The notes below the pieces were generated by a model, which saw nothing but the letters and a program-made list of their open reading frames with translations, searched no databases and was not told where the DNA came from. A stretch of DNA of 64,000 bases, taken from the NCBI RefSeq assembly GCF_000484535.1, contig NC_022600.1, positions 1,426,001 through 1,490,000 on the forward strand. The letters run 5' to 3'. The first letter of the stretch is position 1. Each line of letters begins with the position of its first letter. Positions 1 to 64,000 of the stretch are shown piece by piece. Source of the DNA: Gloeobacter kilaueensis JS1 (GTDB lineage Bacteria; Cyanobacteriota; Cyanobacteriia; Gloeobacterales; Gloeobacteraceae). The translations under genes and the position numbers were made by a program.

Positions 1-276
1 AATCACCGGATCATTCGCTTCTTGTGCCACTCCCTCGAAGGTCCCGGTTTCCAGGAGGAGGTGCTGGCCGAGGCGATCGAGAATGCAAAGCTGCATTTTA
101 GCCTGCGCAGTGCGGTGAGAGCCTACGAGGTCTTCGGGAGCAGCTACAGCCAGTTTATCGAGCAGGGCGTCTGCAACCCCCGCTACGACGAGCGCCTCGT
201 CTGCGATCTTTACGCTGTTTACCGTCGCCGCCTCGAAAGCGACGTTGCCGATTTTTTGCGCTCGCAAATACTCTAA
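1..276 (+). CDS. Unidentified protein, C-terminal fragment
   Basis: The reading frame is open from base 1, so this is the 3' end of a gene that begins outside the window. The 91 visible residues are charged and probably helical (stretches such as EAIENAKLHF and DERLVCDLYAVYRRR). There is no signal peptide or membrane segment in the visible part and no motif that I recognise. A TTG at 22 could be read as a start, but the frame continues upstream without a stop, so truncation by the window edge is simpler. It ends two bases before the stop of the convergent pheA. Function unknown. Confidence 0.5.
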   Translation, partial: NHRIIRFLCHSLEGPGFQEEVLAEAIENAKLHFSLRSAVRAYEVFGSSYSQFIEQGVCNPRYDERLVCDLYAVYRRRLESDVADFLRSQIL

Positions 277-277
277 A

Positions 278-1108
278 TCAGTCCGCCTTGACCCGTTCGA
301 TCCCATAGCTGCCGAGAATCTTCAGTTCTGCCACCAGTGTCTGCACCTCCTGGAGAGCGGCTGCGATCGTCTGAGAACGGCTGTCTCCTTCGAGGTCGGC
401 AAAGAATAAATATTCGCCTATCACCTTCTTGGTCGGTCGCGATTCGATCTTGGCGAGGTTGATCTGGGCTCGGGCAAAGATAGCCAGGATTTCGTAGAGG
501 ATGCCGGGGCGATTGCGGCGCAGGCCAAAGGCGATCGAAGTGCATTGGGATGGCAGTCCGGCCCAGAAGGGCTGCTCGCTCACCAGCCAGAAGCGGGTGC
601 AGTTGTCGGGATGGTCGTTGATCTGCCGCTGCAGGACCGGCAGATCGTGCAGCTGGGCAGCCCGCTCGGAGGCGATAGCCGCACTGCCGGGGCCGAGGTG
701 GCGCAGGGCCTCGCTGGTGGAGGCGGTGGGGACGCGCTGGACCGCTCCAAGATGTTCTTCGAGCCAGCCCTGGCACTGGGCGAGCGCCTGGGGATGGGAG
801 TAGACGGTCCGAATAGGGGCGGTGCCCTTCTGGTGACCAATCAGGCAGTGGCGCACCGGCAGTACGAGCGCCCGGCGCACCTGCAGGCTGCTGTAGAGCC
901 AGAGGGTATCGAGGGTGGCGCTGACGGTGCCTTCGATCGCATTTTCGACCGGCACGACGGCACAGTCGGCCTCGCCGCTGGCGGCGGCGCGCAGGGTGCC
1001 CTGGATGCTCGGGTGGGGCAGCCGCTCGGCCTCCTCGCCCAGAAAGGCGAGGGCCGCCTCCTCGGTATAGGTGCCACCCGGTCCTAAAAAAGCAACGCGC
1101 ACGACCAT
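278..1108 (-). CDS. pheA: Prephenate dehydratase
   Basis: Converts prephenate to phenylpyruvate in phenylalanine biosynthesis (cytoplasm). The 276-residue protein has the monofunctional layout: catalytic PDT lobes at about 4-180, with GPGGTY at 9-14, VENAIEG at 54-60 and the TRF catalytic motif at 171-173, followed by an ACT regulatory domain at about 190-270 with an ESRP motif at 222-225 of the kind that binds phenylalanine for feedback inhibition. No chorismate mutase domain is fused. The open frame extends much further upstream, but the start was set at ATG 1108 because homology begins at MVVRVAFLGP and this avoids overlapping the upstream NADH dehydrogenase gene, whose stop is 10 bases away. 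The two genes are probably co-transcribed. Confidence 0.93.
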   Translation of the reverse strand: MVVRVAFLGPGGTYTEEAALAFLGEEAERLPHPSIQGTLRAAASGEADCAVVPVENAIEGTVSATLDTLWLYSSLQVRRALVLPVRHCLIGHQKGTAPIRTVYSHPQALAQCQGWLEEHLGAVQRVPTASTSEALRHLGPGSAAIASERAAQLHDLPVLQRQINDHPDNCTRFWLVSEQPFWAGLPSQCTSIAFGLRRNRPGILYEILAIFARAQINLAKIESRPTKKVIGEYLFFADLEGDSRSQTIAAALQEVQTLVAELKILGSYGIERVKAD

Positions 1109-1118
1109 GAGGCCGATT

Positions 1119-2321
1119 TTACATCCGGCCCGGCAGCGCGTCAGCACTGAACAGCTCTGGAGCCATGCGCGCCAAAAGCGGATTTTGAACAGCGTTGAAG
1201 TAAAACAAATCCGCCGCCTGGGCAACGGTCCAACCGGCGGTACCGGTGAGCACCTGGCCATCGACGACCGCCAGCCCGTCGAAGGCACCGAGGGAGAGGG
1301 CGATGCGATCGATCCTGGGGACAAAGGGACTGAGAAGCCCGCCCCGCGCTTCGCTCGCGATGTTGGCCGCCACCAGTTCTCCGGCGCGCACGGCCAGTTG
1401 CCCGTTCGGGGCAAAGGTGCGCTCCAATCCGGCATTGAAGGGCCGGATGCTGTCGCCTACCGCGTAGACGTGCGGATAATCGACCAGGCGCAAAAAGGAA
1501 TCGACCCGCAAAAACTGGTCGCGGCGCAACTCTGCCGGTTCTTCTTCGAGGCGCACCGGCTGGATGCCGCCGGTCCAGAACACCGTCTGGCTTGCCAGCT
1601 CCTCGGTGCCCGCGCTCGTTTCGAGCACCACCCCCTCGGCGCGGACGCGGCGCACCTGGCTTGCTGTCTGCACGATCACCCGATGGCGCTTCAGCCAGCG
1701 CAACGCCCACTCCCCGGCAGCTTCGGGCCAGTCGCTCAAAAGCCGCGCCTGCCGCTGGATGAGGTGAATTTGAATCGCCTCGGCCAGTCCGCCGTAGCGC
1801 TGCCGCCAGCGGCGCGCCAGGTGCGACAACTCCGCCGCCAGTTCGACCCCGACGATGCCGCCGCCCACGATCACCCAGCGCAACAGATTTAGATCGCAGC
1901 GGTCGCGCTTGAGGGCGTCCTCCAGGCGCGACCAGTGGGCGAGGATCCGCTCGAGATCTTCGAGGCTATAGAGCGGCAGCGTGTGGCGCGGTGCCCCCGA
2001 AGTGTTCAATTTTCCCTCCGAACCTACCGCAATCACCAGGCGATCGGCCCGCAGCGTCTCGTAGTCGGTCTCGACCGTCGCTGCCTCCGGATCGATCTGG
2101 AGGGCGGTTGCCTGCAGGTGCCGCACACCGGCAGGCAATAGCCGCTCGTACGGAAGACTCACCTCCCGCAAAGCCAGCCGTCCCGCCGCCGCCGCCACCA
2201 GGCGGGGTCTTAATACGTGCTCGCGGCGCGGCTCGACGAGCGTCACCGGCAGATTCATAGCCGCGAGTGTCTGGACCGTCCGCAGCCCCGCGTAACCGCC
2301 GCCAATCACCACTGTCTGCAT
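1119..2321 (-). CDS. Type II NAD(P)H dehydrogenase (NDH-2)
   Basis: Single-subunit, non-proton-pumping NAD(P)H:quinone oxidoreductase of the FAD/pyridine-nucleotide-disulfide oxidoreductase fold, acting at the cytoplasmic face of the membrane. The 400 residues show an N-terminal FAD-binding GGGYAG at 7-12, a second Rossmann motif IVGGGIVGVE at 151-160 for NAD(P)H, and the FAD-contacting AVGD near 287-290. There is no redox CxxC disulfide, which separates it from thioredoxin and dihydrolipoamide reductases. The length matches bacterial NDH-2 enzymes. It is the first gene of a probable two-gene transcript with pheA; the pairing has no obvious metabolic logic. Substrate preference (NADH or NADPH) cannot be read from the sequence. 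Confidence 0.88.
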   Translation of the reverse strand: MQTVVIGGGYAGLRTVQTLAAMNLPVTLVEPRREHVLRPRLVAAAAGRLALREVSLPYERLLPAGVRHLQATALQIDPEAATVETDYETLRADRLVIAVGSEGKLNTSGAPRHTLPLYSLEDLERILAHWSRLEDALKRDRCDLNLLRWVIVGGGIVGVELAAELSHLARRWRQRYGGLAEAIQIHLIQRQARLLSDWPEAAGEWALRWLKRHRVIVQTASQVRRVRAEGVVLETSAGTEELASQTVFWTGGIQPVRLEEEPAELRRDQFLRVDSFLRLVDYPHVYAVGDSIRPFNAGLERTFAPNGQLAVRAGELVAANIASEARGGLLSPFVPRIDRIALSLGAFDGLAVVDGQVLTGTAGWTVAQAADLFYFNAVQNPLLARMAPELFSADALPGRM

Positions 2322-2485
2322 CGCTACTCCTGAGCAGCCGCGCTTCTTTCTCCATCGATTCTAAGAGTTCAAGCGCTGACGAGCGGCCAAACTGGCAATT
2401 GCACAGCCTTTACTGAAATTTCAACGATGCAACTGCCGGACGCGGAGTATCATCGCGGGAGCATCTGTTCAACGATCCCTCTGCC

Positions 2486-3451
2486 ATGCCGTCCTCCCTC
2501 ATCTCCCCATCACTGCTGCGGCTCTGGCTGCCGGTGCTCTGTGCGGGCGTGCTGGGGGTGTATTCTTTGCCGGTGCTGGGGGAGTGGCTGGCAGCCTGGT
2601 TCAGCTACGGCACCTACAGCGCCCTGTTTACCTACGGAGCGGTCGGTATACCGGCCCTTGGTTATCTTGGCTGGAGCAAGGCGGCCCGGTTGGGCAATCT
2701 GACTGTGCCACCCGTGGACCGGTTGCTCGGCATCGGGTTTCTGCTGGGCAGTTGCACCCTGATTGGTTGGGCTGCCTCGAAGGATGTCCGCTTTGCCGGT
2801 GTCTTTCTGGGGGTGATTGCTCTTTGCACCCTGGTGTGGGGGTTGGGCTCGCTGCGGCTTTTGTGGCAGGAGCTGGGGCTGTTGCTGCTTGCGATTCCCT
2901 TCCCGATCGTCTTTGCCCTCACCCACAACCCGTTCTTTCAGCAGGTCACCGCCCAGGGAGCCGCCTTTATGCTCTGGTACACCGGCATCCCCGCCGTTGC
3001 CGCTCCCGCCCACGCTTCCCAGATCGGCGTCTACGTGCTGAAGTTGCTCGACGATGGCCACTGGCAAGCCTGGAGCGGCGTCGCCGTTGCCCAGGAATGT
3101 TCCGGCACGGCAATCGGCTTTACGTTCACCTACTTGAGCTTTTTGATCCCGGCTCTGCTGCCTGTCGCTTTATCCCGCAGGCTGCTGCTGGCAACCCTCG
3201 CCCCGGTCCTTGCCATCTTCTGCAACACCGCCAGGGTCGCCTTTCTGGTCTATCTCCAGGCGTACAGTGGCCGTGACGCCTTTTTGTTCTGGCACGCCGC
3301 CGACGGTCGGCTCATCTATTCTTTTGCGACCCTGCTATTGTTTGGCCTGCTGGCTCTGTGGATTGTCCGGCCCGCTTTTGAGCGTCCGCCTGCGGGCACC
3401 TCTGCTGCCCCACTGACCACCGCCTACCGCCCTCCGGCAGAAAAAGGCTGA
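2486..3451 (+). CDS. Exosortase family protein (cyanoexosortase)
   Basis: Polytopic membrane transpeptidase of the exosortase/archaeosortase family, which recognises C-terminal PEP-CTERM-like sorting tails and processes or anchors surface proteins, usually beside exopolysaccharide genes. About eight hydrophobic segments span the 321 residues. The family triad is complete: Cys205 in AQECSGTAIG, Arg250 in CNTARVAF and His270 in FWHAADGR. It is followed 27 bases later by a membrane protein with a zinc ribbon and, beyond one convergent gene, by two membrane glycosyltransferases, which fits an envelope or EPS role. No obvious PEP-CTERM substrate lies in this window, so targets must be elsewhere. 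I cannot assign it firmly to the cyanoexosortase A, B or C subfamily. Confidence 0.85.
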   Translation: MPSSLISPSLLRLWLPVLCAGVLGVYSLPVLGEWLAAWFSYGTYSALFTYGAVGIPALGYLGWSKAARLGNLTVPPVDRLLGIGFLLGSCTLIGWAASKDVRFAGVFLGVIALCTLVWGLGSLRLLWQELGLLLLAIPFPIVFALTHNPFFQQVTAQGAAFMLWYTGIPAVAAPAHASQIGVYVLKLLDDGHWQAWSGVAVAQECSGTAIGFTFTYLSFLIPALLPVALSRRLLLATLAPVLAIFCNTARVAFLVYLQAYSGRDAFLFWHAADGRLIYSFATLLLFGLLALWIVRPAFERPPAGTSAAPLTTAYRPPAEKG

Positions 3452-3478
3452 CTGCCCGCTGCCCCTAGGATTGCTGCG

Positions 3479-4264
3479 ATGGAACCTGAATCGTTTTTGC
3501 CCCTCGAAGAACAGGCCCCTTCACCTGCCGCTGCTCCTTCGGCGGCCCAGATCATCCCGCGCCCACTGCCCACCGCCCTCGGGTTTGCGGGCGTCGGTCT
3601 GCTGCTCGCGTTTCTGGCCGACCTGCTGCCCTTTGTGCCGCCCCAGACCCATAACCTGCTGTGGCAGATTGCGTTTTTAGAACACGTCTTCAACACGGCG
3701 AGCGTCGCGATGCTCGGTATTTTGCTGCTGCTCGCCGGTATCTGGCTGGGCGATATATTAAACGACGAAAAGAGCCGTCTTAAAAGCAGCCTCAGCGGTA
3801 GTCTCGCGCTACTGGTCGGCCTGGCCCTGGTCTTCTCGGTGCCCCTCTACATTCAGAACGTCAACCGCCTCTACCAGATCAAAAAATCCGAGATCTTAAG
3901 CCAGCGCAAGAGCAACGCCCCGCTGGTGGGTGGCAGCCTGGCGGACCGGTTCGATACGGTTCTAGTAGAACTCGACAATTCGATCTTCAAAAATACCGCC
4001 CGCTACAGCGCCAACGCCCTTGCCATCGGCTTTGTGACCGCGAGCCTGGGCATCTTTGCCATCCGCTACACCCGCAACCGCCCCGAAGTCGGCTACACCT
4101 GCCCGGCCTGCGACAGCAGCGAGGTGCGCCGCTCCGGGCAACTGAGCCCCACCGAGCAGAGCCTGGCGCTGTTTACCCGCATCCACACCTTCCGCTGCAA
4201 CGCCTGCGGCTGGCGCTTCCGGCGGTTTTCTCTCACCGGCAAACCCTTTCCCTTCTTCTTTTAG
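3479..4264 (+). CDS. Membrane protein with C-terminal zinc ribbon, exosortase-associated
   Basis: A 261-residue protein encoded 27 bases after the exosortase gene and so very likely in the same transcript. Order of parts: a Pro/Ala-rich cytoplasmic N-terminus (about 1-30), hydrophobic segments around 33-52, 68-90 and 108-125, a polar soluble segment with QIKKSEILSQRKSN, a fourth hydrophobic segment around 175-195, then a CPAC...CNAC zinc ribbon (about 207-243). The membrane part resembles HpsJ-type cyanobacterial polysaccharide-secretion proteins by pattern only. The zinc-ribbon tail is an unusual addition and suggests a protein or nucleic-acid contact on the cytoplasmic side. The specific role is unknown; the position suggests an accessory factor of exosortase or EPS export. 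Confidence 0.6.
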   Translation: MEPESFLPLEEQAPSPAAAPSAAQIIPRPLPTALGFAGVGLLLAFLADLLPFVPPQTHNLLWQIAFLEHVFNTASVAMLGILLLLAGIWLGDILNDEKSRLKSSLSGSLALLVGLALVFSVPLYIQNVNRLYQIKKSEILSQRKSNAPLVGGSLADRFDTVLVELDNSIFKNTARYSANALAIGFVTASLGIFAIRYTRNRPEVGYTCPACDSSEVRRSGQLSPTEQSLALFTRIHTFRCNACGWRFRRFSLTGKPFPFFF

Positions 4265-4278
4265 ATGGCAGATGGCCG

Positions 4279-4794
4279 CTAAGCGCCGGGGTGGCGCGAG
4301 CGATAGTCGCAGCAGATATTGTGGACCAGATTCTGGCAGACGGAGGCGCTCATCGCACTCACCGCTGTCTGGGCGGCAGATTGGACCACCGGCTGGGGAA
4401 ACATGCCCAGAAAGCCCGGCAGGGTCAATTGAATCGCAAAGCGCGCCTCCCAGAAGACATCGACCGCCGGGGGGCGGGGTGTGAGCTGAAAAAGACCGCT
4501 AAAGTCGGTCTGGTAATCTGACGCGGGCGAGGGGACCGAAAGCAGCCGGTAGCGGCACTCGTCGTCTTCGATGAGTTGGAGCACCATCCGGGGGGCGAGT
4601 TGAAAACCGAGAGCGCCGAATTCGGGAAGCTGCAGATCGAAGTGACCGGCCCCGGTGCGCTGCACTTTAAGAGGGCGAAAACCGACCGGTACCCAGTGAT
4701 CAGGGCCGCGCAGGTAGGTGACTAGAGGGGGCAGCGGGGTCTGCAGACGAACGTCACCCTGGCGGGTGTCCTTGAGCGAGAGCGTCGATGGCAT
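4279..4794 (-). CDS. DUF1997 family protein
   Basis: A soluble protein of 171 residues convergent with the zinc-ribbon protein gene. Recognisable DUF1997 features are a lipid-binding-like beta-rich pattern (RTGAGHFDLQLPEFGALGF, then QLIEDDECRYRLLSV) and conserved PP and SG positions. DUF1997 proteins are found mostly in cyanobacteria and plastids and have no assigned biochemical role. The frame stays open far upstream, but the region before ATG 4794 is Arg/Ser/Pro-rich and unlike the family, so I start at MPSTLSLKD. Identification is by family pattern only; no active site is visible. Confidence 0.65.
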   Translation of the reverse strand: MPSTLSLKDTRQGDVRLQTPLPPLVTYLRGPDHWVPVGFRPLKVQRTGAGHFDLQLPEFGALGFQLAPRMVLQLIEDDECRYRLLSVPSPASDYQTDFSGLFQLTPRPPAVDVFWEARFAIQLTLPGFLGMFPQPVVQSAAQTAVSAMSASVCQNLVHNICCDYRSRHPGA

Positions 4795-4957
4795 GGGCAG
4801 GTTGCACCGGTAGGGAGAGCACCGTGTCCGGCGGCGATTATTCGACCGTTCGGTGGTGAATGGTTGGTTGTGCGGGACAAGAAGCATATCATAAGCGGGC
4901 GGAAGCCCTGTGCGCAGCAGGCACCAGTCGGCTGCGCCACGATGATGTTCGAGGACA

Positions 4958-6589
4958 ATGTTCGATTCGCTTTTTGGGCGCTCAAAACCTACCGGTCGGG
5001 CCGGTTCTTTTTTGGCGGGGGACCGTGCCTGGTTGGCGCTGTTGCTGCTCGCGTCGCTGCTGCTGTATCTGGTCAATCTCGGGGGGGTGCCCCTTCGCGA
5101 TTGGGACGAGGGCATCTACGCCGATGTTTCCCGGACGATGCTCAAGGCACCGGCGGCAGCCCAGGCGTGGCTGTATCCGATGATTCGCGGTCAGCCTTTT
5201 ACCGATAAGCCGCCGCTGCTCTACTGGCTGATGGCCTGTGCCTACGCGATCGGGGGCGTGAGCGAGTGGACGGCGCGGCTGCCGGGGGCGCTGCTGACGG
5301 CGCTGTCGGTCCCGCTGCTGTACGCGATTGGCCGGGAACTGTTTGCGACGCAGCGGGCGGCACTGTTTGGAGCCGGAGTGTATCTGGGGATGCTGCCGAT
5401 GGTCCGCCATGGGCGGCTCGCGATGCTCGACGGAGCGGCGCTGTGTTTTTTTCTGCTCATGGTCTACTGTCTGTTGCGGGCGCGACGCACGCCGGTCTGG
5501 GGGCTGGGGCTGGGGCTGGCCTTTGCCCTGGTCTGTCTCACCAAGGGCATCCTCGGACTGTTGCTGCTGGGGGTTGTGCTGGTCTTTGTGGCCCTCGACT
5601 GCCCGCAGTTGCTGCGCTCGGTCTACCTGTGGGGTGGACTGGTGGCCGGTAGTCTGGCGGTGGGCTGGTGGTACGGCGCGCAGTGGCTGCACTACGGCCT
5701 GGAGTACATGGGCTACGTCGGCGGCGAGAAAAATTTTGCCCGCGTCTGGAAGAGCACCGATCAAAACCAGGGGCCGCCCTGGTATTACCTGCTGGAACTG
5801 TTGAAGTACACCTGGCCCTGGCTCATCTTCCTGCCCCAGGCGCTGGTGCTCGCCTGGAGGAGCCGCGCTGAGAGCTGGGCACGGCTGGTGTTGCTGTGGC
5901 TTGCCATCTTTCTGGTCGTGATTTCGGCGATGGCGACCAAGCTGCCCTGGTACGTCCTGCCGGTCTACCCGGCGATTGCTCTGGCGGTGGGCCATTACCT
6001 TTCTTTGATCTCGAAGGCGGCACCCCGTAGCTGGCTCGCTGGTCTGGTGCTGCTCGCCGTCGTCGGTTGGGGAGGCTGTCTTTATTTCGGTGCTTTCGCA
6101 GCGCCGGGCGATCGAGATCTGCTTGCAACCGTCCTGGTTCTGGCTTTGACGATGACCCTGGCGCTGGTGCTGGTGCGCCGCTCCGGTTCCCAGGCGGCGC
6201 TGGTGCTGCTCGGGGGGAGCTACTGCTGCTGTCTGTTGTTTTTGCTGAGCAGCCACTGGGTCTGGGAGCTGAACGAGGCGTACCCGGTACCGCCGGTGGC
6301 CCGGCTCATCCGCCGCTGGACGCCGCCGGATCGCAGCGTCTATACTTCCTTTGCCCTCGGTCGGCCATCGCTCGATTTTTACAGCGATCATCGGGTGATC
6401 CCGGCTTCGAGCAGTGAACTGGCGCAGCGCTGGCAGCAGGAAGCTCAGCCCTTTTTGCTCGTCGATGCGGCGATGCTCAAAAGCCTGCCTGCCGACGGGC
6501 GGCTGGTTCTGGGCAGTGCCCAGGGGCTGACACTGATCTCGAAGCTGCCCGAGGCAGGACTGGCTCCCCTTACCTCTGTAGCGCAGTAA
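4958..6589 (+). CDS. GT-C membrane glycosyltransferase, family 39/ArnT-like
   Basis: A 543-residue integral membrane protein with about 11-12 hydrophobic segments. It has the acidic first-loop motif DWDEGIYA (about residues 47-54) and the KPPLLYWL motif shared by ArnT and PMT-type enzymes, which use lipid-linked sugars to glycosylate lipids or proteins at the periplasmic side. The C-terminal part has a short periplasmic domain around SSHWVWELNEAYPVPP. Its stop shares one base with the next start (TAATG at 6587-6591), so the two are translationally coupled. Acceptor and sugar cannot be told from sequence; the nearby exosortase suggests cell-surface glycosylation. Confidence 0.82.
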   Translation: MFDSLFGRSKPTGRAGSFLAGDRAWLALLLLASLLLYLVNLGGVPLRDWDEGIYADVSRTMLKAPAAAQAWLYPMIRGQPFTDKPPLLYWLMACAYAIGGVSEWTARLPGALLTALSVPLLYAIGRELFATQRAALFGAGVYLGMLPMVRHGRLAMLDGAALCFFLLMVYCLLRARRTPVWGLGLGLAFALVCLTKGILGLLLLGVVLVFVALDCPQLLRSVYLWGGLVAGSLAVGWWYGAQWLHYGLEYMGYVGGEKNFARVWKSTDQNQGPPWYYLLELLKYTWPWLIFLPQALVLAWRSRAESWARLVLLWLAIFLVVISAMATKLPWYVLPVYPAIALAVGHYLSLISKAAPRSWLAGLVLLAVVGWGGCLYFGAFAAPGDRDLLATVLVLALTMTLALVLVRRSGSQAALVLLGGSYCCCLLFLLSSHWVWELNEAYPVPPVARLIRRWTPPDRSVYTSFALGRPSLDFYSDHRVIPASSSELAQRWQQEAQPFLLVDAAMLKSLPADGRLVLGSAQGLTLISKLPEAGLAPLTSVAQ

Positions 6590-8121
6590 TGTCCTGGATT
6601 CGCTCGCTTATCGACAAATTTTTTGCACCGCTCTTTGAGAACGAGAATCGCTTTGCCCTCACGCTGACGGCGCTCTTTTTCGTCCTCGGTGCGGCGGGCC
6701 TGGTCAACCACGCGATGTGGCGCGATGAGATCAACGTCTGGCTCATCGTCCGGGACAGCCCCTCGTTGCCCGCCCTTTTGAGCAACATCAAGTACGAGGG
6801 CCACCCGGCGCTGTGGTACCTGTGCCTGTATCCCCTCAGCCGCCTCAGCCACAATCCGGCGCTGATGCAGGTTTTTCATCTGCTTCTGGCCACGCTCAGC
6901 GTTTATCTTTTTGTCCGCCATTCGCCCTTCACTCGCCCCCAGAAGCTCTTGTACCTGTTCGGCTACCTGCCCTTCTACGAGTACCTGCTCATCAGCCGCA
7001 ACTACGCGTTCGGTATTTTGCTGGTTTTTGCTTTTTGCACCGTCCACCGGACCCAGCCCAGAAAGTACCTGATCCTCTCGCTGCTTCTGGCGCTGCTCGC
7101 CAATACCAACGCCTACGGGCTGCTCATCGCCGGTTGCCTGCAGGCGATGTTGCTGCTGGAGTGTGCGACCAAAGGGCGGCCCTGGGGGCAGGTGCTGGCC
7201 GGGTCGGGCGTCTTTGGGCTGGGGGCAGTAGCCGCCCTGGCCCTGATCATTCCCAATAAAGACAACACCCTGGCCGGGGGGGCGACCGGCTGGACGCTCT
7301 ACTTTGACCTCAATCACTTTTTTACCGCCCTCACCCGCATCTGGAGCGGCTATATCGTCGTGCTCGTCCCGAACGATGCCCACGCCTGGGAGATGGTGCT
7401 CTTCTCGATTCCGGCCATCGGACTGCTGGCTTTTGGCGGTGCGCTACTCCTGCGCAAGCCCGTCGCCTGTTTTTTTTACCTGAGCGCCACGGCGAGCCTG
7501 TTCGTCCTCACCTACGTAAAGTTCATCGGTGCCCAGAGGCACTTCGGCCACTTTTTTATCGTTCTGCTCGCCGCCCTCTGGCTGGCGGAGCACTATGCCG
7601 AGTCGGACCGGCTCCCAGGCCGCCTGCAGCGGTGGGCCGATTTTGCTGAGCGCTACCGGGGCCGGTTTTTGACGACGATCCTCGTCTTTCAACTGGCCGG
7701 GGGGATCGTGGCTTACTGCCGCGACTGGCTGGTGCCCTACTCCGCGAGCCGGGAGGCGGCGGATTTTATCCACGGCCACGGGCTGGATCGCTTCTTTATC
7801 GTCGGCAGCCGGGACTACGCCATATCGCCCCTGTGCGGCTATCTGGATCGTCAGATCTACTATCCGGAAAACCGCCGCCTCAGCAGCTTCGTGCTCTTTA
7901 ACGGAGCCAGAAAAGAAGTGGACGCAAAAGAAACGCTCGATCAGGTGTATCAGCTTCTTGAAAAGGGGACGCCCGAGCCGATCCTGCTCATCTTGAACCA
8001 TCCTGTCGAACCGGCGGTCGCGGCGGGCCTGAACGTGCGGGTGATGGCCCAGTTTACCGACAGCTTTATTAGCGAAGAAGTCTACTATCTTTATCTCGTG
8101 ACTGTCCGGCACTCGCGCTAA
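6589..8121 (+). CDS. Predicted membrane glycosyltransferase (GT-C fold)
   Basis: A 510-residue polytopic protein coupled to the preceding ArnT-like gene by a TAATG overlap. After the first hydrophobic segment it has MWRDEINVWLIVRDSPS (about residues 44-60), the acidic loop motif expected in GT-C enzymes, followed by YEGHPALWYL, equivalent to the KPPLLYW position of its partner. About ten hydrophobic segments follow, ending in a soluble C-terminal region (about 390-510) that probably lies in the periplasm. It probably works with its neighbour on the same glycan or glycoprotein. No family member with known substrate is recognised. Confidence 0.7.
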   Translation: MSWIRSLIDKFFAPLFENENRFALTLTALFFVLGAAGLVNHAMWRDEINVWLIVRDSPSLPALLSNIKYEGHPALWYLCLYPLSRLSHNPALMQVFHLLLATLSVYLFVRHSPFTRPQKLLYLFGYLPFYEYLLISRNYAFGILLVFAFCTVHRTQPRKYLILSLLLALLANTNAYGLLIAGCLQAMLLLECATKGRPWGQVLAGSGVFGLGAVAALALIIPNKDNTLAGGATGWTLYFDLNHFFTALTRIWSGYIVVLVPNDAHAWEMVLFSIPAIGLLAFGGALLLRKPVACFFYLSATASLFVLTYVKFIGAQRHFGHFFIVLLAALWLAEHYAESDRLPGRLQRWADFAERYRGRFLTTILVFQLAGGIVAYCRDWLVPYSASREAADFIHGHGLDRFFIVGSRDYAISPLCGYLDRQIYYPENRRLSSFVLFNGARKEVDAKETLDQVYQLLEKGTPEPILLILNHPVEPAVAAGLNVRVMAQFTDSFISEEVYYLYLVTVRHSR

Positions 8122-8130
8122 CATGCGACA

Positions 8131-8138
8131 AAAAGGAG
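8131..8138 (+). promoter_or_regulatory. Ribosome binding site of crr6
   Basis: The stretch AAAAAGGAG ends about 14 bases before ATG 8152. It is one of few good Shine-Dalgarno matches on this side of the window and supports that ATG as the start of the CRR6-type gene. Confidence 0.45.
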
Positions 8139-8151
8139 CAGGCGCGTTGCT

Positions 8152-8625
8152 ATGCCGACGATTGTTCAACTCGATCAGCCCGCTATCGACCGGCTCGATC
8201 TGAGGGCAGCCGGAGTCCAGATCGAACGACTGGCCGCCGACCCCCTCGCCAATGCCCGCCAGCTCCGCTTTGAGATCGACTATCCGCGCGCAGCGGACGA
8301 TCCGCGCGAACTGCCGGAGGTGCAGGAGATTCGGCTGTTTTTTATTCGCCTCGATGCGCGCTATCCCTGGCTGCCGTACCTGCTCGACTGGCGCAATGGC
8401 GAGTTGACCCGCTTTGCGGCGATGCTGGTCCCCCACCAGTTCAGCGCCAAGGACGGCATCACCTTTGCGCCGGAGGCGATGGAAATTTTTGTGATGCACA
8501 AGATCTTCGTCCTCGCCGACTGGCTTTTAGCCCAGGGCATCACCAACCGCTCCGAGCTGCGCTATCTGGCCCAGGCGCTGGGCTACGACATCGACGCAGA
8601 GTTTTTTGACCTGCTGAGCGCCTGA
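8152..8625 (+). CDS. CRR6 family NDH-1 maturation factor
   Basis: A 157-residue soluble protein matching the chlororespiratory reduction 6 (DUF1817) family, which in cyanobacteria and chloroplasts is needed to mature the NdhI subunit of the photosynthetic NDH-1 complex. Family features include the N-terminal DRLDLRAAG stretch, the aromatic RYPWLPYLLDWRNGELTRFAAMLVPH region cut here at about residues 63-90, and the C-terminal FVMHKIFVLADWLL segment. Length agrees with the family. The family is confined to oxygenic phototrophs, so this is one of the strongest taxonomic markers in the window. It sits alone between the glycosyltransferases and the pyruvate kinase gene. Confidence 0.85.
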   Translation: MPTIVQLDQPAIDRLDLRAAGVQIERLAADPLANARQLRFEIDYPRAADDPRELPEVQEIRLFFIRLDARYPWLPYLLDWRNGELTRFAAMLVPHQFSAKDGITFAPEAMEIFVMHKIFVLADWLLAQGITNRSELRYLAQALGYDIDAEFFDLLSA

Positions 8626-8645
8626 AGCGAGGGACGGCTAACGCC

Positions 8646-10484
8646 GTGCTACGATTTGCGCAAAACGGCCAATTGGGTGCTCAAGTGGTAGTTGCTTCCG
8701 AACCATTCAATCGCGTCACTGCCCGTCGCCAGGAGCGGGCGCGCTTTCGGCGCACCAAGATCGTCGCCACCATCGGCCCGGCGGTCGATGATCCGCGCAC
8801 GCTCCGCGAACTCATCCAGGCGGGGGCAACGACGCTGCGGCTCAATTTTTCCCACGGCACCCACGAGGAGCATCGCCGCCGCATCGGCCTCATCCGCCAG
8901 ATCTCCTTCGAACTTAACCAGCCGGTGGCGATCTTGCAGGATCTGCAGGGGCCAAAGATTCGCCTGGGCAAGTTCAAGGAGGGTCCGATTCGCCTTGAGC
9001 AGGGCGATCCGTTTATTCTCACCAGCCGCGACGTTCCGGCCAACCAGCAGATAAGCCCGATCACCTACGCCCGCCTTGCCCAGGAGGTGCCCGCCGGAGC
9101 GACGATCCTCCTCGACGATGGCCGGGTGGAACTGGTGGTCGAGCGGGTGGATCTAGCCGAGCAGAACCTCTACTGCCGCACGGTGGTGGCCGGTAAGCTC
9201 TCCGACAGCAAGGGCGTCAATTTTCCGGGGGTGACGCTCTCGGTGCCGGCGATGACCGCCAAGGACCGCGAGGATCTGCTCTTTGGCCTCAACCAGGGCG
9301 TCGATTGGGTGGCCTTGAGCTTTGTGCGCACCGCCAGTGACCTCTTAGAACTCAAGGAACTGATTGCCCAGTCGGGCAAGCGCGTGCCGGTGATCGCCAA
9401 GATCGAAAAATTTGAAGCCTTCGAGCAGCTCGAATCGATCGTGGCGGCGAGCGACGGGCTGATGGTGGCGCGGGGCGATCTGGGCGTCGAGATGCCCGCC
9501 GAAGAGGTACCGCTATTGCAAAAGCGGCTCATCCTCTCAGCCAACAAGGCGGGTAAGCCCGTGATCACCGCCACCCAGATGCTCGATTCGATGGTGAGCA
9601 ACAGCCGCCCGACCCGCGCCGAGGTCTCGGATGTGGCCAACGCCATCCTCGATGGCACCGACGCGGTGATGCTCTCCAACGAGACCGCCGTCGGCCAGTT
9701 TCCGGTGCTCGCCGTCGAGACGATGGCCCGGATCGCAGACCGCATCGAGCAGTCGCTGCCGCAGCGCAGCTGGATAGACGCCGGTCGCTCGATCCCAAAT
9801 GCGATCTCCCAGGCCGTGGGCAGCATCGCCCAGCAACTCGGAGCCCAGGCGATCATCACCCTCACCAAGTCCGGGGCCACCGCCCGCAACGTCAGCAAGT
9901 ACCGCCCGCGCGTGCCGATTATCGCCATCACCCCGAGTGTGTCGGTGGCCCGCGAACTGCAGCTGGTCTGGGGGGTCTACCCGCTGATGGTCCTCGATCT
10001 GCCCTCCACCCATCAGACGTTTCAGGCGGCGATCAACGTCAGTCAGGAAAAAAATCTCGTCCTCGAAGGCGACCTGGTGATCATGACCGCCGGGACGATC
10101 CAGGGACTCTCAGGCTCGACGGACCTGATCAAAGTCGAGGTGGTCACCGCCATTTTGGGCGAAGGTCTGGGCCTGGGCCAGAACGCTGTGAGCGGGCGCG
10201 CCCGCGTCGTTCAAAGCGCCGACGATGCCGCCTCGCTCAATCCTGGCGATATCCTGGTTGCCCCCTGCACCAACGCCAGCTACATCGAGGCGATCAAGCT
10301 CGCCGGCGGCATCGTCACCGAAGAAGGCGGCCTCACCTCCCACGCCGCTGTGATTGGCCTCAGGCTCGGGCTGCCGGTGCTTCTGGGGGTAAAAGGCTGC
10401 ACCAGCCGCATTCCGGACGGCATCGTGATCACCCTCGATCCGCAAAAGGGCGTCATCCACTCCGGGACTGCCACAGCCGTCTAA
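8646..10484 (+). CDS. pyk: Pyruvate kinase with C-terminal phosphohistidine-type domain
   Basis: Catalyses phosphoenolpyruvate + ADP to pyruvate + ATP at the end of glycolysis. The 612-residue frame has RRTKIVATIGPA at the start of the TIM barrel, LNFSHGTHEEH, the catalytic stretch VIAKIEKFEAF and the MVARGDLGVE motif. The usual C-domain is followed by an extra ~90-residue segment with EEGGLTSHAAVIG, the phosphohistidine motif of PEP-utilising enzymes, as in Bacillus-type pyruvate kinases. Whether that His is phosphorylated is unknown. The start is uncertain: GTG 8646 opens the frame, but GTG 8685 is 13 codons later and homology begins only near residue 35. Confidence 0.92.
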   Translation: MLRFAQNGQLGAQVVVASEPFNRVTARRQERARFRRTKIVATIGPAVDDPRTLRELIQAGATTLRLNFSHGTHEEHRRRIGLIRQISFELNQPVAILQDLQGPKIRLGKFKEGPIRLEQGDPFILTSRDVPANQQISPITYARLAQEVPAGATILLDDGRVELVVERVDLAEQNLYCRTVVAGKLSDSKGVNFPGVTLSVPAMTAKDREDLLFGLNQGVDWVALSFVRTASDLLELKELIAQSGKRVPVIAKIEKFEAFEQLESIVAASDGLMVARGDLGVEMPAEEVPLLQKRLILSANKAGKPVITATQMLDSMVSNSRPTRAEVSDVANAILDGTDAVMLSNETAVGQFPVLAVETMARIADRIEQSLPQRSWIDAGRSIPNAISQAVGSIAQQLGAQAIITLTKSGATARNVSKYRPRVPIIAITPSVSVARELQLVWGVYPLMVLDLPSTHQTFQAAINVSQEKNLVLEGDLVIMTAGTIQGLSGSTDLIKVEVVTAILGEGLGLGQNAVSGRARVVQSADDAASLNPGDILVAPCTNASYIEAIKLAGGIVTEEGGLTSHAAVIGLRLGLPVLLGVKGCTSRIPDGIVITLDPQKGVIHSGTATAV

Positions 10485-10494
10485 GATAGGCGGC

Positions 10495-10749
10495 ATGGCA
10501 AAAACGGTCGTCTTTTACTCCAAACCTGGCTGTTGTCTATGCGACAGCCTCGAGCGCACCCTCCAGGCGAGCCAGGCGCACCTCGGCTTTGTGATCGACA
10601 AGCGCAATATTCTCGACGATCCGGAGTGGTTCACTGACTTTCAATACACGATTCCCGTGCTCGAAATCGACGGCCAGACCGTAGGCGGCATCTCCCACCG
10701 CAGCAGCATCGAGCAATTGACCACCGTTCTTACCCGGCTGCTGGTCTGA
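10495..10749 (+). CDS. Glutaredoxin-like small thiol protein
   Basis: An 84-residue thioredoxin-fold protein with an N-terminal KPGCCLC motif, so a CxxC pair at Cys13 and Cys16, a cis-Pro TIPVLEIDG motif and a short C-terminal helix. This is the layout of the DUF836/glutaredoxin-like family, which probably acts as a small dithiol oxidoreductase in the cytoplasm. It begins ten bases after the pyruvate kinase stop and may be co-transcribed with it. Partner and substrate are unknown. Confidence 0.8.
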   Translation: MAKTVVFYSKPGCCLCDSLERTLQASQAHLGFVIDKRNILDDPEWFTDFQYTIPVLEIDGQTVGGISHRSSIEQLTTVLTRLLV

Positions 10750-10811
10750 GACCGACTTGCATAGATCCAGCCGATGTGCAATCAATTGATGCCATCGGTG
10801 GGGCGGGCGGG

Positions 10812-11327
10812 ATGAGAAAGTGGCTGCTAATCGTTTTGTTGCTGGCAATCGCCGGGCCGGCTGTGGCCGGTTTTCGCGAGGACCTGCGCCAGGCCCTCGA
10901 ACAGACAAAACTGGTTTTGAACAATCGCCCCAGCTACGAGCAGTACCTGCAGAGCGCCGGTCAGGTCACCTCTGCCCTCGACGCTGTAATCTACAGTCGG
11001 ACTGCCGTTCCAGCGAACGCCCTGGTGGCGGTCAAATTTGTCAACAAACAACTGCGCGCCTTCGAGGAAGCCTGGGCGCTGCGCTTTCGGATCGGCCTTA
11101 AAAACAGCGATTCGCCCGACAATGTGAGCTTTACGCGCGCGAGTCTATCTAGAGTGAGCAAAGCTTTTGCTGCCATCGATCCAAAGCTGCGGGTCGAAGA
11201 ATACTTTATCGGCCAGGGCGAGATCGGCAAAGAAGAATACCGCACGATTGCCTATGCCCAGCTTCTCGGTGCGAGTGCGCGGATCATTATCAGAAACATC
11301 GATACAGCCGTAGCTCGCCTGCGCTGA
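10812..11327 (+). CDS. Secreted protein of unknown function
   Basis: A 171-residue protein starting with a good Sec signal peptide (MRKWLLIVLLLAIAGPAVAG; likely cleavage after AVA). The mature part is largely helical and resembles small cyanobacterial lumenal or periplasmic helical-bundle proteins, but no motif allows assignment. ATG 10812 was preferred over the upstream in-frame start at 10776 because it puts the Lys/Arg-hydrophobic signal at the N-terminus. Predicted to be periplasmic. Four-helix PsbQ-like proteins have a comparable size and helical content, but I see no diagnostic residues. Confidence 0.6.
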   Translation: MRKWLLIVLLLAIAGPAVAGFREDLRQALEQTKLVLNNRPSYEQYLQSAGQVTSALDAVIYSRTAVPANALVAVKFVNKQLRAFEEAWALRFRIGLKNSDSPDNVSFTRASLSRVSKAFAAIDPKLRVEEYFIGQGEIGKEEYRTIAYAQLLGASARIIIRNIDTAVARLR

Positions 11328-11388
11328 GAATCGCTTCCGGCTGGGGGCGTGCCTCTGCTACGCTGACTTGCAGACGAGGAAGCCGCCC

Positions 11389-12849
11389 ATGCGCCTGCAC
11401 GAATTGCTCGCCCGGATCGCTCTTGATCCCCAAAATTATCCTGATATCGAAGTTGCTGGTCTGACCACCGATTCGCGTCAGGTCCAGCCGGGGGATCTAT
11501 TTATTGGCCTGCCTGGAACGCGGGTAGACGGCAGCTACTTCTGGGCGCAGGCGGTGACCGCCGGTGCAGTCGGACTGGTGCTCTCCGAAAGTGCGCGCGG
11601 CGTCGATGAAGCGCTCGTGCCGGTGATCCGGGTGGCAGATGTGATCAAGACCTGCGCCCAACTGGCGGCGGCCTTTTACGATTTTCCGGCGAGCAAGCTC
11701 ACCCTGGTGGGCGTCACCGGCACCAACGGCAAGACGACGACGACCCACCTCATCGAGCACCTGCTGAGCTGGCAGGCAAAGACGGGCCTGGTGGGCACCC
11801 TCTACGGTCGCTGGCCCGGCCAGAAAGTCGAAGCCCGCCATACTACCCCGTTTGCCCTCGAAATCCAGCACCTGCTTGCCCAGATGGTGGCGGCGGACTG
11901 CCGCTACGCGGTGATGGAGGTGAGTTCCCACGCCCTCGCTCAGCAGCGGGTGGCGGGCTGCAAGTTTGCAGCGGCAGTCTTTACCAATCTCACCCAGGAT
12001 CACCTCGACTTTCACCCGGACATGGAAAGTTACTTCCAGGCGAAGGCGGCCCTGTTCAGCCGCGAGTACCGCACGGGCCGGGCGATCCTCAACATCGACG
12101 ATCCCTGGGGGGCGCGCCTTGCTGCCCTCAATCAGAATGTCTGGACCTACAGCCTCAAGCCGGGCGCGGACCTCTACCCGCTCGATGTCGTCTTTACCCC
12201 GGAGGGGATTCGGGGCACGCTGGTCACACCGATTGGCCGCGCTCCCTTTGTCAGCCCGCTGGTGGGCCAGTTCAACCTGGCCAATCTGCTCGCCGCCGTC
12301 GGAGCGGTGCTCTCCCTCGGCCTCGATCTGGAGGCGGTCGCCGCCGATCTCGCCCACTTCGGCGGTGTGCCGGGCCGGATGGAGCGAGTGAGCGGCAGCG
12401 GCGACGAGATCACGGTGATCGTCGATTATGCCCACACCCCCGACGGCCTGCGCAAACTGCTCGAAGCGACCCGGCCCTTTGTGCGCGGACGGCTTATCTG
12501 CATCTTTGGCTGTGGCGGCGACCGCGACCGCACCAAGCGCCCCCAGATGGGCCGGATCGCCGCTGAACTTTCTGATTGGCCGGTGGTGACCAGCGACAAT
12601 CCGCGCACCGAGAACCCCGAGGCGATCGTCCACGACATCCTGGCGGGCATTCCGGTGGGGGTGTCGCCGACGGTCGAAGTAGACCGCCGCCGGGCCATTC
12701 ACCGCATTCTTCAACAAGCGCGCAGCGGCGACTGCGTGGTGATCGCAGGCAAGGGCCACGAGGATTATCAGATTCTTGGCACCACCAAGATCCACTTCGA
12801 CGACCGCGAGGAGGCCCGCGCCGCCTTGGCGGAGCGGCACCAGCAATAA
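11389..12849 (+). CDS. murE: UDP-MurNAc-L-Ala-D-Glu:meso-diaminopimelate ligase
   Basis: Cytoplasmic Mur ligase that adds meso-diaminopimelate to the growing peptidoglycan stem peptide. The 486 residues show the three Mur ligase domains: the N-terminal UDP-binding domain with TTDSRQVQPGDLF, the ATPase domain with GTNGKTTT at 111-118 and a central EVSSHALAQQRV segment, and the C-terminal domain with DNPR at about 403-406, the signature that selects diaminopimelate rather than lysine. This fits a Gram-negative-type wall. The start is ATG 11389; a TTG 21 bases upstream is also in frame but adds residues outside the family. It stands alone, not in a dcw cluster. Confidence 0.95.
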   Translation: MRLHELLARIALDPQNYPDIEVAGLTTDSRQVQPGDLFIGLPGTRVDGSYFWAQAVTAGAVGLVLSESARGVDEALVPVIRVADVIKTCAQLAAAFYDFPASKLTLVGVTGTNGKTTTTHLIEHLLSWQAKTGLVGTLYGRWPGQKVEARHTTPFALEIQHLLAQMVAADCRYAVMEVSSHALAQQRVAGCKFAAAVFTNLTQDHLDFHPDMESYFQAKAALFSREYRTGRAILNIDDPWGARLAALNQNVWTYSLKPGADLYPLDVVFTPEGIRGTLVTPIGRAPFVSPLVGQFNLANLLAAVGAVLSLGLDLEAVAADLAHFGGVPGRMERVSGSGDEITVIVDYAHTPDGLRKLLEATRPFVRGRLICIFGCGGDRDRTKRPQMGRIAAELSDWPVVTSDNPRTENPEAIVHDILAGIPVGVSPTVEVDRRRAIHRILQQARSGDCVVIAGKGHEDYQILGTTKIHFDDREEARAALAERHQQ

Positions 12850-12908
12850 GTTTGCACAAAACCGTGCCCCGGATGCTGCGCCCAGCGCTCTGGCTCGTTG
12901 GGCGGTCC

Positions 12909-13808
12909 CTATAGCTGAGGCTTGTAGGCCGGATACTTTGCCAGCAAGGCAGCGAGCTTGCGCTTCGTGCTCTCCGGCACATCCGCCGGTTGGGTGAGCA
13001 GGGCGTACTTGAGGGCCGAGTGGCTGGTACAGCTCGGGGCGGCTTCGTGCAGCCTCTCGACGGCTGCCCGCACGATGCGCTGGGCGTTCTCGGCGTTCTT
13101 GTGCAGGTTGTCGAGGATCAGCTCGACGGTGACCGCGCCGTGGTCCGGGTGCCAGCAGTCGTAGTCGGTGACGAGGGCCATCGTCGTATAGCAGATCTCC
13201 GCCTCGCGGGCGAGCTTCGCTTCCTGCAGGTTTGTCATCCCGATGATGTCGAGTCCCCAGCTGCGGTACAGCCGCGATTCGGCCAGGGTCGAAAAGGCCG
13301 GTCCTTCCATGCAGACGTAGGTGCCGCCCGTGTGGATGCGGATGTCGCCCACAAGTTCCACCGAGCGGGCCGCTTCGGCAACGAGGTGGCTCAGTTCGGT
13401 GCAGATGGGCTGATCGAAACTGATGTGGGCGACCAGGCCCTCGCCAAAGAACGTCGAGGGCCGGTTCCTGGTGCGGTCAAAGAACTGGTCCGGAAAGACG
13501 ATGTCGCGGGGCCGGTACTCCTCGCGCAGCGAACCGACCGCCGAGGCCGATAGGAGGTATTCCACCCCCAACAGCTTCATGGCGTAGATGTTGGCCTGAA
13601 AGGGCAGTTCTGTCGGCAGCAGGCGGTGCCCCCGCCCGTGGCGGGGCAAAAAGGCAACCCGCTCGCCTGCGAGGCTACCAATCACAAGGGCATCGGAGGG
13701 CGGGCCGAAGGGCGTGTCGAGGGTGACCTCGACTGTATCGCTCAGTTCAGCCATCTGGTAGAGGCCACTGCCGCCGATGACGCCGATGCGCGCCTGGGAT
13801 TGACTCAT
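12909..13808 (-). CDS. mtnP: S-methyl-5'-thioadenosine phosphorylase
   Basis: Phosphorolysis of methylthioadenosine to adenine and methylthioribose-1-phosphate, in the methionine salvage pathway. The 299-residue protein has IGGSGLY at the N-terminus, the phosphate-binding PRHGRGH motif, [14 protein letters not shown] around residues 165-180 and a conserved C-terminal CWHPDH stretch. Length is typical of the family. The open frame continues about 110 codons upstream, but homology begins at ATG 13808 ([13 protein letters not shown]). It ends convergently with murE and lies 62 bases downstream of a nucleoside deaminase gene, so the two may form a purine-salvage transcript. Confidence 0.93.
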
Positions 13809-13870
13809 GAGATATTGCCTTCGCAGGTGTCCGGTGCCAGTATCGCACCAACCATCGCCTCCGAGATGTC

Positions 13871-14392
13871 TTATCCGGTGTGGCCGACGCCCGAATCGGG
13901 TTCGCCCGAGCGCATGTGCATCCGCTCCAGGAGCCGAATGCCCTGCTCGCGGCGCACCCCTGGTACCAGCTCGATTGGTCCGCGCACCAGACCGTCGTTG
14001 ATCGTGCGGGCAGTCTCCCCTTCTAAGAGCGCCTGCTCGATGTTCGCATCCTCGGAAAGAGCAGCGTAGACCACCCTCGGAATCCCGGCGTAGGACATCG
14101 CCGCCATGCACATCAAGCAGGGTTCGAGGGTGACGTACATGCACAGATCCTGCTTCTCCTCGACGCTCATCGCGTCGAGCTTTTCTGCCAGCTTGCGCAG
14201 GACCGTCATCTCGCCGTGGGCCGTGATGTCGTGGGTCTCAGCGTAGGTGTTGTGGCAGACGGCGAGCACATCGCCCCGCCAGGTCAGCATCGCTCCCACC
14301 CCCGCCTTGCCCGCGTCGATGGCCGCATTCGCCTCAGCAATCACGATGTCTATACATGCAAGGTCTTTTTCTGTCGCTTGTTGCCTGCTCAT
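13871..14392 (-). CDS. Nucleoside deaminase (CMP/dCMP deaminase fold)
   Basis: A 173-residue zinc-dependent deaminase acting on a purine or pyrimidine base or nucleoside. The zinc and catalytic residues are visible as HGE (TAHGEMTV) and the PCLMC motif ([10 protein letters not shown]). It belongs to the general CDA/tRNA-adenosine deaminase superfamily, but spacing and length suggest a guanine- or cytosine-type deaminase rather than TadA. The open frame reaches a TTG at 14404; ATG 14392 ([10 protein letters not shown]) was preferred. It lies upstream of mtnP on the same strand, which supports a purine-salvage role. Confidence 0.82.
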
Positions 14393-14431
14393 GATCGTCT
14401 TCAACGTTGATCTGTATTCAAACGTACCGTT

Positions 14432-15274
14432 TTGCCCAAAGCCGGGACATGTGCATTAAGAAGGAGGCTGTCCGGTTCTGATAATCTGAGCAAAAGCTTT
14501 GAAGGAGTCGCTGCGATCGGCGCGTTCACAAGACTGGTGTCACCGCTTCTGGCGCTGGCTATTCTTCCGGGTATAGCCCTGGCTGCGCCGCTATCCATCG
14601 CTCAGCAAACCGCCGAGGACTGGATTCGCCGGGGCGGCGAGCTTGCGGCCCAGGGTAAGCGCCAGGAAGCCCTCGAAAGCTACGCCCAGGCGCTCGCCCG
14701 CGATCCGCGATCCGCGCCCGCCTATCTCAATCGCGGCAACCTGCGGTTGCGGATGGGCGATACCAGAGGAGCGATCGACGACTACTCCCAACTGCTCAGG
14801 CTCGATCCTAAAAACGCCCTCGCCTACTTTGGCCGGGGCAACGCCCGTCAGCTGAGCGGCGACAAAAAAGCGGCCCTCGCCGACTACAACCAGGCCATCC
14901 GCTTCAACAAGCGCTACACTTCCGCCTACATCAACCGCGCCAACCTGCGCTACACCAGCGAGCCGCAGCTTGCAATCCTCGACTACGGCCAGGCGCTCAA
15001 GGTGAGCCCCCGCAACACCGACGCCTACCTCAACCGGGGCGTTGTCTACGCCAGGCTCGGCAACTACCCGGCGGCGATCCGCGACTATTCTCAGGCGATC
15101 GCGATCGACGAGAACTACGCTGCTGCCTACCTCAACCGGGGCAATGCGCGCTCGAAACTGGGAGATAAAGCCGGAGCGAACGACGACTGGCAAAAAGCGC
15201 TCAGGCTCTTTTCTGACCAGCACAACAGCCTTGGTGTCGAGAAAACCCAGCAGGCTCTCAGGGCAAATCCATAA
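14432..15274 (+). CDS. TPR repeat protein, exported
   Basis: A 280-residue protein with a hydrophobic segment around residues 36-52 (LLALAILPGIALAAP) that looks like a signal peptide with an AxA site, followed by five to six tetratricopeptide repeats from about 58 to 275. The repeats share the AYLNRGN...G....AI.DYSQA pattern. TPR arrays act as protein-interaction scaffolds; the partner is unknown. The start is not clear: the frame opens with TTG 14432, and the good Shine-Dalgarno AAGGAGG at about 14460-14466 is followed in frame only by CTG codons. It is therefore either a TTG-started protein with a long leader or a CTG start. Confidence 0.75.
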   Translation: MPKAGTCALRRRLSGSDNLSKSFEGVAAIGAFTRLVSPLLALAILPGIALAAPLSIAQQTAEDWIRRGGELAAQGKRQEALESYAQALARDPRSAPAYLNRGNLRLRMGDTRGAIDDYSQLLRLDPKNALAYFGRGNARQLSGDKKAALADYNQAIRFNKRYTSAYINRANLRYTSEPQLAILDYGQALKVSPRNTDAYLNRGVVYARLGNYPAAIRDYSQAIAIDENYAAAYLNRGNARSKLGDKAGANDDWQKALRLFSDQHNSLGVEKTQQALRANP

Positions 15275-15369
15275 CATGATAACTTTGGATCTTCAAATCT
15301 ATTTTTCGTTCTAAAGGAGAATTAGATTGCAACAAGTCTACTTACTTGCAAACCTGATTTTAGTGACGT

Positions 15370-16590
15370 CTAATGATTCTCAGTTTCTGTTCTAACGTCT
15401 CTTTGTTCATTCTTAGATATCAATTGAAGCTCAATCAGAGTATACTCTGTCTCCAAATCGCCAGAAGGCCCAACTAAAACTACTCGCCTAAAAGTTCCGC
15501 CATAAATATTTTTCAAAACTGCATTGTTCAGTATCGATGTGTTTTGAGCATACCCAGTGATTTTTCTTTCTTCTCCATCTTTGAATTGAAAGTGCCCGCT
15601 CTCAGCATTACCTTCTACCAAAGTTCCAATGATTTTAATAGTTTCTACTTCTCGTACATCTAACTTGCCAATTGCTGCTAATGCAAAACCAATTTCTTCA
15701 TAAGTTAACTCAGCAGACCTGTCCAACTGTGGCTCCAATGAGTCCCACTCGACTAAGAGACCGGCATCCGTGTTAATAAGTGCCTTCAGTACTTTCTTAT
15801 ATGTAGAAACCGTTCTCGCGCCTAGTTTCGGAAGAAGCTCGAGAAGAGTGTTTTCAGTTTTAGTAGCTTCAAGTAAATCAAGTAATTTTGCTATTGCCTC
15901 TGGTGCCAATAAGCTGCCTAGGAATTCACCATCACGAGGACCGGGTGCAGCAAGACGGATTCCGAATGAGCCTGTGTAGGTCGCAACTACATTTAACTCA
16001 GTTTGGCTAGTTATTGCTTCTGGCACCTTTCCTACAGCCGTAGGAGAACCTGTAACTACTTGCCCTATTGAATCAATTAGACCTTGCAATTCGCTCAAGA
16101 AATAACCGAGTTTTCGAGCTGAAGCCTCGTATAAGTTTCTTTTTCTATACTTCAAACTGACATCGAGAATTTCTCTATTTGTCTTACGTGAGTCAGAAGC
16201 AGGGAAACCAACGGATTTTGGCCTGCCAAATAACTTTAGTTTAGCGTCTGGTAGTGGTAGAAGATCTTCACTAACTTCATTGATCCTGACTAGATCAAAT
16301 CTGCTGACTATCTGTGAAGCAGTAACTTCTATATAATAAAGCTGTCTTGTTTCGCTCTCCTCAAAGGCCTGCCTTATGCTGATATTACCAGCTGTAACAT
16401 GTGATAGCCTCTCATATGAAATTGGAACGAGAAGCCATATATCAACCTCATTCTCTTCATCAACCCATAATGCTAGATAAATTTGACGAGCACTGTTAAA
16501 ACATGAAAATAAACGTGGGCCATTGTACTGAAGATACACCTCCAGTATTTCTAACTCACCTAATAATGTATCGTGAAGAAGCACATTCAT
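15370..16590 (-). CDS. Unknown protein of AT-rich two-gene unit (406 aa)
   Basis: A 406-residue, probably soluble protein whose gene is far lower in GC than its neighbours (about 42% by eye). The N-terminal third (about 1-105), with a pattern of beta strands such as LGELEILEVYLQYNGPRLFSC (shortened here) and IYLALWVDEE, resembles the small DUF6575-type N-terminal module, but I am not certain. The remainder includes NREILDVSLKYRKRN and a long helical middle. No catalytic motif or membrane segment is seen. It overlaps the preceding gene by ATGA (16587-16590), so the pair is translationally coupled. Base composition and isolation suggest acquisition by transfer; a toxin, defence or other accessory role is possible but unproven. 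Confidence 0.55.
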   Translation of the reverse strand: MNVLLHDTLLGELEILEVYLQYNGPRLFSCFNSARQIYLALWVDEENEVDIWLLVPISYERLSHVTAGNISIRQAFEESETRQLYYIEVTASQIVSRFDLVRINEVSEDLLPLPDAKLKLFGRPKSVGFPASDSRKTNREILDVSLKYRKRNLYEASARKLGYFLSELQGLIDSIGQVVTGSPTAVGKVPEAITSQTELNVVATYTGSFGIRLAAPGPRDGEFLGSLLAPEAIAKLLDLLEATKTENTLLELLPKLGARTVSTYKKVLKALINTDAGLLVEWDSLEPQLDRSAELTYEEIGFALAAIGKLDVREVETIKIIGTLVEGNAESGHFQFKDGEERKITGYAQNTSILNNAVLKNIYGGTFRRVVLVGPSGDLETEYTLIELQLISKNEQRDVRTETENH

Positions 16591-17009
16591 AGCTCAATTG
16601 TTGACCAATCAACAGAAATGACTTGGAAGTGATTTTCGGGGTATGTGCCAGTTTTAAACCATAGCGTATGGTGAGAGTCGTTCGGCCTCCTTGTGTTGGC
16701 AGGCGTAGCCTTGATCACTCCTAGCGCATCTTCTAACTCTCCTCGTGCAGGCTCCATCTTTCTAAATTTCCGAATTGCAGATCTTAAAAGGTGTAAATCG
16801 TAAAGTTCGCTAAAGACGGAGAAGCCATGTGCTTTACATTCAACCTCGGGATCTTTATATGGTTCGCGCTCAGGGTTCAACTGTCTTTGTGACCTGAAGT
16901 CAGGCAGTGTCGGCGGGTTTTGCTCTACGAAGCAATAGACTACTCGTCCTTCTGGGCTCCCAGCGTCTTGAGGAGGGCACTGAGGTGGAAATGTCTGTGG
17001 CCAAGCCAT
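16587..17009 (-). CDS. Unknown small protein of AT-rich two-gene unit (140 aa)
   Basis: First gene of the coupled pair; its stop overlaps the start of the 406-residue partner by four bases. The 140-residue product has no hydrophobic segment and contains a Pro-rich N-terminus (FPPQCPPQ), a charged middle (LRSAIRKFRKMEP) and a C-terminal HHTLWFKTGTYPENHFQVI segment. The conserved-looking His/Trp/Phe cluster could be an active or binding site, but no family is recognised. ATG 17009 was chosen over GTG 17018. Low GC compared with the flanks. Confidence 0.5.
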   Translation of the reverse strand: MAWPQTFPPQCPPQDAGSPEGRVVYCFVEQNPPTLPDFRSQRQLNPEREPYKDPEVECKAHGFSVFSELYDLHLLRSAIRKFRKMEPARGELEDALGVIKATPANTRRPNDSHHTLWFKTGTYPENHFQVISVDWSTIEL

Positions 17010-17245
17010 GTACGTCACAATTAGTCCATGCTAACTGTAACCCTTTATCCGAGTTTTGGCAAAGTAGCTTGCAGGATGATCTGGCTTTTCTAAACCTCAG
17101 GACTTCGTTTAGAGAAAGCTTGGTACGGGCAGGATATTTTTGCCTTGGCTTGTGCTGTCCTCCTGACTATAGTAACTACCAGAACAAGCTAACGGGCGGT
17201 CGTCAAATCTCAAACCTCTTGCCGAAGAAGGCATTATGCAGTCTC

Positions 17246-18031
17246 TCAGGGCGGTTCCTTGAGGCTGTTCTCGGCTTTGCAGGCCCAACGCCATTCCAGG
17301 CCGCCGGGCAGTTCGTCTGCAGCAAATTCGATCTGAATCACCCGGCGATGGTGGGGAAGGTGAGCAGCAGAGGAGGCGTGCAACAGCAACGGCTGCATAA
17401 GCAGCGCACCGCCCCGTGGTACCAGGCAGGTAATCGCCGTTTCCGTCGCTTGCCAGTGCTGGACTGTCTGCCAATCAAGACAACCAGAGCGGTGCGAACC
17501 TGGTAAGACCCGAAGTGGTCCGTTAAGAGCTGTGCTGTCGTCGAGATGCAGCCGCAGGGTCAGCATCCGCTCCAGAATGGCTTTCGGAGCGTGGGCGTGA
17601 ACAACTCCGGCCTTGCGGGACCAGGGACCAAAACCGGCAACGTCGATTCGTCTTTTAAGAGCGATTGTCCTATCCTGGTGCCAGCACACCTTCCAGTTGG
17701 CCCGGGGCGTCTTATCAAACAGCAGACTGCGGACGGCGAAGCATTCTGGACCAAGCACCGGCTCGACCAGAGCCCGAATCGCTGGGGAGCAAACCAGGGC
17801 CGCCAGAGAGGGCAGGACCGAAAACAGTTCCCGCACAGCGTAGACCTCGCCCTGCCTGCGCACCTGCTGACAGTCCGGCAGCTGCGACAATTCGTCCAGC
17901 AGGCCACCGACGACAACAGGTGTAAGTCCTTCCGGCACAACAGCAAAGCCGTCCACTGCGATGCGCCAGCCCAGATCTGGTCGCCCTTTTGCTGGTGCTG
18001 GTCTTTGAGGCTGCACTGTGAATTCCCACAA
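17246..18031 (-). CDS. Phytanoyl-CoA dioxygenase (PhyH) family oxygenase
   Basis: Predicted Fe(II)/2-oxoglutarate-dependent oxygenase with a double-stranded beta-helix core. The facial triad is visible as His118-x-Asp120 (CWHQD) and His218 (LLLHAS), and Arg230 (HHRRVIQIEF) is placed to bind 2-oxoglutarate. Length (261 residues) is normal for the family. The first codon at 18031 is TTG; a GTG five codons later (about 18016) is an alternative. No biosynthetic cluster surrounds it, so the substrate is unknown. Confidence 0.78.
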   Translation of the reverse strand: MWEFTVQPQRPAPAKGRPDLGWRIAVDGFAVVPEGLTPVVVGGLLDELSQLPDCQQVRRQGEVYAVRELFSVLPSLAALVCSPAIRALVEPVLGPECFAVRSLLFDKTPRANWKVCWHQDRTIALKRRIDVAGFGPWSRKAGVVHAHAPKAILERMLTLRLHLDDSTALNGPLRVLPGSHRSGCLDWQTVQHWQATETAITCLVPRGGALLMQPLLLHASSAAHLPHHRRVIQIEFAADELPGGLEWRWACKAENSLKEPP

Positions 18032-18108
18032 CAGCGCTAACTATAGCCTGCATGAACAGGAGGGTAGCTTGAACTACCATAAAGTTTGCCTGCCTACGGA
18101 GACGCACT

Positions 18109-18531
18109 GTGGATGCACCGCTGAAGTCCTTGCTGGAAGAATGCGCCACTCTGGGTTTGTTGCGCTTTATCGTCACCAACGACACTGCCGTGCTCGAAGC
18201 GCGGGGCGAATTCAAGGGACTCTTCTTTGTGCCCCACCTGCCCCACTACGCCAATCTGCACAGCGAGCACTTCGAGTTTCATCTCAATATGGCCGACATT
18301 GCCCTGGTGCGCTTCGAGGAACTGCCGGCGAAGCGCGGCAACTTCACGACCTACGCCGTGCGCTTTCTTAAAGAAGAAGACAGCAAACCTGCCCTCAGCC
18401 TCTTTCTGCAGTGGGGACAGCCTGGCGAGTACGCCCCCGGCCAGCTCGAAGCGTTCCGGGCGTTGCGCGAGCGCTACGGTGACAGCTGGAGGCCGCAACC
18501 GACGCCCCGCCCGGAAGCGGCAACCCATTGA
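18109..18531 (+). CDS. Small conserved-looking protein of unknown function
   Basis: A 140-residue soluble protein starting at GTG 18109. The middle has a strand-rich pattern (FKGLFFVPHLPHYANLHS, EFHLNMADIALVRFEELP, FTTYAVRFL) that faintly recalls the ChuX/HutX heme-carrier fold; this is only an impression. Four His residues fall in the central region. The C-terminal 20 residues are Pro/Arg-rich. It is divergent from the PhyH gene with a 77-base spacer. Confidence 0.5.
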   Translation: MDAPLKSLLEECATLGLLRFIVTNDTAVLEARGEFKGLFFVPHLPHYANLHSEHFEFHLNMADIALVRFEELPAKRGNFTTYAVRFLKEEDSKPALSLFLQWGQPGEYAPGQLEAFRALRERYGDSWRPQPTPRPEAATH

Positions 18532-18682
18532 AGGCAGTCCAGAACTGCGCTTTGGCGGGTTGCTGGGCAGGTCCAACTCCCGCTGGGTTCAGAATATTGC
18601 GCACCTGGGCAGCGGATGGAGCATCCCCAAATCAGGACAGGCCGGACAGGTACATTGCTCTTGAAGCGCAAGGAGAATCGCG

Positions 18683-19597
18683 ATGAAAGTCGGGTTTATC
18701 GGTCTGGGCAATATGGGGCTGGCGATGGCCACCAACCTTGTCAAAGCAGGGCAGCAACTGCAGGTCTTCAACCGCACCCGCAGCGCCGCCGCTGAACTGG
18801 AGCGCTCCGGTGTGCCGGTGGCGGCCAGTGCTGCTGCGCTTGCCGCCGACATAGAAGTGCTGATCACGATGCTCGCCAACGATCAGGCTGTCGAGGCAAT
18901 TCTGTTCGGACAACCGGATGCACCAGGCGCGCTGGCTGCTCTCAAGCCCGGTACTATCCACATCTCGATGAGCACGATCAGCCCCGATCTTTCTGGGCGG
19001 CTGGCACAAGCCCACGCAGCGGGTGGGCAAGCCTATCTGGCGGCTCCGGTCTTTGGCCGCCCCGATGCTGCCGCCAAAGCCCAACTGCGAATCGTCGTCG
19101 CCGGAGCCGCCGCAGCGATCGAGCGCTGTCGAGTGCTCTTTGAAGCGATGGGCCAGCAAATCTTCGTCGTCGGCGAGGATCCGCCCCAGGCAAACATCGT
19201 CAAGATCGCGGGCAACTTTTTGATCGCCTCGGCCCTGGAGGCGATGGCCGAAGCGTTCACCCTCGCCCGCAAGCACGACATCTCCGCAGCGCAGCTGCTT
19301 GCGATTGTCAATGGCTCGCTTTTTCGCTCGCCGCTGTACGAAAACTACGGCGGGATCATTGCCGAGGAGCGCTTCGAGCCCGCCGGTTTTGCCCTGCGGC
19401 TGGGCCTCAAGGACGTGCGCCTGGTGCTCGATGCGGCTGAAGCCGCTACCAGTCCGATGCCTCTTGCAAGCTTACTCCGGGACCGCTTTCTCGCCGCCCT
19501 TGCCTCCGGCTACGGCGATCTCGATTGGTCCGCCCTCTCGCGGGTAAGCGCCGATCAAGCGGGACTACCCTCCGTAATCCCCCCTGCATCTTCCTGA
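18683..19597 (+). CDS. 3-hydroxyisobutyrate dehydrogenase family reductase
   Basis: NAD(P)-dependent beta-hydroxyacid dehydrogenase, or glyoxylate/succinic-semialdehyde reductase, of 304 residues. The N-terminal GxGxxG (FIGLGNMGLAMA, residues 5-16) is followed by an NRT sequence (residues 30-32), often seen in NADPH-preferring members. The catalytic Lys lies in the KIAGNFL motif around residue 174. A Shine-Dalgarno AAGGAG sits eight bases before ATG 18683. Cyanobacterial members of this subgroup can reduce glyoxylate and succinic semialdehyde, a possible photorespiratory or GABA-shunt link; the exact substrate cannot be read here. Confidence 0.85.
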   Translation: MKVGFIGLGNMGLAMATNLVKAGQQLQVFNRTRSAAAELERSGVPVAASAAALAADIEVLITMLANDQAVEAILFGQPDAPGALAALKPGTIHISMSTISPDLSGRLAQAHAAGGQAYLAAPVFGRPDAAAKAQLRIVVAGAAAAIERCRVLFEAMGQQIFVVGEDPPQANIVKIAGNFLIASALEAMAEAFTLARKHDISAAQLLAIVNGSLFRSPLYENYGGIIAEERFEPAGFALRLGLKDVRLVLDAAEAATSPMPLASLLRDRFLAALASGYGDLDWSALSRVSADQAGLPSVIPPASS

Positions 19598-19745
19598 AGA
19601 ACCCTCCACCCTGCGTTGTACCGGCACGGATCGATGACCCAAAGCCCCCTGGCGGGTGGTTTTCTGGTGTGCCCCCAGCCAGCCCGGTCGAGCCGTTGGG
19701 AGCCGGGCAATGCCACAATGGCGGTTGCAGTTCTCGATCTTTGTC

Positions 19746-21542
19746 ATGGCCGGTCTTCAAAGCGAACAGGACATCCTCCGTCAGAGCGACCCCGAGAAAC
19801 TTCACCGCATCCGCCACAGCACCAGCCACCTTCTGGCGATGGCGGTGCAGAAGCTGTTTCCGGAGACGAAGGTGACAATTGGCCCCGCGATCGAAAACGG
19901 CTTTTACTACGACTTTGATCGCCCGACGCCCTTTACGCCCGACGATCTCAAAAAAATCGAAAAGGAGATGCGCCGCATCGTCCAGCAAAAATTGCCGATG
20001 GTACGCGAGGAGGTGCCCCGCGAGCAGATGCGCGAGCGGCTCGTGGCGCTGGGCGAACCTTACAAGCTTGAGATCTTCGAGGGCTTCGATCCGCAGGTGC
20101 CGGTGACGCTCTACCGCACCGGCGACTGGTGGGACCTGTGCGCCGGTCCCCACGTCGAATCGACCGCCGAAATTCATCCCAATGCCTTCAAGTTGCGCTC
20201 GGTCTCAGCGGCCTACTGGCGCGGCGACGAGACGCGGCCCCAGTTGCAGCGCATCTACGGCACCGCCTGGGAAACCCCCGAGCAGCTCGAAGAATTCTTG
20301 CGCCGCGAAGAAGAAGCGAAGCGGCGCGACCATCGCAAGCTGGGCCGCGAGTTGGGGCTTTTTACTTTCTCCGATCAAGTCGGGCCGGGGCTGCCGCTCT
20401 GGACCCCCAAAGGCACGCTGCTGCGCCAGACGCTGGAGGACTTCCTGCGCAAGGAGCAGGTCAAGCGCGGCTACCAGCAGGTGATTACGCCCCACATCGC
20501 CCGCGTCGATCTATTCAAGACGAGCGGCCACTGGTTCAAGTACAAGGACGACATGTTTCCGCTCATGGCCACCAGCGAGGAGGGCGATGAAGAAGGCTTT
20601 GTCATGAAGCCGATGAACTGCCCGATGCACATTCAGATTTATAAATCCGAACTGCACTCCTACCGCGATCTGCCGATCCGCTTAGCAGAATTTGGTACGG
20701 TCTACCGCTACGAGCAATCAGGCGAGCTAGGCGGCCTCACCCGCGTGCGCGGCTTTACGGTCGATGATTCGCACCTGTTTGTCACCCCCGAACAACTCGA
20801 CGACGAATTCAAAAAAGTCGTCGATCTCATCCAGTTCGTCTTTCAATCGTTGCAGTTGGGCGACAGCTTCAGCGCCCGCCTGTCCTTTCGCGATCCGACT
20901 TCCGACAAGTACATCGGCTCCGATGAAGTCTGGGAGAAGGCCCAATCGGCGATCTTCAAGGCAGCAGAAGACCTCAAGCTCAACTATTTTGTGGCCGAGG
21001 GCGAGGCGGCTTTCTACGGTCCCAAGCTCGACTTTATCTTCCGGGATGTCCTCGGACGGGAGTGGCAGCTGGGCACCGTCCAGGTCGATTACAACCTGCC
21101 GGAGCGCTTCGATCTGGAGTATGTGGCCGAGGACGGCAGCCGGCGACGACCGGTGATGATCCACCGCGCTCCCTTCGGCTCGCTTGAGCGGCTGGTGGGC
21201 ATACTCATCGAGCACTATGCGGGTGAATTTCCACTGTGGCTCTCGCCGGAGCAGGTGCGGGTGCTCCCTGTCACCGACGAGTTTGCCGGTTATGCCGAAT
21301 CGGTCAAAGACCGGTTGCTCGCAGCAAACATCCGGGCTGCCGTCGATGGCACGAGCGAGCGGCTCAGCAAAAAGATCCGCAACGGCGAGGTGGCAAAGGT
21401 GCCGGTGCTGCTCGTGGTGGGCGAAAAAGAAGCCCAGACGGGCACTGTCGCCGTACGGGACCGATCCGACCGCCAGCAGAGCACGCAGAGCCTCGAAGAT
21501 CTCGTCGCGACTTTGCAGGCGCGCATCACCCAGCGCACCTGA
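19746..21542 (+). CDS. thrS: Threonyl-tRNA synthetase
   Basis: Class II aminoacyl-tRNA synthetase charging tRNA-Thr. The 598 residues begin directly with the editing (N2/SAD) domain, whose zinc-site-like HSTSHLLAMAV (His-x3-His) is at about 24-34, followed by the catalytic core with motif 2-like TRVRGFTVDD and the zinc ligands (Cys in NCPMH, and His), then the C-terminal anticodon-binding domain. The N-terminal TGS domain of E. coli ThrRS is absent, as is common in cyanobacteria. The open frame continues upstream to 19656, but those residues are unlike the family, so ATG 19746 (MAGLQSEQD) was chosen. Confidence 0.95.
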   Translation: MAGLQSEQDILRQSDPEKLHRIRHSTSHLLAMAVQKLFPETKVTIGPAIENGFYYDFDRPTPFTPDDLKKIEKEMRRIVQQKLPMVREEVPREQMRERLVALGEPYKLEIFEGFDPQVPVTLYRTGDWWDLCAGPHVESTAEIHPNAFKLRSVSAAYWRGDETRPQLQRIYGTAWETPEQLEEFLRREEEAKRRDHRKLGRELGLFTFSDQVGPGLPLWTPKGTLLRQTLEDFLRKEQVKRGYQQVITPHIARVDLFKTSGHWFKYKDDMFPLMATSEEGDEEGFVMKPMNCPMHIQIYKSELHSYRDLPIRLAEFGTVYRYEQSGELGGLTRVRGFTVDDSHLFVTPEQLDDEFKKVVDLIQFVFQSLQLGDSFSARLSFRDPTSDKYIGSDEVWEKAQSAIFKAAEDLKLNYFVAEGEAAFYGPKLDFIFRDVLGREWQLGTVQVDYNLPERFDLEYVAEDGSRRRPVMIHRAPFGSLERLVGILIEHYAGEFPLWLSPEQVRVLPVTDEFAGYAESVKDRLLAANIRAAVDGTSERLSKKIRNGEVAKVPVLLVVGEKEAQTGTVAVRDRSDRQQSTQSLEDLVATLQARITQRT

Positions 21543-21554
21543 GGAGAATGAAGT

Positions 21555-22508
21555 TCAGGCAGAGGGCGATTCTACGGCACGAAGGACTCTACTCCTCTTC
21601 CCCATCCGTAACCGTTCAATGTCCCGGATGGGTGGCGCACCGAACATGCGGGCATACTCGCGGCTAAACTGCGACGGACTCTCATATCCCACTCGATAAG
21701 CTGCCTGGGTCGCATCCACATTCTCAAACAGCAGCATCTGCCGTGCGGTCAACAATCTCAATTGTTTTTGGTATTGCAGCGGACTCATCGAGGTCACTTC
21801 CTTAAAATGCTGGTGAAACGACGAAGGAGACATATTGACCTGGTTTGCTAAATCCTCGACCCGCATCGAGCGAGTAAACTCAGCCTTGATCAGTTGAATG
21901 GCTGACGCAATGCGCTGCATACTGCTGCCGGATGTCACAATCTGGCGTACGGCTTCACTTTGTTCACCGGACAGCAGACGGTAATAGACTTCACGTAGCA
22001 GCATCGGTGCTAGTATCGGCATGTCTTGTGGTGTCTCTAAAAGCTTAGCTAAGCGAAGGATAGACTCGATCAACATCGCATCAGCGTTGCTCACCCATAG
22101 ACCCCTCATAGAGTTCTCTTGCTTGGCTGAATTGAAACCCATCTGAGCAACCAGATCACATAGTTGCACTAAGTCTAAGCTCAGCGTCAGCACCAAACAC
22201 GGTTGGTCGGGCGTTGCCTCAACCACACAGCCACTGATCGGTAGCGTGACCGAGAGAACCTGATATTGCCCAGCCTGGTAGGGATAGGTTTCCTCACCCA
22301 GCATCAGTTCTTTCTTGCCTTGCACAACTAGGGAGAGGCGGGGTTCACCCATCCTGTAGGTTCCCGAAGACCTTGTATCAGAGCGCCCAAAGCCCAACTG
22401 ATCAATCGCAGTTGGATGAAAACCATTCCCCACGGTGTGCCGCAGCACCAGGGTCGCAAGTTCTTGGCACTGATTTGCAATCACGTCAGAATGAGAGATT
22501 TCAATCAT
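21555..22508 (-). CDS. AraC family transcriptional regulator
   Basis: A 317-residue regulator with an N-terminal AraC-type ligand-binding domain (about 1-190; GEPRLSLVVQGKKELMLGEE) and a C-terminal pair of helix-turn-helix motifs (about 215-310; VEDLANQVNMSPSSFHQHFK and AAYRVGYESPSQFSREY). It belongs to the YqhC-like subgroup, which often controls adjacent aldehyde or quinone reductases. It is transcribed away from a decayed MDR gene and the oxidoreductase island, so it probably controls that island. ATG 22508 was preferred over TTG 22529. It marks the left end of the low-GC island, 12 bases after the native thrS stop on the opposite strand. Confidence 0.88.
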   Translation of the reverse strand: MIEISHSDVIANQCQELATLVLRHTVGNGFHPTAIDQLGFGRSDTRSSGTYRMGEPRLSLVVQGKKELMLGEETYPYQAGQYQVLSVTLPISGCVVEATPDQPCLVLTLSLDLVQLCDLVAQMGFNSAKQENSMRGLWVSNADAMLIESILRLAKLLETPQDMPILAPMLLREVYYRLLSGEQSEAVRQIVTSGSSMQRIASAIQLIKAEFTRSMRVEDLANQVNMSPSSFHQHFKEVTSMSPLQYQKQLRLLTARQMLLFENVDATQAAYRVGYESPSQFSREYARMFGAPPIRDIERLRMGKRSRVLRAVESPSA

Positions 22509-22543
22509 AGTCGAAACTCGATCGCTCAATACCTTACTCGACG

Positions 22544-22549
22544 ATTATA
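22544..22549 (-). promoter_or_regulatory. Candidate -10 element of the araC-type gene
   Basis: On the minus strand these bases read TATAAT, a perfect -10 hexamer, 35 bases before ATG 22508. I see no convincing -35 hexamer at 16-18 bases, which would fit an activator-dependent or autoregulated promoter. The same 170-base spacer also carries TATAGT (22631-22636) on the plus strand, facing the decayed MDR gene. Confidence 0.4.
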
Positions 22550-22681
22550 GAACTGCTGAAAACGATCGTGCTTGGAGAATTAGGCAATTACCGGCGAGGT
22601 TTGTGTATTTCAAGCGAAGCTTTTCAAACGTATAGTGAACTTGTGACGATCAAAGATGCGTTTGATTTGGAGAACTGACTG

Positions 22682-23025
22682 ATGCCAACCACTTCCTCAT
22701 CCATGAAAGCAATGGCTGTTGGCAAGTTCGGCAATTCCGACAAACTGACGCTGCACAGCTTACCTGTCCCTATGGTAGACGCGGGCGAAGTTTTGATTCG
22801 TGTCGCGGTTGTCGGAATTGGGATCGTACCTCGTCGTCTCCAGTATTGCTCGACCGCTTAGTAAGCATCGACCAGTTTCAAGTTCACATCGCGCAAACGT
22901 TTCCGCTTGAGGCAGTGGCACAGCCCCAAGAAGCGATAAAGCAGCATTATCTTGACAAAATCGTGTTGCGTGTGAGCGGTGAACAAGTGTGTAAACAGGA
23001 TTCACTAAAACGATTCGATACCTGA
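22682..23025 (+). pseudogene. MDR/quinone-oxidoreductase pseudogene with internal deletion
   Basis: Frame 22682-22861 encodes 59 residues that match the N-terminus of a medium-chain (zinc-type) alcohol dehydrogenase/quinone oxidoreductase (MKAMAVGKFGNSDKLTL, then GEVLIRVAVVG), then stops at TAG. An overlapping frame from about 22849 to 23025 carries the matching C-terminal end of the same family (HIAQTFPLEAVAQPQEAI followed by DKIVLRV). The nucleotide-binding core, about 250 codons, is missing. This is a gene scar left by an internal deletion. It is the gene divergent from the araC-type regulator, the usual target position. Confidence 0.75.
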
Positions 23026-23121
23026 AGGACCTGAAGGAAGTAGGAACATGATTCAGCCGTTTCATCCCTATCTTGAGGATTTGGCTCCAGTTTGCTGTAA
23101 CAAAATTTGCCTGAGAACATC

Positions 23122-23859
23122 ATGCCAGGAATTGTAGGTAAAGTTGCCGCCATAACGGGCGCAAGCAGCGGAATTGGTGAGGCGACTGCCCTCTTGCTTG
23201 CTGAGCGTGGTGCGAAGGTCGTCCTGGGAGCGCGTCGATCAGATCGCCTTGAAGCTCTAGCGACTCGCATTCACACTGCAGGCGGTGAAGCTGCCTATGC
23301 CCGTACAGACGTGAGCCAGCGCGAAGACGTATCCAGACTCGTCAAATTGGCACATGAGCAGTGTGGCAAGCTTGACGTTCTCATCAACAACGCTGGCGTT
23401 TCTCCCATTTCTCCCCTCGACGAGTTGCGCGTTGAAGAATGGGAAAAGATGATCGATATCAACATTAAAGGCGTTCTGTACGGCATTGCCGCAGCGCTGC
23501 CTGTCTTTCGCAAGCAAGGATTTGGACATTTTGTTAACATCGCTTCTACGGCAGGATTGAAGACAGTCGCGAACCAATCGGTCTATTCTGCGACAAAGTT
23601 CGCTGTACGTGCTCTCTCTGAGGGTTTACGTCAGGAGGCTGGAGACAGGCTACGAGTGACAATCATTTCGCCAGGCTTTGTCCAAACGCACCTCGCAGAC
23701 TCAATCACAAATCTGGAAGTAAAAACCAAGATTGCTGAGTCGATGGAGCAGTTCGCGATGCCGCCTACTGCGATCGCCCGTGCGATTGCGTTCGCGATTG
23801 AGCAGCCGGATGACGTCGATGTGAGCGAGATCATTGTCCGTCCGACTGCTCAAAATTAA
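23122..23859 (+). CDS. Short-chain dehydrogenase/reductase (SDR)
   Basis: Classical NAD(P)-dependent SDR of 245 residues with TGASSGIG near residues 13-20, the NNAG motif (LINNAG), the catalytic Ser in NIASTAG and the YSATK pair. The Arg pair after the second strand (GARRSDR) suggests NADPH use. ATG 23122 was chosen; a TTG five codons earlier is in frame. It is intact, unlike the SDR remnant at 25957. Substrate unknown; related enzymes reduce ketones and aldehydes. Low-GC island gene with a HIP1 octamer at 23770. Confidence 0.88.
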   Translation: MPGIVGKVAAITGASSGIGEATALLLAERGAKVVLGARRSDRLEALATRIHTAGGEAAYARTDVSQREDVSRLVKLAHEQCGKLDVLINNAGVSPISPLDELRVEEWEKMIDINIKGVLYGIAAALPVFRKQGFGHFVNIASTAGLKTVANQSVYSATKFAVRALSEGLRQEAGDRLRVTIISPGFVQTHLADSITNLEVKTKIAESMEQFAMPPTAIARAIAFAIEQPDDVDVSEIIVRPTAQN

Positions 23860-23866
23860 CTCCAGG

Positions 23867-23902
23867 GGTTCTGTTGCAAGTAATCTTAAATGACAAAATA
23901 AA
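23867..23902 (+). mobile_element. IS6-family-like terminal repeat relic (copy 1)
   Basis: GGTTCTGTTGCAAG, eight bases after the SDR stop, matches the well-known terminal inverted repeat of IS6-family elements (IS257/IS431-type ends read GGTTCTGTTGCAAAGTT). Similarity to copy 3 at 28785 continues for about another 20 bases. No transposase and no facing second end are present, so this is a solo relic. Confidence 0.55.
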
Positions 23903-24024
23903 CCTTCTGGACTTCTGTACAAGAGGATTGGTTCATTTAATGAGATAACCACCTTGCCAACGAACCGCCGCAATGACATCGAGGTTAATTTTGTTGCCTC
24001 AAAAATTTCTATCCTGATCGATAG

Positions 24025-25101
<1,077 letters not shown>

Positions 25102-25205
25102 GCGTCAATCGTGCGAGTTGAGGTGGGTCTAGCGCCTGCGTACAGTCATGAGAGTAAAGAGGATCGGATTGACGACTCAGTGCGTCATGCAGGAATGAGT
25201 TGACT

Positions 25206-25246
25206 TGGGCTTTCAGCCCACACAGGAACCTATGCACTTTTAGTGC
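25206..25246. repeat. Tandem hairpins, possible IS200/IS605 end relic
   Basis: Two compact hairpins occur in tandem: TGGGCTTTCAGCCCA (25206-25220) and GCACTTTTAGTGC (25234-25246). Small subterminal hairpins separated by a linker such as AACCTAT are typical of the ends of IS200/IS605-family elements. They lie 50-90 bases upstream of the cupin gene. No transposase is nearby; a 5'-UTR structure is the alternative. Confidence 0.4.
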
Positions 25247-25296
25247 TAGTGGTTTAGTCCAAATGCTGATTGCAAAACAATAAAAGGAGACTGATT

Positions 25297-25830
25297 ATGA
25301 AGGTTGACTACTCCGCCGCACTAGCGGATCACAATGTGCGAAAGATTTATCGAGATGAGGGAGAGTTGATGGAAGTCCTTGGCCTACGGATGACGTGGAA
25401 GATCAAGGCTAAAGACACGGGCTACGCCTTCAGCGTTTACGAGGTGGAACTGGCTCCGGGAGAAGGCATTCCTCTGCACATTCACCCGTATGCGGAGTTC
25501 TTCTATGTACTCGACGGATCTCTGGATTTTGGACGGATTGGTAGCGATAGCCGGCAGGAGTGGCTAAGGTGTCATGAAGGTGAGAGCGTGCATGCGCCAA
25601 TCAACGCACCGCACGGCTGGACCAATCATTCAGATCGACCGACAAGATTCCTTTCCACGTCAACCTACTACCATGAAGCCGTTTTCAATGAGATTGGAGT
25701 CTTAGTGAGACTTGAGGACGAGGTTCGCCCATTGACCCCCGAAGCGGTGCAACGCTTTGAAGCAGTGGCAGCCAAGCATCAAATATTTTTTGTTGAAGCG
25801 GTCGATAGCGGTCATCTGCTGGATGGCTAA
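25297..25830 (+). CDS. Cupin domain protein
   Basis: A 177-residue single-domain cupin. The metal-binding motif 1 reads PLHIHPYAEFFYVLDGSLDF with the expected His-x-His...Glu layout, and motif 2 contains PHGWTNHS with the second His. Such proteins may be metal-dependent dioxygenases, isomerases or simple binding proteins. The start at ATG 25297 is well supported by AAAAGGAGA just upstream. It lies in the oxidoreductase island, and a role in converting a small oxygenated compound is plausible but not shown. Confidence 0.82.
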   Translation: MKVDYSAALADHNVRKIYRDEGELMEVLGLRMTWKIKAKDTGYAFSVYEVELAPGEGIPLHIHPYAEFFYVLDGSLDFGRIGSDSRQEWLRCHEGESVHAPINAPHGWTNHSDRPTRFLSTSTYYHEAVFNEIGVLVRLEDEVRPLTPEAVQRFEAVAAKHQIFFVEAVDSGHLLDG

Positions 25831-25868
25831 CGCAATCCATCATTGCTCCATAAAATCTAACGAATCAT

Positions 25869-25883
25869 GGTTCTGTTGCAAAT
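25869..25883 (+). mobile_element. IS6-family-like terminal repeat relic (copy 2)
   Basis: GGTTCTGTTGCAAAT, in the same orientation as copies 1 and 3. It lies just before an SDR gene that has lost its 5' part, as expected if an insertion and a later deletion removed the front of that gene. No transposase remains. Confidence 0.5.
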
Positions 25884-25894
25884 CCTTTTGAGCA

Positions 25895-25930
25895 ATAAGC
25901 AACACGATTGACATCGATCGTGTTGCTTAT
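25895..25930. repeat. 14-bp inverted repeat, possible operator
   Basis: ATAAGCAACACGAT (25895-25908) is repeated as its exact reverse complement at 25917-25930, with an 8-base spacer. A perfect 14-base dyad of this kind is typical of a TetR/MarR-type operator or an RNA hairpin. It stands just upstream of the broken SDR gene. Confidence 0.6.
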
Positions 25931-25956
25931 CACTCACTCCAATTGAAAAGAGTGAA

Positions 25957-26409
25957 TTGCTGGAAACTTATCAGATGATGAGGCTCAACATGGTAGCAAT
26001 GATGGACTTGACCCATGCCTTTATTCCAGCAATGTTAGCCCGTGGAACCGGAGCGGTCTTGAATGTGGCATCACTAGGGGCATTTTTTGCCATGCCTTAC
26101 CAGTCAGTTTATGCGGCAACGAAAGCCTTGTCGGTCGAGTATGGCGATCGAGGAGTCCGAGTCATGGCACTTTGTCTAGGTTCCACCCGAACCGCAATGT
26201 TGGCATCAGGCTCACTCATTCCCACAGAGCAGGCGGCTCCTCCAGAGCAGGTGGCTGTTGCTGGACTTCGCGCTCTAGAACAGGGACACAGTTCTTTTAT
26301 CCCTGGCATCCGCAATAAGCTGAGTCCCCAGTCCCCATCTTCTGCTCAAAGTGCTGGGGCGTGCTGGAATGGCTCGCTTTGTTGGATGAAGTTCTTCGAT
26401 CATGAATGA
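25957..26409 (+). pseudogene. SDR pseudogene, truncated and frameshifted
   Basis: The frame encodes the central and C-terminal part of a short-chain dehydrogenase (MMRLNMVAMMDLTHAFIPAM, then VLNVASLGAFF, then SVYAATKA), but the N-terminal TGxxxGIG half is absent. After AATKA about eight residues normally found in these enzymes are missing (deletion near 26127), and after SFIPGIRNKL the frame drifts into unrelated sequence, indicating a frameshift near 26320. The Tyr-x3-Lys pair survives, but without a cofactor-binding half it cannot be active. It is not a copy of the intact SDR at 23122. Confidence 0.75.
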
Positions 26410-26494
26410 AGGCAACATCTTCCCTCTAAGTGAAAACAAATTGCTGCTCAGACTTCTCATCATCGTCACAACTTAGTATTTAGGGATCAATGAG

Positions 26495-27493
26495 ATGGAA
26501 ACAGTAGAAGTGACTCCCCAACAAACCGTGTTTGATCTAATTGGGGGCTTTTGGATCGCTCGCTCGATTTATCTGGCGGCTCAGATCGGGGTTGCCGATG
26601 TGTTTGACGATCAGCCAAAGACGATCGCTCAACTGGCAGAAGCAACCCATACGGAACCGCGATCGCTCTATCGGCTCCTGCGGGCTTTAGCCAGCGTGGG
26701 CATCTTTACCGAAGTCTCGGATCAGTGTTTTGCGCTGACTCCCTTAGCTGCAACGCTCAAAAGCGATAGTCCGGGTTCCATGCGGTATCTGGTGCTCGCA
26801 CAGATGGGAGATGACCATTCTTTAGCATGGATCAACGGGTTACATAGCCTGAAAACAGGTGAGATCGCGTTCGATGCCGCAGCCGGAATGTCGGCCTGGG
26901 AGTACTATGCTCAACATCCTGAAGCGGGTCAGATCTTTTCTCAGGCAATGACCAATATAGGAACTCCGGTTGCACAAGCCGTCGCAGCGTCCTATGACTT
27001 CTCCCAATTCAATACCATCGTCGATGTTGGGGGATCGCAGGGCAGCTTGATTTCTGAAATTGTGCGATCGCATCCTCATCTCAAAGGCATTTTGTTCGAT
27101 CTGCCTGAAGTCATTGAGACGGTCAATGTAGACGAAAAGATTCAACCCATTGCGGGCAACTTCTTTGAGTCTGTACCGACCGGAGGCGATGCTTACTTGA
27201 TGCGTTGGATCATGCACGATTGGAATGATGAAAAGTCCTCGATTATTCTGAAAAACTGTCACCAAGCGATGCCAACTCACGGCAAGTTACTCCTGGTCGA
27301 AAGCATTATTCCACCGGGTAACGAACCTTCTCCAGCCAAGTTTCTTGACGTACTTATGATGACGGGGACGGGTGGACAGGAACGGACGGAGAAAGAATAT
27401 CGATCGTTGTTGCGATCAAGTGGGTTTGAACTGAAGCAAGTGATTCCCACTGAGTCAATGTGCAGCATCGTTGAAGCCGTGAAACGCGCTTAA
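26495..27493 (+). CDS. SAM-dependent O-methyltransferase (COMT-like)
   Basis: A 332-residue enzyme of the plant/fungal/bacterial O-methyltransferase group. The N-terminal dimerisation domain with a winged helix (about 10-100; LYRLLRALASVGIF) is followed by the SAM-binding fold with IVDVGGSQGSL (about 170-180) and GGDAYLMRWIMHDWNDE, in which MHDWNDE holds the catalytic His. Such enzymes methylate hydroxyl groups of phenolics, polyketides and carotenoid-like compounds. It is one of the best indications that this island acts on a small secondary metabolite. Two HIP1 octamers lie inside it (26659, 27064). Confidence 0.9.
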   Translation: METVEVTPQQTVFDLIGGFWIARSIYLAAQIGVADVFDDQPKTIAQLAEATHTEPRSLYRLLRALASVGIFTEVSDQCFALTPLAATLKSDSPGSMRYLVLAQMGDDHSLAWINGLHSLKTGEIAFDAAAGMSAWEYYAQHPEAGQIFSQAMTNIGTPVAQAVAASYDFSQFNTIVDVGGSQGSLISEIVRSHPHLKGILFDLPEVIETVNVDEKIQPIAGNFFESVPTGGDAYLMRWIMHDWNDEKSSIILKNCHQAMPTHGKLLLVESIIPPGNEPSPAKFLDVLMMTGTGGQERTEKEYRSLLRSSGFELKQVIPTESMCSIVEAVKRA

Positions 27494-27697
27494 CAACTGT
27501 TTTGGTATTGCTGCCCATCATCAGCAACAACGACGAATGTGGCTCAGTCGTTCAGTTCATCTCGCTTCGTTACTGCATATTTTTCATTAGTTTATGCTGA
27601 TTATGCCAGCTAGTGAATCAATTGGATTGAATCTACGCTGGGGAATCGAAGGTAAAAAACAGCGAATACTGAGAAAACGCTCAAATAGGAGATTGAA

Positions 27698-28705
27698 ATG
27701 AAACGTTGGATTTTGAAAGCTGGCTCGACGGATTTAGAGGGACTTGTGCTTGAGGATGTCCCGACACCAGAGCCTGGAGCCGGTGAAGTTCGTATTCGCA
27801 TTCATGCGGTATCGCTCAACTATCGAGACCAAATTGTACTCAGCGGAGAGTGGGGATCTCGATCGAACCGAGATCTTGTGCCGATTTCAGATGGAGCGGG
27901 TGAGATCGACGCGATCGGAGCCGGAGTAACGACTTGGGCAGTGGGAGATCGCGTGACAGGATTATATTTTGCATGGTTGCGAGGAGCGCCTAGCAGCGAG
28001 TACAGCTTTGGGTTAGGCGCGATGAATGAAGATGGAATGCTGGCTGAATATGTTGTGCTACCTGTTGATCGCGTCGTGCGTATGCCCGCAAGCTTGGATT
28101 ATGCTGAATCTGCAACCTTGCCTTGTGCGGCACTGACGGCATGGAACGCAATTAATGAGGATCATCCCGTTCAACCTGATCACAAGGTTTTAGTGTTAGG
28201 CAGTGGCGGTGTGTCTCTGTTTGCCATGCTGTTTGCACGAGCGATCGGGGCTGAGGTGATTGCGACATCGAGCCAGGATGCCAAACTAGATCGGTGGCGA
28301 GCACTCGGTGCGAGTGATGGAATCAACTATCGCAGCACTCCCGACTGGGGCAAAGCAGTGCTGGAGCGGACGGGTGGTGTGGACAAGGTAGTGGATGTGG
28401 TTGGGACAGGAACGCTTAACCAGTCGCTGACAGCACTCCGCTATCGGGGTGAAGTGGTTCTGATTGGGCTGTATCAGTTCGATCAGGGTCCGCTAGAATT
28501 TGCCACGCTGATGAGGAAAAATGCGACTGTTCGTGGTACATCCGTGGGTAGTGCAGAAATGTATGAAGCAATGGTGCAGGCGATCGACCAATACAAGATT
28601 CAACCGCCCATCGACCGACGATTCCGCTTTGAAGACGCTAAGCAGGCTTATCTGGCGCAGTCATCGCCAGACCTCTTCGGCAAAATCGTGATTGATGTCG
28701 CGTAA
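27698..28705 (+). CDS. Zinc-independent MDR alcohol dehydrogenase/quinone oxidoreductase
   Basis: A 335-residue medium-chain dehydrogenase with a GroES-like N-terminal domain (GEVRIRIHAVSLNYRDQI) and a Rossmann domain with VLVLGSGGVSLFAMLFARAIGA. The Cys/His zinc ligands of classical ADHs are replaced (NYRDQ in place of CHTD), so it is of the quinone-oxidoreductase/enoyl-reductase type and probably uses NADPH. AGGAGATTGAA precedes ATG 27698. It is only distantly similar to the pseudogene at 22682, so the island once held two MDR genes. Confidence 0.87.
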   Translation: MKRWILKAGSTDLEGLVLEDVPTPEPGAGEVRIRIHAVSLNYRDQIVLSGEWGSRSNRDLVPISDGAGEIDAIGAGVTTWAVGDRVTGLYFAWLRGAPSSEYSFGLGAMNEDGMLAEYVVLPVDRVVRMPASLDYAESATLPCAALTAWNAINEDHPVQPDHKVLVLGSGGVSLFAMLFARAIGAEVIATSSQDAKLDRWRALGASDGINYRSTPDWGKAVLERTGGVDKVVDVVGTGTLNQSLTALRYRGEVVLIGLYQFDQGPLEFATLMRKNATVRGTSVGSAEMYEAMVQAIDQYKIQPPIDRRFRFEDAKQAYLAQSSPDLFGKIVIDVA

Positions 28706-28743
28706 GTTTTGCAAACATTGAAACTCATCATACTTTCTCGACT

Positions 28744-28806
28744 ATGATACATCTCACTCGCTATCAGTGGACGGTCTTATTTGCGGTTCTGTTGCAAAGA
28801 TTTTAA
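28744..28806 (+). pseudogene. 5' remnant of a second MFS transporter gene
   Basis: ATG 28744 opens MIHLTRYQWTVLFA, which matches the start of the intact MFS protein downstream (MLHLSRYQWTVLLA, from ATG 29890) at 11 of 14 residues. Similarity ends exactly where an IS6-type terminal repeat begins (28785), after which the frame runs into TTTTAA. The gene was therefore cut at codon 14 by an IS-associated event. The divergence shows it was a paralogue, not a fresh duplicate. Confidence 0.7.
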
Positions 28807-28820
28807 GGTGACGAACGAAT
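28785..28820 (+). mobile_element. IS6-family-like terminal repeat relic (copy 3)
   Basis: GGTTCTGTTGCAAAGATTTT is the best match of the three copies to an IS6-family end. It truncates the MFS gene start at 28744, giving direct evidence of an insertion or deletion at this point. There is no transposase and no facing end. Confidence 0.6.
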
Positions 28821-28878
28821 TGGTCTCGTCCGTACTGTTTTAAGCAATCACTCCGGAGAGTTCGAGGAGAATTGGCAG

Positions 28879-29739
28879 ATGCGAGCAAAGATACGAGATA
28901 CAGAGCTTTACTTTGACGTTGAAGGGGCAGGACTCGTCATCGACGGTTCGCGATTGCGATCGCAGCCAGCGACTTTTCTCGTGCATGGTGGACCAGGCGC
29001 TGACCATACTTCCTACAAACCCAGCTTCTCGCCGCTCAGCCGTAAACTGCAACTGATCTATTTCGACCATCGGGGTCAAGGACGATCGGCGCGAGGAGCC
29101 AAAGAAACTTACACGCTGGATAACAATGTTGAGGATATGGAGGCGCTACGCCAACATCTGGGTTTAGACAAAATCATCGTTGTTGGATCTTCTTATGGTG
29201 GTATGGTTGCTCTTTCCTATGCGATTCGCTATCCTCAGCAGGTCTCGCATCTGATTGTCATTTCCACGGTCGCGAGTTACCGTTTTAGAAAGCGAGCACA
29301 GGAGATTCTTGCAGAACGAGGAACTGAAGAACAAAAAGCGATCGCTCACCGACTCTGGGACGGCGCATTCGAGAATGAGGAACAACTGCGTGAGTTCTTC
29401 AAAGTGATGGCATCACTGTACTCTTTCACTTATGACCCCAACTCACCACCGAAATTATCGGATCAAGCGATTCTCTCTCCCGATGCAATTAACGTTGCCT
29501 TTGGTGGCTTTTTGCGCTCTTATGATGTGGTGAACCAGTTGCATAAAATTACGTCGCCCACCTTAGTCATTGGAGGACGGCATGACTGGATTTGCCCCCC
29601 AGAGTTCTCTGAAGAAATTGCCAGAGAAATTCCCAATGCTGATCTCAGAATCTTTGAAAATAGTGGTCATTTAATTCGGACTGATGAGCCGGAAGCACTT
29701 CGAGATGCGATCGCGGGTTTCTTGGTTTACAAGTCATAG
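28879..29739 (+). CDS. Alpha/beta hydrolase, proline-iminopeptidase-like
   Basis: A 286-residue alpha/beta-hydrolase with HGGPG (oxyanion-hole motif, near residue 36), the nucleophile elbow GSSYGG (Ser near residue 102), an acid in GGRHDW and the catalytic His in SGHLIR. The HGGPG motif is typical of the S33 proline iminopeptidase and epoxide hydrolase branch. A strong Shine-Dalgarno (GAGGAG) precedes ATG 28879. The substrate may be a peptide, ester or lactone. HIP1 octamers occur at 28956, 29338 and 29707. Confidence 0.87.
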   Translation: MRAKIRDTELYFDVEGAGLVIDGSRLRSQPATFLVHGGPGADHTSYKPSFSPLSRKLQLIYFDHRGQGRSARGAKETYTLDNNVEDMEALRQHLGLDKIIVVGSSYGGMVALSYAIRYPQQVSHLIVISTVASYRFRKRAQEILAERGTEEQKAIAHRLWDGAFENEEQLREFFKVMASLYSFTYDPNSPPKLSDQAILSPDAINVAFGGFLRSYDVVNQLHKITSPTLVIGGRHDWICPPEFSEEIAREIPNADLRIFENSGHLIRTDEPEALRDAIAGFLVYKS

Positions 29740-29889
29740 CTTGTCCAAGTATCTTTTTATATTTGAATGATATATTTTCAATTCATAGAACTCAGGAACA
29801 TCTAATGCAACTACCATTGATCAATCTTAAGAATGACGTGGAATTCAAGTTGTAAAGAAGCAATCAAGTTGAGGACTTCAGTACCGATT

Positions 29890-31212
29890 ATGTTACATCT
29901 TAGTCGCTATCAGTGGACAGTCTTACTTGCTGCCTGGTTAGGGTGGGGCTTTGATGCCTTTGACGGGTTACTCTTTAACTTTGTGGCCCCGCATTGTGTT
30001 CCCACTTTGTTGGGGCTAACCATTGGTTCTCCTGAAGCCAGCGCACCCACGCTCTACTGGACAGGATTGTTAACATCAGTTCTCTTATTAGGATGGGCGG
30101 CGGGCGGCGTTTTGTTTGGAATGCTCGGAGATCGCATTGGACGTACTAAAACACTGTTGCTTACCATCTTGTTCTACTCTTTAGGAACTTTTGCTTCTGG
30201 GTTTGCTCCCAATATCTGGGTTTTTACGGGATGCCGCATCGTTACCAGTCTAGGCATTGGTGGAGAATGGGCAGCTGGAGCCGCGATGGTCGCAGAGGTC
30301 GTACCAGAACGACGGCGCATCGAAGCAGGAGCGTTGCTTTACACAGCAACGCCGATGGGACTGTTTCTGGCTGCTTTTGTGAGTGATCAATTTTCGCGAG
30401 TTATTTTACCGGGGAGTCCAGAGATTTCGTGGCGCTATGTGTTTTTTACAGGTTTGATTCCATCGGCTCTCGCGATCGCGATTCGATTTTTGATTAAAGA
30501 ACCGGAGCGATGGCAACGCATAGAAAAAGAGAGCACTGCCCATATTCGTGAATTGTTTGCGCCCCACTATCGTCGGAGGACGTTGGGGGGACTTTCAATC
30601 GCAGTCGTTGCCTTGCTGACATGGTGGAATTGCAATGCCTTTATCCCTGTGATTGCTGCAGGACTGGCACAAACCGCTGCCAAAGCGCAAAACATCACAG
30701 ATGGAAAACCCATACAACTGCTCGTCGAACAATGGAAAACGACGACATCTTATAGCTTTACGGCAGGTGGGCTGTTGGGAACGCTGTTGACCGTTCCAGT
30801 TGCCAAGTTCCTTGGGCGAAAGTGGATGTTCGTGATCTACTTTTTGCTGTCTGCGATCGCGATGCTATTTACCTTCGGAGCAAAAGTACCTGCTAATCTA
30901 CAAGTGTGGTCGGGATTATATTTTGTCCTGGGTCTTGTCGTGTTTGGGGTGCTGAGTAGCTTTACTTACTATTTACCCGAACTATTTCCAACTCGGCTAC
31001 GGGCAACCGGGGCAGGATTCTGCTACAATGTCGGACGGGTAATTACAGCAGCCGGACCTTTTCTAGTCGGGTACGCTGCTTCTCAAAGAGCGAACGCCCT
31101 ACAAACTACGATCGAACTCTTGTTTCTAATTGGCTTTATCCCGCTAGTGGGTGTCATTATAAGTCTGGCTGGATGGGTTACAGAAACGAAAGAGCAAAGA
31201 TTAGCAGATTAG
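29890..31212 (+). CDS. Major facilitator superfamily transporter, sialate/aromatic acid-like
   Basis: A 440-residue permease with about 12 membrane segments. It has the MFS loop 2-3 signature GMLGDRIGRTKTLL and a GGEWAAGAAMVAE motif in segment 5, as in the sugar-/aromatic-acid-transporting AAHS/SHS groups (SWDAFD-like GWGFDAFDG near the N-terminus). The usual start would be ATG 29833, but the truncated paralogue at 28744 begins at the residue equivalent to ATG 29890, so I chose the latter. Probably moves the island's substrate or product. It marks the island's right end; its last 35 bases overlap the acidic-protein gene on the other strand. Confidence 0.87.
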   Translation: MLHLSRYQWTVLLAAWLGWGFDAFDGLLFNFVAPHCVPTLLGLTIGSPEASAPTLYWTGLLTSVLLLGWAAGGVLFGMLGDRIGRTKTLLLTILFYSLGTFASGFAPNIWVFTGCRIVTSLGIGGEWAAGAAMVAEVVPERRRIEAGALLYTATPMGLFLAAFVSDQFSRVILPGSPEISWRYVFFTGLIPSALAIAIRFLIKEPERWQRIEKESTAHIRELFAPHYRRRTLGGLSIAVVALLTWWNCNAFIPVIAAGLAQTAAKAQNITDGKPIQLLVEQWKTTTSYSFTAGGLLGTLLTVPVAKFLGRKWMFVIYFLLSAIAMLFTFGAKVPANLQVWSGLYFVLGLVVFGVLSSFTYYLPELFPTRLRATGAGFCYNVGRVITAAGPFLVGYAASQRANALQTTIELLFLIGFIPLVGVIISLAGWVTETKEQRLAD

Positions 31213-31711
31213 TTCGCGCTCTCGTTAACCCAGCGCGGTCGTGCAGTGCATCGCGCAGCGTCACACGCGGTTCGATAGTTGAAACCCACATTTCGCAAGT
31301 ATTCCAAATTTTCGTGAGAATTTCTGAAACACTTTCCATATAAAGATCTTGGGATTTCAATGAATTGAGGCTGCTGTCGTCGAAGGCACTCGGGTCTACT
31401 GCAGTGTCGTCAAAGAAGAGCGGGTCGGCTTCTGCTGTGTCGGCGGGGTCAAAATCCACATCGGCAGTCGCGTCGGCTGCAAAGTTGTACTCATCGTCTC
31501 CGGCTCTCCAGTCCGTGCTGTCATCTGCTGCCCAGGCCGTATCGTCGGTGTCAAAGTCAGCTTCGGCGACAGCGCTGGCAGTGTCATCAGCGGCTGGTGC
31601 ATCGCTGGGGATGTCTGCTTCGAGTTCAGAAGCAGGGGATTGCTCCTCGGGGGAGGCGGCTTCGTCCTCTTCGGTATCCTCGCTCGGGGAGTAGTCTTCC
31701 TCGTCAGGCAT
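31178..31711 (-). CDS. Strongly acidic low-complexity protein
   Basis: A 177-residue protein with Asp, Glu and Ala making up most of residues 1-110 (for example DFDTDDTAWAADDS and DVDFDPADTAEAD). The last ~50 residues are ordinary (EILTKIWNTCEMWVSTIEP) and end in a hydrophobic stretch. The 3' end overlaps the foreign MFS gene by 35 bases, so the native C-terminus may have been replaced when the island inserted. An in-frame TTG at 31744 would add MLPLVCLQCGA, a short hydrophobic Cys-containing leader that could be a weak lipoprotein signal. Function unknown; low-complexity coding makes the call uncertain. Confidence 0.45.
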   Translation of the reverse strand: MPDEEDYSPSEDTEEDEAASPEEQSPASELEADIPSDAPAADDTASAVAEADFDTDDTAWAADDSTDWRAGDDEYNFAADATADVDFDPADTAEADPLFFDDTAVDPSAFDDSSLNSLKSQDLYMESVSEILTKIWNTCEMWVSTIEPRVTLRDALHDRAGLTRARTNLLIFALSFL

Positions 31712-31833
31712 AGCACCACACTGAAGGCAAACAAGAGGGAGCAAAAGCAGGCGGCAGACAGACGACCGATCGGGTGCGTCTTCTGGCTGCCGGCAGCCGT
31801 TACGGTTTAGGGAAAAACTTCAACTATCGAAAA

Positions 31834-33681
31834 TTACTGTCTTGTCCAGATCCGACCGTAGTTACTCGGGATCGTGATGGCGCACGGGCTACCGGCTGCG
31901 ACGCCGGTGAGATTGGCCTCGCCGTGCAACTCCTCCCGGTAGCTGCCGCTCTCGGTGAACCAGAAATCGACGCTCTGATCGCTGTCGCCGAAGTTGAGGG
32001 CGATCAGGCTGAAATGGCTATCGTCGCTGCGGGAGAAGAGCAACAGCCCTTTTGATTGATAGAGGCCAAAGTCGTTGTAGAAGTAGTAGCCGCCCGATCG
32101 CAGTTGGGGAAGGCTGCGCCGCAGGGTGAGGAGTTTGCGCACCAGGGCGATCGTTTTTTTGCCGATCGGATCGTAGAAGTAGTCCCAGCGCACGGGCCGC
32201 AGCAGGAGCACCCGGCCTAAGCCACTGTCTGGGACGTAATAGTTTTCGGCAAATTCCTGGCCCTGCCAGAGCAGAGGAATGCCTTTTGCAGCGAGTAGAC
32301 CGATCAGGTAGGGCTGCACCTTGTACCAGAGGCCGCGATTGCCCTCTCTGAACTCGTCGCCTCCGTCGCGCCGGACGATGCCAAAGTTGCAGACAAAGCG
32401 CGAATGGTCGTGATTTTCGATGTACTGCAGGGCAGTTTTCTCGATCGTCTCGCCGTTGACACTCACCTGGGCGGGATAGCCAGAAAGTCCCAGTTGCATC
32501 CCAAGGTCGTACAACCGGCCTCGATCGCCGCCGGCCACCGCCTGGGCCGCTCCCAGGGTTTCGTTCTGCCAGGTGCAGTTGCTGTAGGTCTTGTAGAGAA
32601 TATCGATCGGTCCTTCGAGCTGTTCGGCGCACTGGATACAGCGAATATCCGCCTGCGAATCGAAGAAGCGCTGCCACGCCGTTTGCTTGGCCTTAATAAG
32701 TTCGTAGGTGCTGTAGGTGAGATTGGCGTAGCCGCTGTCGGTGGCACCCTCGTAGTAGTTGGGCACGCAGTCGTAGCGAAAGCCATCGACGTGGTAGCAG
32801 TCGAGCCAGTGGTAGTTGACCGTGAAGAAAAAATCCTGGGTGAAGGTGCGGTTAAAATCGGTGCTCTGGCCGAAGTAGTCCTTCGCGTAGCTGCCCATAA
32901 ACGGGTTTTGCTGATAGCCCAGCTGGTCGTAGACATAAAAGTAGGTAAAGCTCTCGCTGGTGTGGCCGTAGACCGAATCGAGGATCACGGCGATACCGCG
33001 CTGGTGCGCCTCGTCTACGAAGCGCTGGAAGTCCTTGCGCTTGCCGAAGCGGGCGTCTACGCCGAAGTAGCCGATGGGCAGGTACCCCCAATCCACGGTG
33101 TTGGAGACGTGATCCACCGGCATCACCTCGATGCAGTTGATCCCCAGATCCTTCAGGTAATCGAGGCGGGAGATGGCGCAATCGAGGTCGTCGGCAAATT
33201 CTTCGAGCATCAGCTCGTAGATGATCAAATCCGTCAGGGCGGGCGTTTTCCAGTTCGCCTCCTTCTCGCTCCAGTTGTAGGGCTGATAGCCCATCGTGAA
33301 GGCGGACAGGCGACCGACGCCAAACTCGCGCCCGAACGGATCGATGATGAAGTCGATGGGTTCGGAGCGATTCGGATTCTGCAGCAAGTAACGATAGATG
33401 TACTTGCCATCTTCGCCCCAGGGCGATTGGGGATTGGGCTTTGGCACCGCTTTGAGATTGACCTGTACCGACCAGTAGTCGCCGTACACCGGGTCGATCG
33501 AATGAGCCATCTCGAAGGCGAGCGGTTGAACCGACTGCAAGAACTGATCGTCCTCGTGAATAATTTTGACCCAGAGCCGGTTTCCATCGCTCTGAGAAAC
33601 CCAGGGCAAAAGCAGGCCGAACTGGAACACGCCATCTGCTACCTCGCGGGCACCCAGGCGGTCAAGGGGGAGAATTTGCAT
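31834..33681 (-). CDS. GH13 alpha-amylase family enzyme
   Basis: A 615-residue glycoside hydrolase or transglycosidase with an N-terminal beta-sandwich (about 1-150, branching-enzyme-like) and a (beta/alpha)8 catalytic domain. Conserved regions: I as DSVYGHTS (normally DVVYNH), II as GFRYDCVP (nucleophile Asp), III as CAEQLEG (acid/base Glu) and IV as YIENHDHSRF (third acid Asp). All three catalytic acids are present, so it should be active, but region I has lost the usual Asn. It resembles glycogen-branching or maltooligosyltrehalose-type proteins without matching either clearly. The start at ATG 33681 is supported by AGGGAAG upstream; the open frame goes 26 codons further. Confidence 0.8.
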   Translation of the reverse strand: MQILPLDRLGAREVADGVFQFGLLLPWVSQSDGNRLWVKIIHEDDQFLQSVQPLAFEMAHSIDPVYGDYWSVQVNLKAVPKPNPQSPWGEDGKYIYRYLLQNPNRSEPIDFIIDPFGREFGVGRLSAFTMGYQPYNWSEKEANWKTPALTDLIIYELMLEEFADDLDCAISRLDYLKDLGINCIEVMPVDHVSNTVDWGYLPIGYFGVDARFGKRKDFQRFVDEAHQRGIAVILDSVYGHTSESFTYFYVYDQLGYQQNPFMGSYAKDYFGQSTDFNRTFTQDFFFTVNYHWLDCYHVDGFRYDCVPNYYEGATDSGYANLTYSTYELIKAKQTAWQRFFDSQADIRCIQCAEQLEGPIDILYKTYSNCTWQNETLGAAQAVAGGDRGRLYDLGMQLGLSGYPAQVSVNGETIEKTALQYIENHDHSRFVCNFGIVRRDGGDEFREGNRGLWYKVQPYLIGLLAAKGIPLLWQGQEFAENYYVPDSGLGRVLLLRPVRWDYFYDPIGKKTIALVRKLLTLRRSLPQLRSGGYYFYNDFGLYQSKGLLLFSRSDDSHFSLIALNFGDSDQSVDFWFTESGSYREELHGEANLTGVAAGSPCAITIPSNYGRIWTRQ

Positions 33682-33783
33682 CGCACGCTTCCCTGCAAAG
33701 TAGTGATTGCGTTCGAGAATCAAAAGACGAAGTACGGCTTTTAACTCCTCTAGAAGCAATAGCGCAAAATTATGCGTGGGCAG

Positions 33784-35382
33784 CTATTCGACGAACTGCT
33801 TGAAGAAGCTGTTGGCGCTCCACTGGGGCCGCTCGTCCTGGTTGGCGATGCGCAACAGCGCCTCCTCGATGATCCGGTTGAAGCGATCGGCAGCTTCGAG
33901 ATCGACAAATTGGGCCGCATCGTCGGAGGGGGCATGGTAGCGGGTGCGCAGCCATTCTTTCTGCTGGCGCTCCTCGGGGGATCCGCTCTGGTAGCCGAAC
34001 TTGAAGGCGAGGGCGGGCACGCCTGCGCGCACGAAACTGTACTGGTCGCTGCGAATAAAGCCGTTGCGGCTAGGTTCCGGGTCAGATTGGAGGGTGACGC
34101 CCTCCGCCTCGGCAGCCTGGCGCAGGGGTTCCTCAAGGTTGGATTCTTCCAGCCCCTGGACCGAGAGCCACCGGAGCGGGTAGAGGGGCAAGAACATGTC
34201 GAGGTTGAGATCGGCCACCAGTTGATTTGCGGGCACCGTTGGCCGCCGGGTGTAATATCTCGATCCGAGCAGGCCCTTTTCTTCGCCGCAGACAGCAAGA
34301 AAAAGCACCGAGCGCCTGGGGGGACGATTCTGCAGGCGGCGCGCCGCCTCGATCAAAGTAGCGACGCCCGCAGCGTTGTCCATCGCCCCGTTGTAGATCC
34401 GATCCCCAGCTACCGGCTCGCCGACCCCCAGGTGATCGAGGTGGGCAGAAAGGACGACGTACTCGTTTTTGAGCACCGGGTCGCGCCCAGGCAGAACGGC
34501 GACGACGTTGGCCGATTCGAGGGTGTCGGTTTTGAAGACGAGCCTGGCTTTGAGGGTGACGGGCAGAGTGAATTTTGGCAGTGGCCGCCCCAGATCCGCA
34601 AAAGCGAGAATTTCAGAGAAGGTATAGCCCGAGCCGGCGAGCAGCCGGTCCATGCTCGCCGGGTTGAGCGAGAGCAGCAGGGGCAGATCGGGCGCGTCCT
34701 GCAGCGCCGGATCGGCAAGTACCAGGGACGGGAGCACCCGCAACAGCTTCGTGCGCTCCCAGGGCGCTTCCATCGATCCCGGATTTTGGACGACGATGAG
34801 GCCCACTGCCCCGGCCCGCTTCAAAAATTTCCAGCGCTCGGCGGTCGCTCCGTAGTGCATCCGCAGGGCGCTGGCGATGCCGGGTGGGTTGCCCGCCAGG
34901 GCGACGACGATCTTGCCCCTGACATCGAGATCTTTAAAGTCGTCGTAATTTTCTTCGGGCACGGTGAGGCCATACCCGACAAAGACCAGCGGTGCGCTGA
35001 TCTGGCCTGTCAGGCCGTAGCGCAGGCTCACCGTCGCCTCATCGCCGATCACAAGGGGCATTGCCAGGCCGTCGCGTACCAGGGTGAGGCTCGATTGAGA
35101 TTCGACGAGCGTGCGCGACTGAAAGCGCACCCGCTGCAGGTAGCCCGCCGTTCCAGCGGGTTGGGCACCGGCGCGCCGCAGTTGCTCCTCGACGTAGCGG
35201 GCCGCCTCGCGGTAACCAGCGCTGCCGGTGGCCCGGCCTTCGAGGCGGTCGTCCGCCAGAAATCGGACGTGGGACCACCACGACTGACCGGCGGGAGGCA
35301 ATTCGGCAGCAAAGGCACAGCCCAGTCCGGGCAGGACAGCCAGGCCCGCCCAGGCGGCAACCCATCCCCAATGGTGCGGCAT
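33784..35382 (-). CDS. Exported M28 family zinc aminopeptidase
   Basis: A 532-residue peptidase with a Sec signal (about 1-26; ending CAFAAE), a protease-associated-like insert (about 130-260) and an M28 catalytic domain. The two-zinc site is visible as HLDHLG, DNAAGV, GEEKGLLGS and a late YHAPSDD, with an internal DLNLDM. Probably a periplasmic or outer-membrane-associated aminopeptidase. It lies 102 bases upstream of the GH13 start on the same strand; both may serve nutrient recycling, but this is a guess. Confidence 0.88.
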   Translation of the reverse strand: MPHHWGWVAAWAGLAVLPGLGCAFAAELPPAGQSWWSHVRFLADDRLEGRATGSAGYREAARYVEEQLRRAGAQPAGTAGYLQRVRFQSRTLVESQSSLTLVRDGLAMPLVIGDEATVSLRYGLTGQISAPLVFVGYGLTVPEENYDDFKDLDVRGKIVVALAGNPPGIASALRMHYGATAERWKFLKRAGAVGLIVVQNPGSMEAPWERTKLLRVLPSLVLADPALQDAPDLPLLLSLNPASMDRLLAGSGYTFSEILAFADLGRPLPKFTLPVTLKARLVFKTDTLESANVVAVLPGRDPVLKNEYVVLSAHLDHLGVGEPVAGDRIYNGAMDNAAGVATLIEAARRLQNRPPRRSVLFLAVCGEEKGLLGSRYYTRRPTVPANQLVADLNLDMFLPLYPLRWLSVQGLEESNLEEPLRQAAEAEGVTLQSDPEPSRNGFIRSDQYSFVRAGVPALAFKFGYQSGSPEERQQKEWLRTRYHAPSDDAAQFVDLEAADRFNRIIEEALLRIANQDERPQWSANSFFKQFVE

Positions 35383-35586
35383 AGAGCTTCTGTCTGAAGT
35401 TGGGATACAGTGTAGGGCTTCAGCCGCTCACCCGTCGCCCGTGTCACCGAGTGCGTCCATCCAGCACAGGCCACCGCCGTTCAGCGATAGATGACATGGT
35501 CCGAAAAGTGGCTATCTGAGCAAGTTTATCGGTGCTAATCTAATTTCATTGCATTTTGCCCCCGCTGCACAGTGCGAGAGTCTGAC

Positions 35587-36084
35587 ATGTCAGCTTCCGA
35601 TCAACCTCCTGCCCTCACACCCGAGCAATCGGCGCGGCTGAAGCGGCGTCAGGCGCTCAAGGCATCGGTCCAGATGGGCCTGCTGCTGTACTGTGCGCCC
35701 AAGATCCTCCACTCCGAGGCGGTCTACGCCCAGGCCACCCCCTCACCCGGACCGCCTCCCACACCTCCGGCAAATACTGTCCCGGCGGGTGGTGGCGGCA
35801 ACAGCTTTGTGCCGCTGGTACCGATTCTCGCTCTGCCGCTGTTGGGCGGCATCGGCTCCGGCACCGCCGCCGGCATCCCGCCGGCGGCGGTGCCGACGAT
35901 CTTCGGTGTGCCGATCGCCGGTACCGGGACAGCGCCACTGCTGGGCCGGGCCGATACGCCGGTACCGACCCCACGGGGTGTCCTGGGTCCCCGGCCCCGC
36001 GCCGTCCTGGGTCCCACGCCGTTTGGACGGGGCCGCCGGGCGCGCGGTGGCCGCACGCGCCGGGCCATACGCGGCCTGGGCTAG
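35587..36084 (+). CDS. Small Arg-Arg-leader protein, Pro/Gly-rich (possible cassette substrate)
   Basis: A 165-residue protein beginning MSASDQPPALTPEQSARLKR, then a twin-Arg RRQALKASVQMG and a hydrophobic run ending at YAQA, which resembles a Tat-like leader with cleavage near residue 53. The mature part is built from Pro, Gly, Ala and Thr with GVLGPRP-type repeats and a very basic tail (RGRRARGGRTRRAIRG). No enzyme motif is seen. It is encoded nine bases before the L,D-transpeptidase gene of a PqqD/HprK cassette. The N-terminal KRRQxLK...YCAPKIL pattern is what one would expect of a leader recognised by that system, so it is a candidate substrate. Confidence 0.6.
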   Translation: MSASDQPPALTPEQSARLKRRQALKASVQMGLLLYCAPKILHSEAVYAQATPSPGPPPTPPANTVPAGGGGNSFVPLVPILALPLLGGIGSGTAAGIPPAAVPTIFGVPIAGTGTAPLLGRADTPVPTPRGVLGPRPRAVLGPTPFGRGRRARGGRTRRAIRGLG

Positions 36085-36093
36085 AGGACGGCC

Positions 36094-36687
36094 ATGCTCC
36101 AGCGCTTTCGCCTCCGCAAGCGAATCAAGTTTTTTAGCCGAGGCGATCTGTGGTTTCTGGGTTCACTCGTGCTTTTAGCCGTCCTCGGTATCAGCCCCTG
36201 GATCTGGATGCGGGTGCGGCCCGTGGCCGCCCAGGTGATCGCCGCCACCACTTCCCAGTTTTCGACCGGTGTTACCAACAACCAGTACAACGAACCGCCC
36301 TGGATCGAGATTTCGACCGACGAGCACCTGCTGCGGCTGCGCACCGGCATCAACCAGATTCTCTGGGAAGCGCCGGTGGCCGTCGGTAAATCGCGGACGC
36401 CGACACCAAAAGGCCAGTTCGAGGTGATCGAGATGGTCGAGCATCCCGTCTGGCAAGATCCGTTCAATCCCCGGATCATCTACGACGAGAAGAACCCGCG
36501 CAATCCCCTGGGCCTCCGGTGGATCGGCTTCAAGCAGGCGGGCCTCAACGACTACGGCCTGCACGGCACCACCAGCATCAGTTCGATCGGTCGCTCGGTG
36601 ACCAACGGTTGCGTGCGGTTGCGCAACGAAGATATTGTTTTTCTCTACGATCAAGTCGAGGAAGGCACGCCCGTCGTCATCCACTGA
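36094..36687 (+). CDS. L,D-transpeptidase (YkuD family)
   Basis: A 197-residue membrane-anchored enzyme that makes 3-3 peptidoglycan cross-links or attaches proteins to the wall. One hydrophobic segment (about 20-37) precedes a YkuD domain with TPTPKGQFEV and the catalytic block His157-GTTS, then SVTNGCVRLRNED with Cys173 and Arg175. All expected residues are present. It is the second gene of a five-gene cassette; wall attachment of the upstream small protein is an attractive but untested link. Confidence 0.9.
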   Translation: MLQRFRLRKRIKFFSRGDLWFLGSLVLLAVLGISPWIWMRVRPVAAQVIAATTSQFSTGVTNNQYNEPPWIEISTDEHLLRLRTGINQILWEAPVAVGKSRTPTPKGQFEVIEMVEHPVWQDPFNPRIIYDEKNPRNPLGLRWIGFKQAGLNDYGLHGTTSISSIGRSVTNGCVRLRNEDIVFLYDQVEEGTPVVIH

Positions 36688-36695
36688 ACCCTCCC

Positions 36696-36998
36696 GTGAA
36701 CCCAGCGCAGGCAAACAGCACCCACCCCCAGGCCCGCAGCGACGTGCTCGGCGAATTTCTCGCCGACGGCAGTGCGGTGCTCTTCGATCCGCTCACCAGT
36801 GTCGCCCACGAGTTGAATCCGACCGCTGCCCTCGTCTGGGACTGGTGCGACGGCGAGCACAGCGCCGATCAGATCGTCGCGGCGGTCGAAGAATGTTTCG
36901 GCACCGGTGGCCAGGACTGCCGGAGGGATGTCTACTACTTTCTGGCCTACCTCGAAGGGTTGGGACTTTTAGCCCGCGCCGGGGAGCAGCACCCTTGA
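36696..36998 (+). CDS. PqqD-like peptide chaperone
   Basis: A 100-residue PqqD-family protein starting at GTG 36696, nine bases after the transpeptidase. Typical elements are a strand pair (SAVLFDPLTSVAHELNPTAA) followed by ALVWDWCDG and helices ending with DVYYFLAYLEGLGLL. PqqD domains bind leader peptides of ribosomally made, modified peptides. Its stop overlaps the TTG start of the HprK-related gene, so the two are coupled. It corresponds to the PqqD-family member described in the HPr-rel-A type cassettes. Confidence 0.75.
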   Translation: MNPAQANSTHPQARSDVLGEFLADGSAVLFDPLTSVAHELNPTAALVWDWCDGEHSADQIVAAVEECFGTGGQDCRRDVYYFLAYLEGLGLLARAGEQHP

Positions 36999-37816
36999 GG
37001 CTCGCCCATCGTGCCCCATCGCACCTTGACCTGCTGGGCCAGCGGGTGAGCGTGAGTGGACCGGCGGCCTGCCGGATACCGCTGATGACGCTGCTGGCTC
37101 CCTTCGCCGCCCGTCCAGCGAGCGATAGCCTCATCGTCCGCTTCAGTGAGGGCAGCGGCGGCGGCTACAGGCTGGAACTGCCGAGCCTGTGCTGCTGGGG
37201 GAGTGCGGCGGAGCTGGTGCCTTTTTGTGAGTGGTGGCTGGTGAGCCGCTCCCTCGTCCTGCGGCCAGAACTGTGCCCGCTGCACGGGGCGGCGGTGGCG
37301 CGGGGCGAAGCGGCAATCTTGCTGCCGGGTGCCTCCGGCTCGGGCAAGACGACCCTGACGCTTGCCCTACTGGGGCGGGGCTTCGTGCCTTTCGCTGACG
37401 ATCTGATCTTGCTCGACGAGCAGCTGGCGGTCCAGCCCTTCGAGCGCTGCTTTCACATCGACGAGCAGACCGAGCGGATTGTCGAGCGGCTGGCGGTAGC
37501 ACCGCTGCTTGCCTTTGAGCACCTGCCGCCCGGCTACTGCCGCCCACGGCGCTGGGCGACACCCCGGCCCCCGCGCTGCATCGTCTGGCCCGAGTACCGG
37601 CCAGGACTGGCCGCACCCCAGCTTGTGGCGCTGCGCCCCGGCCACTGCTGGACGCTGCTTGTCAACCAGTTGATTGCCGGTAGCGCACAAGCCAATCGCC
37701 ACTTTGCGCGCCTGCGCGCCCTGGTGGACAGTGCCCCGGCCTGGCAGCTCGCCTATTCGGAGCCGGAGCAGGCGACAGGCGCGATCGAGAAGTTGCTCGT
37801 CGCCGGACTGGGATGA
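36995..37816 (+). CDS. HprK-related kinase
   Basis: A 273-residue protein read from TTG 36995, which overlaps the PqqD stop. It resembles the C-terminal half of HPr kinase/phosphorylase: CPLHGAAVARGEAAILL, then a P-loop at 112-120 (GASGSGKTT) followed by FVPFADDLILLDE. There is no HPr substrate gene nearby; in the related cassettes this kinase is thought to act on a peptide or small protein. The first 90 residues are variable. Its stop overlaps the next start by ATGA (37813-37816). Confidence 0.75.
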   Translation: MRLAHRAPSHLDLLGQRVSVSGPAACRIPLMTLLAPFAARPASDSLIVRFSEGSGGGYRLELPSLCCWGSAAELVPFCEWWLVSRSLVLRPELCPLHGAAVARGEAAILLPGASGSGKTTLTLALLGRGFVPFADDLILLDEQLAVQPFERCFHIDEQTERIVERLAVAPLLAFEHLPPGYCRPRRWATPRPPRCIVWPEYRPGLAAPQLVALRPGHCWTLLVNQLIAGSAQANRHFARLRALVDSAPAWQLAYSEPEQATGAIEKLLVAGLG

Positions 37817-38889
37817 ATATCGCTGTCGCTCTGGCGCGCTATTTGAGCTGTCCGCCCGAGTTGCGCGAACCGCTCGGAGGCGAGTGGGATGGACTCGCCC
37901 CATCGACCTGGCAGGCGCTCATCAGCTACTTCGAGGCGCGGGAACTGGCGCTGGAAGCCTACCAGGCGTTCGTCGTCGAAAAGCGGCTGGAGCTGCCGGA
38001 GGCGGAGGCGCTCCGGCTGCGCCGCCACTACGTGCGCTCGGTGGCGAGCGTGCGCTGGCTTACCAGCGAACTGGGGCGCGTCAGCCGTGCCTTTGCGGCG
38101 GTCGGCATCGAGCCCGTACTGCTCAAAGGGGCGTACCTGGGCGCATTGCTCTGGCCCGATCCGGCCTTGCGCCCCTTCGCCGACCTCGATCTGTGGGTGC
38201 GGCCCCAGGAGGTGCAGGCCGCCGATGCTGCCCTACGAACCATAGGCTACGGCGGCGGCCCGGTCGATCCGAGCGTCGTCCTCGATCCGCTCTACCACGA
38301 ACTGCCAGCCTATCAACTGGCAGGCAGCGGTCCCGGTATTCGCGCCAGCGTCGATCTGCACTATCACCTCGCCCCCGCCTACCTGCCGGTACCCGACGAG
38401 GAAGCGATGCGCCGCCGCTGCGTTCCGTGGCGCGATTGTTTGCAGGTGCTGGCAGCAGAAGATCTGCCCGTCTACCTGTGCGGCCACATTGCCCGGCACC
38501 TGTTCGTCGAGCACAGGCCGGAACTGTTGTTTCAGGCGGGCTACCGCTACCTGGGCGAGCTGGCTCGCCTGGTGGTCTATGGCCTGCGGCGCTGGCGCTG
38601 GGAGCGCGTCGCCGCCGGGCTGGCGCGCAATCGCCATCGCCGGGCGCTGCTGTTGCCGCTGCGCCTGGTCAACCGGCTCTGGAACGTCGTTCTGCCGGAG
38701 CCGATCGTGGATCTCTACCGCAAGGATCTGTTGGGTGAGGCGGTGCTGCGGGCGCTACTCGCCCGGATGGACCGTCCCTGGCAGGAGCTTGAGAGTCGGA
38801 TGCTCACTTTCTGCAGCTACGCGCTGCCCGACTACCTCTCGCGGCGGCGCTGGCTGGTGCGCCTGCGAAAGCGGCCCGGTGCGCGCTAG
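37813..38889 (+). CDS. Nucleotidyltransferase family protein (NTP_transf_5-like)
   Basis: A 358-residue protein with the nucleotidyltransferase signature LKG at 104-106 followed by PFADLDLWVRP with Asp124-x-Asp126 as the metal-binding pair. The rest is helical, with His-rich HIARHLFVEH later on. Family members occur next to PqqD and HprK-like genes in predicted peptide-modification or exopolysaccharide cassettes and may transfer a nucleotide to protein or small molecule. It ends in an antisense overlap of 135 bases with the CAP-domain gene. Confidence 0.75.
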   Translation: MNIAVALARYLSCPPELREPLGGEWDGLAPSTWQALISYFEARELALEAYQAFVVEKRLELPEAEALRLRRHYVRSVASVRWLTSELGRVSRAFAAVGIEPVLLKGAYLGALLWPDPALRPFADLDLWVRPQEVQAADAALRTIGYGGGPVDPSVVLDPLYHELPAYQLAGSGPGIRASVDLHYHLAPAYLPVPDEEAMRRRCVPWRDCLQVLAAEDLPVYLCGHIARHLFVEHRPELLFQAGYRYLGELARLVVYGLRRWRWERVAAGLARNRHRRALLLPLRLVNRLWNVVLPEPIVDLYRKDLLGEAVLRALLARMDRPWQELESRMLTFCSYALPDYLSRRRWLVRLRKRPGAR

Positions 38890-39471
38890 GGGCAGGGGAC
38901 TTGGAGCGATGAGCACCACAAAGTAGGTGCCGTAGGTGCTCCTCGCCCCACAGGCCATGCCGATGCCCACCTCCGTCGCCCGATGGTAGGCCGGGAGCTG
39001 GCTGAGCAGCTGCTGGCGATGGTAGGGCACGGGCAATCCTTCATCGCGCACCAGTTGGTCGATCGCTTCGCTGCCTGAACTGACACCGGAGCTGATCGAC
39101 TCGACTTGGTTGGCCCCGGCGTCGAGCGGATAGGTCACCGGCAGCCTGTAACCGGCCCGCACCAGCCGCTGGTTCGGCCCCAGGCCGTCGAGGCTGCGGT
39201 GCGAGAAATAATCGTGACTGGCCATGTCCTCCGCCCGGCTCTGGGCAATCTGCGCAAGCTGGTCGTTCCAGTGCAGAGCAGCCACCGGCTGTCCGGCGTA
39301 GGCACCGGGATGGGCGCGCAGGTAGTTGAGGCGGGCGTAAGCGGCGCTCACCTCGCCCGCCCGGTCTGGGCAGATCGTCTCGGCCTGCAGCGGTCCCTGG
39401 CCGCTCCACAACAGCCCAGCCAGCACCAGGACAACAGACAACCAGCGACGGTCAACGCGCATACGAGTCAT
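38755..39471 (-). CDS. CAP (SCP/PR-1) domain exported protein
   Basis: A 238-residue protein with a signal peptide (about 1-30, ending PLQAE) and a CAP domain at about 45-190. The conserved core is visible: LNYLRAHPGAYAG, ALHWNDQLAQIAQSRAEDMA, HDYFSHRSLDGLGPNQR and a late GIGMACG. The last ~45 residues are Pro/Arg-rich and lie over the 3' end of the nucleotidyltransferase gene; they are probably a tail with no conserved role. Extracellular or periplasmic; function unknown, as for most bacterial CAP proteins. Confidence 0.78.
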   Translation of the reverse strand: MTRMRVDRRWLSVVLVLAGLLWSGQGPLQAETICPDRAGEVSAAYARLNYLRAHPGAYAGQPVAALHWNDQLAQIAQSRAEDMASHDYFSHRSLDGLGPNQRLVRAGYRLPVTYPLDAGANQVESISSGVSSGSEAIDQLVRDEGLPVPYHRQQLLSQLPAYHRATEVGIGMACGARSTYGTYFVVLIAPSPLPLARTGPLSQAHQPAPPREVVGQRVAAESEHPTLKLLPGTVHPGE

Positions 39472-39803
39472 AGCGAGTCTACAGAAATATAGAGAGCAGT
39501 ACAGGCTGCTCCTGGTTACATCGCCGGAGTTCGTCGCAGGGTGGTGACCGCTGGGGGCGTATTAAGAATCAGTGCCTACAGTGTGGAGCCTGGTCGAAGT
39601 TACAGATACGAGCTTGTGGCTAGTCAGTTGTGCAGAGTCTGATATCGACTGGATAGCCACTCGGATACGACCGAATGGCGGGAAGGAGCATTACCATCTC
39701 TTTAGCACGTTCGGGGCTATCCAGTTTAGTCAGGCTACACAAATCCTCTGCACAGGTGAGACGCTCTACAATCGAACCAACTTATCGCTGCAGAGGAGGT
39801 CTC
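39472..39803. other. Intergenic region upstream of the phosphoribulokinase paralogue
   Basis: 332 bases with no convincing gene; the open frames seen here are short and overlap the downstream gene. A TACAAT hexamer at 39767-39772 is a possible -10 element 32 bases before ATG 39804, with no good -35. A strong ribosome binding site GAGGAGG (39793-39799) precedes the ATG. Confidence 0.4.
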
Positions 39804-40733
39804 ATGGCCCAGCGTCCCATTATCCTTGGCATCGTCGGTGACAGCGCTGCGGGCAAGACGACCCTGACGCGCGGCATCGCTCAGATCCTTGGTCCTGAAG
39901 ATGTCACGGTTATCTGCACCGACGATTATCACCGCTACGACCGCAAGCAGCGGGCCGAGCTGGGGATCACGGCCCTGCACCCTGACTGCAACCACCTAGA
40001 CATCATCCAGCAGCACCTGGCGCTGTTGCGCACCGGTCAGCCGATCTTAAAGCCGATCTACAACCACAAGACCGGTACGTTCGATCCGCCGGAGTACATC
40101 AAGCCGCTCAAGTTCGTGGTCGTCGAGGGTCTACTGGGTTTTTCGACGCGGGGCATGCGCGACACTTTTGATATCAAAGTCTACCTGGCACCGCCCGAAC
40201 CGTTGCGCACGCGCTGGAAGGTCAAGCGCGACACGAACAAGCGCGGCTATACCGAAGAGCAGGTGCTGCAGGAGATGGCCCGGCGCGAACCGGACTCCGA
40301 ACAATTCATCCGGCCCCAGCGCGGCTGGGCGGATGTGGTCGTCAGTTTTTATCCCGGCAGCCAGGGGCCGGACACCCAGCTCAACGTGCGGCTGGTGCTC
40401 AGGCCCACCGTTCCCCACCCAGATTTTGTCAGCATCATCGAGCGCAGCGGCGCGCATACCCGCTCGGCGGTGCGCCTTGAACTCGACCGCGACATGGGCA
40501 AACCGGTCGATGTGCTCGAAGTCGATGGCCACGCCACCGACGAGCAGGTAAAAGAATTGCAGGAAGTCCTCTGCGAGGAGATGGCCAACGGCACCCACAT
40601 CTGCAACATCCCCGGCGAGATCGGCAAAGTCACCGGCACCACCGGCGAATTGCTCCAGAGCCATCCCCTCGCCATCTCCCAACTGCTCATCACCTACCAC
40701 ATGCTCAAGGCATCCAGGGGCGCTCACGTCTAG
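39804..40733 (+). CDS. Phosphoribulokinase/uridine kinase family protein, non-regulated paralogue
   Basis: A 309-residue P-loop kinase of the phosphoribulokinase family (ribulose-5-phosphate + ATP to ribulose-1,5-bisphosphate in the canonical enzyme). It has a P-loop GDSAAGKTT at 12-20 and ICTDDYHRYDRKQR at 37-50. In the canonical light-regulated cyanobacterial enzyme the P-loop reads GDSGCGKST, and the Cys there pairs with the Cys of ICLDDYH. Here the first Cys is Ala16 while Cys38 remains, so no disulfide switch can form. It matches the second PRK-like protein found in several cyanobacteria. Actual activity (ribulose-5-P or another substrate) is not known. Start at ATG 39804 behind GAGGAGG. 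Confidence 0.82.
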   Translation: MAQRPIILGIVGDSAAGKTTLTRGIAQILGPEDVTVICTDDYHRYDRKQRAELGITALHPDCNHLDIIQQHLALLRTGQPILKPIYNHKTGTFDPPEYIKPLKFVVVEGLLGFSTRGMRDTFDIKVYLAPPEPLRTRWKVKRDTNKRGYTEEQVLQEMARREPDSEQFIRPQRGWADVVVSFYPGSQGPDTQLNVRLVLRPTVPHPDFVSIIERSGAHTRSAVRLELDRDMGKPVDVLEVDGHATDEQVKELQEVLCEEMANGTHICNIPGEIGKVTGTTGELLQSHPLAISQLLITYHMLKASRGAHV

Positions 40734-41864
<1,131 letters not shown>

Positions 41865-41866
41865 CC

Positions 41867-44173
41867 GTGGTTATTCCGCCAGTACCGTCCGCCCCGGATC
41901 TCGAACCCGCCCTCTACCAGAGCGACGGGCCGGTGGTCTTCTTTCCGGTGCGCCACCACAGCCCCGCCGCCGCCCGCCTCCTCGCTGCCTTCATCCGCCG
42001 GATCCGGCCCGAAGCCGTGCTCGTCGAGGGACCGGCGGACTTTAACGACCGGATCGAGGAACTGTTTTTGCCCCACCAGTTGCCCGTGGCGATCTACAGC
42101 TACTTTCAAAAAGGCGAGCGGCGGCGAGGGGCGTTCTATCCGTTTTGTATCTACTCGCCGGAGTGGCAGGCGCTGGTGACCGGGCGGGAGGTGGGGGCTG
42201 TCGTCCGCTTTATCGACCTGCCCTGGGCCGACCTATCTGCTGCCGAGGAGGAAACACTTCCGGCCCACCGCTACGCCGATGGTCCCCTGCGCACGAGCGA
42301 CTGCGTGGCTGTGCTCTGCGAGCGCTTCGCCGTCGGCGACTTCGATGAACTGTGGGATCTGCTCTTCGAGGTTGATCCCGACTTGAGTCTTGAGGACTAC
42401 CTGCAGCGCTGCCACCGGCTGTGCTATCTGCTGCGCACCTCGGGCGGTGAGGTGTCTGCAGCAGATTTAAGGCGCGAGGCGTTCATGGCCGCTCAGATCC
42501 GCCAGATCGCCGCTGCCGCCTCCGGTCCCGTCCTGGTGGTGACGGGCGGGTTTCATAGCCACGCCCTTTTTAGCCACCTGCGCTCAGACAGTCCGCCCCC
42601 TGTGCCTTGCTGCCCAGCGGTGGACGAGCGGGGCATCGCCCTGACGCCTTATTCTTACGAGCGGCTCGATCGACTCACGGGTTACGAAGCGGGTATGCCG
42701 GGGCCGGGCTTTTATCAGCACGCCTGGGATCACGCGATGGTCGCCCGGCAGATCCTGGCGGCGGTGGCCCAGGATCTGCGCGAGCGCAAGCAGGTGGCAA
42801 GCAGCGCCGACCTCATCGCGGCCTGGACGATGGCGAGTGCCCTGGCCGATTTGCGCGGCCATCGCCGCGTCTGGCGGCGCGATTTGATCGATGGCGTTAC
42901 CGCTGCCCTGGTCAAGGAGGAGCTGACGGCGGGCCTCGCCCATCCGTTTTTAGCCGCTGTCCACGCCGTCCTGCGCGGCAAACAGCGGGGCAGGCTCGCC
43001 CCTGGTACCCGGCTGCCGCCTCTAGTCGCCGATCTGCGCCGCCAGCTCGCCCACTTCAACCTCGAACCGCAGCAGCGGGAGCGCACGGTCGAACTCGACC
43101 TGCACGAACAGGCCAGCCGGGATCGCTCGCGGGTTCTCCACCAGTTGCACACCCTGGAAGTTGCGGGCTTTGGGCTGGTGGGAGGCAGCGATCTGCTCGG
43201 GCGCGACGAGCTGGAACGCATCTGGGAGCGCTGGCGACTGTTGTGGAGCCCGGAACTGGAGGCGAACGCGATCGAAGCGGCGGTCTATGGCCCGACCCTT
43301 GCCGAAGCGGCCCAAAGCCGGCTCATCGAGCAGGTAGAACAGCAGGAGCGCGACGCCAAAGCCGCTGCCCGTCTGGTACTCGCCGCCTGCCAGATGGGCT
43401 TTAGCGATCTCGGGGCAGAACTGCTCGCCCGACTGGAGAAGCTTCTTAGAGGCGACCACGATTTTTTTGCCCTCACCGCCGCCGCCGGCAGTCTGCTCTA
43501 CCTCTACCGCTACGACGACGCCCTCGGTTCGGCGGGTGGAGAAGCGCTGGGCAGGTTGCTCGCCCAGGTATTCGATCGCAGCCTCGGGTCGATGGCAAAG
43601 TTGGGCCGGGTTCAGGGCCGGGACCGCGAACTCGTCCAGGCGGTGCGGACGCTCCTTGAAATCTGCGAGCGCTGCGGCGCGGCCCTGGGTCTCGATCGCG
43701 CCGCAGTCTGCGCCACTTTTGCTGAGGTTGCCGCCGATGCTACTGCGCTGCCGCTGTTGCGCGGGGCGACGAGCGGTGCCCTCTGGACGCTGGCAGCTCC
43801 TGGAGGTGCGGATCTGAGCGCCTTCAGCGCCGCCGGGGTGATCGGCGATTATCTGACCGGACTGTTTGCCCTGGGCCGCGAGGTCGTCCAGCGCCAGCCG
43901 GAACTTTTAAGCGAGATCGACGAGCTGGTGAGCGGCTTCGATGAGCAGACGTTTCTGGAGGCACTGCCGGCCCTGCGCCTCGCTTTTACCAGCTTTAGCC
44001 CCCGCGAGAAGCACACCCTGGCCCAGACACTCTTTCCAACTGCAGGAGACGGGCCGCCCCCGGTGCCGCTGGCCGTCGATGCCCAGACAGCAGCCCTCGC
44101 CCTCGCCTTCGAGGCGCAGGTATTGGCCCAGCTCGATCGCTATGGCCTGCGGGGCGGCAGTAAAGATGTCTGA
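41867..44173 (+). CDS. DUF5682 family protein of a vWA/SWIM system
   Basis: A 768-residue soluble protein beginning at GTG 41867, two bases after frmA. The N-terminal part has the DUF5682 pattern: FFPVRHHSPAAARLL, AVLVEGPADFND and RGAFYPFCIYSPEWQAL. It ends eight bases inside the next gene (overlap 44166-44173). DUF5682 proteins are known from operons with a MoxR AAA+ ATPase, a vWA protein and a SWIM-finger protein; their biochemistry is unknown, though the erythromycin-esterase-like appearance of the first domain suggests a hydrolase. A conflict or stress role has been proposed for the wider system. Confidence 0.78.
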   Translation: MVIPPVPSAPDLEPALYQSDGPVVFFPVRHHSPAAARLLAAFIRRIRPEAVLVEGPADFNDRIEELFLPHQLPVAIYSYFQKGERRRGAFYPFCIYSPEWQALVTGREVGAVVRFIDLPWADLSAAEEETLPAHRYADGPLRTSDCVAVLCERFAVGDFDELWDLLFEVDPDLSLEDYLQRCHRLCYLLRTSGGEVSAADLRREAFMAAQIRQIAAAASGPVLVVTGGFHSHALFSHLRSDSPPPVPCCPAVDERGIALTPYSYERLDRLTGYEAGMPGPGFYQHAWDHAMVARQILAAVAQDLRERKQVASSADLIAAWTMASALADLRGHRRVWRRDLIDGVTAALVKEELTAGLAHPFLAAVHAVLRGKQRGRLAPGTRLPPLVADLRRQLAHFNLEPQQRERTVELDLHEQASRDRSRVLHQLHTLEVAGFGLVGGSDLLGRDELERIWERWRLLWSPELEANAIEAAVYGPTLAEAAQSRLIEQVEQQERDAKAAARLVLAACQMGFSDLGAELLARLEKLLRGDHDFFALTAAAGSLLYLYRYDDALGSAGGEALGRLLAQVFDRSLGSMAKLGRVQGRDRELVQAVRTLLEICERCGAALGLDRAAVCATFAEVAADATALPLLRGATSGALWTLAAPGGADLSAFSAAGVIGDYLTGLFALGREVVQRQPELLSEIDELVSGFDEQTFLEALPALRLAFTSFSPREKHTLAQTLFPTAGDGPPPVPLAVDAQTAALALAFEAQVLAQLDRYGLRGGSKDV

Positions 44174-45287
44174 TCTTGAGCGGTTACGGCGGGCGCGCTG
44201 GCGGCTGATTTTAGGCAGTGGCAGCGAAGCGGTGCTGGGCGGGACCCTCGATGGCACCCTCCAGCAACGCGAGCAGGTGCTGGCCTTTTTGTACGACCGC
44301 GAGTACCAGCCCCAGCGCAATGTCCGCCAGGGCGATCTGGGCGAATCGCGCCTGAGCGTGCCCGAGTGGATCAACGCCGTTCACGAACTGTTTCCCAAAA
44401 AGACGATCGAGCGGCTGGAGCGCGACGCCCTCGATCGCTATCAGATCGAGCAGATGGTCACCAATCCGGAGTTACTCAGCCGCGCCCAGCCCTCCGAGGC
44501 GCTTCTTAAAGCCGTCCTGCGCACCAGGCATCTGATGAACCAGCAGGTGCTCGCCCTTGCCCGCCAGCTGGTGCAGCGGGTGATCGACCAGTTGCTCGAA
44601 AAATTTGCAAGGCCGGTGAATCAGCCCTTCCTCGGGGCGGTGGATCGCAGGCGGCGCTCGTATCTCAAGATTGCAGGCAACTTCGATGCGCGCACGACGA
44701 TCCGCCGCAACCTGCGCACCTACGATCCGTCCAGCAGGCGGCTTTTTATCGAGACGCCCTACTTTTATTCGCGGGTGCGCCGCCAGGTGGACCGCTGGCA
44801 GTTGATTATTCTCGTAGACGAGTCCGGCAGCATGATCGACAGCGTCATCCACGCAGCGGTGACGGCGGCGATCTTCTTTGGCATCCGCAGCCTGCGCACC
44901 CACCTGTGCATCTTCGATACCGCCGTCGTCGATCTGAGCGACCAGTGCAGCGATCCGGTCGAGACCCTGATGAAAGTCCAGCTGGGAGGCGGCACCGACA
45001 TCGGCCAGGCGCTCGCCTACGCCGCCTCGCTGGTCGAGTATCCGCGCCGGGCGATCGTCGTCTTGATCACCGACTTTTACGAAGGGGCACCGCTGCAGCG
45101 GCTCTTGAGCGAAGCTAAAAAGCTCGTCGAATCTGGCGTCACCCTGCTGGGCCTCGCTGCCCTCGACGCCGAGGCCAAGCCCACCTACGACCGCGACACC
45201 GCCCAAAAACTGGTCAATCTCGGCGCGCAGGTCGCGGCGATGACGCCGGGGGAACTGGCGGCCTGGGTGGCCGAGAAGGTGCGCTAG
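44166..45287 (+). CDS. von Willebrand factor A domain protein (MIDAS intact)
   Basis: A 373-residue protein with a helical N-terminal half and a vWA domain at about 210-370. The metal-ion-dependent adhesion site is complete: Asp218-x-Ser220-x-Ser222 (DESGSM), Thr277-Asp278 (GGGTDIG) and Asp303 (ITDFYE). Cytoplasmic, no signal peptide. The usual partner of such vWA proteins is a MoxR AAA+ ATPase that remodels a target. The start at ATG 44166 overlaps the DUF5682 stop by eight bases; the longer open frame upstream runs over that gene and is rejected. Confidence 0.85.
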   Translation: MSDLERLRRARWRLILGSGSEAVLGGTLDGTLQQREQVLAFLYDREYQPQRNVRQGDLGESRLSVPEWINAVHELFPKKTIERLERDALDRYQIEQMVTNPELLSRAQPSEALLKAVLRTRHLMNQQVLALARQLVQRVIDQLLEKFARPVNQPFLGAVDRRRRSYLKIAGNFDARTTIRRNLRTYDPSSRRLFIETPYFYSRVRRQVDRWQLIILVDESGSMIDSVIHAAVTAAIFFGIRSLRTHLCIFDTAVVDLSDQCSDPVETLMKVQLGGGTDIGQALAYAASLVEYPRRAIVVLITDFYEGAPLQRLLSEAKKLVESGVTLLGLAALDAEAKPTYDRDTAQKLVNLGAQVAAMTPGELAAWVAEKVR

Positions 45288-45289
45288 CG

Positions 45290-47266
45290 ATGCTGCCGCG
45301 CACCGACTTGCTGGCGCTGAGCGTGGAGGATCTGGCCGCCCTGGCAAATCGCGGCCTGCTCAAGCGGGCCGAGCGCGAAGTCCAGTCCGATCCACCCCCC
45401 TACACCCTGCGTACCCAGAGCGACGGCACGATCGAGGTGGTCTGGACAGACGGAGCGATCTGCACCCTGCCCCCGGCGACTCCCCTCGACGAGCGGCTGT
45501 GCAGCTGTGCGGCGACGACGATCTGCCGCCATCTGGTGGGCGCTGTCCTCGCTTACCAGCGCCAGTCCGATCATCCAGAAGAACCTGCTGCCGCCTGGGA
45601 TCCTGGCCAGATCGAGGACGCCCAGATCGAGCGCTACTTTCGCAAAACCGCCCTCGCCCAGGCCCGCCAGCAGTTTGCCGCCGGTCAGCTCATCGAACTG
45701 GTGCGCGGCAACAAGCCGATGGCCCGCTTTCACACCCTCGCCCACACCGTCCGTTACCCCGTGCCCGGCGATCTGGCCTACGCCCGCTGCGACTGCGCCG
45801 AGAGTCCGCCCTGCCGCCACGCCCTGCTGGGCGTCTGGGCTTTCCGGTGTCTGGCCGCCGACCAGACGGCAGGACTCGTCGAGACGGGCGAACCGCTGCC
45901 GGTGCCGGGGATGCTCCTGGATGAAATGGAAAAAGTGCTGGTCGAGCTGCTGGCGGTCGGGATCGCCGGTTGCTCCGCCGCCCTCGCTGCCCGCCTGCGG
46001 CGGCTGGCGGCAGCCTGTGAGCAGGCAGAGCTGGTCTGGCCCGCCGAGGTCGTCCTCGAATTGCTGCAGGAGCAGGAGCGCTACGCTGCCCACGACGCCC
46101 GCTTCTGCGCCACCCTGGCCCTCGATTGCCTCGCCGAACTTTGCATCCGCTCCGACGCCATCCGCTCCCATACCGGAGCTGTGCCCCAGCGCTTTGTGCG
46201 CGGTACGACAAGTGACCGGGTCAGCGACCGGGTCGGCGTGCGGCTGGTGGGCCTGGGTCTGGGTGTGATCTTGCGCCCCAAAAGCGTGCGCCTGGTGAGC
46301 TACCTGCAGGACGCCGACTCCGGCGAGGTCGTGGGTGTGCTGCGCGAGTTTGCCGATACGACCCGTCCATTTGCCGAACTGGCTCGCACCCCGGTAGTGA
46401 AGGATATTTCTCTAGCCGCCCTCGCCGCCGGCCAGCTCGTTACCCGAGGCGGCAAGTACACGCCCGAGCGGCAGTTTCTGCCTGGTCGCGCCCCGGCGGC
46501 GCTCAACCCCCAGTCCTACGAATGGGAAACCCTGGTGCGTCCTCCTGGGCGCGCCGATGACTTCGCTGAGTTGAGGGCGCACCTGGCGACACTCCCGCCC
46601 GCACCGCTGCGCTCGCGGCGGTTGGGGACCAGTTTTCACATCCTCGCCGTTGCCGGGATCGAAGACGTCCATTTCTCGACCGTCGATCAGGCTGTCCAGG
46701 CGGTGCTGCGGGACACTCAGGGCCAGAGCGCTCTACTGGTGCATCCATTTACCTCGCGCAACCGGGAGGGCACCGAAGCCCTGCTCGCTCGCCTCGCCCA
46801 GGGTCCGCCCCGTTTTGTAGCTGGGCCTGTCCGCGTCGCAGCGTCGCAGGTGGTGATCGAACCTGTCGCCCTGGTCTTTGAAAACGGTCGCCGCAGCCTG
46901 CTGCAGCCCTGGATCGACACGTCTACCGCAGACAGCCTGCCGGACGCATTGTCCGCAGCGCCTGCCGCCCCCCCAGCCGACCCACTGCGTAGCTTCCTCG
47001 ATCAAGCCTGGGAGGCGCTGGCTGAACTGCTCGTGATCGGACTCGACCGCGCCGACGAATTGACGCTGCGCCGCTGGCGGGCGTTGGGCGAGTACGGCGC
47101 AGCCCTTGGCCTGGTGCGCGCTCTCAGTTGCCTGGAGCAATTTATCGCTGCCCTCGAAGCGCGACAACACCGGCTGGACTGGCAGGTGAAGCAGGCAATC
47201 GAACCGCTTCTGGCCTTCGCTGTCTTTATCTACATGGCCAGACAAACATTCTCATCCTCCGGCTGA
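45290..47266 (+). CDS. SWIM zinc-finger protein with two fingers
   Basis: A 658-residue protein whose gene starts two bases after the vWA stop. Two SWIM-type zinc fingers occur about 96 residues apart: Cys71-x-Cys73-x5-Cys79-x-His81 and Cys167-x-Cys169-x5-Cys175-x-His177, both followed by similar hydrophobic residues (GAVLA and GVWAF), so the region looks duplicated. The long C-terminal part has no recognised domain. SWIM fingers bind nucleic acid or protein. It closes the DUF5682-vWA-SWIM operon and is probably the target-recognition part, but this is inference. Confidence 0.75.
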   Translation: MLPRTDLLALSVEDLAALANRGLLKRAEREVQSDPPPYTLRTQSDGTIEVVWTDGAICTLPPATPLDERLCSCAATTICRHLVGAVLAYQRQSDHPEEPAAAWDPGQIEDAQIERYFRKTALAQARQQFAAGQLIELVRGNKPMARFHTLAHTVRYPVPGDLAYARCDCAESPPCRHALLGVWAFRCLAADQTAGLVETGEPLPVPGMLLDEMEKVLVELLAVGIAGCSAALAARLRRLAAACEQAELVWPAEVVLELLQEQERYAAHDARFCATLALDCLAELCIRSDAIRSHTGAVPQRFVRGTTSDRVSDRVGVRLVGLGLGVILRPKSVRLVSYLQDADSGEVVGVLREFADTTRPFAELARTPVVKDISLAALAAGQLVTRGGKYTPERQFLPGRAPAALNPQSYEWETLVRPPGRADDFAELRAHLATLPPAPLRSRRLGTSFHILAVAGIEDVHFSTVDQAVQAVLRDTQGQSALLVHPFTSRNREGTEALLARLAQGPPRFVAGPVRVAASQVVIEPVALVFENGRRSLLQPWIDTSTADSLPDALSAAPAAPPADPLRSFLDQAWEALAELLVIGLDRADELTLRRWRALGEYGAALGLVRALSCLEQFIAALEARQHRLDWQVKQAIEPLLAFAVFIYMARQTFSSSG

Positions 47267-47296
47267 GCAGGAAAAATTAACCTCAAGGCTCTGTGC

Positions 47297-48694
<1,398 letters not shown>

Positions 48695-48750
48695 GGCCGG
48701 GTGGAACGCTCACCTCAACAGCATAGCTGCCCCCAGAGCACTGAAACTTT

Positions 48751-48764
48751 GTATCCGGCACTAC
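48751..48764 (+). promoter_or_regulatory. NtcA binding site upstream of glnA
   Basis: GTATCCGGCACTAC is an exact GTA-N8-TAC NtcA box. Its end lies 22 bases before a TAN3T -10 element (TAGGAT, 48787-48792), the canonical spacing of NtcA-activated (class II-type) cyanobacterial promoters. It predicts glnA activation under nitrogen limitation by NtcA with 2-oxoglutarate. Confidence 0.88.
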
Positions 48765-48786
48765 AAAATACTGCCAATCACCTCCT

Positions 48787-48792
48787 TAGGAT
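48787..48792 (+). promoter_or_regulatory. -10 element of the glnA promoter
   Basis: TAGGAT, 22 bases after the NtcA box and about 80 bases before the glnA start. The NtcA site takes the place of a -35 element. Confidence 0.75.
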
Positions 48793-48871
48793 AGTTTGGC
48801 CTTGCCCCGTCCGGCTTGGCCCCATCTCCAGACCCACCGTAGACCCATTAGCGCTCGAGGAAGACCCCGAC

Positions 48872-50290
48872 ATGGCGAAGACTCCCGACGATGTCCTCAA
48901 GCTCATCAAAGACGAGGACGTCAAGATCGTTGATTTGAAGTTTATTGATTTGCCCGGAATCTGGCAGCATTGCTCGTTTGCTCCCAGCCAGATCGATGCG
49001 GACGCGATTATCGACGGCATCCCCTTCGATGGTTCGAGCATTCGCGGCTGGAAGACGATCAACGAGTCGGACATGTTGATGGTGCCCGACCCGAGCACGG
49101 CGTTCATCGATCCGTTCTTCAAAGAAAAGACCCTCAGCCTCACCTGCTCGATCCGCGAACCGCGCACCGGTGAGCCCTACAGCCGCGATCCGCGCACGAT
49201 TGCAAGCAAGGCGCTCGATTATCTTAAAAACACCGGCATCGCCGATACCGCCTACTTTGGGCCGGAGGCGGAATTTTTTATTCTCGACGACGCGCGCTTC
49301 GATCAGACCCAAAGTTCGGGCTACTACTACATCGATTCGGTCGAAGCGAACTGGAACACTGGCCGCGCCGAAGGGCCGAACCTCGCCTACAAGAACCGTC
49401 CCAAAGAAGGCTACTTCCCGGTCGCACCGAGCGATTCCCAGCAGGATCTGCGCACCGAGATGCTGCTGACGATGGGTGAACTGGGTATCCCGATCGAAAA
49501 GCACCACCACGAAGTCGCCGCCGGTGGCCAGGCAGAACTGGGCTTCCGCTTTTTGCCCCTGGTGGAGGCGGCGGACGCGCTTTTGATCTACAAGTACGTC
49601 ATCAAGAACGTTGCCCGCAAGTACGGCAAGGTGGCGACCTTCATGCCCAAGCCCGTCTTCAACGACAACGGCACCGGTATGCATACCCACCAGTCGCTCT
49701 GGAAGGACGGCAAGCCGCTGTTCTTTGGCGACAAGTACGCCAACTTGAGCGAGACGGCTCTGCACTATATCGGCGGTCTGCTCAAGCACGCCCCGGCCAT
49801 CCTCGCCTTCTCCAACCCGACCACCAACTCCTACAAGCGCCTGGTGCCCGGCTTCGAGGCTCCGGTCAACCTCGCCTACTCCCAGGGCAACCGCTCGGCC
49901 TCGATCCGCATTCCGATCAGCGGCTCCAACCCCAAGGCCAAGCGCCTCGAATTTCGCTGTCCGGACGCGAGCAGCAACCCTTACCTGGCTTTCTCGGCGA
50001 TGCTTCTCGCCGGTCTCGACGGCATCAAAAACAAGATCGATCCGGGCGAGCCGCTCGACGTCGATATCTACGAATTGTCGCCGGAGGAACTGGCAAAGGT
50101 GCCTTCCACCCCCGGCTCACTCTCCGAAGCCCTCAAGGCGCTCGAAGAGGACCACGCCTTCCTCACCGAGGGCGGCGTCTTTACTGAGGAATTGATCAGC
50201 ACCTGGATCGAGTACAAACTCGCCAAGGAAGTAATTCCACTGTCGCTCAGGCCCCATCCCTACGAGTTCGTCCTCTACTTCGACGTTTGA
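48872..50290 (+). CDS. glnA: Glutamine synthetase type I
   Basis: ATP-dependent formation of glutamine from glutamate and ammonium, the entry point of nitrogen in cyanobacteria. The 472-residue length is that of GSI-beta dodecamer subunits. Visible are [11 protein letters not shown] (N-terminal), EAEFF, the [11 protein letters not shown] nucleotide/metal block and [10 protein letters not shown] Tyr sits in DIYELSPEE at the position adenylylated in enteric enzymes, although cyanobacteria control GS mainly by small inactivating proteins (IF7/IF17), which I do not see here. ATG 48872 was chosen; the open frame goes on upstream over the promoter. Expression is predicted to depend on NtcA. Confidence 0.96.
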
Positions 50291-50312
50291 TCGCTCAAGC
50301 AAATGCTTCAAG

Positions 50313-50340
50313 ATCCCGGTAGCACTACCGGGATTTTTTT
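50313..50340 (+). terminator. Intrinsic terminator of glnA
   Basis: ATCCCGGTAG (50313-50322) pairs with CTACCGGGAT (50325-50334), followed by a run of seven T. It lies 22 bases after the glnA stop and is the clearest Rho-independent terminator in the window. Confidence 0.92.
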
Positions 50341-50353
50341 GGCCCAACTGGCG

Positions 50354-50767
50354 TCAGGAGATATTGTTGTTCTTTTTTGGTTCTTTAATAAAACTGTTCA
50401 GGCGCTCGTAGGCTTTTGAGAGCCTTTCGAGATCGGCGTCGTCCGCTTTTTCGATATCGATGAGTTCGTTGTGGGCCTTTTCGATCGAGCGGATGATCTC
50501 GTTGAGTTTGAGGTTGATCGCTCGGGTGTCACGGTTTTGGGTGTTCTGGATGATAAACACCATCAAGAAGGTGATCACCGTCGTGCTGGTATTGATGATG
50601 AGCTGCCAGGTATCGCTGAAGTGAAAGAACGGACCAGAAATCGCCCAGACGACGATGAGCAGGCAGGCGATCAAAAATGACCACGAAGTCCCCAAAATTT
50701 GGGAGGCGAAGGCAGAAAATTGTTGAAATTTAGCAGATAGGGAATGGGTAGTTCCTGTTTCATTCAT
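50354..50767 (-). CDS. Low-affinity iron permease-like small membrane protein
   Basis: A 137-residue protein with two hydrophobic segments (about 28-48, SFLIACLLIVVWAISGPF, and about 58-76, STTVITFLMVFIIQNTQN), followed by a charged coiled-coil-like helix (INLKLNEIIRSIEKAHNELI). This is the PF04120 layout. The name comes from yeast Fet4-like proteins, and iron transport by the short bacterial members is unproven. It converges with glnA across the terminator. Confidence 0.75.
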   Translation of the reverse strand: MNETGTTHSLSAKFQQFSAFASQILGTSWSFLIACLLIVVWAISGPFFHFSDTWQLIINTSTTVITFLMVFIIQNTQNRDTRAINLKLNEIIRSIEKAHNELIDIEKADDADLERLSKAYERLNSFIKEPKKNNNIS

Positions 50768-50933
50768 CGTGCAACGGCTCCTGGTTTTGATCTATCTAAA
50801 GGCAGTGACTACCCCACTGAAAGAGCGCTGTTCCCCCGTCTACCCCTTCGATCATCGGATCTGGGGCAACTCCATCCCTCGTCCTGGAGACAGAAAGATG
50901 GGACATAATTGTTGCGGGTAGATATCGACCAGA

Positions 50934-53390
50934 ATGGCCTTCCAGCCTTTCACTTCACCAGATGGAGCAAGTGGCGGTGCGTCAGCGGGCGCAGCTGAGC
51001 GGGCCCGGTACGTGGCGGCCAATCCGGCGACTGCAGCCTCGGTGCTGAGGGAGCTGGCCCGGCACCCGGATCGGGGGGTGCGGCGGATAGTAGCGGCCAA
51101 TCCGAGCACACCGGAGGAACTGCTCTTCAAGCTCGCCATCGAGTTTCCCCGCTCTTTTTTGAACAATCCACTCCTCAGCCAGTCGCTGCGGGAGCGCCCC
51201 GGCCTGATCGATCGCCTGCCCGTGCGCACCCTCGTCAGTCTCCTCAAACAGCCGGGTATACCTGCCCAGCTCCTGGTGCAGGCGAGTGCGAGTCCGGACC
51301 CGCAGGTGCAACTGGCGGTGCTGTTGCACCCGGCCCTGCCCGCCTCGCTGCTGGCCCTGCTCGCCCGATGCCGCCATTCCCTCGTCGCCGGGTCGGCAAA
51401 GTTGCACGTCAATGCGCCGGGATCACTCGCCATAGCCGATGCCCGCTCCCTCATCCTGGCAAGCGGCCTTGTTCTGGCCAATCCCCGCAGGGCGGCAGCA
51501 GTGCTCGCCCTTGCCCCAGTGCCGGACTGGCTCATCGAGACGTTCCGCAACCAGTGGTCTGCCTCTGTGCCCATTTCGGCTGCGCTGGCTCCCCTGCTTG
51601 CCGGCAGCACAGTCGCCGCCGTGCGGCAGGCAGTGGCCGCCGCTGCCTCCACCGAGACAGCGCTCCTGGTGGAGCTGGCCCAGGATACGGATGCCCAGGT
51701 GCGGGCCGTCGTCGCTGCCCACAGGAGGACACCCGAGACGGTTCTGCAGCAACTGGCGGGCGATAGCGATCCTCTTGTCCGGCAAGCTGTCGCCGCCAAT
51801 CCGGCAACCCCGGTTGTCTGGCTCGAACGGCTGGCAGCCGACGCGCTCAAAGCGGTGCGCCTGACAGCGATCCGCAGCGGTCGGCTGCCGTCTTCTAAGC
51901 TGGAACTTCTTGCTTGCGATGGGGACCCGGCAGTGATCAAAGCAGTGGTCCGCCGCCTCAGCGGTGCGACGCTCCTGCTCGATCGGCTGAGCACCCACCC
52001 CGAGGCGGGCGTGCGGGCAGTGGTCGCTGCTCATCCCGAGTTGAGCCTGTCGTTTGTGGAGCGCCTTGCCCGCGATCCGGAGGCGGCGGTGCGGGCGGCG
52101 GTGGCCCAAAATCCAAAGACCCCCCTCGGTTGTCTGGAGCAGTTGGGACGCGAGGGCGGTCAGGTCCGTCTGGGCATTGCCCGCAATCCGCGCACCGGCG
52201 AAGCGATGCTCGCCACCCTCGCCAGTGATAGCCGACCGGCGGTGCGTCTGGCCGTTGCTGCCCATCCTGCCACTTCACAGGCAATCTTGAGCCGGTTGGC
52301 CGCTGACGCCCAGGCAGCGGTGCGGCGGCAGGCAGCGACGAACCCCTACCTGCCTGCGGGGTTACTCGGGCAACTGGCCTCCGATCCCGAAGCCCAGGTT
52401 CGCCGCGCCGTCGCCAGCAATCTGCGCACCGACAGCCAGACATTGCAGCATCTGAGCTATGACGCTTCTTTTGGCGTGCGCTGCGCCGTCGCCCTCAACG
52501 CCGCCACGCCGGAGCCGGTGCTGGTCAGGCTCGCCAGTGGTGGGCATCGGCGGGTGCGCCGGGCGGTGACCCGCAACCCACGCCTGCTTGCCCTGGAGCA
52601 GGAAGCGGCAGCGAGCGATCTTGCCCTGGGACGGCTCGAAGCCCTGGCTCTCAGCCCCTGGCCCCAGGTGCGGCGCTCAGCGGCGACCAATCGCCGGCTC
52701 AGTACGCAGGCGCTGCTGCGGCTATTGCAAGATCCGGTGGGTTACGTGCGCACAGCAGCGGCGGCCAATCCGAATGCCCGGCAGTTTTATACTGGCGTGC
52801 TGCGGTCGATCGCGAGCATGGCGATCGAGCAACTGCAGGAACTTGCTCTCAGTCCCTGGCCCCAGGTGCGCTCCGCCATCGCGCTCCACCCGCGCCTGTC
52901 CGCCGATCTCCTCGCCCAGCTCAGCACAGATCCCGAACCGGCGGTGCGGGCCGCTGCCGCTGCCAATCCGGGTCTACCCACCCGGCTGCTCGAACAGCTG
53001 GCCGCTGACCGCTCCGCCCCCGTGCGGCTGAGCGCTGCCAACAACCCGTCCCTGCCCGAGCGGCTGCTGCGGCAATTGAGCAGCGACCGGCGGCTGCAGG
53101 CGGGGCTGGCAGCCAACCAACGTGCCCTGCCTTTTATCCTCGAAAGCGAGGTGCGCAACCGCAGCTACTGCTTCGAGCGGCTGATGCTCCTGCTCCACCC
53201 CAGGATGAGCGCCCAGGGTCTGGCGCTTGCCAGCCGCTCCCTCGCCTGGCCGGAGCGCTGGGCAGTGGCGAGCCATCGCCGCACACCCGAGGCGCTGTTG
53301 CAGCAACTCGTCGTCGATAGCAACCGCCTGGTGCGCGAGGCTGCCTGGGCCAACCTCACCGCCCGCAGCGCCGCCCGGTCCCATCTATAA
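50934..53390 (+). CDS. Leucine-rich repeat variant (LRV) protein
   Basis: An 818-residue protein made almost entirely of ~24-residue repeats of the form NPxTPxxxLxxLAxDxxxxVRxAVAAN, about 25-30 copies. This is the LRV/HEAT-like solenoid, a right-handed superhelix used for protein or nucleic-acid binding. There is no signal peptide, no membrane segment and no Cys cluster (the N-terminal [4Fe-4S] motif found in Azotobacter LRV is not visible). Cytoplasmic scaffold; partner unknown. It stands alone between the iron-permease-like gene and parDE. Confidence 0.8.
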   Translation: MAFQPFTSPDGASGGASAGAAERARYVAANPATAASVLRELARHPDRGVRRIVAANPSTPEELLFKLAIEFPRSFLNNPLLSQSLRERPGLIDRLPVRTLVSLLKQPGIPAQLLVQASASPDPQVQLAVLLHPALPASLLALLARCRHSLVAGSAKLHVNAPGSLAIADARSLILASGLVLANPRRAAAVLALAPVPDWLIETFRNQWSASVPISAALAPLLAGSTVAAVRQAVAAAASTETALLVELAQDTDAQVRAVVAAHRRTPETVLQQLAGDSDPLVRQAVAANPATPVVWLERLAADALKAVRLTAIRSGRLPSSKLELLACDGDPAVIKAVVRRLSGATLLLDRLSTHPEAGVRAVVAAHPELSLSFVERLARDPEAAVRAAVAQNPKTPLGCLEQLGREGGQVRLGIARNPRTGEAMLATLASDSRPAVRLAVAAHPATSQAILSRLAADAQAAVRRQAATNPYLPAGLLGQLASDPEAQVRRAVASNLRTDSQTLQHLSYDASFGVRCAVALNAATPEPVLVRLASGGHRRVRRAVTRNPRLLALEQEAAASDLALGRLEALALSPWPQVRRSAATNRRLSTQALLRLLQDPVGYVRTAAAANPNARQFYTGVLRSIASMAIEQLQELALSPWPQVRSAIALHPRLSADLLAQLSTDPEPAVRAAAAANPGLPTRLLEQLAADRSAPVRLSAANNPSLPERLLRQLSSDRRLQAGLAANQRALPFILESEVRNRSYCFERLMLLLHPRMSAQGLALASRSLAWPERWAVASHRRTPEALLQQLVVDSNRLVREAAWANLTARSAARSHL

Positions 53391-53511
53391 AATTTTCTGC
53401 GCCATCTATCCGGCGCGCCGCAGCCCTGGACAGCACTTGTTGTCAATTTTTGGCAACTTGTGACAACGATGCTAGAGTGCAGGAACGAGCAGGAAGATGG
53501 TGGAAGTTCCC

Positions 53512-53787
53512 ATGACAATGAATGTGAATCTGACCCCTCAGCTTGAAGAGATGATCCGCCAGAAAGTAGCTTCTGGTCTTTACACCTCGGCCAGCGAGGT
53601 CGTGCGCGAAGCCCTGCGGCTGATGGACGAACAGGATCGGATACGAGCGCTCAAGCTCGAGCGGCTGCGACAGGACATTCGAGAAGGGCTGGAAAGTGGC
53701 CCGGCAGAACCACTGGACCTTGAAGCCATCAAACAAGAAAGCCGCCGCCGTAGAGCAGCACGCCTTGAGGAGCAGCAGCGAACCTGA
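53512..53787 (+). CDS. parD: ParD-type antitoxin
   Basis: A 91-residue antitoxin with an N-terminal ribbon-helix-helix DNA-binding fold (MNVNLTPQLEEMIRQKVASG, then SASEVVREALRLMDE) and a charged, flexible C-terminal tail that normally wraps the toxin. ATG 53512 was preferred over the in-frame ATG 53497 because family members start near the MNVNLTP strand. Its stop codon overlaps the toxin start (53787 shared), the usual TA coupling. It should bind its own promoter. The downstream toxin is frameshifted. Confidence 0.82.
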   Translation: MTMNVNLTPQLEEMIRQKVASGLYTSASEVVREALRLMDEQDRIRALKLERLRQDIREGLESGPAEPLDLEAIKQESRRRRAARLEEQQRT

Positions 53788-54085
53788 TGCCCAACGTTGT
53801 TATCCAGCCCCGCGCCAGAGCTGATATTGCAGAGATATGGGAGTATATCGCGGAAGACAGCGAAGACCGAGCTGCAGCTTTATTGAGATGTTGGGTGAAA
53901 AATTTGAGACAATTGCTCGGCAATCCAATATCGGACGTAAGCGCAGCGAACTCGCCGCTGGATTGCGCAGCTTTCCGATAAACCGGTACGTCATTTTTTA
54001 TCTGCCGATTTCCGGCGGGATTGAGGTGGTACGGATACTACACGGCGCACGCGATCTAGAGGCGATTTTTTTGGAGGAAAGCTAA
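53787..54085 (+). pseudogene. parE: ParE-type toxin, frameshifted
   Basis: The first ~30 codons encode a typical RelE/ParE start (PRARADIAEIWEYIAEDSEDRAAA, here split for length at IAEIWEYIA). The reading frame then runs to an early stop at 53981, while the rest of ParE continues in the -1 frame (FIEMLGEKFETIARQ, GLRSFPINRYVIFYLP, VRILHGARDLE) to 54085. The jump lies near 53875-53885 and fits loss of a single base. The toxin is therefore probably inactive, unless this is a sequencing error or programmed slippage. Confidence 0.78.
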
Positions 54086-54090
54086 CTCCC

Positions 54091-54873
54091 GTGCATCCTC
54101 TCGAAGGCCACAACCTGAGCGGCGGCTACGGCCAGGCGATCGTAATTCGCGAACTGGATTTTGCGGTGGGCAGAGGCGAGTGGCTGAGCCTGGTCGGCCC
54201 GAACGGCTCTGGCAAATCCACTTTGCTGAAGTTGTTGAGCGCTGCGCTCCCAGCTGTCGGCGGGAATGTCCAGCTGGAGGGCAGCAATATCCAGACCCTG
54301 GCTGGTGAGGTGCTGGCGCGCAAGATCGCTTTTGTTCCCCAGCGGGCGGTTGTGCCTGTCGGTTTGAGCGTCTACGAACTGGTCAGCCTGGGCCGCAATC
54401 CGCACCAGCCCTGGTGGCAGTGGCGATCGACGAGCGACGATCGGCGGGCCGTCGAAGAAGCGCTTGAGCGCACGGGACTCACGGCGATGAGCGATCGGCC
54501 CGTCGAATCGCTCTCAGGAGGCGAGCAGCAGCGCGCCTTTGTCGCCCTCGCCCTCGCCCAGCGCACCGAGATCTTGCTTTTAGACGAGCCCACGACCCAC
54601 CTGGATCTGCGCTACCAGCTGGAACTGTTGGAACTGCTCCAGGCGATTAACCGACAACAGCAGGTGACGATCGTCGCGGTTCTGCACGAGTTGAATCTGG
54701 CCGCCCGCTACAGCGATCGCCTGGCGCTGCTGCACCAGGGCCGCATCCGCGCCATTGGCAGCCCCGAGCAGGTACTCACCCCAGGGCTGGTGGCCGAAGT
54801 CTTCGGCATCGAAGTGAGCGTGATCCAGACGGCAGTGGGACCACAAATTTTGCCGCTGCAGCCCTGCCGCTAA
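54091..54873 (+). CDS. ABC transporter ATP-binding protein, iron-siderophore/B12 type
   Basis: A 260-residue ATPase of the FecE/BtuD/FhuC branch, which powers uptake of iron chelates, heme or cobalamin together with a FecCD-type permease. Walker A GPNGSGKST, a Q-loop near FVPQRA, signature LSGGEQQR, Walker B LLLDEPTTHLD and the switch His in VLHELN are all present. GTG 54091 is the start. No permease or binding-protein gene is adjacent. Its position just upstream of a cobalamin riboswitch and a BtuB-like receptor suggests B12 uptake. Confidence 0.85.
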   Translation: MHPLEGHNLSGGYGQAIVIRELDFAVGRGEWLSLVGPNGSGKSTLLKLLSAALPAVGGNVQLEGSNIQTLAGEVLARKIAFVPQRAVVPVGLSVYELVSLGRNPHQPWWQWRSTSDDRRAVEEALERTGLTAMSDRPVESLSGGEQQRAFVALALAQRTEILLLDEPTTHLDLRYQLELLELLQAINRQQQVTIVAVLHELNLAARYSDRLALLHQGRIRAIGSPEQVLTPGLVAEVFGIEVSVIQTAVGPQILPLQPCR

Positions 54874-54901
54874 AAAATGCGGTCGATCCCTCCGGCGCGT
54901 G

Positions 54902-54907
54902 TATGAT
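54902..54907 (+). promoter_or_regulatory. Candidate -10 element upstream of the cobalamin riboswitch
   Basis: TATGAT, five of six bases matching TATAAT, about a dozen bases before the first conserved part of the riboswitch. No clear -35 hexamer is seen. Confidence 0.4.
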
Positions 54908-54914
54908 GACTGCA

Positions 54915-55040
54915 CAACCGAAAAGCTCTGGGAGTCCGGGGGATCAGCCCGGACAGAATGGGGAAAGCGCGGTGCGAATCCGCCGCTGTGCCGCAACTGT
55001 GATGGCTTGAAATACGGCCTCAGTCAGGAAGCCCACCCGT
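54915..55040 (+). ncRNA. Cobalamin riboswitch (B12 element)
   Basis: The leader has the conserved order of a B12 element: an opening stem near CTCTGGGAGTCCGG, AATGGGGAAAGCGCGGTG, AATCCGCCGCTGTGCCGCAACTGTGA and a B12-box version AGTCAGGAAGCCCACCC. Adenosyl- or methylcobalamin binding should lower expression of the TonB receptor 50 bases downstream. The expression platform is probably the small stem at 55060-55076 (TCCTG/CAGGA), which precedes a GGAAAGGGG ribosome binding site (55074-55082) and a T6 run. Confidence 0.9.
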
Positions 55041-55089
55041 GAGTCGGTGATTCCACTCATCCTGCGTCGCACAGGAAAGGGGTTTTTTG

Positions 55090-57195
55090 ATGGCCATCTA
55101 CGGAGCGCCCGTTCCCTGGGCGCTGGTTGGTTTTTTGTCTGTTGTCGTCGCTTTGCCGGCTGTGGCAGAACCGGCAGCACTCCTGACAGGGGTGCCGCCG
55201 GTGAGCCAGCAGGCTCGCGATCTTTTTGCCCAGGCACCCGCGCCGCCGCTTCCCTCTACGCCCGAAGTCCGGCCTCTGGAGGGTTTTGCCGAATCCCGGC
55301 TCGATCAGCCGCTCTTTGCGCCCTTTCGCCGCGAGGGCACCGTGCGCGAGTCGAGCCGGGCAGCCTACGTCGTCACCCGCCGCCAGATCGAGGTGCAGGG
55401 AGCCCGCACCGTCCAGGAAGCGCTCAGGTACCTGCCGGGGGTGCTGAGCGACGGCACCGCCGGTACCCAGCTCGGGGCCAGCAGTTCCCAGTTCATCCGG
55501 GGCGGCGACAGCCCCCAGACTCTCGTCCTGCTCGATGGCCGCCCGATCAACGACCTCGGCTTCCAGGGCAGCTACGACCTGTCTGAAATTACCACCGACG
55601 CAATCGAGCGCATCGAGGTCGTGCCGGGGGGAGGTTCGACGCTGTACGGTGCAAACGCCGTAGGTGGGGTGATCAATATCGTCACCCGCGCCGTAAGCGA
55701 GCAACCGGCGACGACCAGTGTGCGGCTCACGGCGGGCAGCTTTGGCCTCAACGAGCAGAGCCTGCAGACCAGCGGCACCAGCGGACCGATTGGCTGGCGG
55801 GTGGGCTACGACCGCACCCAGGCGACCAACAACTTTCCGTTTACGATCGACTCGGTCGGTTTTTCAGGAATTCGCCAGAACGCCGATGTCGTCTACAACA
55901 ACTTCAACGTCCGGCTGGAGGCGGCCCTCAGCCCCCGCACCGACCTGACGTTTAATCTCATTGCCAACAACAAGGACCTCGGAGCGCCGGGGGGCGTGCC
56001 TCTGCCCATTCCCGGCAGCGTCGGCCAGTTCAACAGCCTCAGCTCCGACGCCCGCCAGTTCACCAACAACTGGCTCACCGACCTGCTCTTAAAAGCCAAA
56101 CTGGGCCAGGGCGAAGATTCGCGGCTCACCGCCCGCTTTTACGCCGACTTTTTGAACTACCGCTTCGACGCCCCGGTGAGTCTTGGCACCCGCGACGAGA
56201 TTGCCCGCGAGGATTACGGCCTGCAGCTGCAGCACGACTGGCGAGTAAGCCCCGGCCAGAACCTGATTTACGGCTTTGACTTCCGCACGACCCACGCCCT
56301 CAACACCACCTTCAACTACCCTTCCACCACGACTGCCCTCAACTACGAGGGCGATGTGACTCAGGGAGCCTTCTTCGTGCGCGACGAAATTGCCATTCTG
56401 GACTCTCTGCGCTTGAATCTGGGCGTGCGCCAGGATCTAAGCAGCGTGGTCAATGGCTCCTTTACTTCGCCGAGCGCCGGGCTGCGCTGGGAGGTGGGCG
56501 AGGATACAGCGATACGAGCCAACTACGCCCGCAGCTTCCGCGCTCCCCTCATCTCAGACCTGTACTACCGCCTGCGCAGTCCCTTCTTTAATATCGACGG
56601 CAACCCGAACCTGAGGCCCGAGCAGGGCGACAGCTACGACATCGGCATCGACCAGAAAATCGGCGAAGCGGCTCTGCTTAGGCTCACCTACTTCAGCAAC
56701 ACCGTCTCCGACACGATCAGCTTCGTCTTCAGCGACCCGTTTTTTACCTCCGGCACCTACACCAACGTCGGTCTGGTGCGCACCACGGGCGTCGAGGCGA
56801 CCGCCGACATCGAGATCGCTCCTTTCTGGTACTTTTCTGCCAACTACACCACAAGCGATCCGCGCATCCTGCAAGATAGCGATCCAACCGTGCTGGGCAA
56901 ACAACTGAGCTTTCGCGGAGCGGACAGCTTTAATGCCAGCCTCGCCTACGAGTCTCCCGGCGGCTGGTACGCCGGTGTCTTCGTCCACAGCATCGGCAGC
57001 TTCTTTGTCAACAACGCCAACACCGAATCTCTGGGCGGCTACACCACCGCCGATCTCAAGCTGCGACTGCCCCTGAACAATGCCTTCGTCCTCAACGCCC
57101 AGCTCAACAACCTCTTCAACCAGCAGTACCAGGTCTATCCCGGCTATCCCGGCCTCGGCCTCAACTTTCGGCTGGGCCTCACCCTTACCCTCTAA
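55090..57195 (+). CDS. TonB-dependent receptor, BtuB-like
   Basis: A 701-residue outer-membrane receptor with a signal peptide (about 1-27, ending AVAEP), a plug domain (about 90-205; ARTVQEALRYLPGV, LLDGRPINDL, and ERIEVVPGGGSTLYGANAVGGVINI split here) and a 22-strand barrel ending in the aromatic-type LRLGLTLTL pattern. It resembles BtuB and is controlled by the cobalamin riboswitch, so B12 or a corrinoid is the likely ligand. ATG 55090 follows GGAAAGGGG; the overlapping TTG 55087 is less likely. Confidence 0.88.
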   Translation: MAIYGAPVPWALVGFLSVVVALPAVAEPAALLTGVPPVSQQARDLFAQAPAPPLPSTPEVRPLEGFAESRLDQPLFAPFRREGTVRESSRAAYVVTRRQIEVQGARTVQEALRYLPGVLSDGTAGTQLGASSSQFIRGGDSPQTLVLLDGRPINDLGFQGSYDLSEITTDAIERIEVVPGGGSTLYGANAVGGVINIVTRAVSEQPATTSVRLTAGSFGLNEQSLQTSGTSGPIGWRVGYDRTQATNNFPFTIDSVGFSGIRQNADVVYNNFNVRLEAALSPRTDLTFNLIANNKDLGAPGGVPLPIPGSVGQFNSLSSDARQFTNNWLTDLLLKAKLGQGEDSRLTARFYADFLNYRFDAPVSLGTRDEIAREDYGLQLQHDWRVSPGQNLIYGFDFRTTHALNTTFNYPSTTTALNYEGDVTQGAFFVRDEIAILDSLRLNLGVRQDLSSVVNGSFTSPSAGLRWEVGEDTAIRANYARSFRAPLISDLYYRLRSPFFNIDGNPNLRPEQGDSYDIGIDQKIGEAALLRLTYFSNTVSDTISFVFSDPFFTSGTYTNVGLVRTTGVEATADIEIAPFWYFSANYTTSDPRILQDSDPTVLGKQLSFRGADSFNASLAYESPGGWYAGVFVHSIGSFFVNNANTESLGGYTTADLKLRLPLNNAFVLNAQLNNLFNQQYQVYPGYPGLGLNFRLGLTLTL

Positions 57196-57210
57196 TTCCT
57201 GGAGCGCGCC

Positions 57211-57711
57211 ATGCATTCGACTCACGAAAAAATCGTCCTTACAAGCCGCTGGTGGCCGGGCCTGCTCGTCTTCATCGGTGCTGCGAGCGGCCTCTGGGCC
57301 ATCTGTGCTGTGCCGCTGGTGAGCTTTGCCGTCGTCTCGGGCCTCACCTTGAAACAACGTCAGGCCAGTCTGGCCCTGGGTACCGTCTGGCTTATCCACC
57401 AGATCATGGGTTTTACCCTGCACCACTACCCGCGCACCCCGGACGCCTTTGCCTGGGGCTTGATGCTGGGCCTGGCCTCCTGGGCCGCTCTGCTCGTCTG
57501 CCAGAAGATCGCAGGCTCCCTCCAGCCAGCCACCGCCGCCATCGGTTCCCTGCTCTCCGGCTTTGTCGTCTACGAGCTACTGCTCTGGTGTGCCAGCTTC
57601 GTCCTCGGGGGCGGTGAAACCTTCAGTAACTCGATCGTCGCAGCTCTGCTACTCGTCAACGCCGCCTGGACAGCGGGATTGATGGCTCTCCATCGCCTGG
57701 TGAAAGGCTGA
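57211..57711 (+). CDS. Small membrane protein of the B12 uptake locus
   Basis: A 166-residue protein with four to five hydrophobic segments and a His-rich loop (QIMGFTLHHYPRTPD). It starts 15 bases after the receptor gene and is thus under the same riboswitch. Small His-containing membrane proteins next to B12 riboswitches are often proposed corrinoid or cobalt transport components, but I recognise no defined family here. Confidence 0.55.
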   Translation: MHSTHEKIVLTSRWWPGLLVFIGAASGLWAICAVPLVSFAVVSGLTLKQRQASLALGTVWLIHQIMGFTLHHYPRTPDAFAWGLMLGLASWAALLVCQKIAGSLQPATAAIGSLLSGFVVYELLLWCASFVLGGGETFSNSIVAALLLVNAAWTAGLMALHRLVKG

Positions 57712-57746
57712 CCACTGTGGAACTGCTACCAGCGTTGCAACACTCG

Positions 57747-57773
57747 ATCCCAACTGCAGAGAGTAGTTGGGAT
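57747..57773. repeat. 9-bp inverted repeat in intergenic region
   Basis: ATCCCAACT (57747-57755) and AGTTGGGAT (57765-57773) form a perfect 9-base stem with a 9-base loop, without a T-run. It may weaken or stop transcription from the B12 locus or protect the mRNA end. Confidence 0.4.
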
Positions 57774-57874
57774 GGAGACGACAGCGGTGGTGATGGTGGA
57801 GAGTGGATGGTGAGAAATAAGCTATACTTTAGCGCCTGCGTCATCTTTTCCGGTTTTTATTTTGCAAACAGCCT

Positions 57875-58624
57875 GTGCCAGAGCTAACTATCGCTCAGAT
57901 CTCCGATACCCATCTGCTGAGTAGCCCCCAGGAATACCTGCGGGGATACCCGGTTCACGCTTCCCTGCAGGCAGTCCTGGGACGCCTGGCAGAAGAAAAA
58001 CCGGATCTGCTGCTGGTGACAGGCGATGTCGCCGAGGCTGGGGAGATGGCGGCTTATGGGCAACTGGCAGAATTGGTCGCACCCCTGGGCCTGCCTACCG
58101 CCTGGCTATCCGGTAATCACGACGATCCAGCCGCAATGCGGGCCGTACTGGATCGGCCACCCTTTATCGGCCTGCAGCAGATCGACTGCGATCCCTGGCG
58201 CATTCTGCTCATCGACTCGGTGCAGCCAGATTCTCGCTACGGCGAGGGATATCTCTCTTCGGCGAGCCTGGAGCAATTGGACGCAGCCCTGCACGCCTGC
58301 CGCGATCGTCACGTCCTGCTCGCCCTGCACCACCATCCCCTTCCGACCGGGGTGGACTGGCTCGATACGATTGGACTTACCAATGCGGCAGACCTCTTCT
58401 TTGTCCTTGATCGCCACCCTTGCCTGCGGCTGGTGCTCTACGGGCACGTTCACCTCGAACAGCACCATCGCCGCAACGGGGTGGACTACTACGCCTGTCC
58501 GTCCACCGCTCTGCAAGTAGTCCCGCCCGGTGCCCCCATAACAGCTTCCCAGCCGGGCTTTCGCTTACTTACACTTTTCGACGATGGGACGCACTGGACG
58601 CAGGTGCCGCGCCTGATTGGGTGA
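57875..58624 (+). CDS. CpdA-like cyclic nucleotide/metallophosphoesterase
   Basis: A 249-residue calcineurin-fold phosphodiesterase starting at GTG 57875. All metal ligands are visible: DTH (AQISDTHLL), GD (LLVTGDVAEAG), GNHD (LSGNHDDP), HHHP (LALHHHPLP) and GHVH (LYGHVHLEQH). This set is that of the CpdA/class III cAMP phosphodiesterase family, so it may lower cAMP, although some members hydrolyse other phosphodiesters. Cytoplasmic. Stands alone. Confidence 0.85.
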   Translation: MPELTIAQISDTHLLSSPQEYLRGYPVHASLQAVLGRLAEEKPDLLLVTGDVAEAGEMAAYGQLAELVAPLGLPTAWLSGNHDDPAAMRAVLDRPPFIGLQQIDCDPWRILLIDSVQPDSRYGEGYLSSASLEQLDAALHACRDRHVLLALHHHPLPTGVDWLDTIGLTNAADLFFVLDRHPCLRLVLYGHVHLEQHHRRNGVDYYACPSTALQVVPPGAPITASQPGFRLLTLFDDGTHWTQVPRLIG

Positions 58625-58786
58625 GGGGTTGAGCGAGACGAAAGCCTTGCACCCCCTGGAGCAGTTCTTGTAACCGCGCCTTGGGGCAGACCAGTGCGAT
58701 GACATCAGCACCAGGAACTTCGGTAGCAGTGTCGCCGGAGCCCAAACAACTGCACCGGGACAGGTGATCGAATTTCGCTCGCCGCC

Positions 58787-61351
58787 CTATTCAAGCGCCG
58801 GACGCTGCATCAAGCCGGGCCGGGTCGCTTCGAGGCTGTTCTGGATGGCCCAGATCGCCGTCGGTCTCAGGTACATGCAGGCCCGGAAGGTGCGATCGGC
58901 GGTGATCGCCTCGGGGGTGCGAAACTGGAGGCCGCCCTCGTAGACGTTGCGCACCACCGCCTCAGCAATCTTGAAGCCTTCGTTTTTCATGTTGTTGCGG
59001 ATCATAAAAGCGGCGAGTCCAAAGTTGATGCCCGTCCAGATTTCAGACGGGTGCTCGGTGTCGCCGATAAACGAGCCGTCGGCGTTGGTGCCGTTGGCGC
59101 AGCCAAATTTGCCGCCGTAGAACTTTTCAAAGCAGGTGCTGTAGATGACACCCAGAGCCGACTGGGCCTGGGCGGTCGGCACGATGTCCGTAAGACCGCA
59201 GACCTGGGCGTAATATTCGCCGCAGAGCTGATCGGACATGATCGCCTCGGCGTTGTTGCTCTGGCTGTCGATGCGGTAGTAGCGCCCGTTCCAGAGCTTC
59301 TTGTCATAGAGGGGCTGGGCCTGGGCGTACCAGCTTTGAAACTGACTGACTGACTGGGTGTCGCCCGCCAGTTTGCCCATCTCGATTGCCGCCAGCAGGG
59401 CCGACAGCCACAATCCGCCGCAGTAGGCGCTGATGCCCCGCAGGGGCCAGGCGTCGTAGGTCGAGTCGGGCGCGCCGGAATTTTCAGGAAAGCCGTCGCC
59501 GTCGAGATCGAAGGTCGTCTTCAGGCGCACGAGGGCGGCGCGGGCGGCGGGCCAGCAGTAGCGCACAAAGTCGAGGTCTTTTTTGCCGGTGTAGACGTAG
59601 TCGCGGTAGACGAGCAGAACGAAGTCGCAGGGCAGGTCCTTCCAGAGGTTGCAGTCCTGGTAGGTGGTGTAGTTGGTCTTGACCCAGGGATCTTCGTTGG
59701 GGGCTCCCAGATCGTGGGGCAGGGCGTCCTTGGCCTTGCGCCGGGCGGGCTTTTTGGTATAGCCGATAATGCGGGTCGAATCGTCTTCGACGGGTACAGC
59801 GTCGGCGTAGGCGCGCAACACGTTCTTCTCCAGTTCCGGCCAGTTCATGAGCAGGGCAAACGAGCCGTAGAGCCGGACGTCGAGCGAGTCGTACCAGCGG
59901 TAGTCGATCGATTCGAGAACGGTGTAGTAGCCCTTGCCGGGGGGCGCTTTTTTGATCTCTTCGATCGAAGTGATCCGGGCGGGTACAAAGCCGTTTTCCC
60001 AGAGCGCGCCGCCGCTGGTGAGGTAATACAGCTCGTTGAAGAGGGCCGACTTGTACCACTCGGGCAGCGTCGAATCGGTGAGCACCGGGGTCTGCCAGGC
60101 TTCGATCTGCTGCTCCCAGTCGGTGTAGCGCGTCAGGGCTTCGGTGGCGATCTTCCAGGCGTTGCGGCCCGTCTTGTCGAAGTACTTCGTGTAGTAGCGG
60201 TAGCGGCGCACGCCGGGGGCAAATTCCATAATCGGCAGATCCCAGGCGAGGGCCACAGGCACCAGCCGCCGCTCCCCCGGCTTGAGGGTAAAGCGCAGGG
60301 CCATCGCCGCTGCGATCCGCTCGCCCCTGGCGGCGGGCCGTACACTCACCAGATCCGGCAGGCGACCGGTTGTGGCAAAGGGCTGCCAGACTTCCAGGCC
60401 GCTGCCGGTCGGGTCAAAGCGGGTGTGGTAGCTCACCTCCACGCCGGGCTGGCGGGGGGTGGCGAGGGCGAACTGGCCGTCCGCCTCGCTGCGCACGAAG
60501 GGCGCTTCGCTCACCTTGCCCCCCGCAAAGCCCGCTGCCCGGCTCATCGTCAGCCCCAAAAAGGCATCTTCCTGGCGAGCGGCGTTGAAATTGCCGCCGC
60601 TCACGCCCCAGAGCGGTTCGTAGTCGTAGTAGGGCGTGTCGTCGTCGCGCACCTTGATTTCACGGGTCTTGAACTTGTTGGTGAACCAGCCCACCATGTT
60701 CTCCCAGCTCACCAGGATGCTCAGGGTAATGGGTTTGTCGCTCGGGTTGAACGCCTCCCACTCGAAGAGGGCGACCGGGTAGCTCGTCTCCTTGTAGTTG
60801 TGGGGAATGATGGGCGAGAACTGCTTGAGCCGCACGAAGCTCGTAAAAAATCCTTCGTAGGTGAACCAGGAGCGCGGATAGATAGCGGCGTAGGTGCCCG
60901 CCCCTTTTGGATAGCTCCAGTCCCAACCGGCGAGGCTGCCGTCCGCCGGTTTCTCGGTACAGAGCACCTTCGCGCGCGCTTTGGCCCCGGCTACCTGCTC
61001 GAAGAGGGCGAACTGGCAGGCTGGTTGGGAGCGAAAGTAATGGTCGCCGCTATCGAGGTGCCAGAGGGTAAAATCTCCCCGGTGCGACCGCCCGATGCAG
61101 CCCGCCCCAAAGCCGCCCAGGGGCATCCCGTGCCAGGGACCGTCGTCGATGTTGCTCGGGTAGCGGGCCTTGAACACGTTGGCGATGGGTTGGCCGATCG
61201 GGCGGGACCAGCAGGCGCGGGGCACCCCGGCGCGCAGGGCGGCCAGCGTCGAACTGACGCCCAGAGGTGCGCTCTGGGCCGATCGTGCGAGGGGAAAGGT
61301 GGCGGCAAGGAGCGTGCCCGCAAGAAAGCGGCGGCGAGAAAGTTCACCCAT
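58787..61351 (-). CDS. Tat-exported GH116 glycosidase (GBA2-like)
   Basis: An 854-residue enzyme related to the non-lysosomal glucosylceramidase GBA2 family (GH116), acting on beta-glucosides or beta-xylosides. The N-terminus MGELSRRRFLAGTLLAATF is a twin-Arg signal. Then follow an N-terminal beta-sandwich (about 50-350; GMPLGGFGAGCIGRS) and an (alpha/alpha)6 catalytic domain. The likely nucleophile is the Glu of VLESIDYRWYDSLDV and the acid/base the Asp of PDSTYDAW. Full length for the family. Natural substrate in a cyanobacterium is unknown; sterylglucoside, glycolipid or EPS are options. Confidence 0.87.
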   Translation of the reverse strand: MGELSRRRFLAGTLLAATFPLARSAQSAPLGVSSTLAALRAGVPRACWSRPIGQPIANVFKARYPSNIDDGPWHGMPLGGFGAGCIGRSHRGDFTLWHLDSGDHYFRSQPACQFALFEQVAGAKARAKVLCTEKPADGSLAGWDWSYPKGAGTYAAIYPRSWFTYEGFFTSFVRLKQFSPIIPHNYKETSYPVALFEWEAFNPSDKPITLSILVSWENMVGWFTNKFKTREIKVRDDDTPYYDYEPLWGVSGGNFNAARQEDAFLGLTMSRAAGFAGGKVSEAPFVRSEADGQFALATPRQPGVEVSYHTRFDPTGSGLEVWQPFATTGRLPDLVSVRPAARGERIAAAMALRFTLKPGERRLVPVALAWDLPIMEFAPGVRRYRYYTKYFDKTGRNAWKIATEALTRYTDWEQQIEAWQTPVLTDSTLPEWYKSALFNELYYLTSGGALWENGFVPARITSIEEIKKAPPGKGYYTVLESIDYRWYDSLDVRLYGSFALLMNWPELEKNVLRAYADAVPVEDDSTRIIGYTKKPARRKAKDALPHDLGAPNEDPWVKTNYTTYQDCNLWKDLPCDFVLLVYRDYVYTGKKDLDFVRYCWPAARAALVRLKTTFDLDGDGFPENSGAPDSTYDAWPLRGISAYCGGLWLSALLAAIEMGKLAGDTQSVSQFQSWYAQAQPLYDKKLWNGRYYRIDSQSNNAEAIMSDQLCGEYYAQVCGLTDIVPTAQAQSALGVIYSTCFEKFYGGKFGCANGTNADGSFIGDTEHPSEIWTGINFGLAAFMIRNNMKNEGFKIAEAVVRNVYEGGLQFRTPEAITADRTFRACMYLRPTAIWAIQNSLEATRPGLMQRPALE

Positions 61352-61707
61352 GATCTGCTGGAGAGCCCCAAAATTTGAACCTTATTAGTATGCCGCAGTC
61401 GCCGTTGCAGACAAGCGGCGCGGCCCGATTCTTAGAACCCTGATGCCGCAGGTTAAGTCGTAATTTCTGGAGTTGCCGTCCTGTCGATGACTTTTGTAAA
61501 ATCTTTGAACCTCACGGGCAGCACACAATCGAAGACCCGCCCGGATTTGCAGGGGGCGAGACCAACCTCTATCGCTGCGCTGACGATGACCTGCACGGCG
61601 CTAGCGACCTCTCTGGACGCGATGGGGAAGCAGATGCTTTCAGACGGCACTGGCCTGAGTTGATTTGTGGCCCAGCGCTAGACTGGAGGCCAGTTCGGAG
61701 AGTTTTT
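61352..61707. other. Intergenic region between GH116 and Uma2 genes
   Basis: 356 bases without a supported gene. A 65-codon frame on the minus strand (61453-61650) has no recognisable product and no good ribosome binding site. It could be a fragment of a lost gene, but I cannot support it. Confidence 0.4.
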
Positions 61708-62256
61708 ATGGCGCTGACGATCCAGGATGTCGAGAAACTCCAGTTGCTCTATCCAGAGCACAAGATCGAGCTGCGCGGTGGAGAGATCACAATCGTGAGT
61801 CCTTCGGATATCACCTCCGGGCTGATTGCAGGCCGACTGCTCACCCGATTGAATCTCTGGATCGAACCGCGCAGGCTCGGTTTTGTCTTCGATTCCAGCT
61901 CAGGCTTTCGACCGGCAGAGGGCGAATTGACGGCTCCGGGTGTAGCTTACATCTCGCGCCGACGACTGCCCCGCGTGCCGCGCTCCTACGGGCAGATCGT
62001 GCCGGATCTGGTTGTCGAGGTCAAATCCAGCACCGACCGGGTAAAGCTGATCGAGGACAAGCTCGTGCATTATCTAGAAGTCGGGGCGCAAGTCGGAATT
62101 CTCGTCGATCCGGACGAGCAGACGGTGAGTATCTATCGGCCCAACCAGGCACCGGTGGTACTGGCAGGCGAAGCTATCCTGAGCTTGCCGGAATTGTTGC
62201 CGGGCTGGCAGTTGCCGATAGCCGAATTGTGGATAGTCGAATTCGGCGACGAGTAG
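61708..62256 (+). CDS. Uma2 family restriction-endonuclease-like protein
   Basis: A 182-residue protein of the Uma2/DUF820 family, very numerous in cyanobacteria. The PD-(D/E)xK core is visible as an N-terminal Glu (ELRGGEITIVSPS), then PDLVVEVKSSTDR with Asp, Glu and Lys, and QVGILVDPDEQTVSIYRP. All catalytic positions appear present. Despite the fold, its target is unknown and restriction has not been shown for this family. ATG 61708 was chosen over an upstream ATG at 61660 as homology starts at MALTIQDVEKL. Confidence 0.85.
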   Translation: MALTIQDVEKLQLLYPEHKIELRGGEITIVSPSDITSGLIAGRLLTRLNLWIEPRRLGFVFDSSSGFRPAEGELTAPGVAYISRRRLPRVPRSYGQIVPDLVVEVKSSTDRVKLIEDKLVHYLEVGAQVGILVDPDEQTVSIYRPNQAPVVLAGEAILSLPELLPGWQLPIAELWIVEFGDE

Positions 62257-62412
62257 ACAGGCTCCAAGTAGCCGAAGGTAACCAGACGTCAGATCGAAGT
62301 AGCCAGGCGTCCCTTGAAGCAGAAGAAAAATAATACCAATGCATATTCAATACTTGCGCAGTTTTGAGTGCGAAGTTGATCTGTAAATAGTTGGGAGTTT
62401 AAGGGGACTTTT

Positions 62413-62468
62413 CCCCACCCCTCCACACCCCCCTGCCCGCCGGGCAGGGGGGGTGTGGAGGGGTGGGG
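62413..62468. repeat. Large GC-rich palindrome (27-bp stem)
   Basis: CCCCACCCCTCCACACCCCC...GCCC is followed at once by its reverse complement, 28 bases per arm with a single extra G in the right arm and essentially no loop. It lies between two convergent genes (Uma2-type and ClC). The near-perfect arms, with T-rich flanks on both sides, would form an extremely stable hairpin in either transcript: a bidirectional terminator or a mobile palindromic repeat. Confidence 0.85.
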
Positions 62469-62488
62469 ACCGTTTTAGCTTTGTCTCC

Positions 62489-64000
62489 TTAGATGCGCAC
62501 GACGATCACCGTGCAGTCGCTGTCGCGGGCGACGGTCTCGGGGATGTTGCCGCGCACGGCCTGTTGCAGCAGGCTCTCGCGGCTCGCTCCGATGATGATG
62601 CCGTCGAATTTGCCGTCGGAGGCGCAGCGGACCAGGGTTTGAGCGATTGCCTTTGAAAAAAGCGGCAGCGCTTCGACCGGGCGACCGATCGCCCGGCTGA
62701 GGCTGAGGCTATCGGCCTCAAGGGGGGCGGTGTCATGGGCGCTCTCAGGGGCAAAGACCTGGCAGACAGTCACCTCGCCTCTGCCGGGGATGCCGCGCAG
62801 CAGGGCCGGGAGAATTTTGAGTGCCTCCTTGGCGTTCGGGCCGCCGCCGATGGGCACCAGCCAGTGGCGGGGCAGGGCGTTGTCCTTGAGTTTGATGAGC
62901 AGCACCTCGCAGGGAGCCTGACGGATGATCGTATCGACGGCGCTGCCAAAGATCCGTCCCGGCGTGGCGGTGTTGCCCTTCCAGCCCAACAGGGCCAGGC
63001 TGATCCGCCGCTCCTTGATTGTCTCAAGCACGGCCTGGGAAACGTCGTGGGCGACGCGCACCTGGGTATGGACGGGCACGCCCACCGCCTGGGCGGCGCG
63101 CACGGCCTGGCGCAACAGGCGCACCGAAGGAGCGATTGCCACGGTGGTGTCGGAGGGGGCGCGGGTGCGGGGCACGACGATCACCTGCAGGCATTCCAGT
63201 TCGAGCTTGCGCTCGCGGGCGACGGCCAGGGCAAATTCGAGCAGGGCCGGGGCGGTCTCGGGATTGGCGAGGGGCAGGAGCAGGCGGCCCTGGCCGATAG
63301 CCGGTGAACGGGTCTGGTAGACGACGTAGGAGGGCGAAGGGCGCGGGCCGAGCGACTGGAGATTCTCGCCCCCCAAAAGGTCCGCCTCGGCCCGAATAAT
63401 GTCGCTGCGGGTGATGATGCCGACGAGTTTGCTGCCCTCGGTGACGGGCAGGCGGCTCAGTTCGTAGCGGTTGAGCAGGTAGAGGACTTCGTTGAGCGTG
63501 TCACCGGCAGTGACCGTCACCGGCTGGGTGGTCATGATCTCGGTGAGCGGAGCGTCGGGGGGCAGTTGGCGGGCAGCAATTTTGAGCAGGTCGGTCTGGG
63601 TGACGATGCCCACCAGCCGCTCGCCCTCGACTACCGGAAAACCGCGATGGTGGGAGCGCGAAAATGCCTGGGACACTTCGCTCAAAGCCAGGCGGCTCTC
63701 CAGCGTCTCGATGCGGGTCTGCATCACGTCGCCCGCCGCCAGTTGGCCCAATAATTTTTCGTCCGAGACGATCTGCTCGGTGAGGCGAATGCCGCTGAAG
63801 GCGAGCAACTGGTCGTAGATCGAGCCTTCGTTCAGCCGTTCGGCGACGATAGCGGCGATCACGCAGACGACCATCAGCGGCAGCACCAGCGTAAAGTCGT
63901 TGGTGATCTCGAAGATGATCACAAACGAGGTGATCGGCACGCGGGTGACCGCACAGAAAAAGGCCCCCATCCCCGCCAGGGCGTAGGGTAGGGGCGGGTT
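62489..64000 (-). CDS. ClC chloride channel with CBS pair and Usp domains, C-terminal part
   Basis: The frame is open to the window edge, so the N-terminal transport domain is cut off. What is visible, from upstream to downstream: the last ClC membrane helices (MGAFFCAVTRVPITSFVIIFE and TLVLPLMVVCVIAAIVAE, shown in part), two CBS domains (VMQTRIETLESRLALSEV; EIMTTQPVTVTAGDTL) that usually bind adenine nucleotides, and two universal-stress-protein-like domains (LLLPLANPETAP; LVPIGGGPNAKEALK) ending IIIGASRESLLQQAVRG. This ClC-CBS-Usp fusion is common in cyanobacteria. Probably a chloride/proton antiporter or channel regulated by nucleotide level. Confidence 0.9.
   Translation of the reverse strand, partial: NPPLPYALAGMGAFFCAVTRVPITSFVIIFEITNDFTLVLPLMVVCVIAAIVAERLNEGSIYDQLLAFSGIRLTEQIVSDEKLLGQLAAGDVMQTRIETLESRLALSEVSQAFSRSHHRGFPVVEGERLVGIVTQTDLLKIAARQLPPDAPLTEIMTTQPVTVTAGDTLNEVLYLLNRYELSRLPVTEGSKLVGIITRSDIIRAEADLLGGENLQSLGPRPSPSYVVYQTRSPAIGQGRLLLPLANPETAPALLEFALAVARERKLELECLQVIVVPRTRAPSDTTVAIAPSVRLLRQAVRAAQAVGVPVHTQVRVAHDVSQAVLETIKERRISLALLGWKGNTATPGRIFGSAVDTIIRQAPCEVLLIKLKDNALPRHWLVPIGGGPNAKEALKILPALLRGIPGRGEVTVCQVFAPESAHDTAPLEADSLSLSRAIGRPVEALPLFSKAIAQTLVRCASDGKFDGIIIGASRESLLQQAVRGNIPETVARDSDCTVIVVRI

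Follow-up and report, generated by a model that had tools for sequence, protein, structure and literature searches.

In the LPP systems of Bacillota, which encode a discrete RRE together with an HprK-like kinase and an NTP transferase, the kinase LppK phosphorylates Ser3 of LppA at an offset of P+15, an S3A substitution abolishes this phosphorylation, and LppB binds the leader motif through residues N33 and D70 (PMC13381572, 2026). The motif bound by PqqD-type RREs is [Y/W]xxPx[L/V/I], and a motif of the YxxPx[VI]L type is known from lasso and LPP leaders; LppN, the nucleotidyltransferase counterpart in LPP, was inactive when assayed (PMC13381572). A kinase and a nucleotidyltransferase are likewise the tailoring pair of paeninodin- and pseudomycoidin-type lasso clusters, which also have an RRE, and PsmN is reported to add a hexose to phosphoserine in pseudomycoidin (reviewed in PMC9266682). 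In HPr-rel-A cassettes, the genes for PqqD_rel_X (TIGR04353), HprK-related kinase A (TIGR04352), and an NTP_transf_5 protein are adjacent and in that order. Such cassettes are common (in one phylum, 60 of the 398 genomes sampled pass the NCBI cut-off), and we found no paper in the open-access literature that names the HPr-rel-A system. Finally, L,D-transpeptidases join other proteins to the wall, using either the side chain of a Lys or an Ala/Gly at the N-terminus (PMC12274547), and Lpp/LdtA-C and the N-terminally anchored outer-membrane proteins are cases in which a YkuD enzyme has a secreted protein as its partner.

A five-gene operon in Gloeobacterales

The locus described here lies in the window, by which we mean the whole 64,000-nucleotide stretch of the Gloeobacter kilaueensis JS1 genome that was analyzed. 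An ORF check of positions 35587-38889 finds five + strand open reading frames in one tight operon, separated in gene order by 9 nt, 8 nt, and then two 4-nt overlaps, so the five consecutive genes reported in the preliminary description are all real. The first (35587-36084, +) encodes a 165-residue protein, the proposed substrate, which belongs to no Pfam or NCBIfam family and whose ends are kept in four genera. It is followed by a 197-residue YkuD L,D-transpeptidase with an N-terminal hydrophobic segment (36094-36687, +), a 100-residue PqqD-type RRE with a GTG start (36696-36998, +), a 273-residue HprK-related kinase with a TTG start (36995-37816, +), and a 358-residue NTP_transf_5 protein (37813-38889, +). 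Of the Pfam cut-offs (YkuD 23.4, PqqD 23.4, NTP_transf_5 31.2, and Hpr_kinase_C 33.3 bits), the first three are passed, at 84.9, 57.1, and 107.3 bits, and the Hpr_kinase_C match of the kinase falls short at 21.3 bits. The predicted model of the kinase has the PEPCK/HprK fold (Foldseek E 4e-6 for PEPCK and 1.7e-4 for HprK), and its P-loop, GASGSGKTT (37328-37354, +), is invariant, as expected of the HPr kinase fold. The nucleotidyltransferase carries a DxD motif, Asp124 and Asp126 (38182-38190, +), that is retained in distant relatives; its predicted model is weak (pLDDT 64, fold matches at E > 0.001), and we therefore accept from the model only membership of the nucleotidyltransferase superfamily. 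A promoter scan of the cassette found none, and terminator-like sites there were not clearly more than in shuffled sequence.

All five genes occur in identical order in three further Gloeobacterales genera, where the four enzymes are 42-57% identical to those of G. kilaueensis, and since gene order is kept at this level of identity, the arrangement is not due to chance. The small protein and the transpeptidase thus do accompany PqqD and HprK in other genomes, in 4/4 cassette-bearing genera, a co-occurrence on which the preliminary description had staked its reading. The cassette is missing from the other three genomes of the genus, with the enzyme genes and the small protein absent together, and a scan of sampled genomes across the cyanobacterial phylum revealed no further copy.

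By the models or cluster rules of the known systems, the locus belongs to none of HPr-rel-A, LPP, lasso, or SynChlorMet. It shares with HPr-rel-A the order and adjacency of the PqqD, HprK, and nucleotidyltransferase genes, the RR-leader protein upstream, and the leader Pro with a Ser at P+15, but its kinase scores 64.2 bits against a cut-off of 200 for HprK_rel_A (TIGR04352), its nearest NCBIfam model, and its PqqD is under every NCBIfam cut-off (24.0 bits against 35 for TIGR04353); it also has the extra L,D-transpeptidase and lies outside any exopolysaccharide-like locus. With LPP it has in common the discrete RRE, kinase, and NTP transferase, the YxxPx[VI]L leader (its V position being Ile or Val), the Ser at P+15, and equivalents of N33 and D70, whereas the five genes and two flanking genes include neither an archaeal-type SpI (SipW-like) peptidase nor an MsbA-like transporter, the leader forms one unit with an RR-type signal peptide, and the transpeptidase is again extra. 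Unlike in lasso clusters, there is no macrolactam synthetase (C) or B2 peptidase in the cassette or in the two genes flanking it, and the proposed target Ser is near the N-terminus rather than C-terminal. The SynChlorMet models ScmC (13.1 bits, cut-off 125) and ScmD (34.8 bits, cut-off 100) both scored below threshold.

The leader motif and the proposed target serine

The small protein begins with an RR-type signal peptide, in which Arg-Arg at residues 20-21 (35644-35649, +) forms part of an RRxxhK pattern present in 4/4 genera. The TAT model gave no match for the window protein, and export by Tat or by Sec is possible. Within the same signal peptide is YCAPKIL (35689-35709, +), the proposed PqqD binding motif, which reads YxxP[KQ][IV]L in 4/4 genera. 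Fifteen residues beyond its Pro is Ser53 (35743-35745, +), a Ser in 4/4, at the offset of the phosphorylated Ser3 of LppA. Cleavage is predicted between VYA and Q, which would make Ser53 residue 5 of the mature protein. At the other extreme end, RRAIRGLG (36058-36081, +) represents a basic C-terminus, [RK][RK]x[IV][RK]GL[GW], found in 4/4. The PqqD protein matches this leader in its pocket residues: Asn41 (36816-36818, +) and Asp78 (36927-36929, +) align with N33 and D70 of LppB, the leader-binding F74 and L83 are kept as well, M78 is replaced by Leu, and all of these positions are invariant among the four genera.

From the sequence features and the analogy with LPP, we conclude that the cassette is probably a pre-export phosphorylation or decoration system for one secreted protein. 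The small protein would be made with a signal peptide serving also as a RiPP-style leader, PqqD would bind the YxxPx[IV]L motif within it, as the conserved motif and pocket residues suggest, and the HprK-like kinase, by analogy with LppK and from the conserved spacing, would phosphorylate Ser53. The NTP_transf_5 protein may then add a second group to the phosphoserine, much as PsmN adds its hexose, after which the modified protein would be exported via Tat or Sec and cleaved, leaving the modified Ser close to the new N-terminus. The dedicated L,D-transpeptidase would act on the wall in a step linked to this product. The leader motif, the RRE residues, and the co-occurrence of the genes support the original proposal of a peptide-modification cassette whose target is a secreted protein; as to its two suggested chemistries, the evidence favors phosphorylation, here at a single defined Ser, over nucleotidylation.

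The L,D-transpeptidase and the cell wall

The L,D-transpeptidase is a Gloeobacterales-specific addition to the cassette. Its gene stands immediately after the small-protein gene in 4/4 genera and is found in 0/58 outside cassettes (28 wide and 30 narrow loci), and the cassette transpeptidases form a separate YkuD clade with support of 100/100. The preliminary description had taken both the transpeptidase and the small protein as additions; this holds for the transpeptidase, but leader-bearing proteins are frequent partners of such cassettes in other phyla, which rules out the small protein as an unusual extra.

It is quite plausible, if somewhat short of probable, that the enzyme forms 3-3 cross-links or exchanges stems, thereby remodeling peptidoglycan at the point where the product passes or resides, and that the product itself is not joined. 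The YkuD domain is an ordinary one, with the catalytic His157 and Cys173 (36610-36612, +) in an HGT...VTNGC alignment and with Bacillus YkuD as its closest solved structure, and such a role sidesteps the want of an acceptor Lys in the product. By itself, however, it leaves the tie of the gene to this one operon unexplained, and the outside cassettes do without a transpeptidase. That tie, seen in the gene position and the dedicated clade, is what one might expect if the transpeptidase, after export, joins the modified protein covalently to peptidoglycan diaminopimelate, with the new N-terminus beside the modified Ser as the most likely point of attachment, and the other proteins joined by these enzymes offer a precedent. 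Yet in the G. kilaueensis protein no Lys follows the cleavage site, the C-termini of the small proteins from the other genera have no conserved Lys, and the mature protein is predicted to start with Gln instead of Ala/Gly, so that we regard such a linkage as rather unlikely. Because the mature protein lacks Lys, the Lpp mechanism does not apply in G. kilaueensis, where, in a further difference from Lpp/LdtA-C, the genes for the putative partner and a kinase share an operon with that of the enzyme; only an N-terminal link remains, and attachment via the N-terminal amine is a possible, candidate linkage. The suggestion that the protein is attached to peptidoglycan is thus unsupported.

Related cassettes in other phyla

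Wider relatives came mainly from phylum-by-phylum profile searches, which were more productive than a kinase-alignment scan of genome contigs (6 relatives only). An RR-leader protein lies directly upstream of PqqD-HprK-nucleotidyltransferase cassettes in two other phyla, at 14/32 and at least 20/30 loci. The [Y/W]xxPx[L/V/I] motif is inside the signal peptide in Gloeobacterales and in part of one other phylum, and there two of the known motif-binding residues are retained in the partner PqqD; the motif is absent from six Ktedonobacterales-like leaders. Proteobacterial leaders retain the Pro and the Ser but not the Tyr/Trp, and Chloroflexota leaders have their Ser at P+14. A Ser at P+15 is present in 4/4 Gloeobacterales leaders (0.9 expected) and in 18/20 proteobacterial leaders (2.4 expected), although leaders within a phylum are related and neither these counts nor those of the motif are independent.

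We consider it improbable that PqqD, the kinase, and the nucleotidyltransferase target another peptide or a regulator, with the small protein a plain exported basic protein in the operon. The connection of the enzymes to the small protein does come from sequence rather than biochemistry, and lasso-like PqqD/HprK/nucleotidyltransferase loci exist elsewhere in the G. kilaueensis genome, but an RR-leader protein sits beside such cassettes in three lineages, and the RRE Asp accompanies motif-bearing leaders in 12/12 cases and motif-less leaders in 0/6. Very improbable indeed is that signal peptides show the motif and the Ser spacing by chance, since, short as the motif is (per-leader shuffle probabilities of 2-14%), it occurs in 12/18 leaders against 0.7 expected and co-varies with the RRE residues, and P+15 is the sole sharp Ser peak past the leader, with no other offset between +11 and +27 exceeding 5/20.

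HPr-rel-A-type kinase cassettes are a widespread and so far unexplained class, and for all of it the pre-export reading makes a prediction: the substrate would be the neighboring RR-leader protein, PqqD would dock within its signal peptide, and the Ser at P+15 would be the target. The most far-reaching version, that in several phyla the signal peptide is a RiPP leader bound by PqqD, the kinase marks a Ser just past the cut, and the nucleotidyltransferase extends it, and that in Gloeobacterales the L,D-transpeptidase then joins the marked N-terminus to peptidoglycan in a new, kinase-dependent anchoring, is unlikely to hold in full. If the pre-export reading is true, a signal peptide can double as a RiPP leader and phosphate-linked groups can be added to proteins ahead of translocation, and in the earliest-branching cyanobacteria the Gloeobacterales transpeptidase would provide a link between such modification and the cell wall.

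Organization and distribution of the cassette

Five consecutive forward-strand ORFs make up the cassette, as the preliminary description had it: a small protein with an Arg-Arg (RR) leader (35587–36084), a YkuD L,D-transpeptidase (36094–36687, also by Pfam), a PqqD protein (36696–36998, also by Pfam), an HprK-like kinase (36995–37816), and an NTP_transf_5 nucleotidyltransferase (NT; 37813–38889, also by Pfam). Because the genes are spaced 9 and 8 nt apart and then overlap twice by 4 nt, their layout suggests a single transcription unit. An M28 peptidase gene precedes it and a CAP-domain gene follows it, both on the opposite strand. The CAP-domain gene (38755–39471, −) and the NT gene (+) converge, sharing 135 bp at their 3′ ends; this neighbor also occurs in a relative (genome G004, locus L013, 9623–10300, −), with an overlap of 39 bp.

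Among relatives, the kinase gene turned up in three further Gloeobacterales genera (42–43% identity over the alignment), two in the same family as Gloeobacter and one in another. At all three loci (L013, L014, and L005), the five genes are identical in kind and order to those of the window, so the result that would have refuted the preliminary description, a failure of the small protein and transpeptidase to co-occur with PqqD/HprK in other genomes, did not arise. The third genome has its small-protein gene broken across two contigs in a repeat, and the N terminus of the protein was recovered separately. The kinase, transpeptidase, NT, and small-protein genes were found in none of the other three Gloeobacter genomes, each of which has two other YkuD genes. 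Since the cassette genes are all present in some genera and all missing from these three genomes, we conclude that the cassette is gained or lost as a unit.

Proposed leader recognition and serine spacing

Good conservation of the small protein is confined to its two ends. All four Gloeobacterales proteins have the N terminus RRxxhK...YxxP(K/Q)(I/V)LxS..VxAQ...S and the C terminus (R/K)(R/K)x(I/V)(R/K)GL(G/W), and, judged by sequence, signal peptidase I could plausibly cut at V-x-A↓Q. The YxxPx(I/V) block fits both the [Y/W]xxPx[L/V/I/F/A] motif of lasso leaders, which is recognized by PqqD-type RREs, and the leader YxxPxVLxHQxIxFETxxS of the linear polyphosphorylated peptides (LPP) of Bacillota (PMC13381572). 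In LPP, the RRE LppB grips the leader Tyr and Pro, with its D70 and N33 being important, and LppK phosphorylates core Ser3, an activity abolished by S3A (PMC13381572).

When the four Gloeobacterales PqqDs were aligned as a profile to crystallized LppB (9x8z), LppB N33, D70, F74, M78, and L83 corresponded to PqqD N41, D78, F82, L86, and L91, which are invariant in all four. Among 18 loci with an RR-leader protein beside PqqD-HprK, 12 leaders carry the motif, versus 0.7 expected by shuffling. The Asp is present in 12/12 PqqDs with a motif-bearing leader versus 0/6 with a motif-less one, and the Asn in 11/12 versus 1/6. The Asp association (Fisher, 5e-5) is confounded by phylogeny because the six motif-less loci look like one Ktedonobacterales-like lineage. 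These loci (L115, L117, L118, L121, L018, and L020) have RR-leader proteins without YxxP and PqqDs without the Asp. We infer that PqqD binds the leader.

With all leaders anchored on the motif Pro and Ser counted by offset, one sharp peak appears beyond the leader, 15 residues past the Pro (P+15). Ser occupies this position in all 4 Gloeobacterales leaders and in 18/20 from proteobacteria (12/14 once similar leaders were dropped); random placement within each leader would give 0.9 and 2.4, respectively. At the other offsets from +11 to +27, Ser occurs in at most 5 of the 20 proteobacterial leaders. The phosphorylated Ser3 of the LPP substrate LppA lies at exactly this offset. Chloroflexota-type leaders are a near match, with their peak one residue earlier (P+14 in 7/8). 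Because sequences within one phylum are related, the weight lies in the offset shared across separate groups, namely Bacillota by experiment and Gloeobacterales and proteobacteria by this analysis. Ser53 of the small protein would accordingly be the residue that is phosphorylated.

Kinase chemistry for the HprK-like protein is likely because its model (pLDDT 86.6) has a predicted PEPCK/HprK fold (E 4e-6 and 1.7e-4) and it carries P-loop and DD motifs. The NT model is weak, and its best fold matches include LnuA, ANT(2″), and FKRP, all above E 0.001 and all of the nucleotidyltransferase superfamily. Its closest characterized counterpart, PsmN, is reported to modify the phosphoserine of pseudomycoidin with one or two hexoses, possibly by an indirect role (PMC9266682), and LppN was inactive in its test (PMC13381572). 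The NT may further decorate phosphorylated Ser53; of the cytoplasmic steps, this one is the least secure.

Related loci in other phyla and in the same genome

The preliminary description had presented the small protein, like the transpeptidase, as an addition to the known cassette type, and this view has to be dropped, as RR-leader proteins adjoin cassettes in other phyla. Of 32 loci inspected in the phylum that includes a Ktedonobacterales genome (four of the 32 from a genome scan with kinase alignment), 14 have one immediately upstream, and in 8 of these 14 the motif falls inside the signal peptide (YVTPTL, YVKPSV, YVKPSL, WTKPGL, WSKPDL twice, WNTPEL, and WIKPDA). At L107 (8958–10772, −), PqqD is immediately preceded by a tandem pair of RR-leader proteins (YVKPSV and YIKPAI) that contain long Pro-Ser repeats.

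The phylum that includes a gammaproteobacterial genome has 60 genomes out of 398 above the HPr-rel-A cut-off. Among 30 loci from this phylum, at least 20 encode an RR-leader protein with the pattern RRRxLLKGLAAGVPAIVTLQSGAALA↓ASS; for the three such proteins examined, no NCBIfam or Pfam family scored over its cut-off. Glycosyltransferase-like and/or asparagine-synthase-like genes, identified by eye, adjoin six proteobacterial HPr-rel-A loci (L138, L144, L146, L148, L149, and L150), hinting that the modified protein there serves a polysaccharide pathway.

The G. kilaueensis JS1 genome, a single contig (C1) of 4,724,791 bp, holds further loci with PqqD or HprK-like genes. At L017 (C1 ~2,987,000), a short ORF with a YxxPxV motif (7184–7429, −), ending in MKSSQKRAYIAPQVKPLGNLTAMT...HSVC, adjoins an HprK-like gene and an ABC exporter (6237–7190 and 4432–6234), making this a possible second RiPP locus. 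L015 and L016 (C1:2270000–2288000 and C1:3200000–3212000) are two more PqqD loci, one with asparagine-synthetase-like, HprK-like, and NT genes (lasso-like) and the other with PqqD, a transglutaminase-like protein, and NT.

The transpeptidase and the cell wall

The cassette transpeptidases group in one clade with 100/100 support and a long stem, and the other YkuD proteins of Gloeobacterales and cyanobacteria fall outside it. With catalytic His157 and Cys173 present, the enzyme looks intact, and its closest solved structure is Bacillus YkuD. A motif and cassette-profile search, which distant YkuD forms could escape, found no YkuD gene within up to ~8 kb of 28 outside loci or within ~1.5 kb of 30 proteobacterial loci; within the sampled set, the transpeptidase is restricted to Gloeobacterales cassettes.

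Precedents for protein-to-wall attachment by L,D-transpeptidases use a Lys side chain or an N-terminal Ala or Gly (PMC12274547). The covalent link to peptidoglycan envisaged in the preliminary description is weakened because the mature G. kilaueensis protein has zero Lys and its predicted N-terminal residue is Gln, not Ala or Gly.

By the NCBI cut-offs, HPr-rel-A membership was rejected for the cassette, as was LPP membership by the LPP cluster definition; in kind, the cassette is LPP/HPr-rel-A-like. Its small protein would be exported through the predicted signal peptide, and the transpeptidase may act on the wall, with local remodelling at least as likely as covalent attachment of the small protein.
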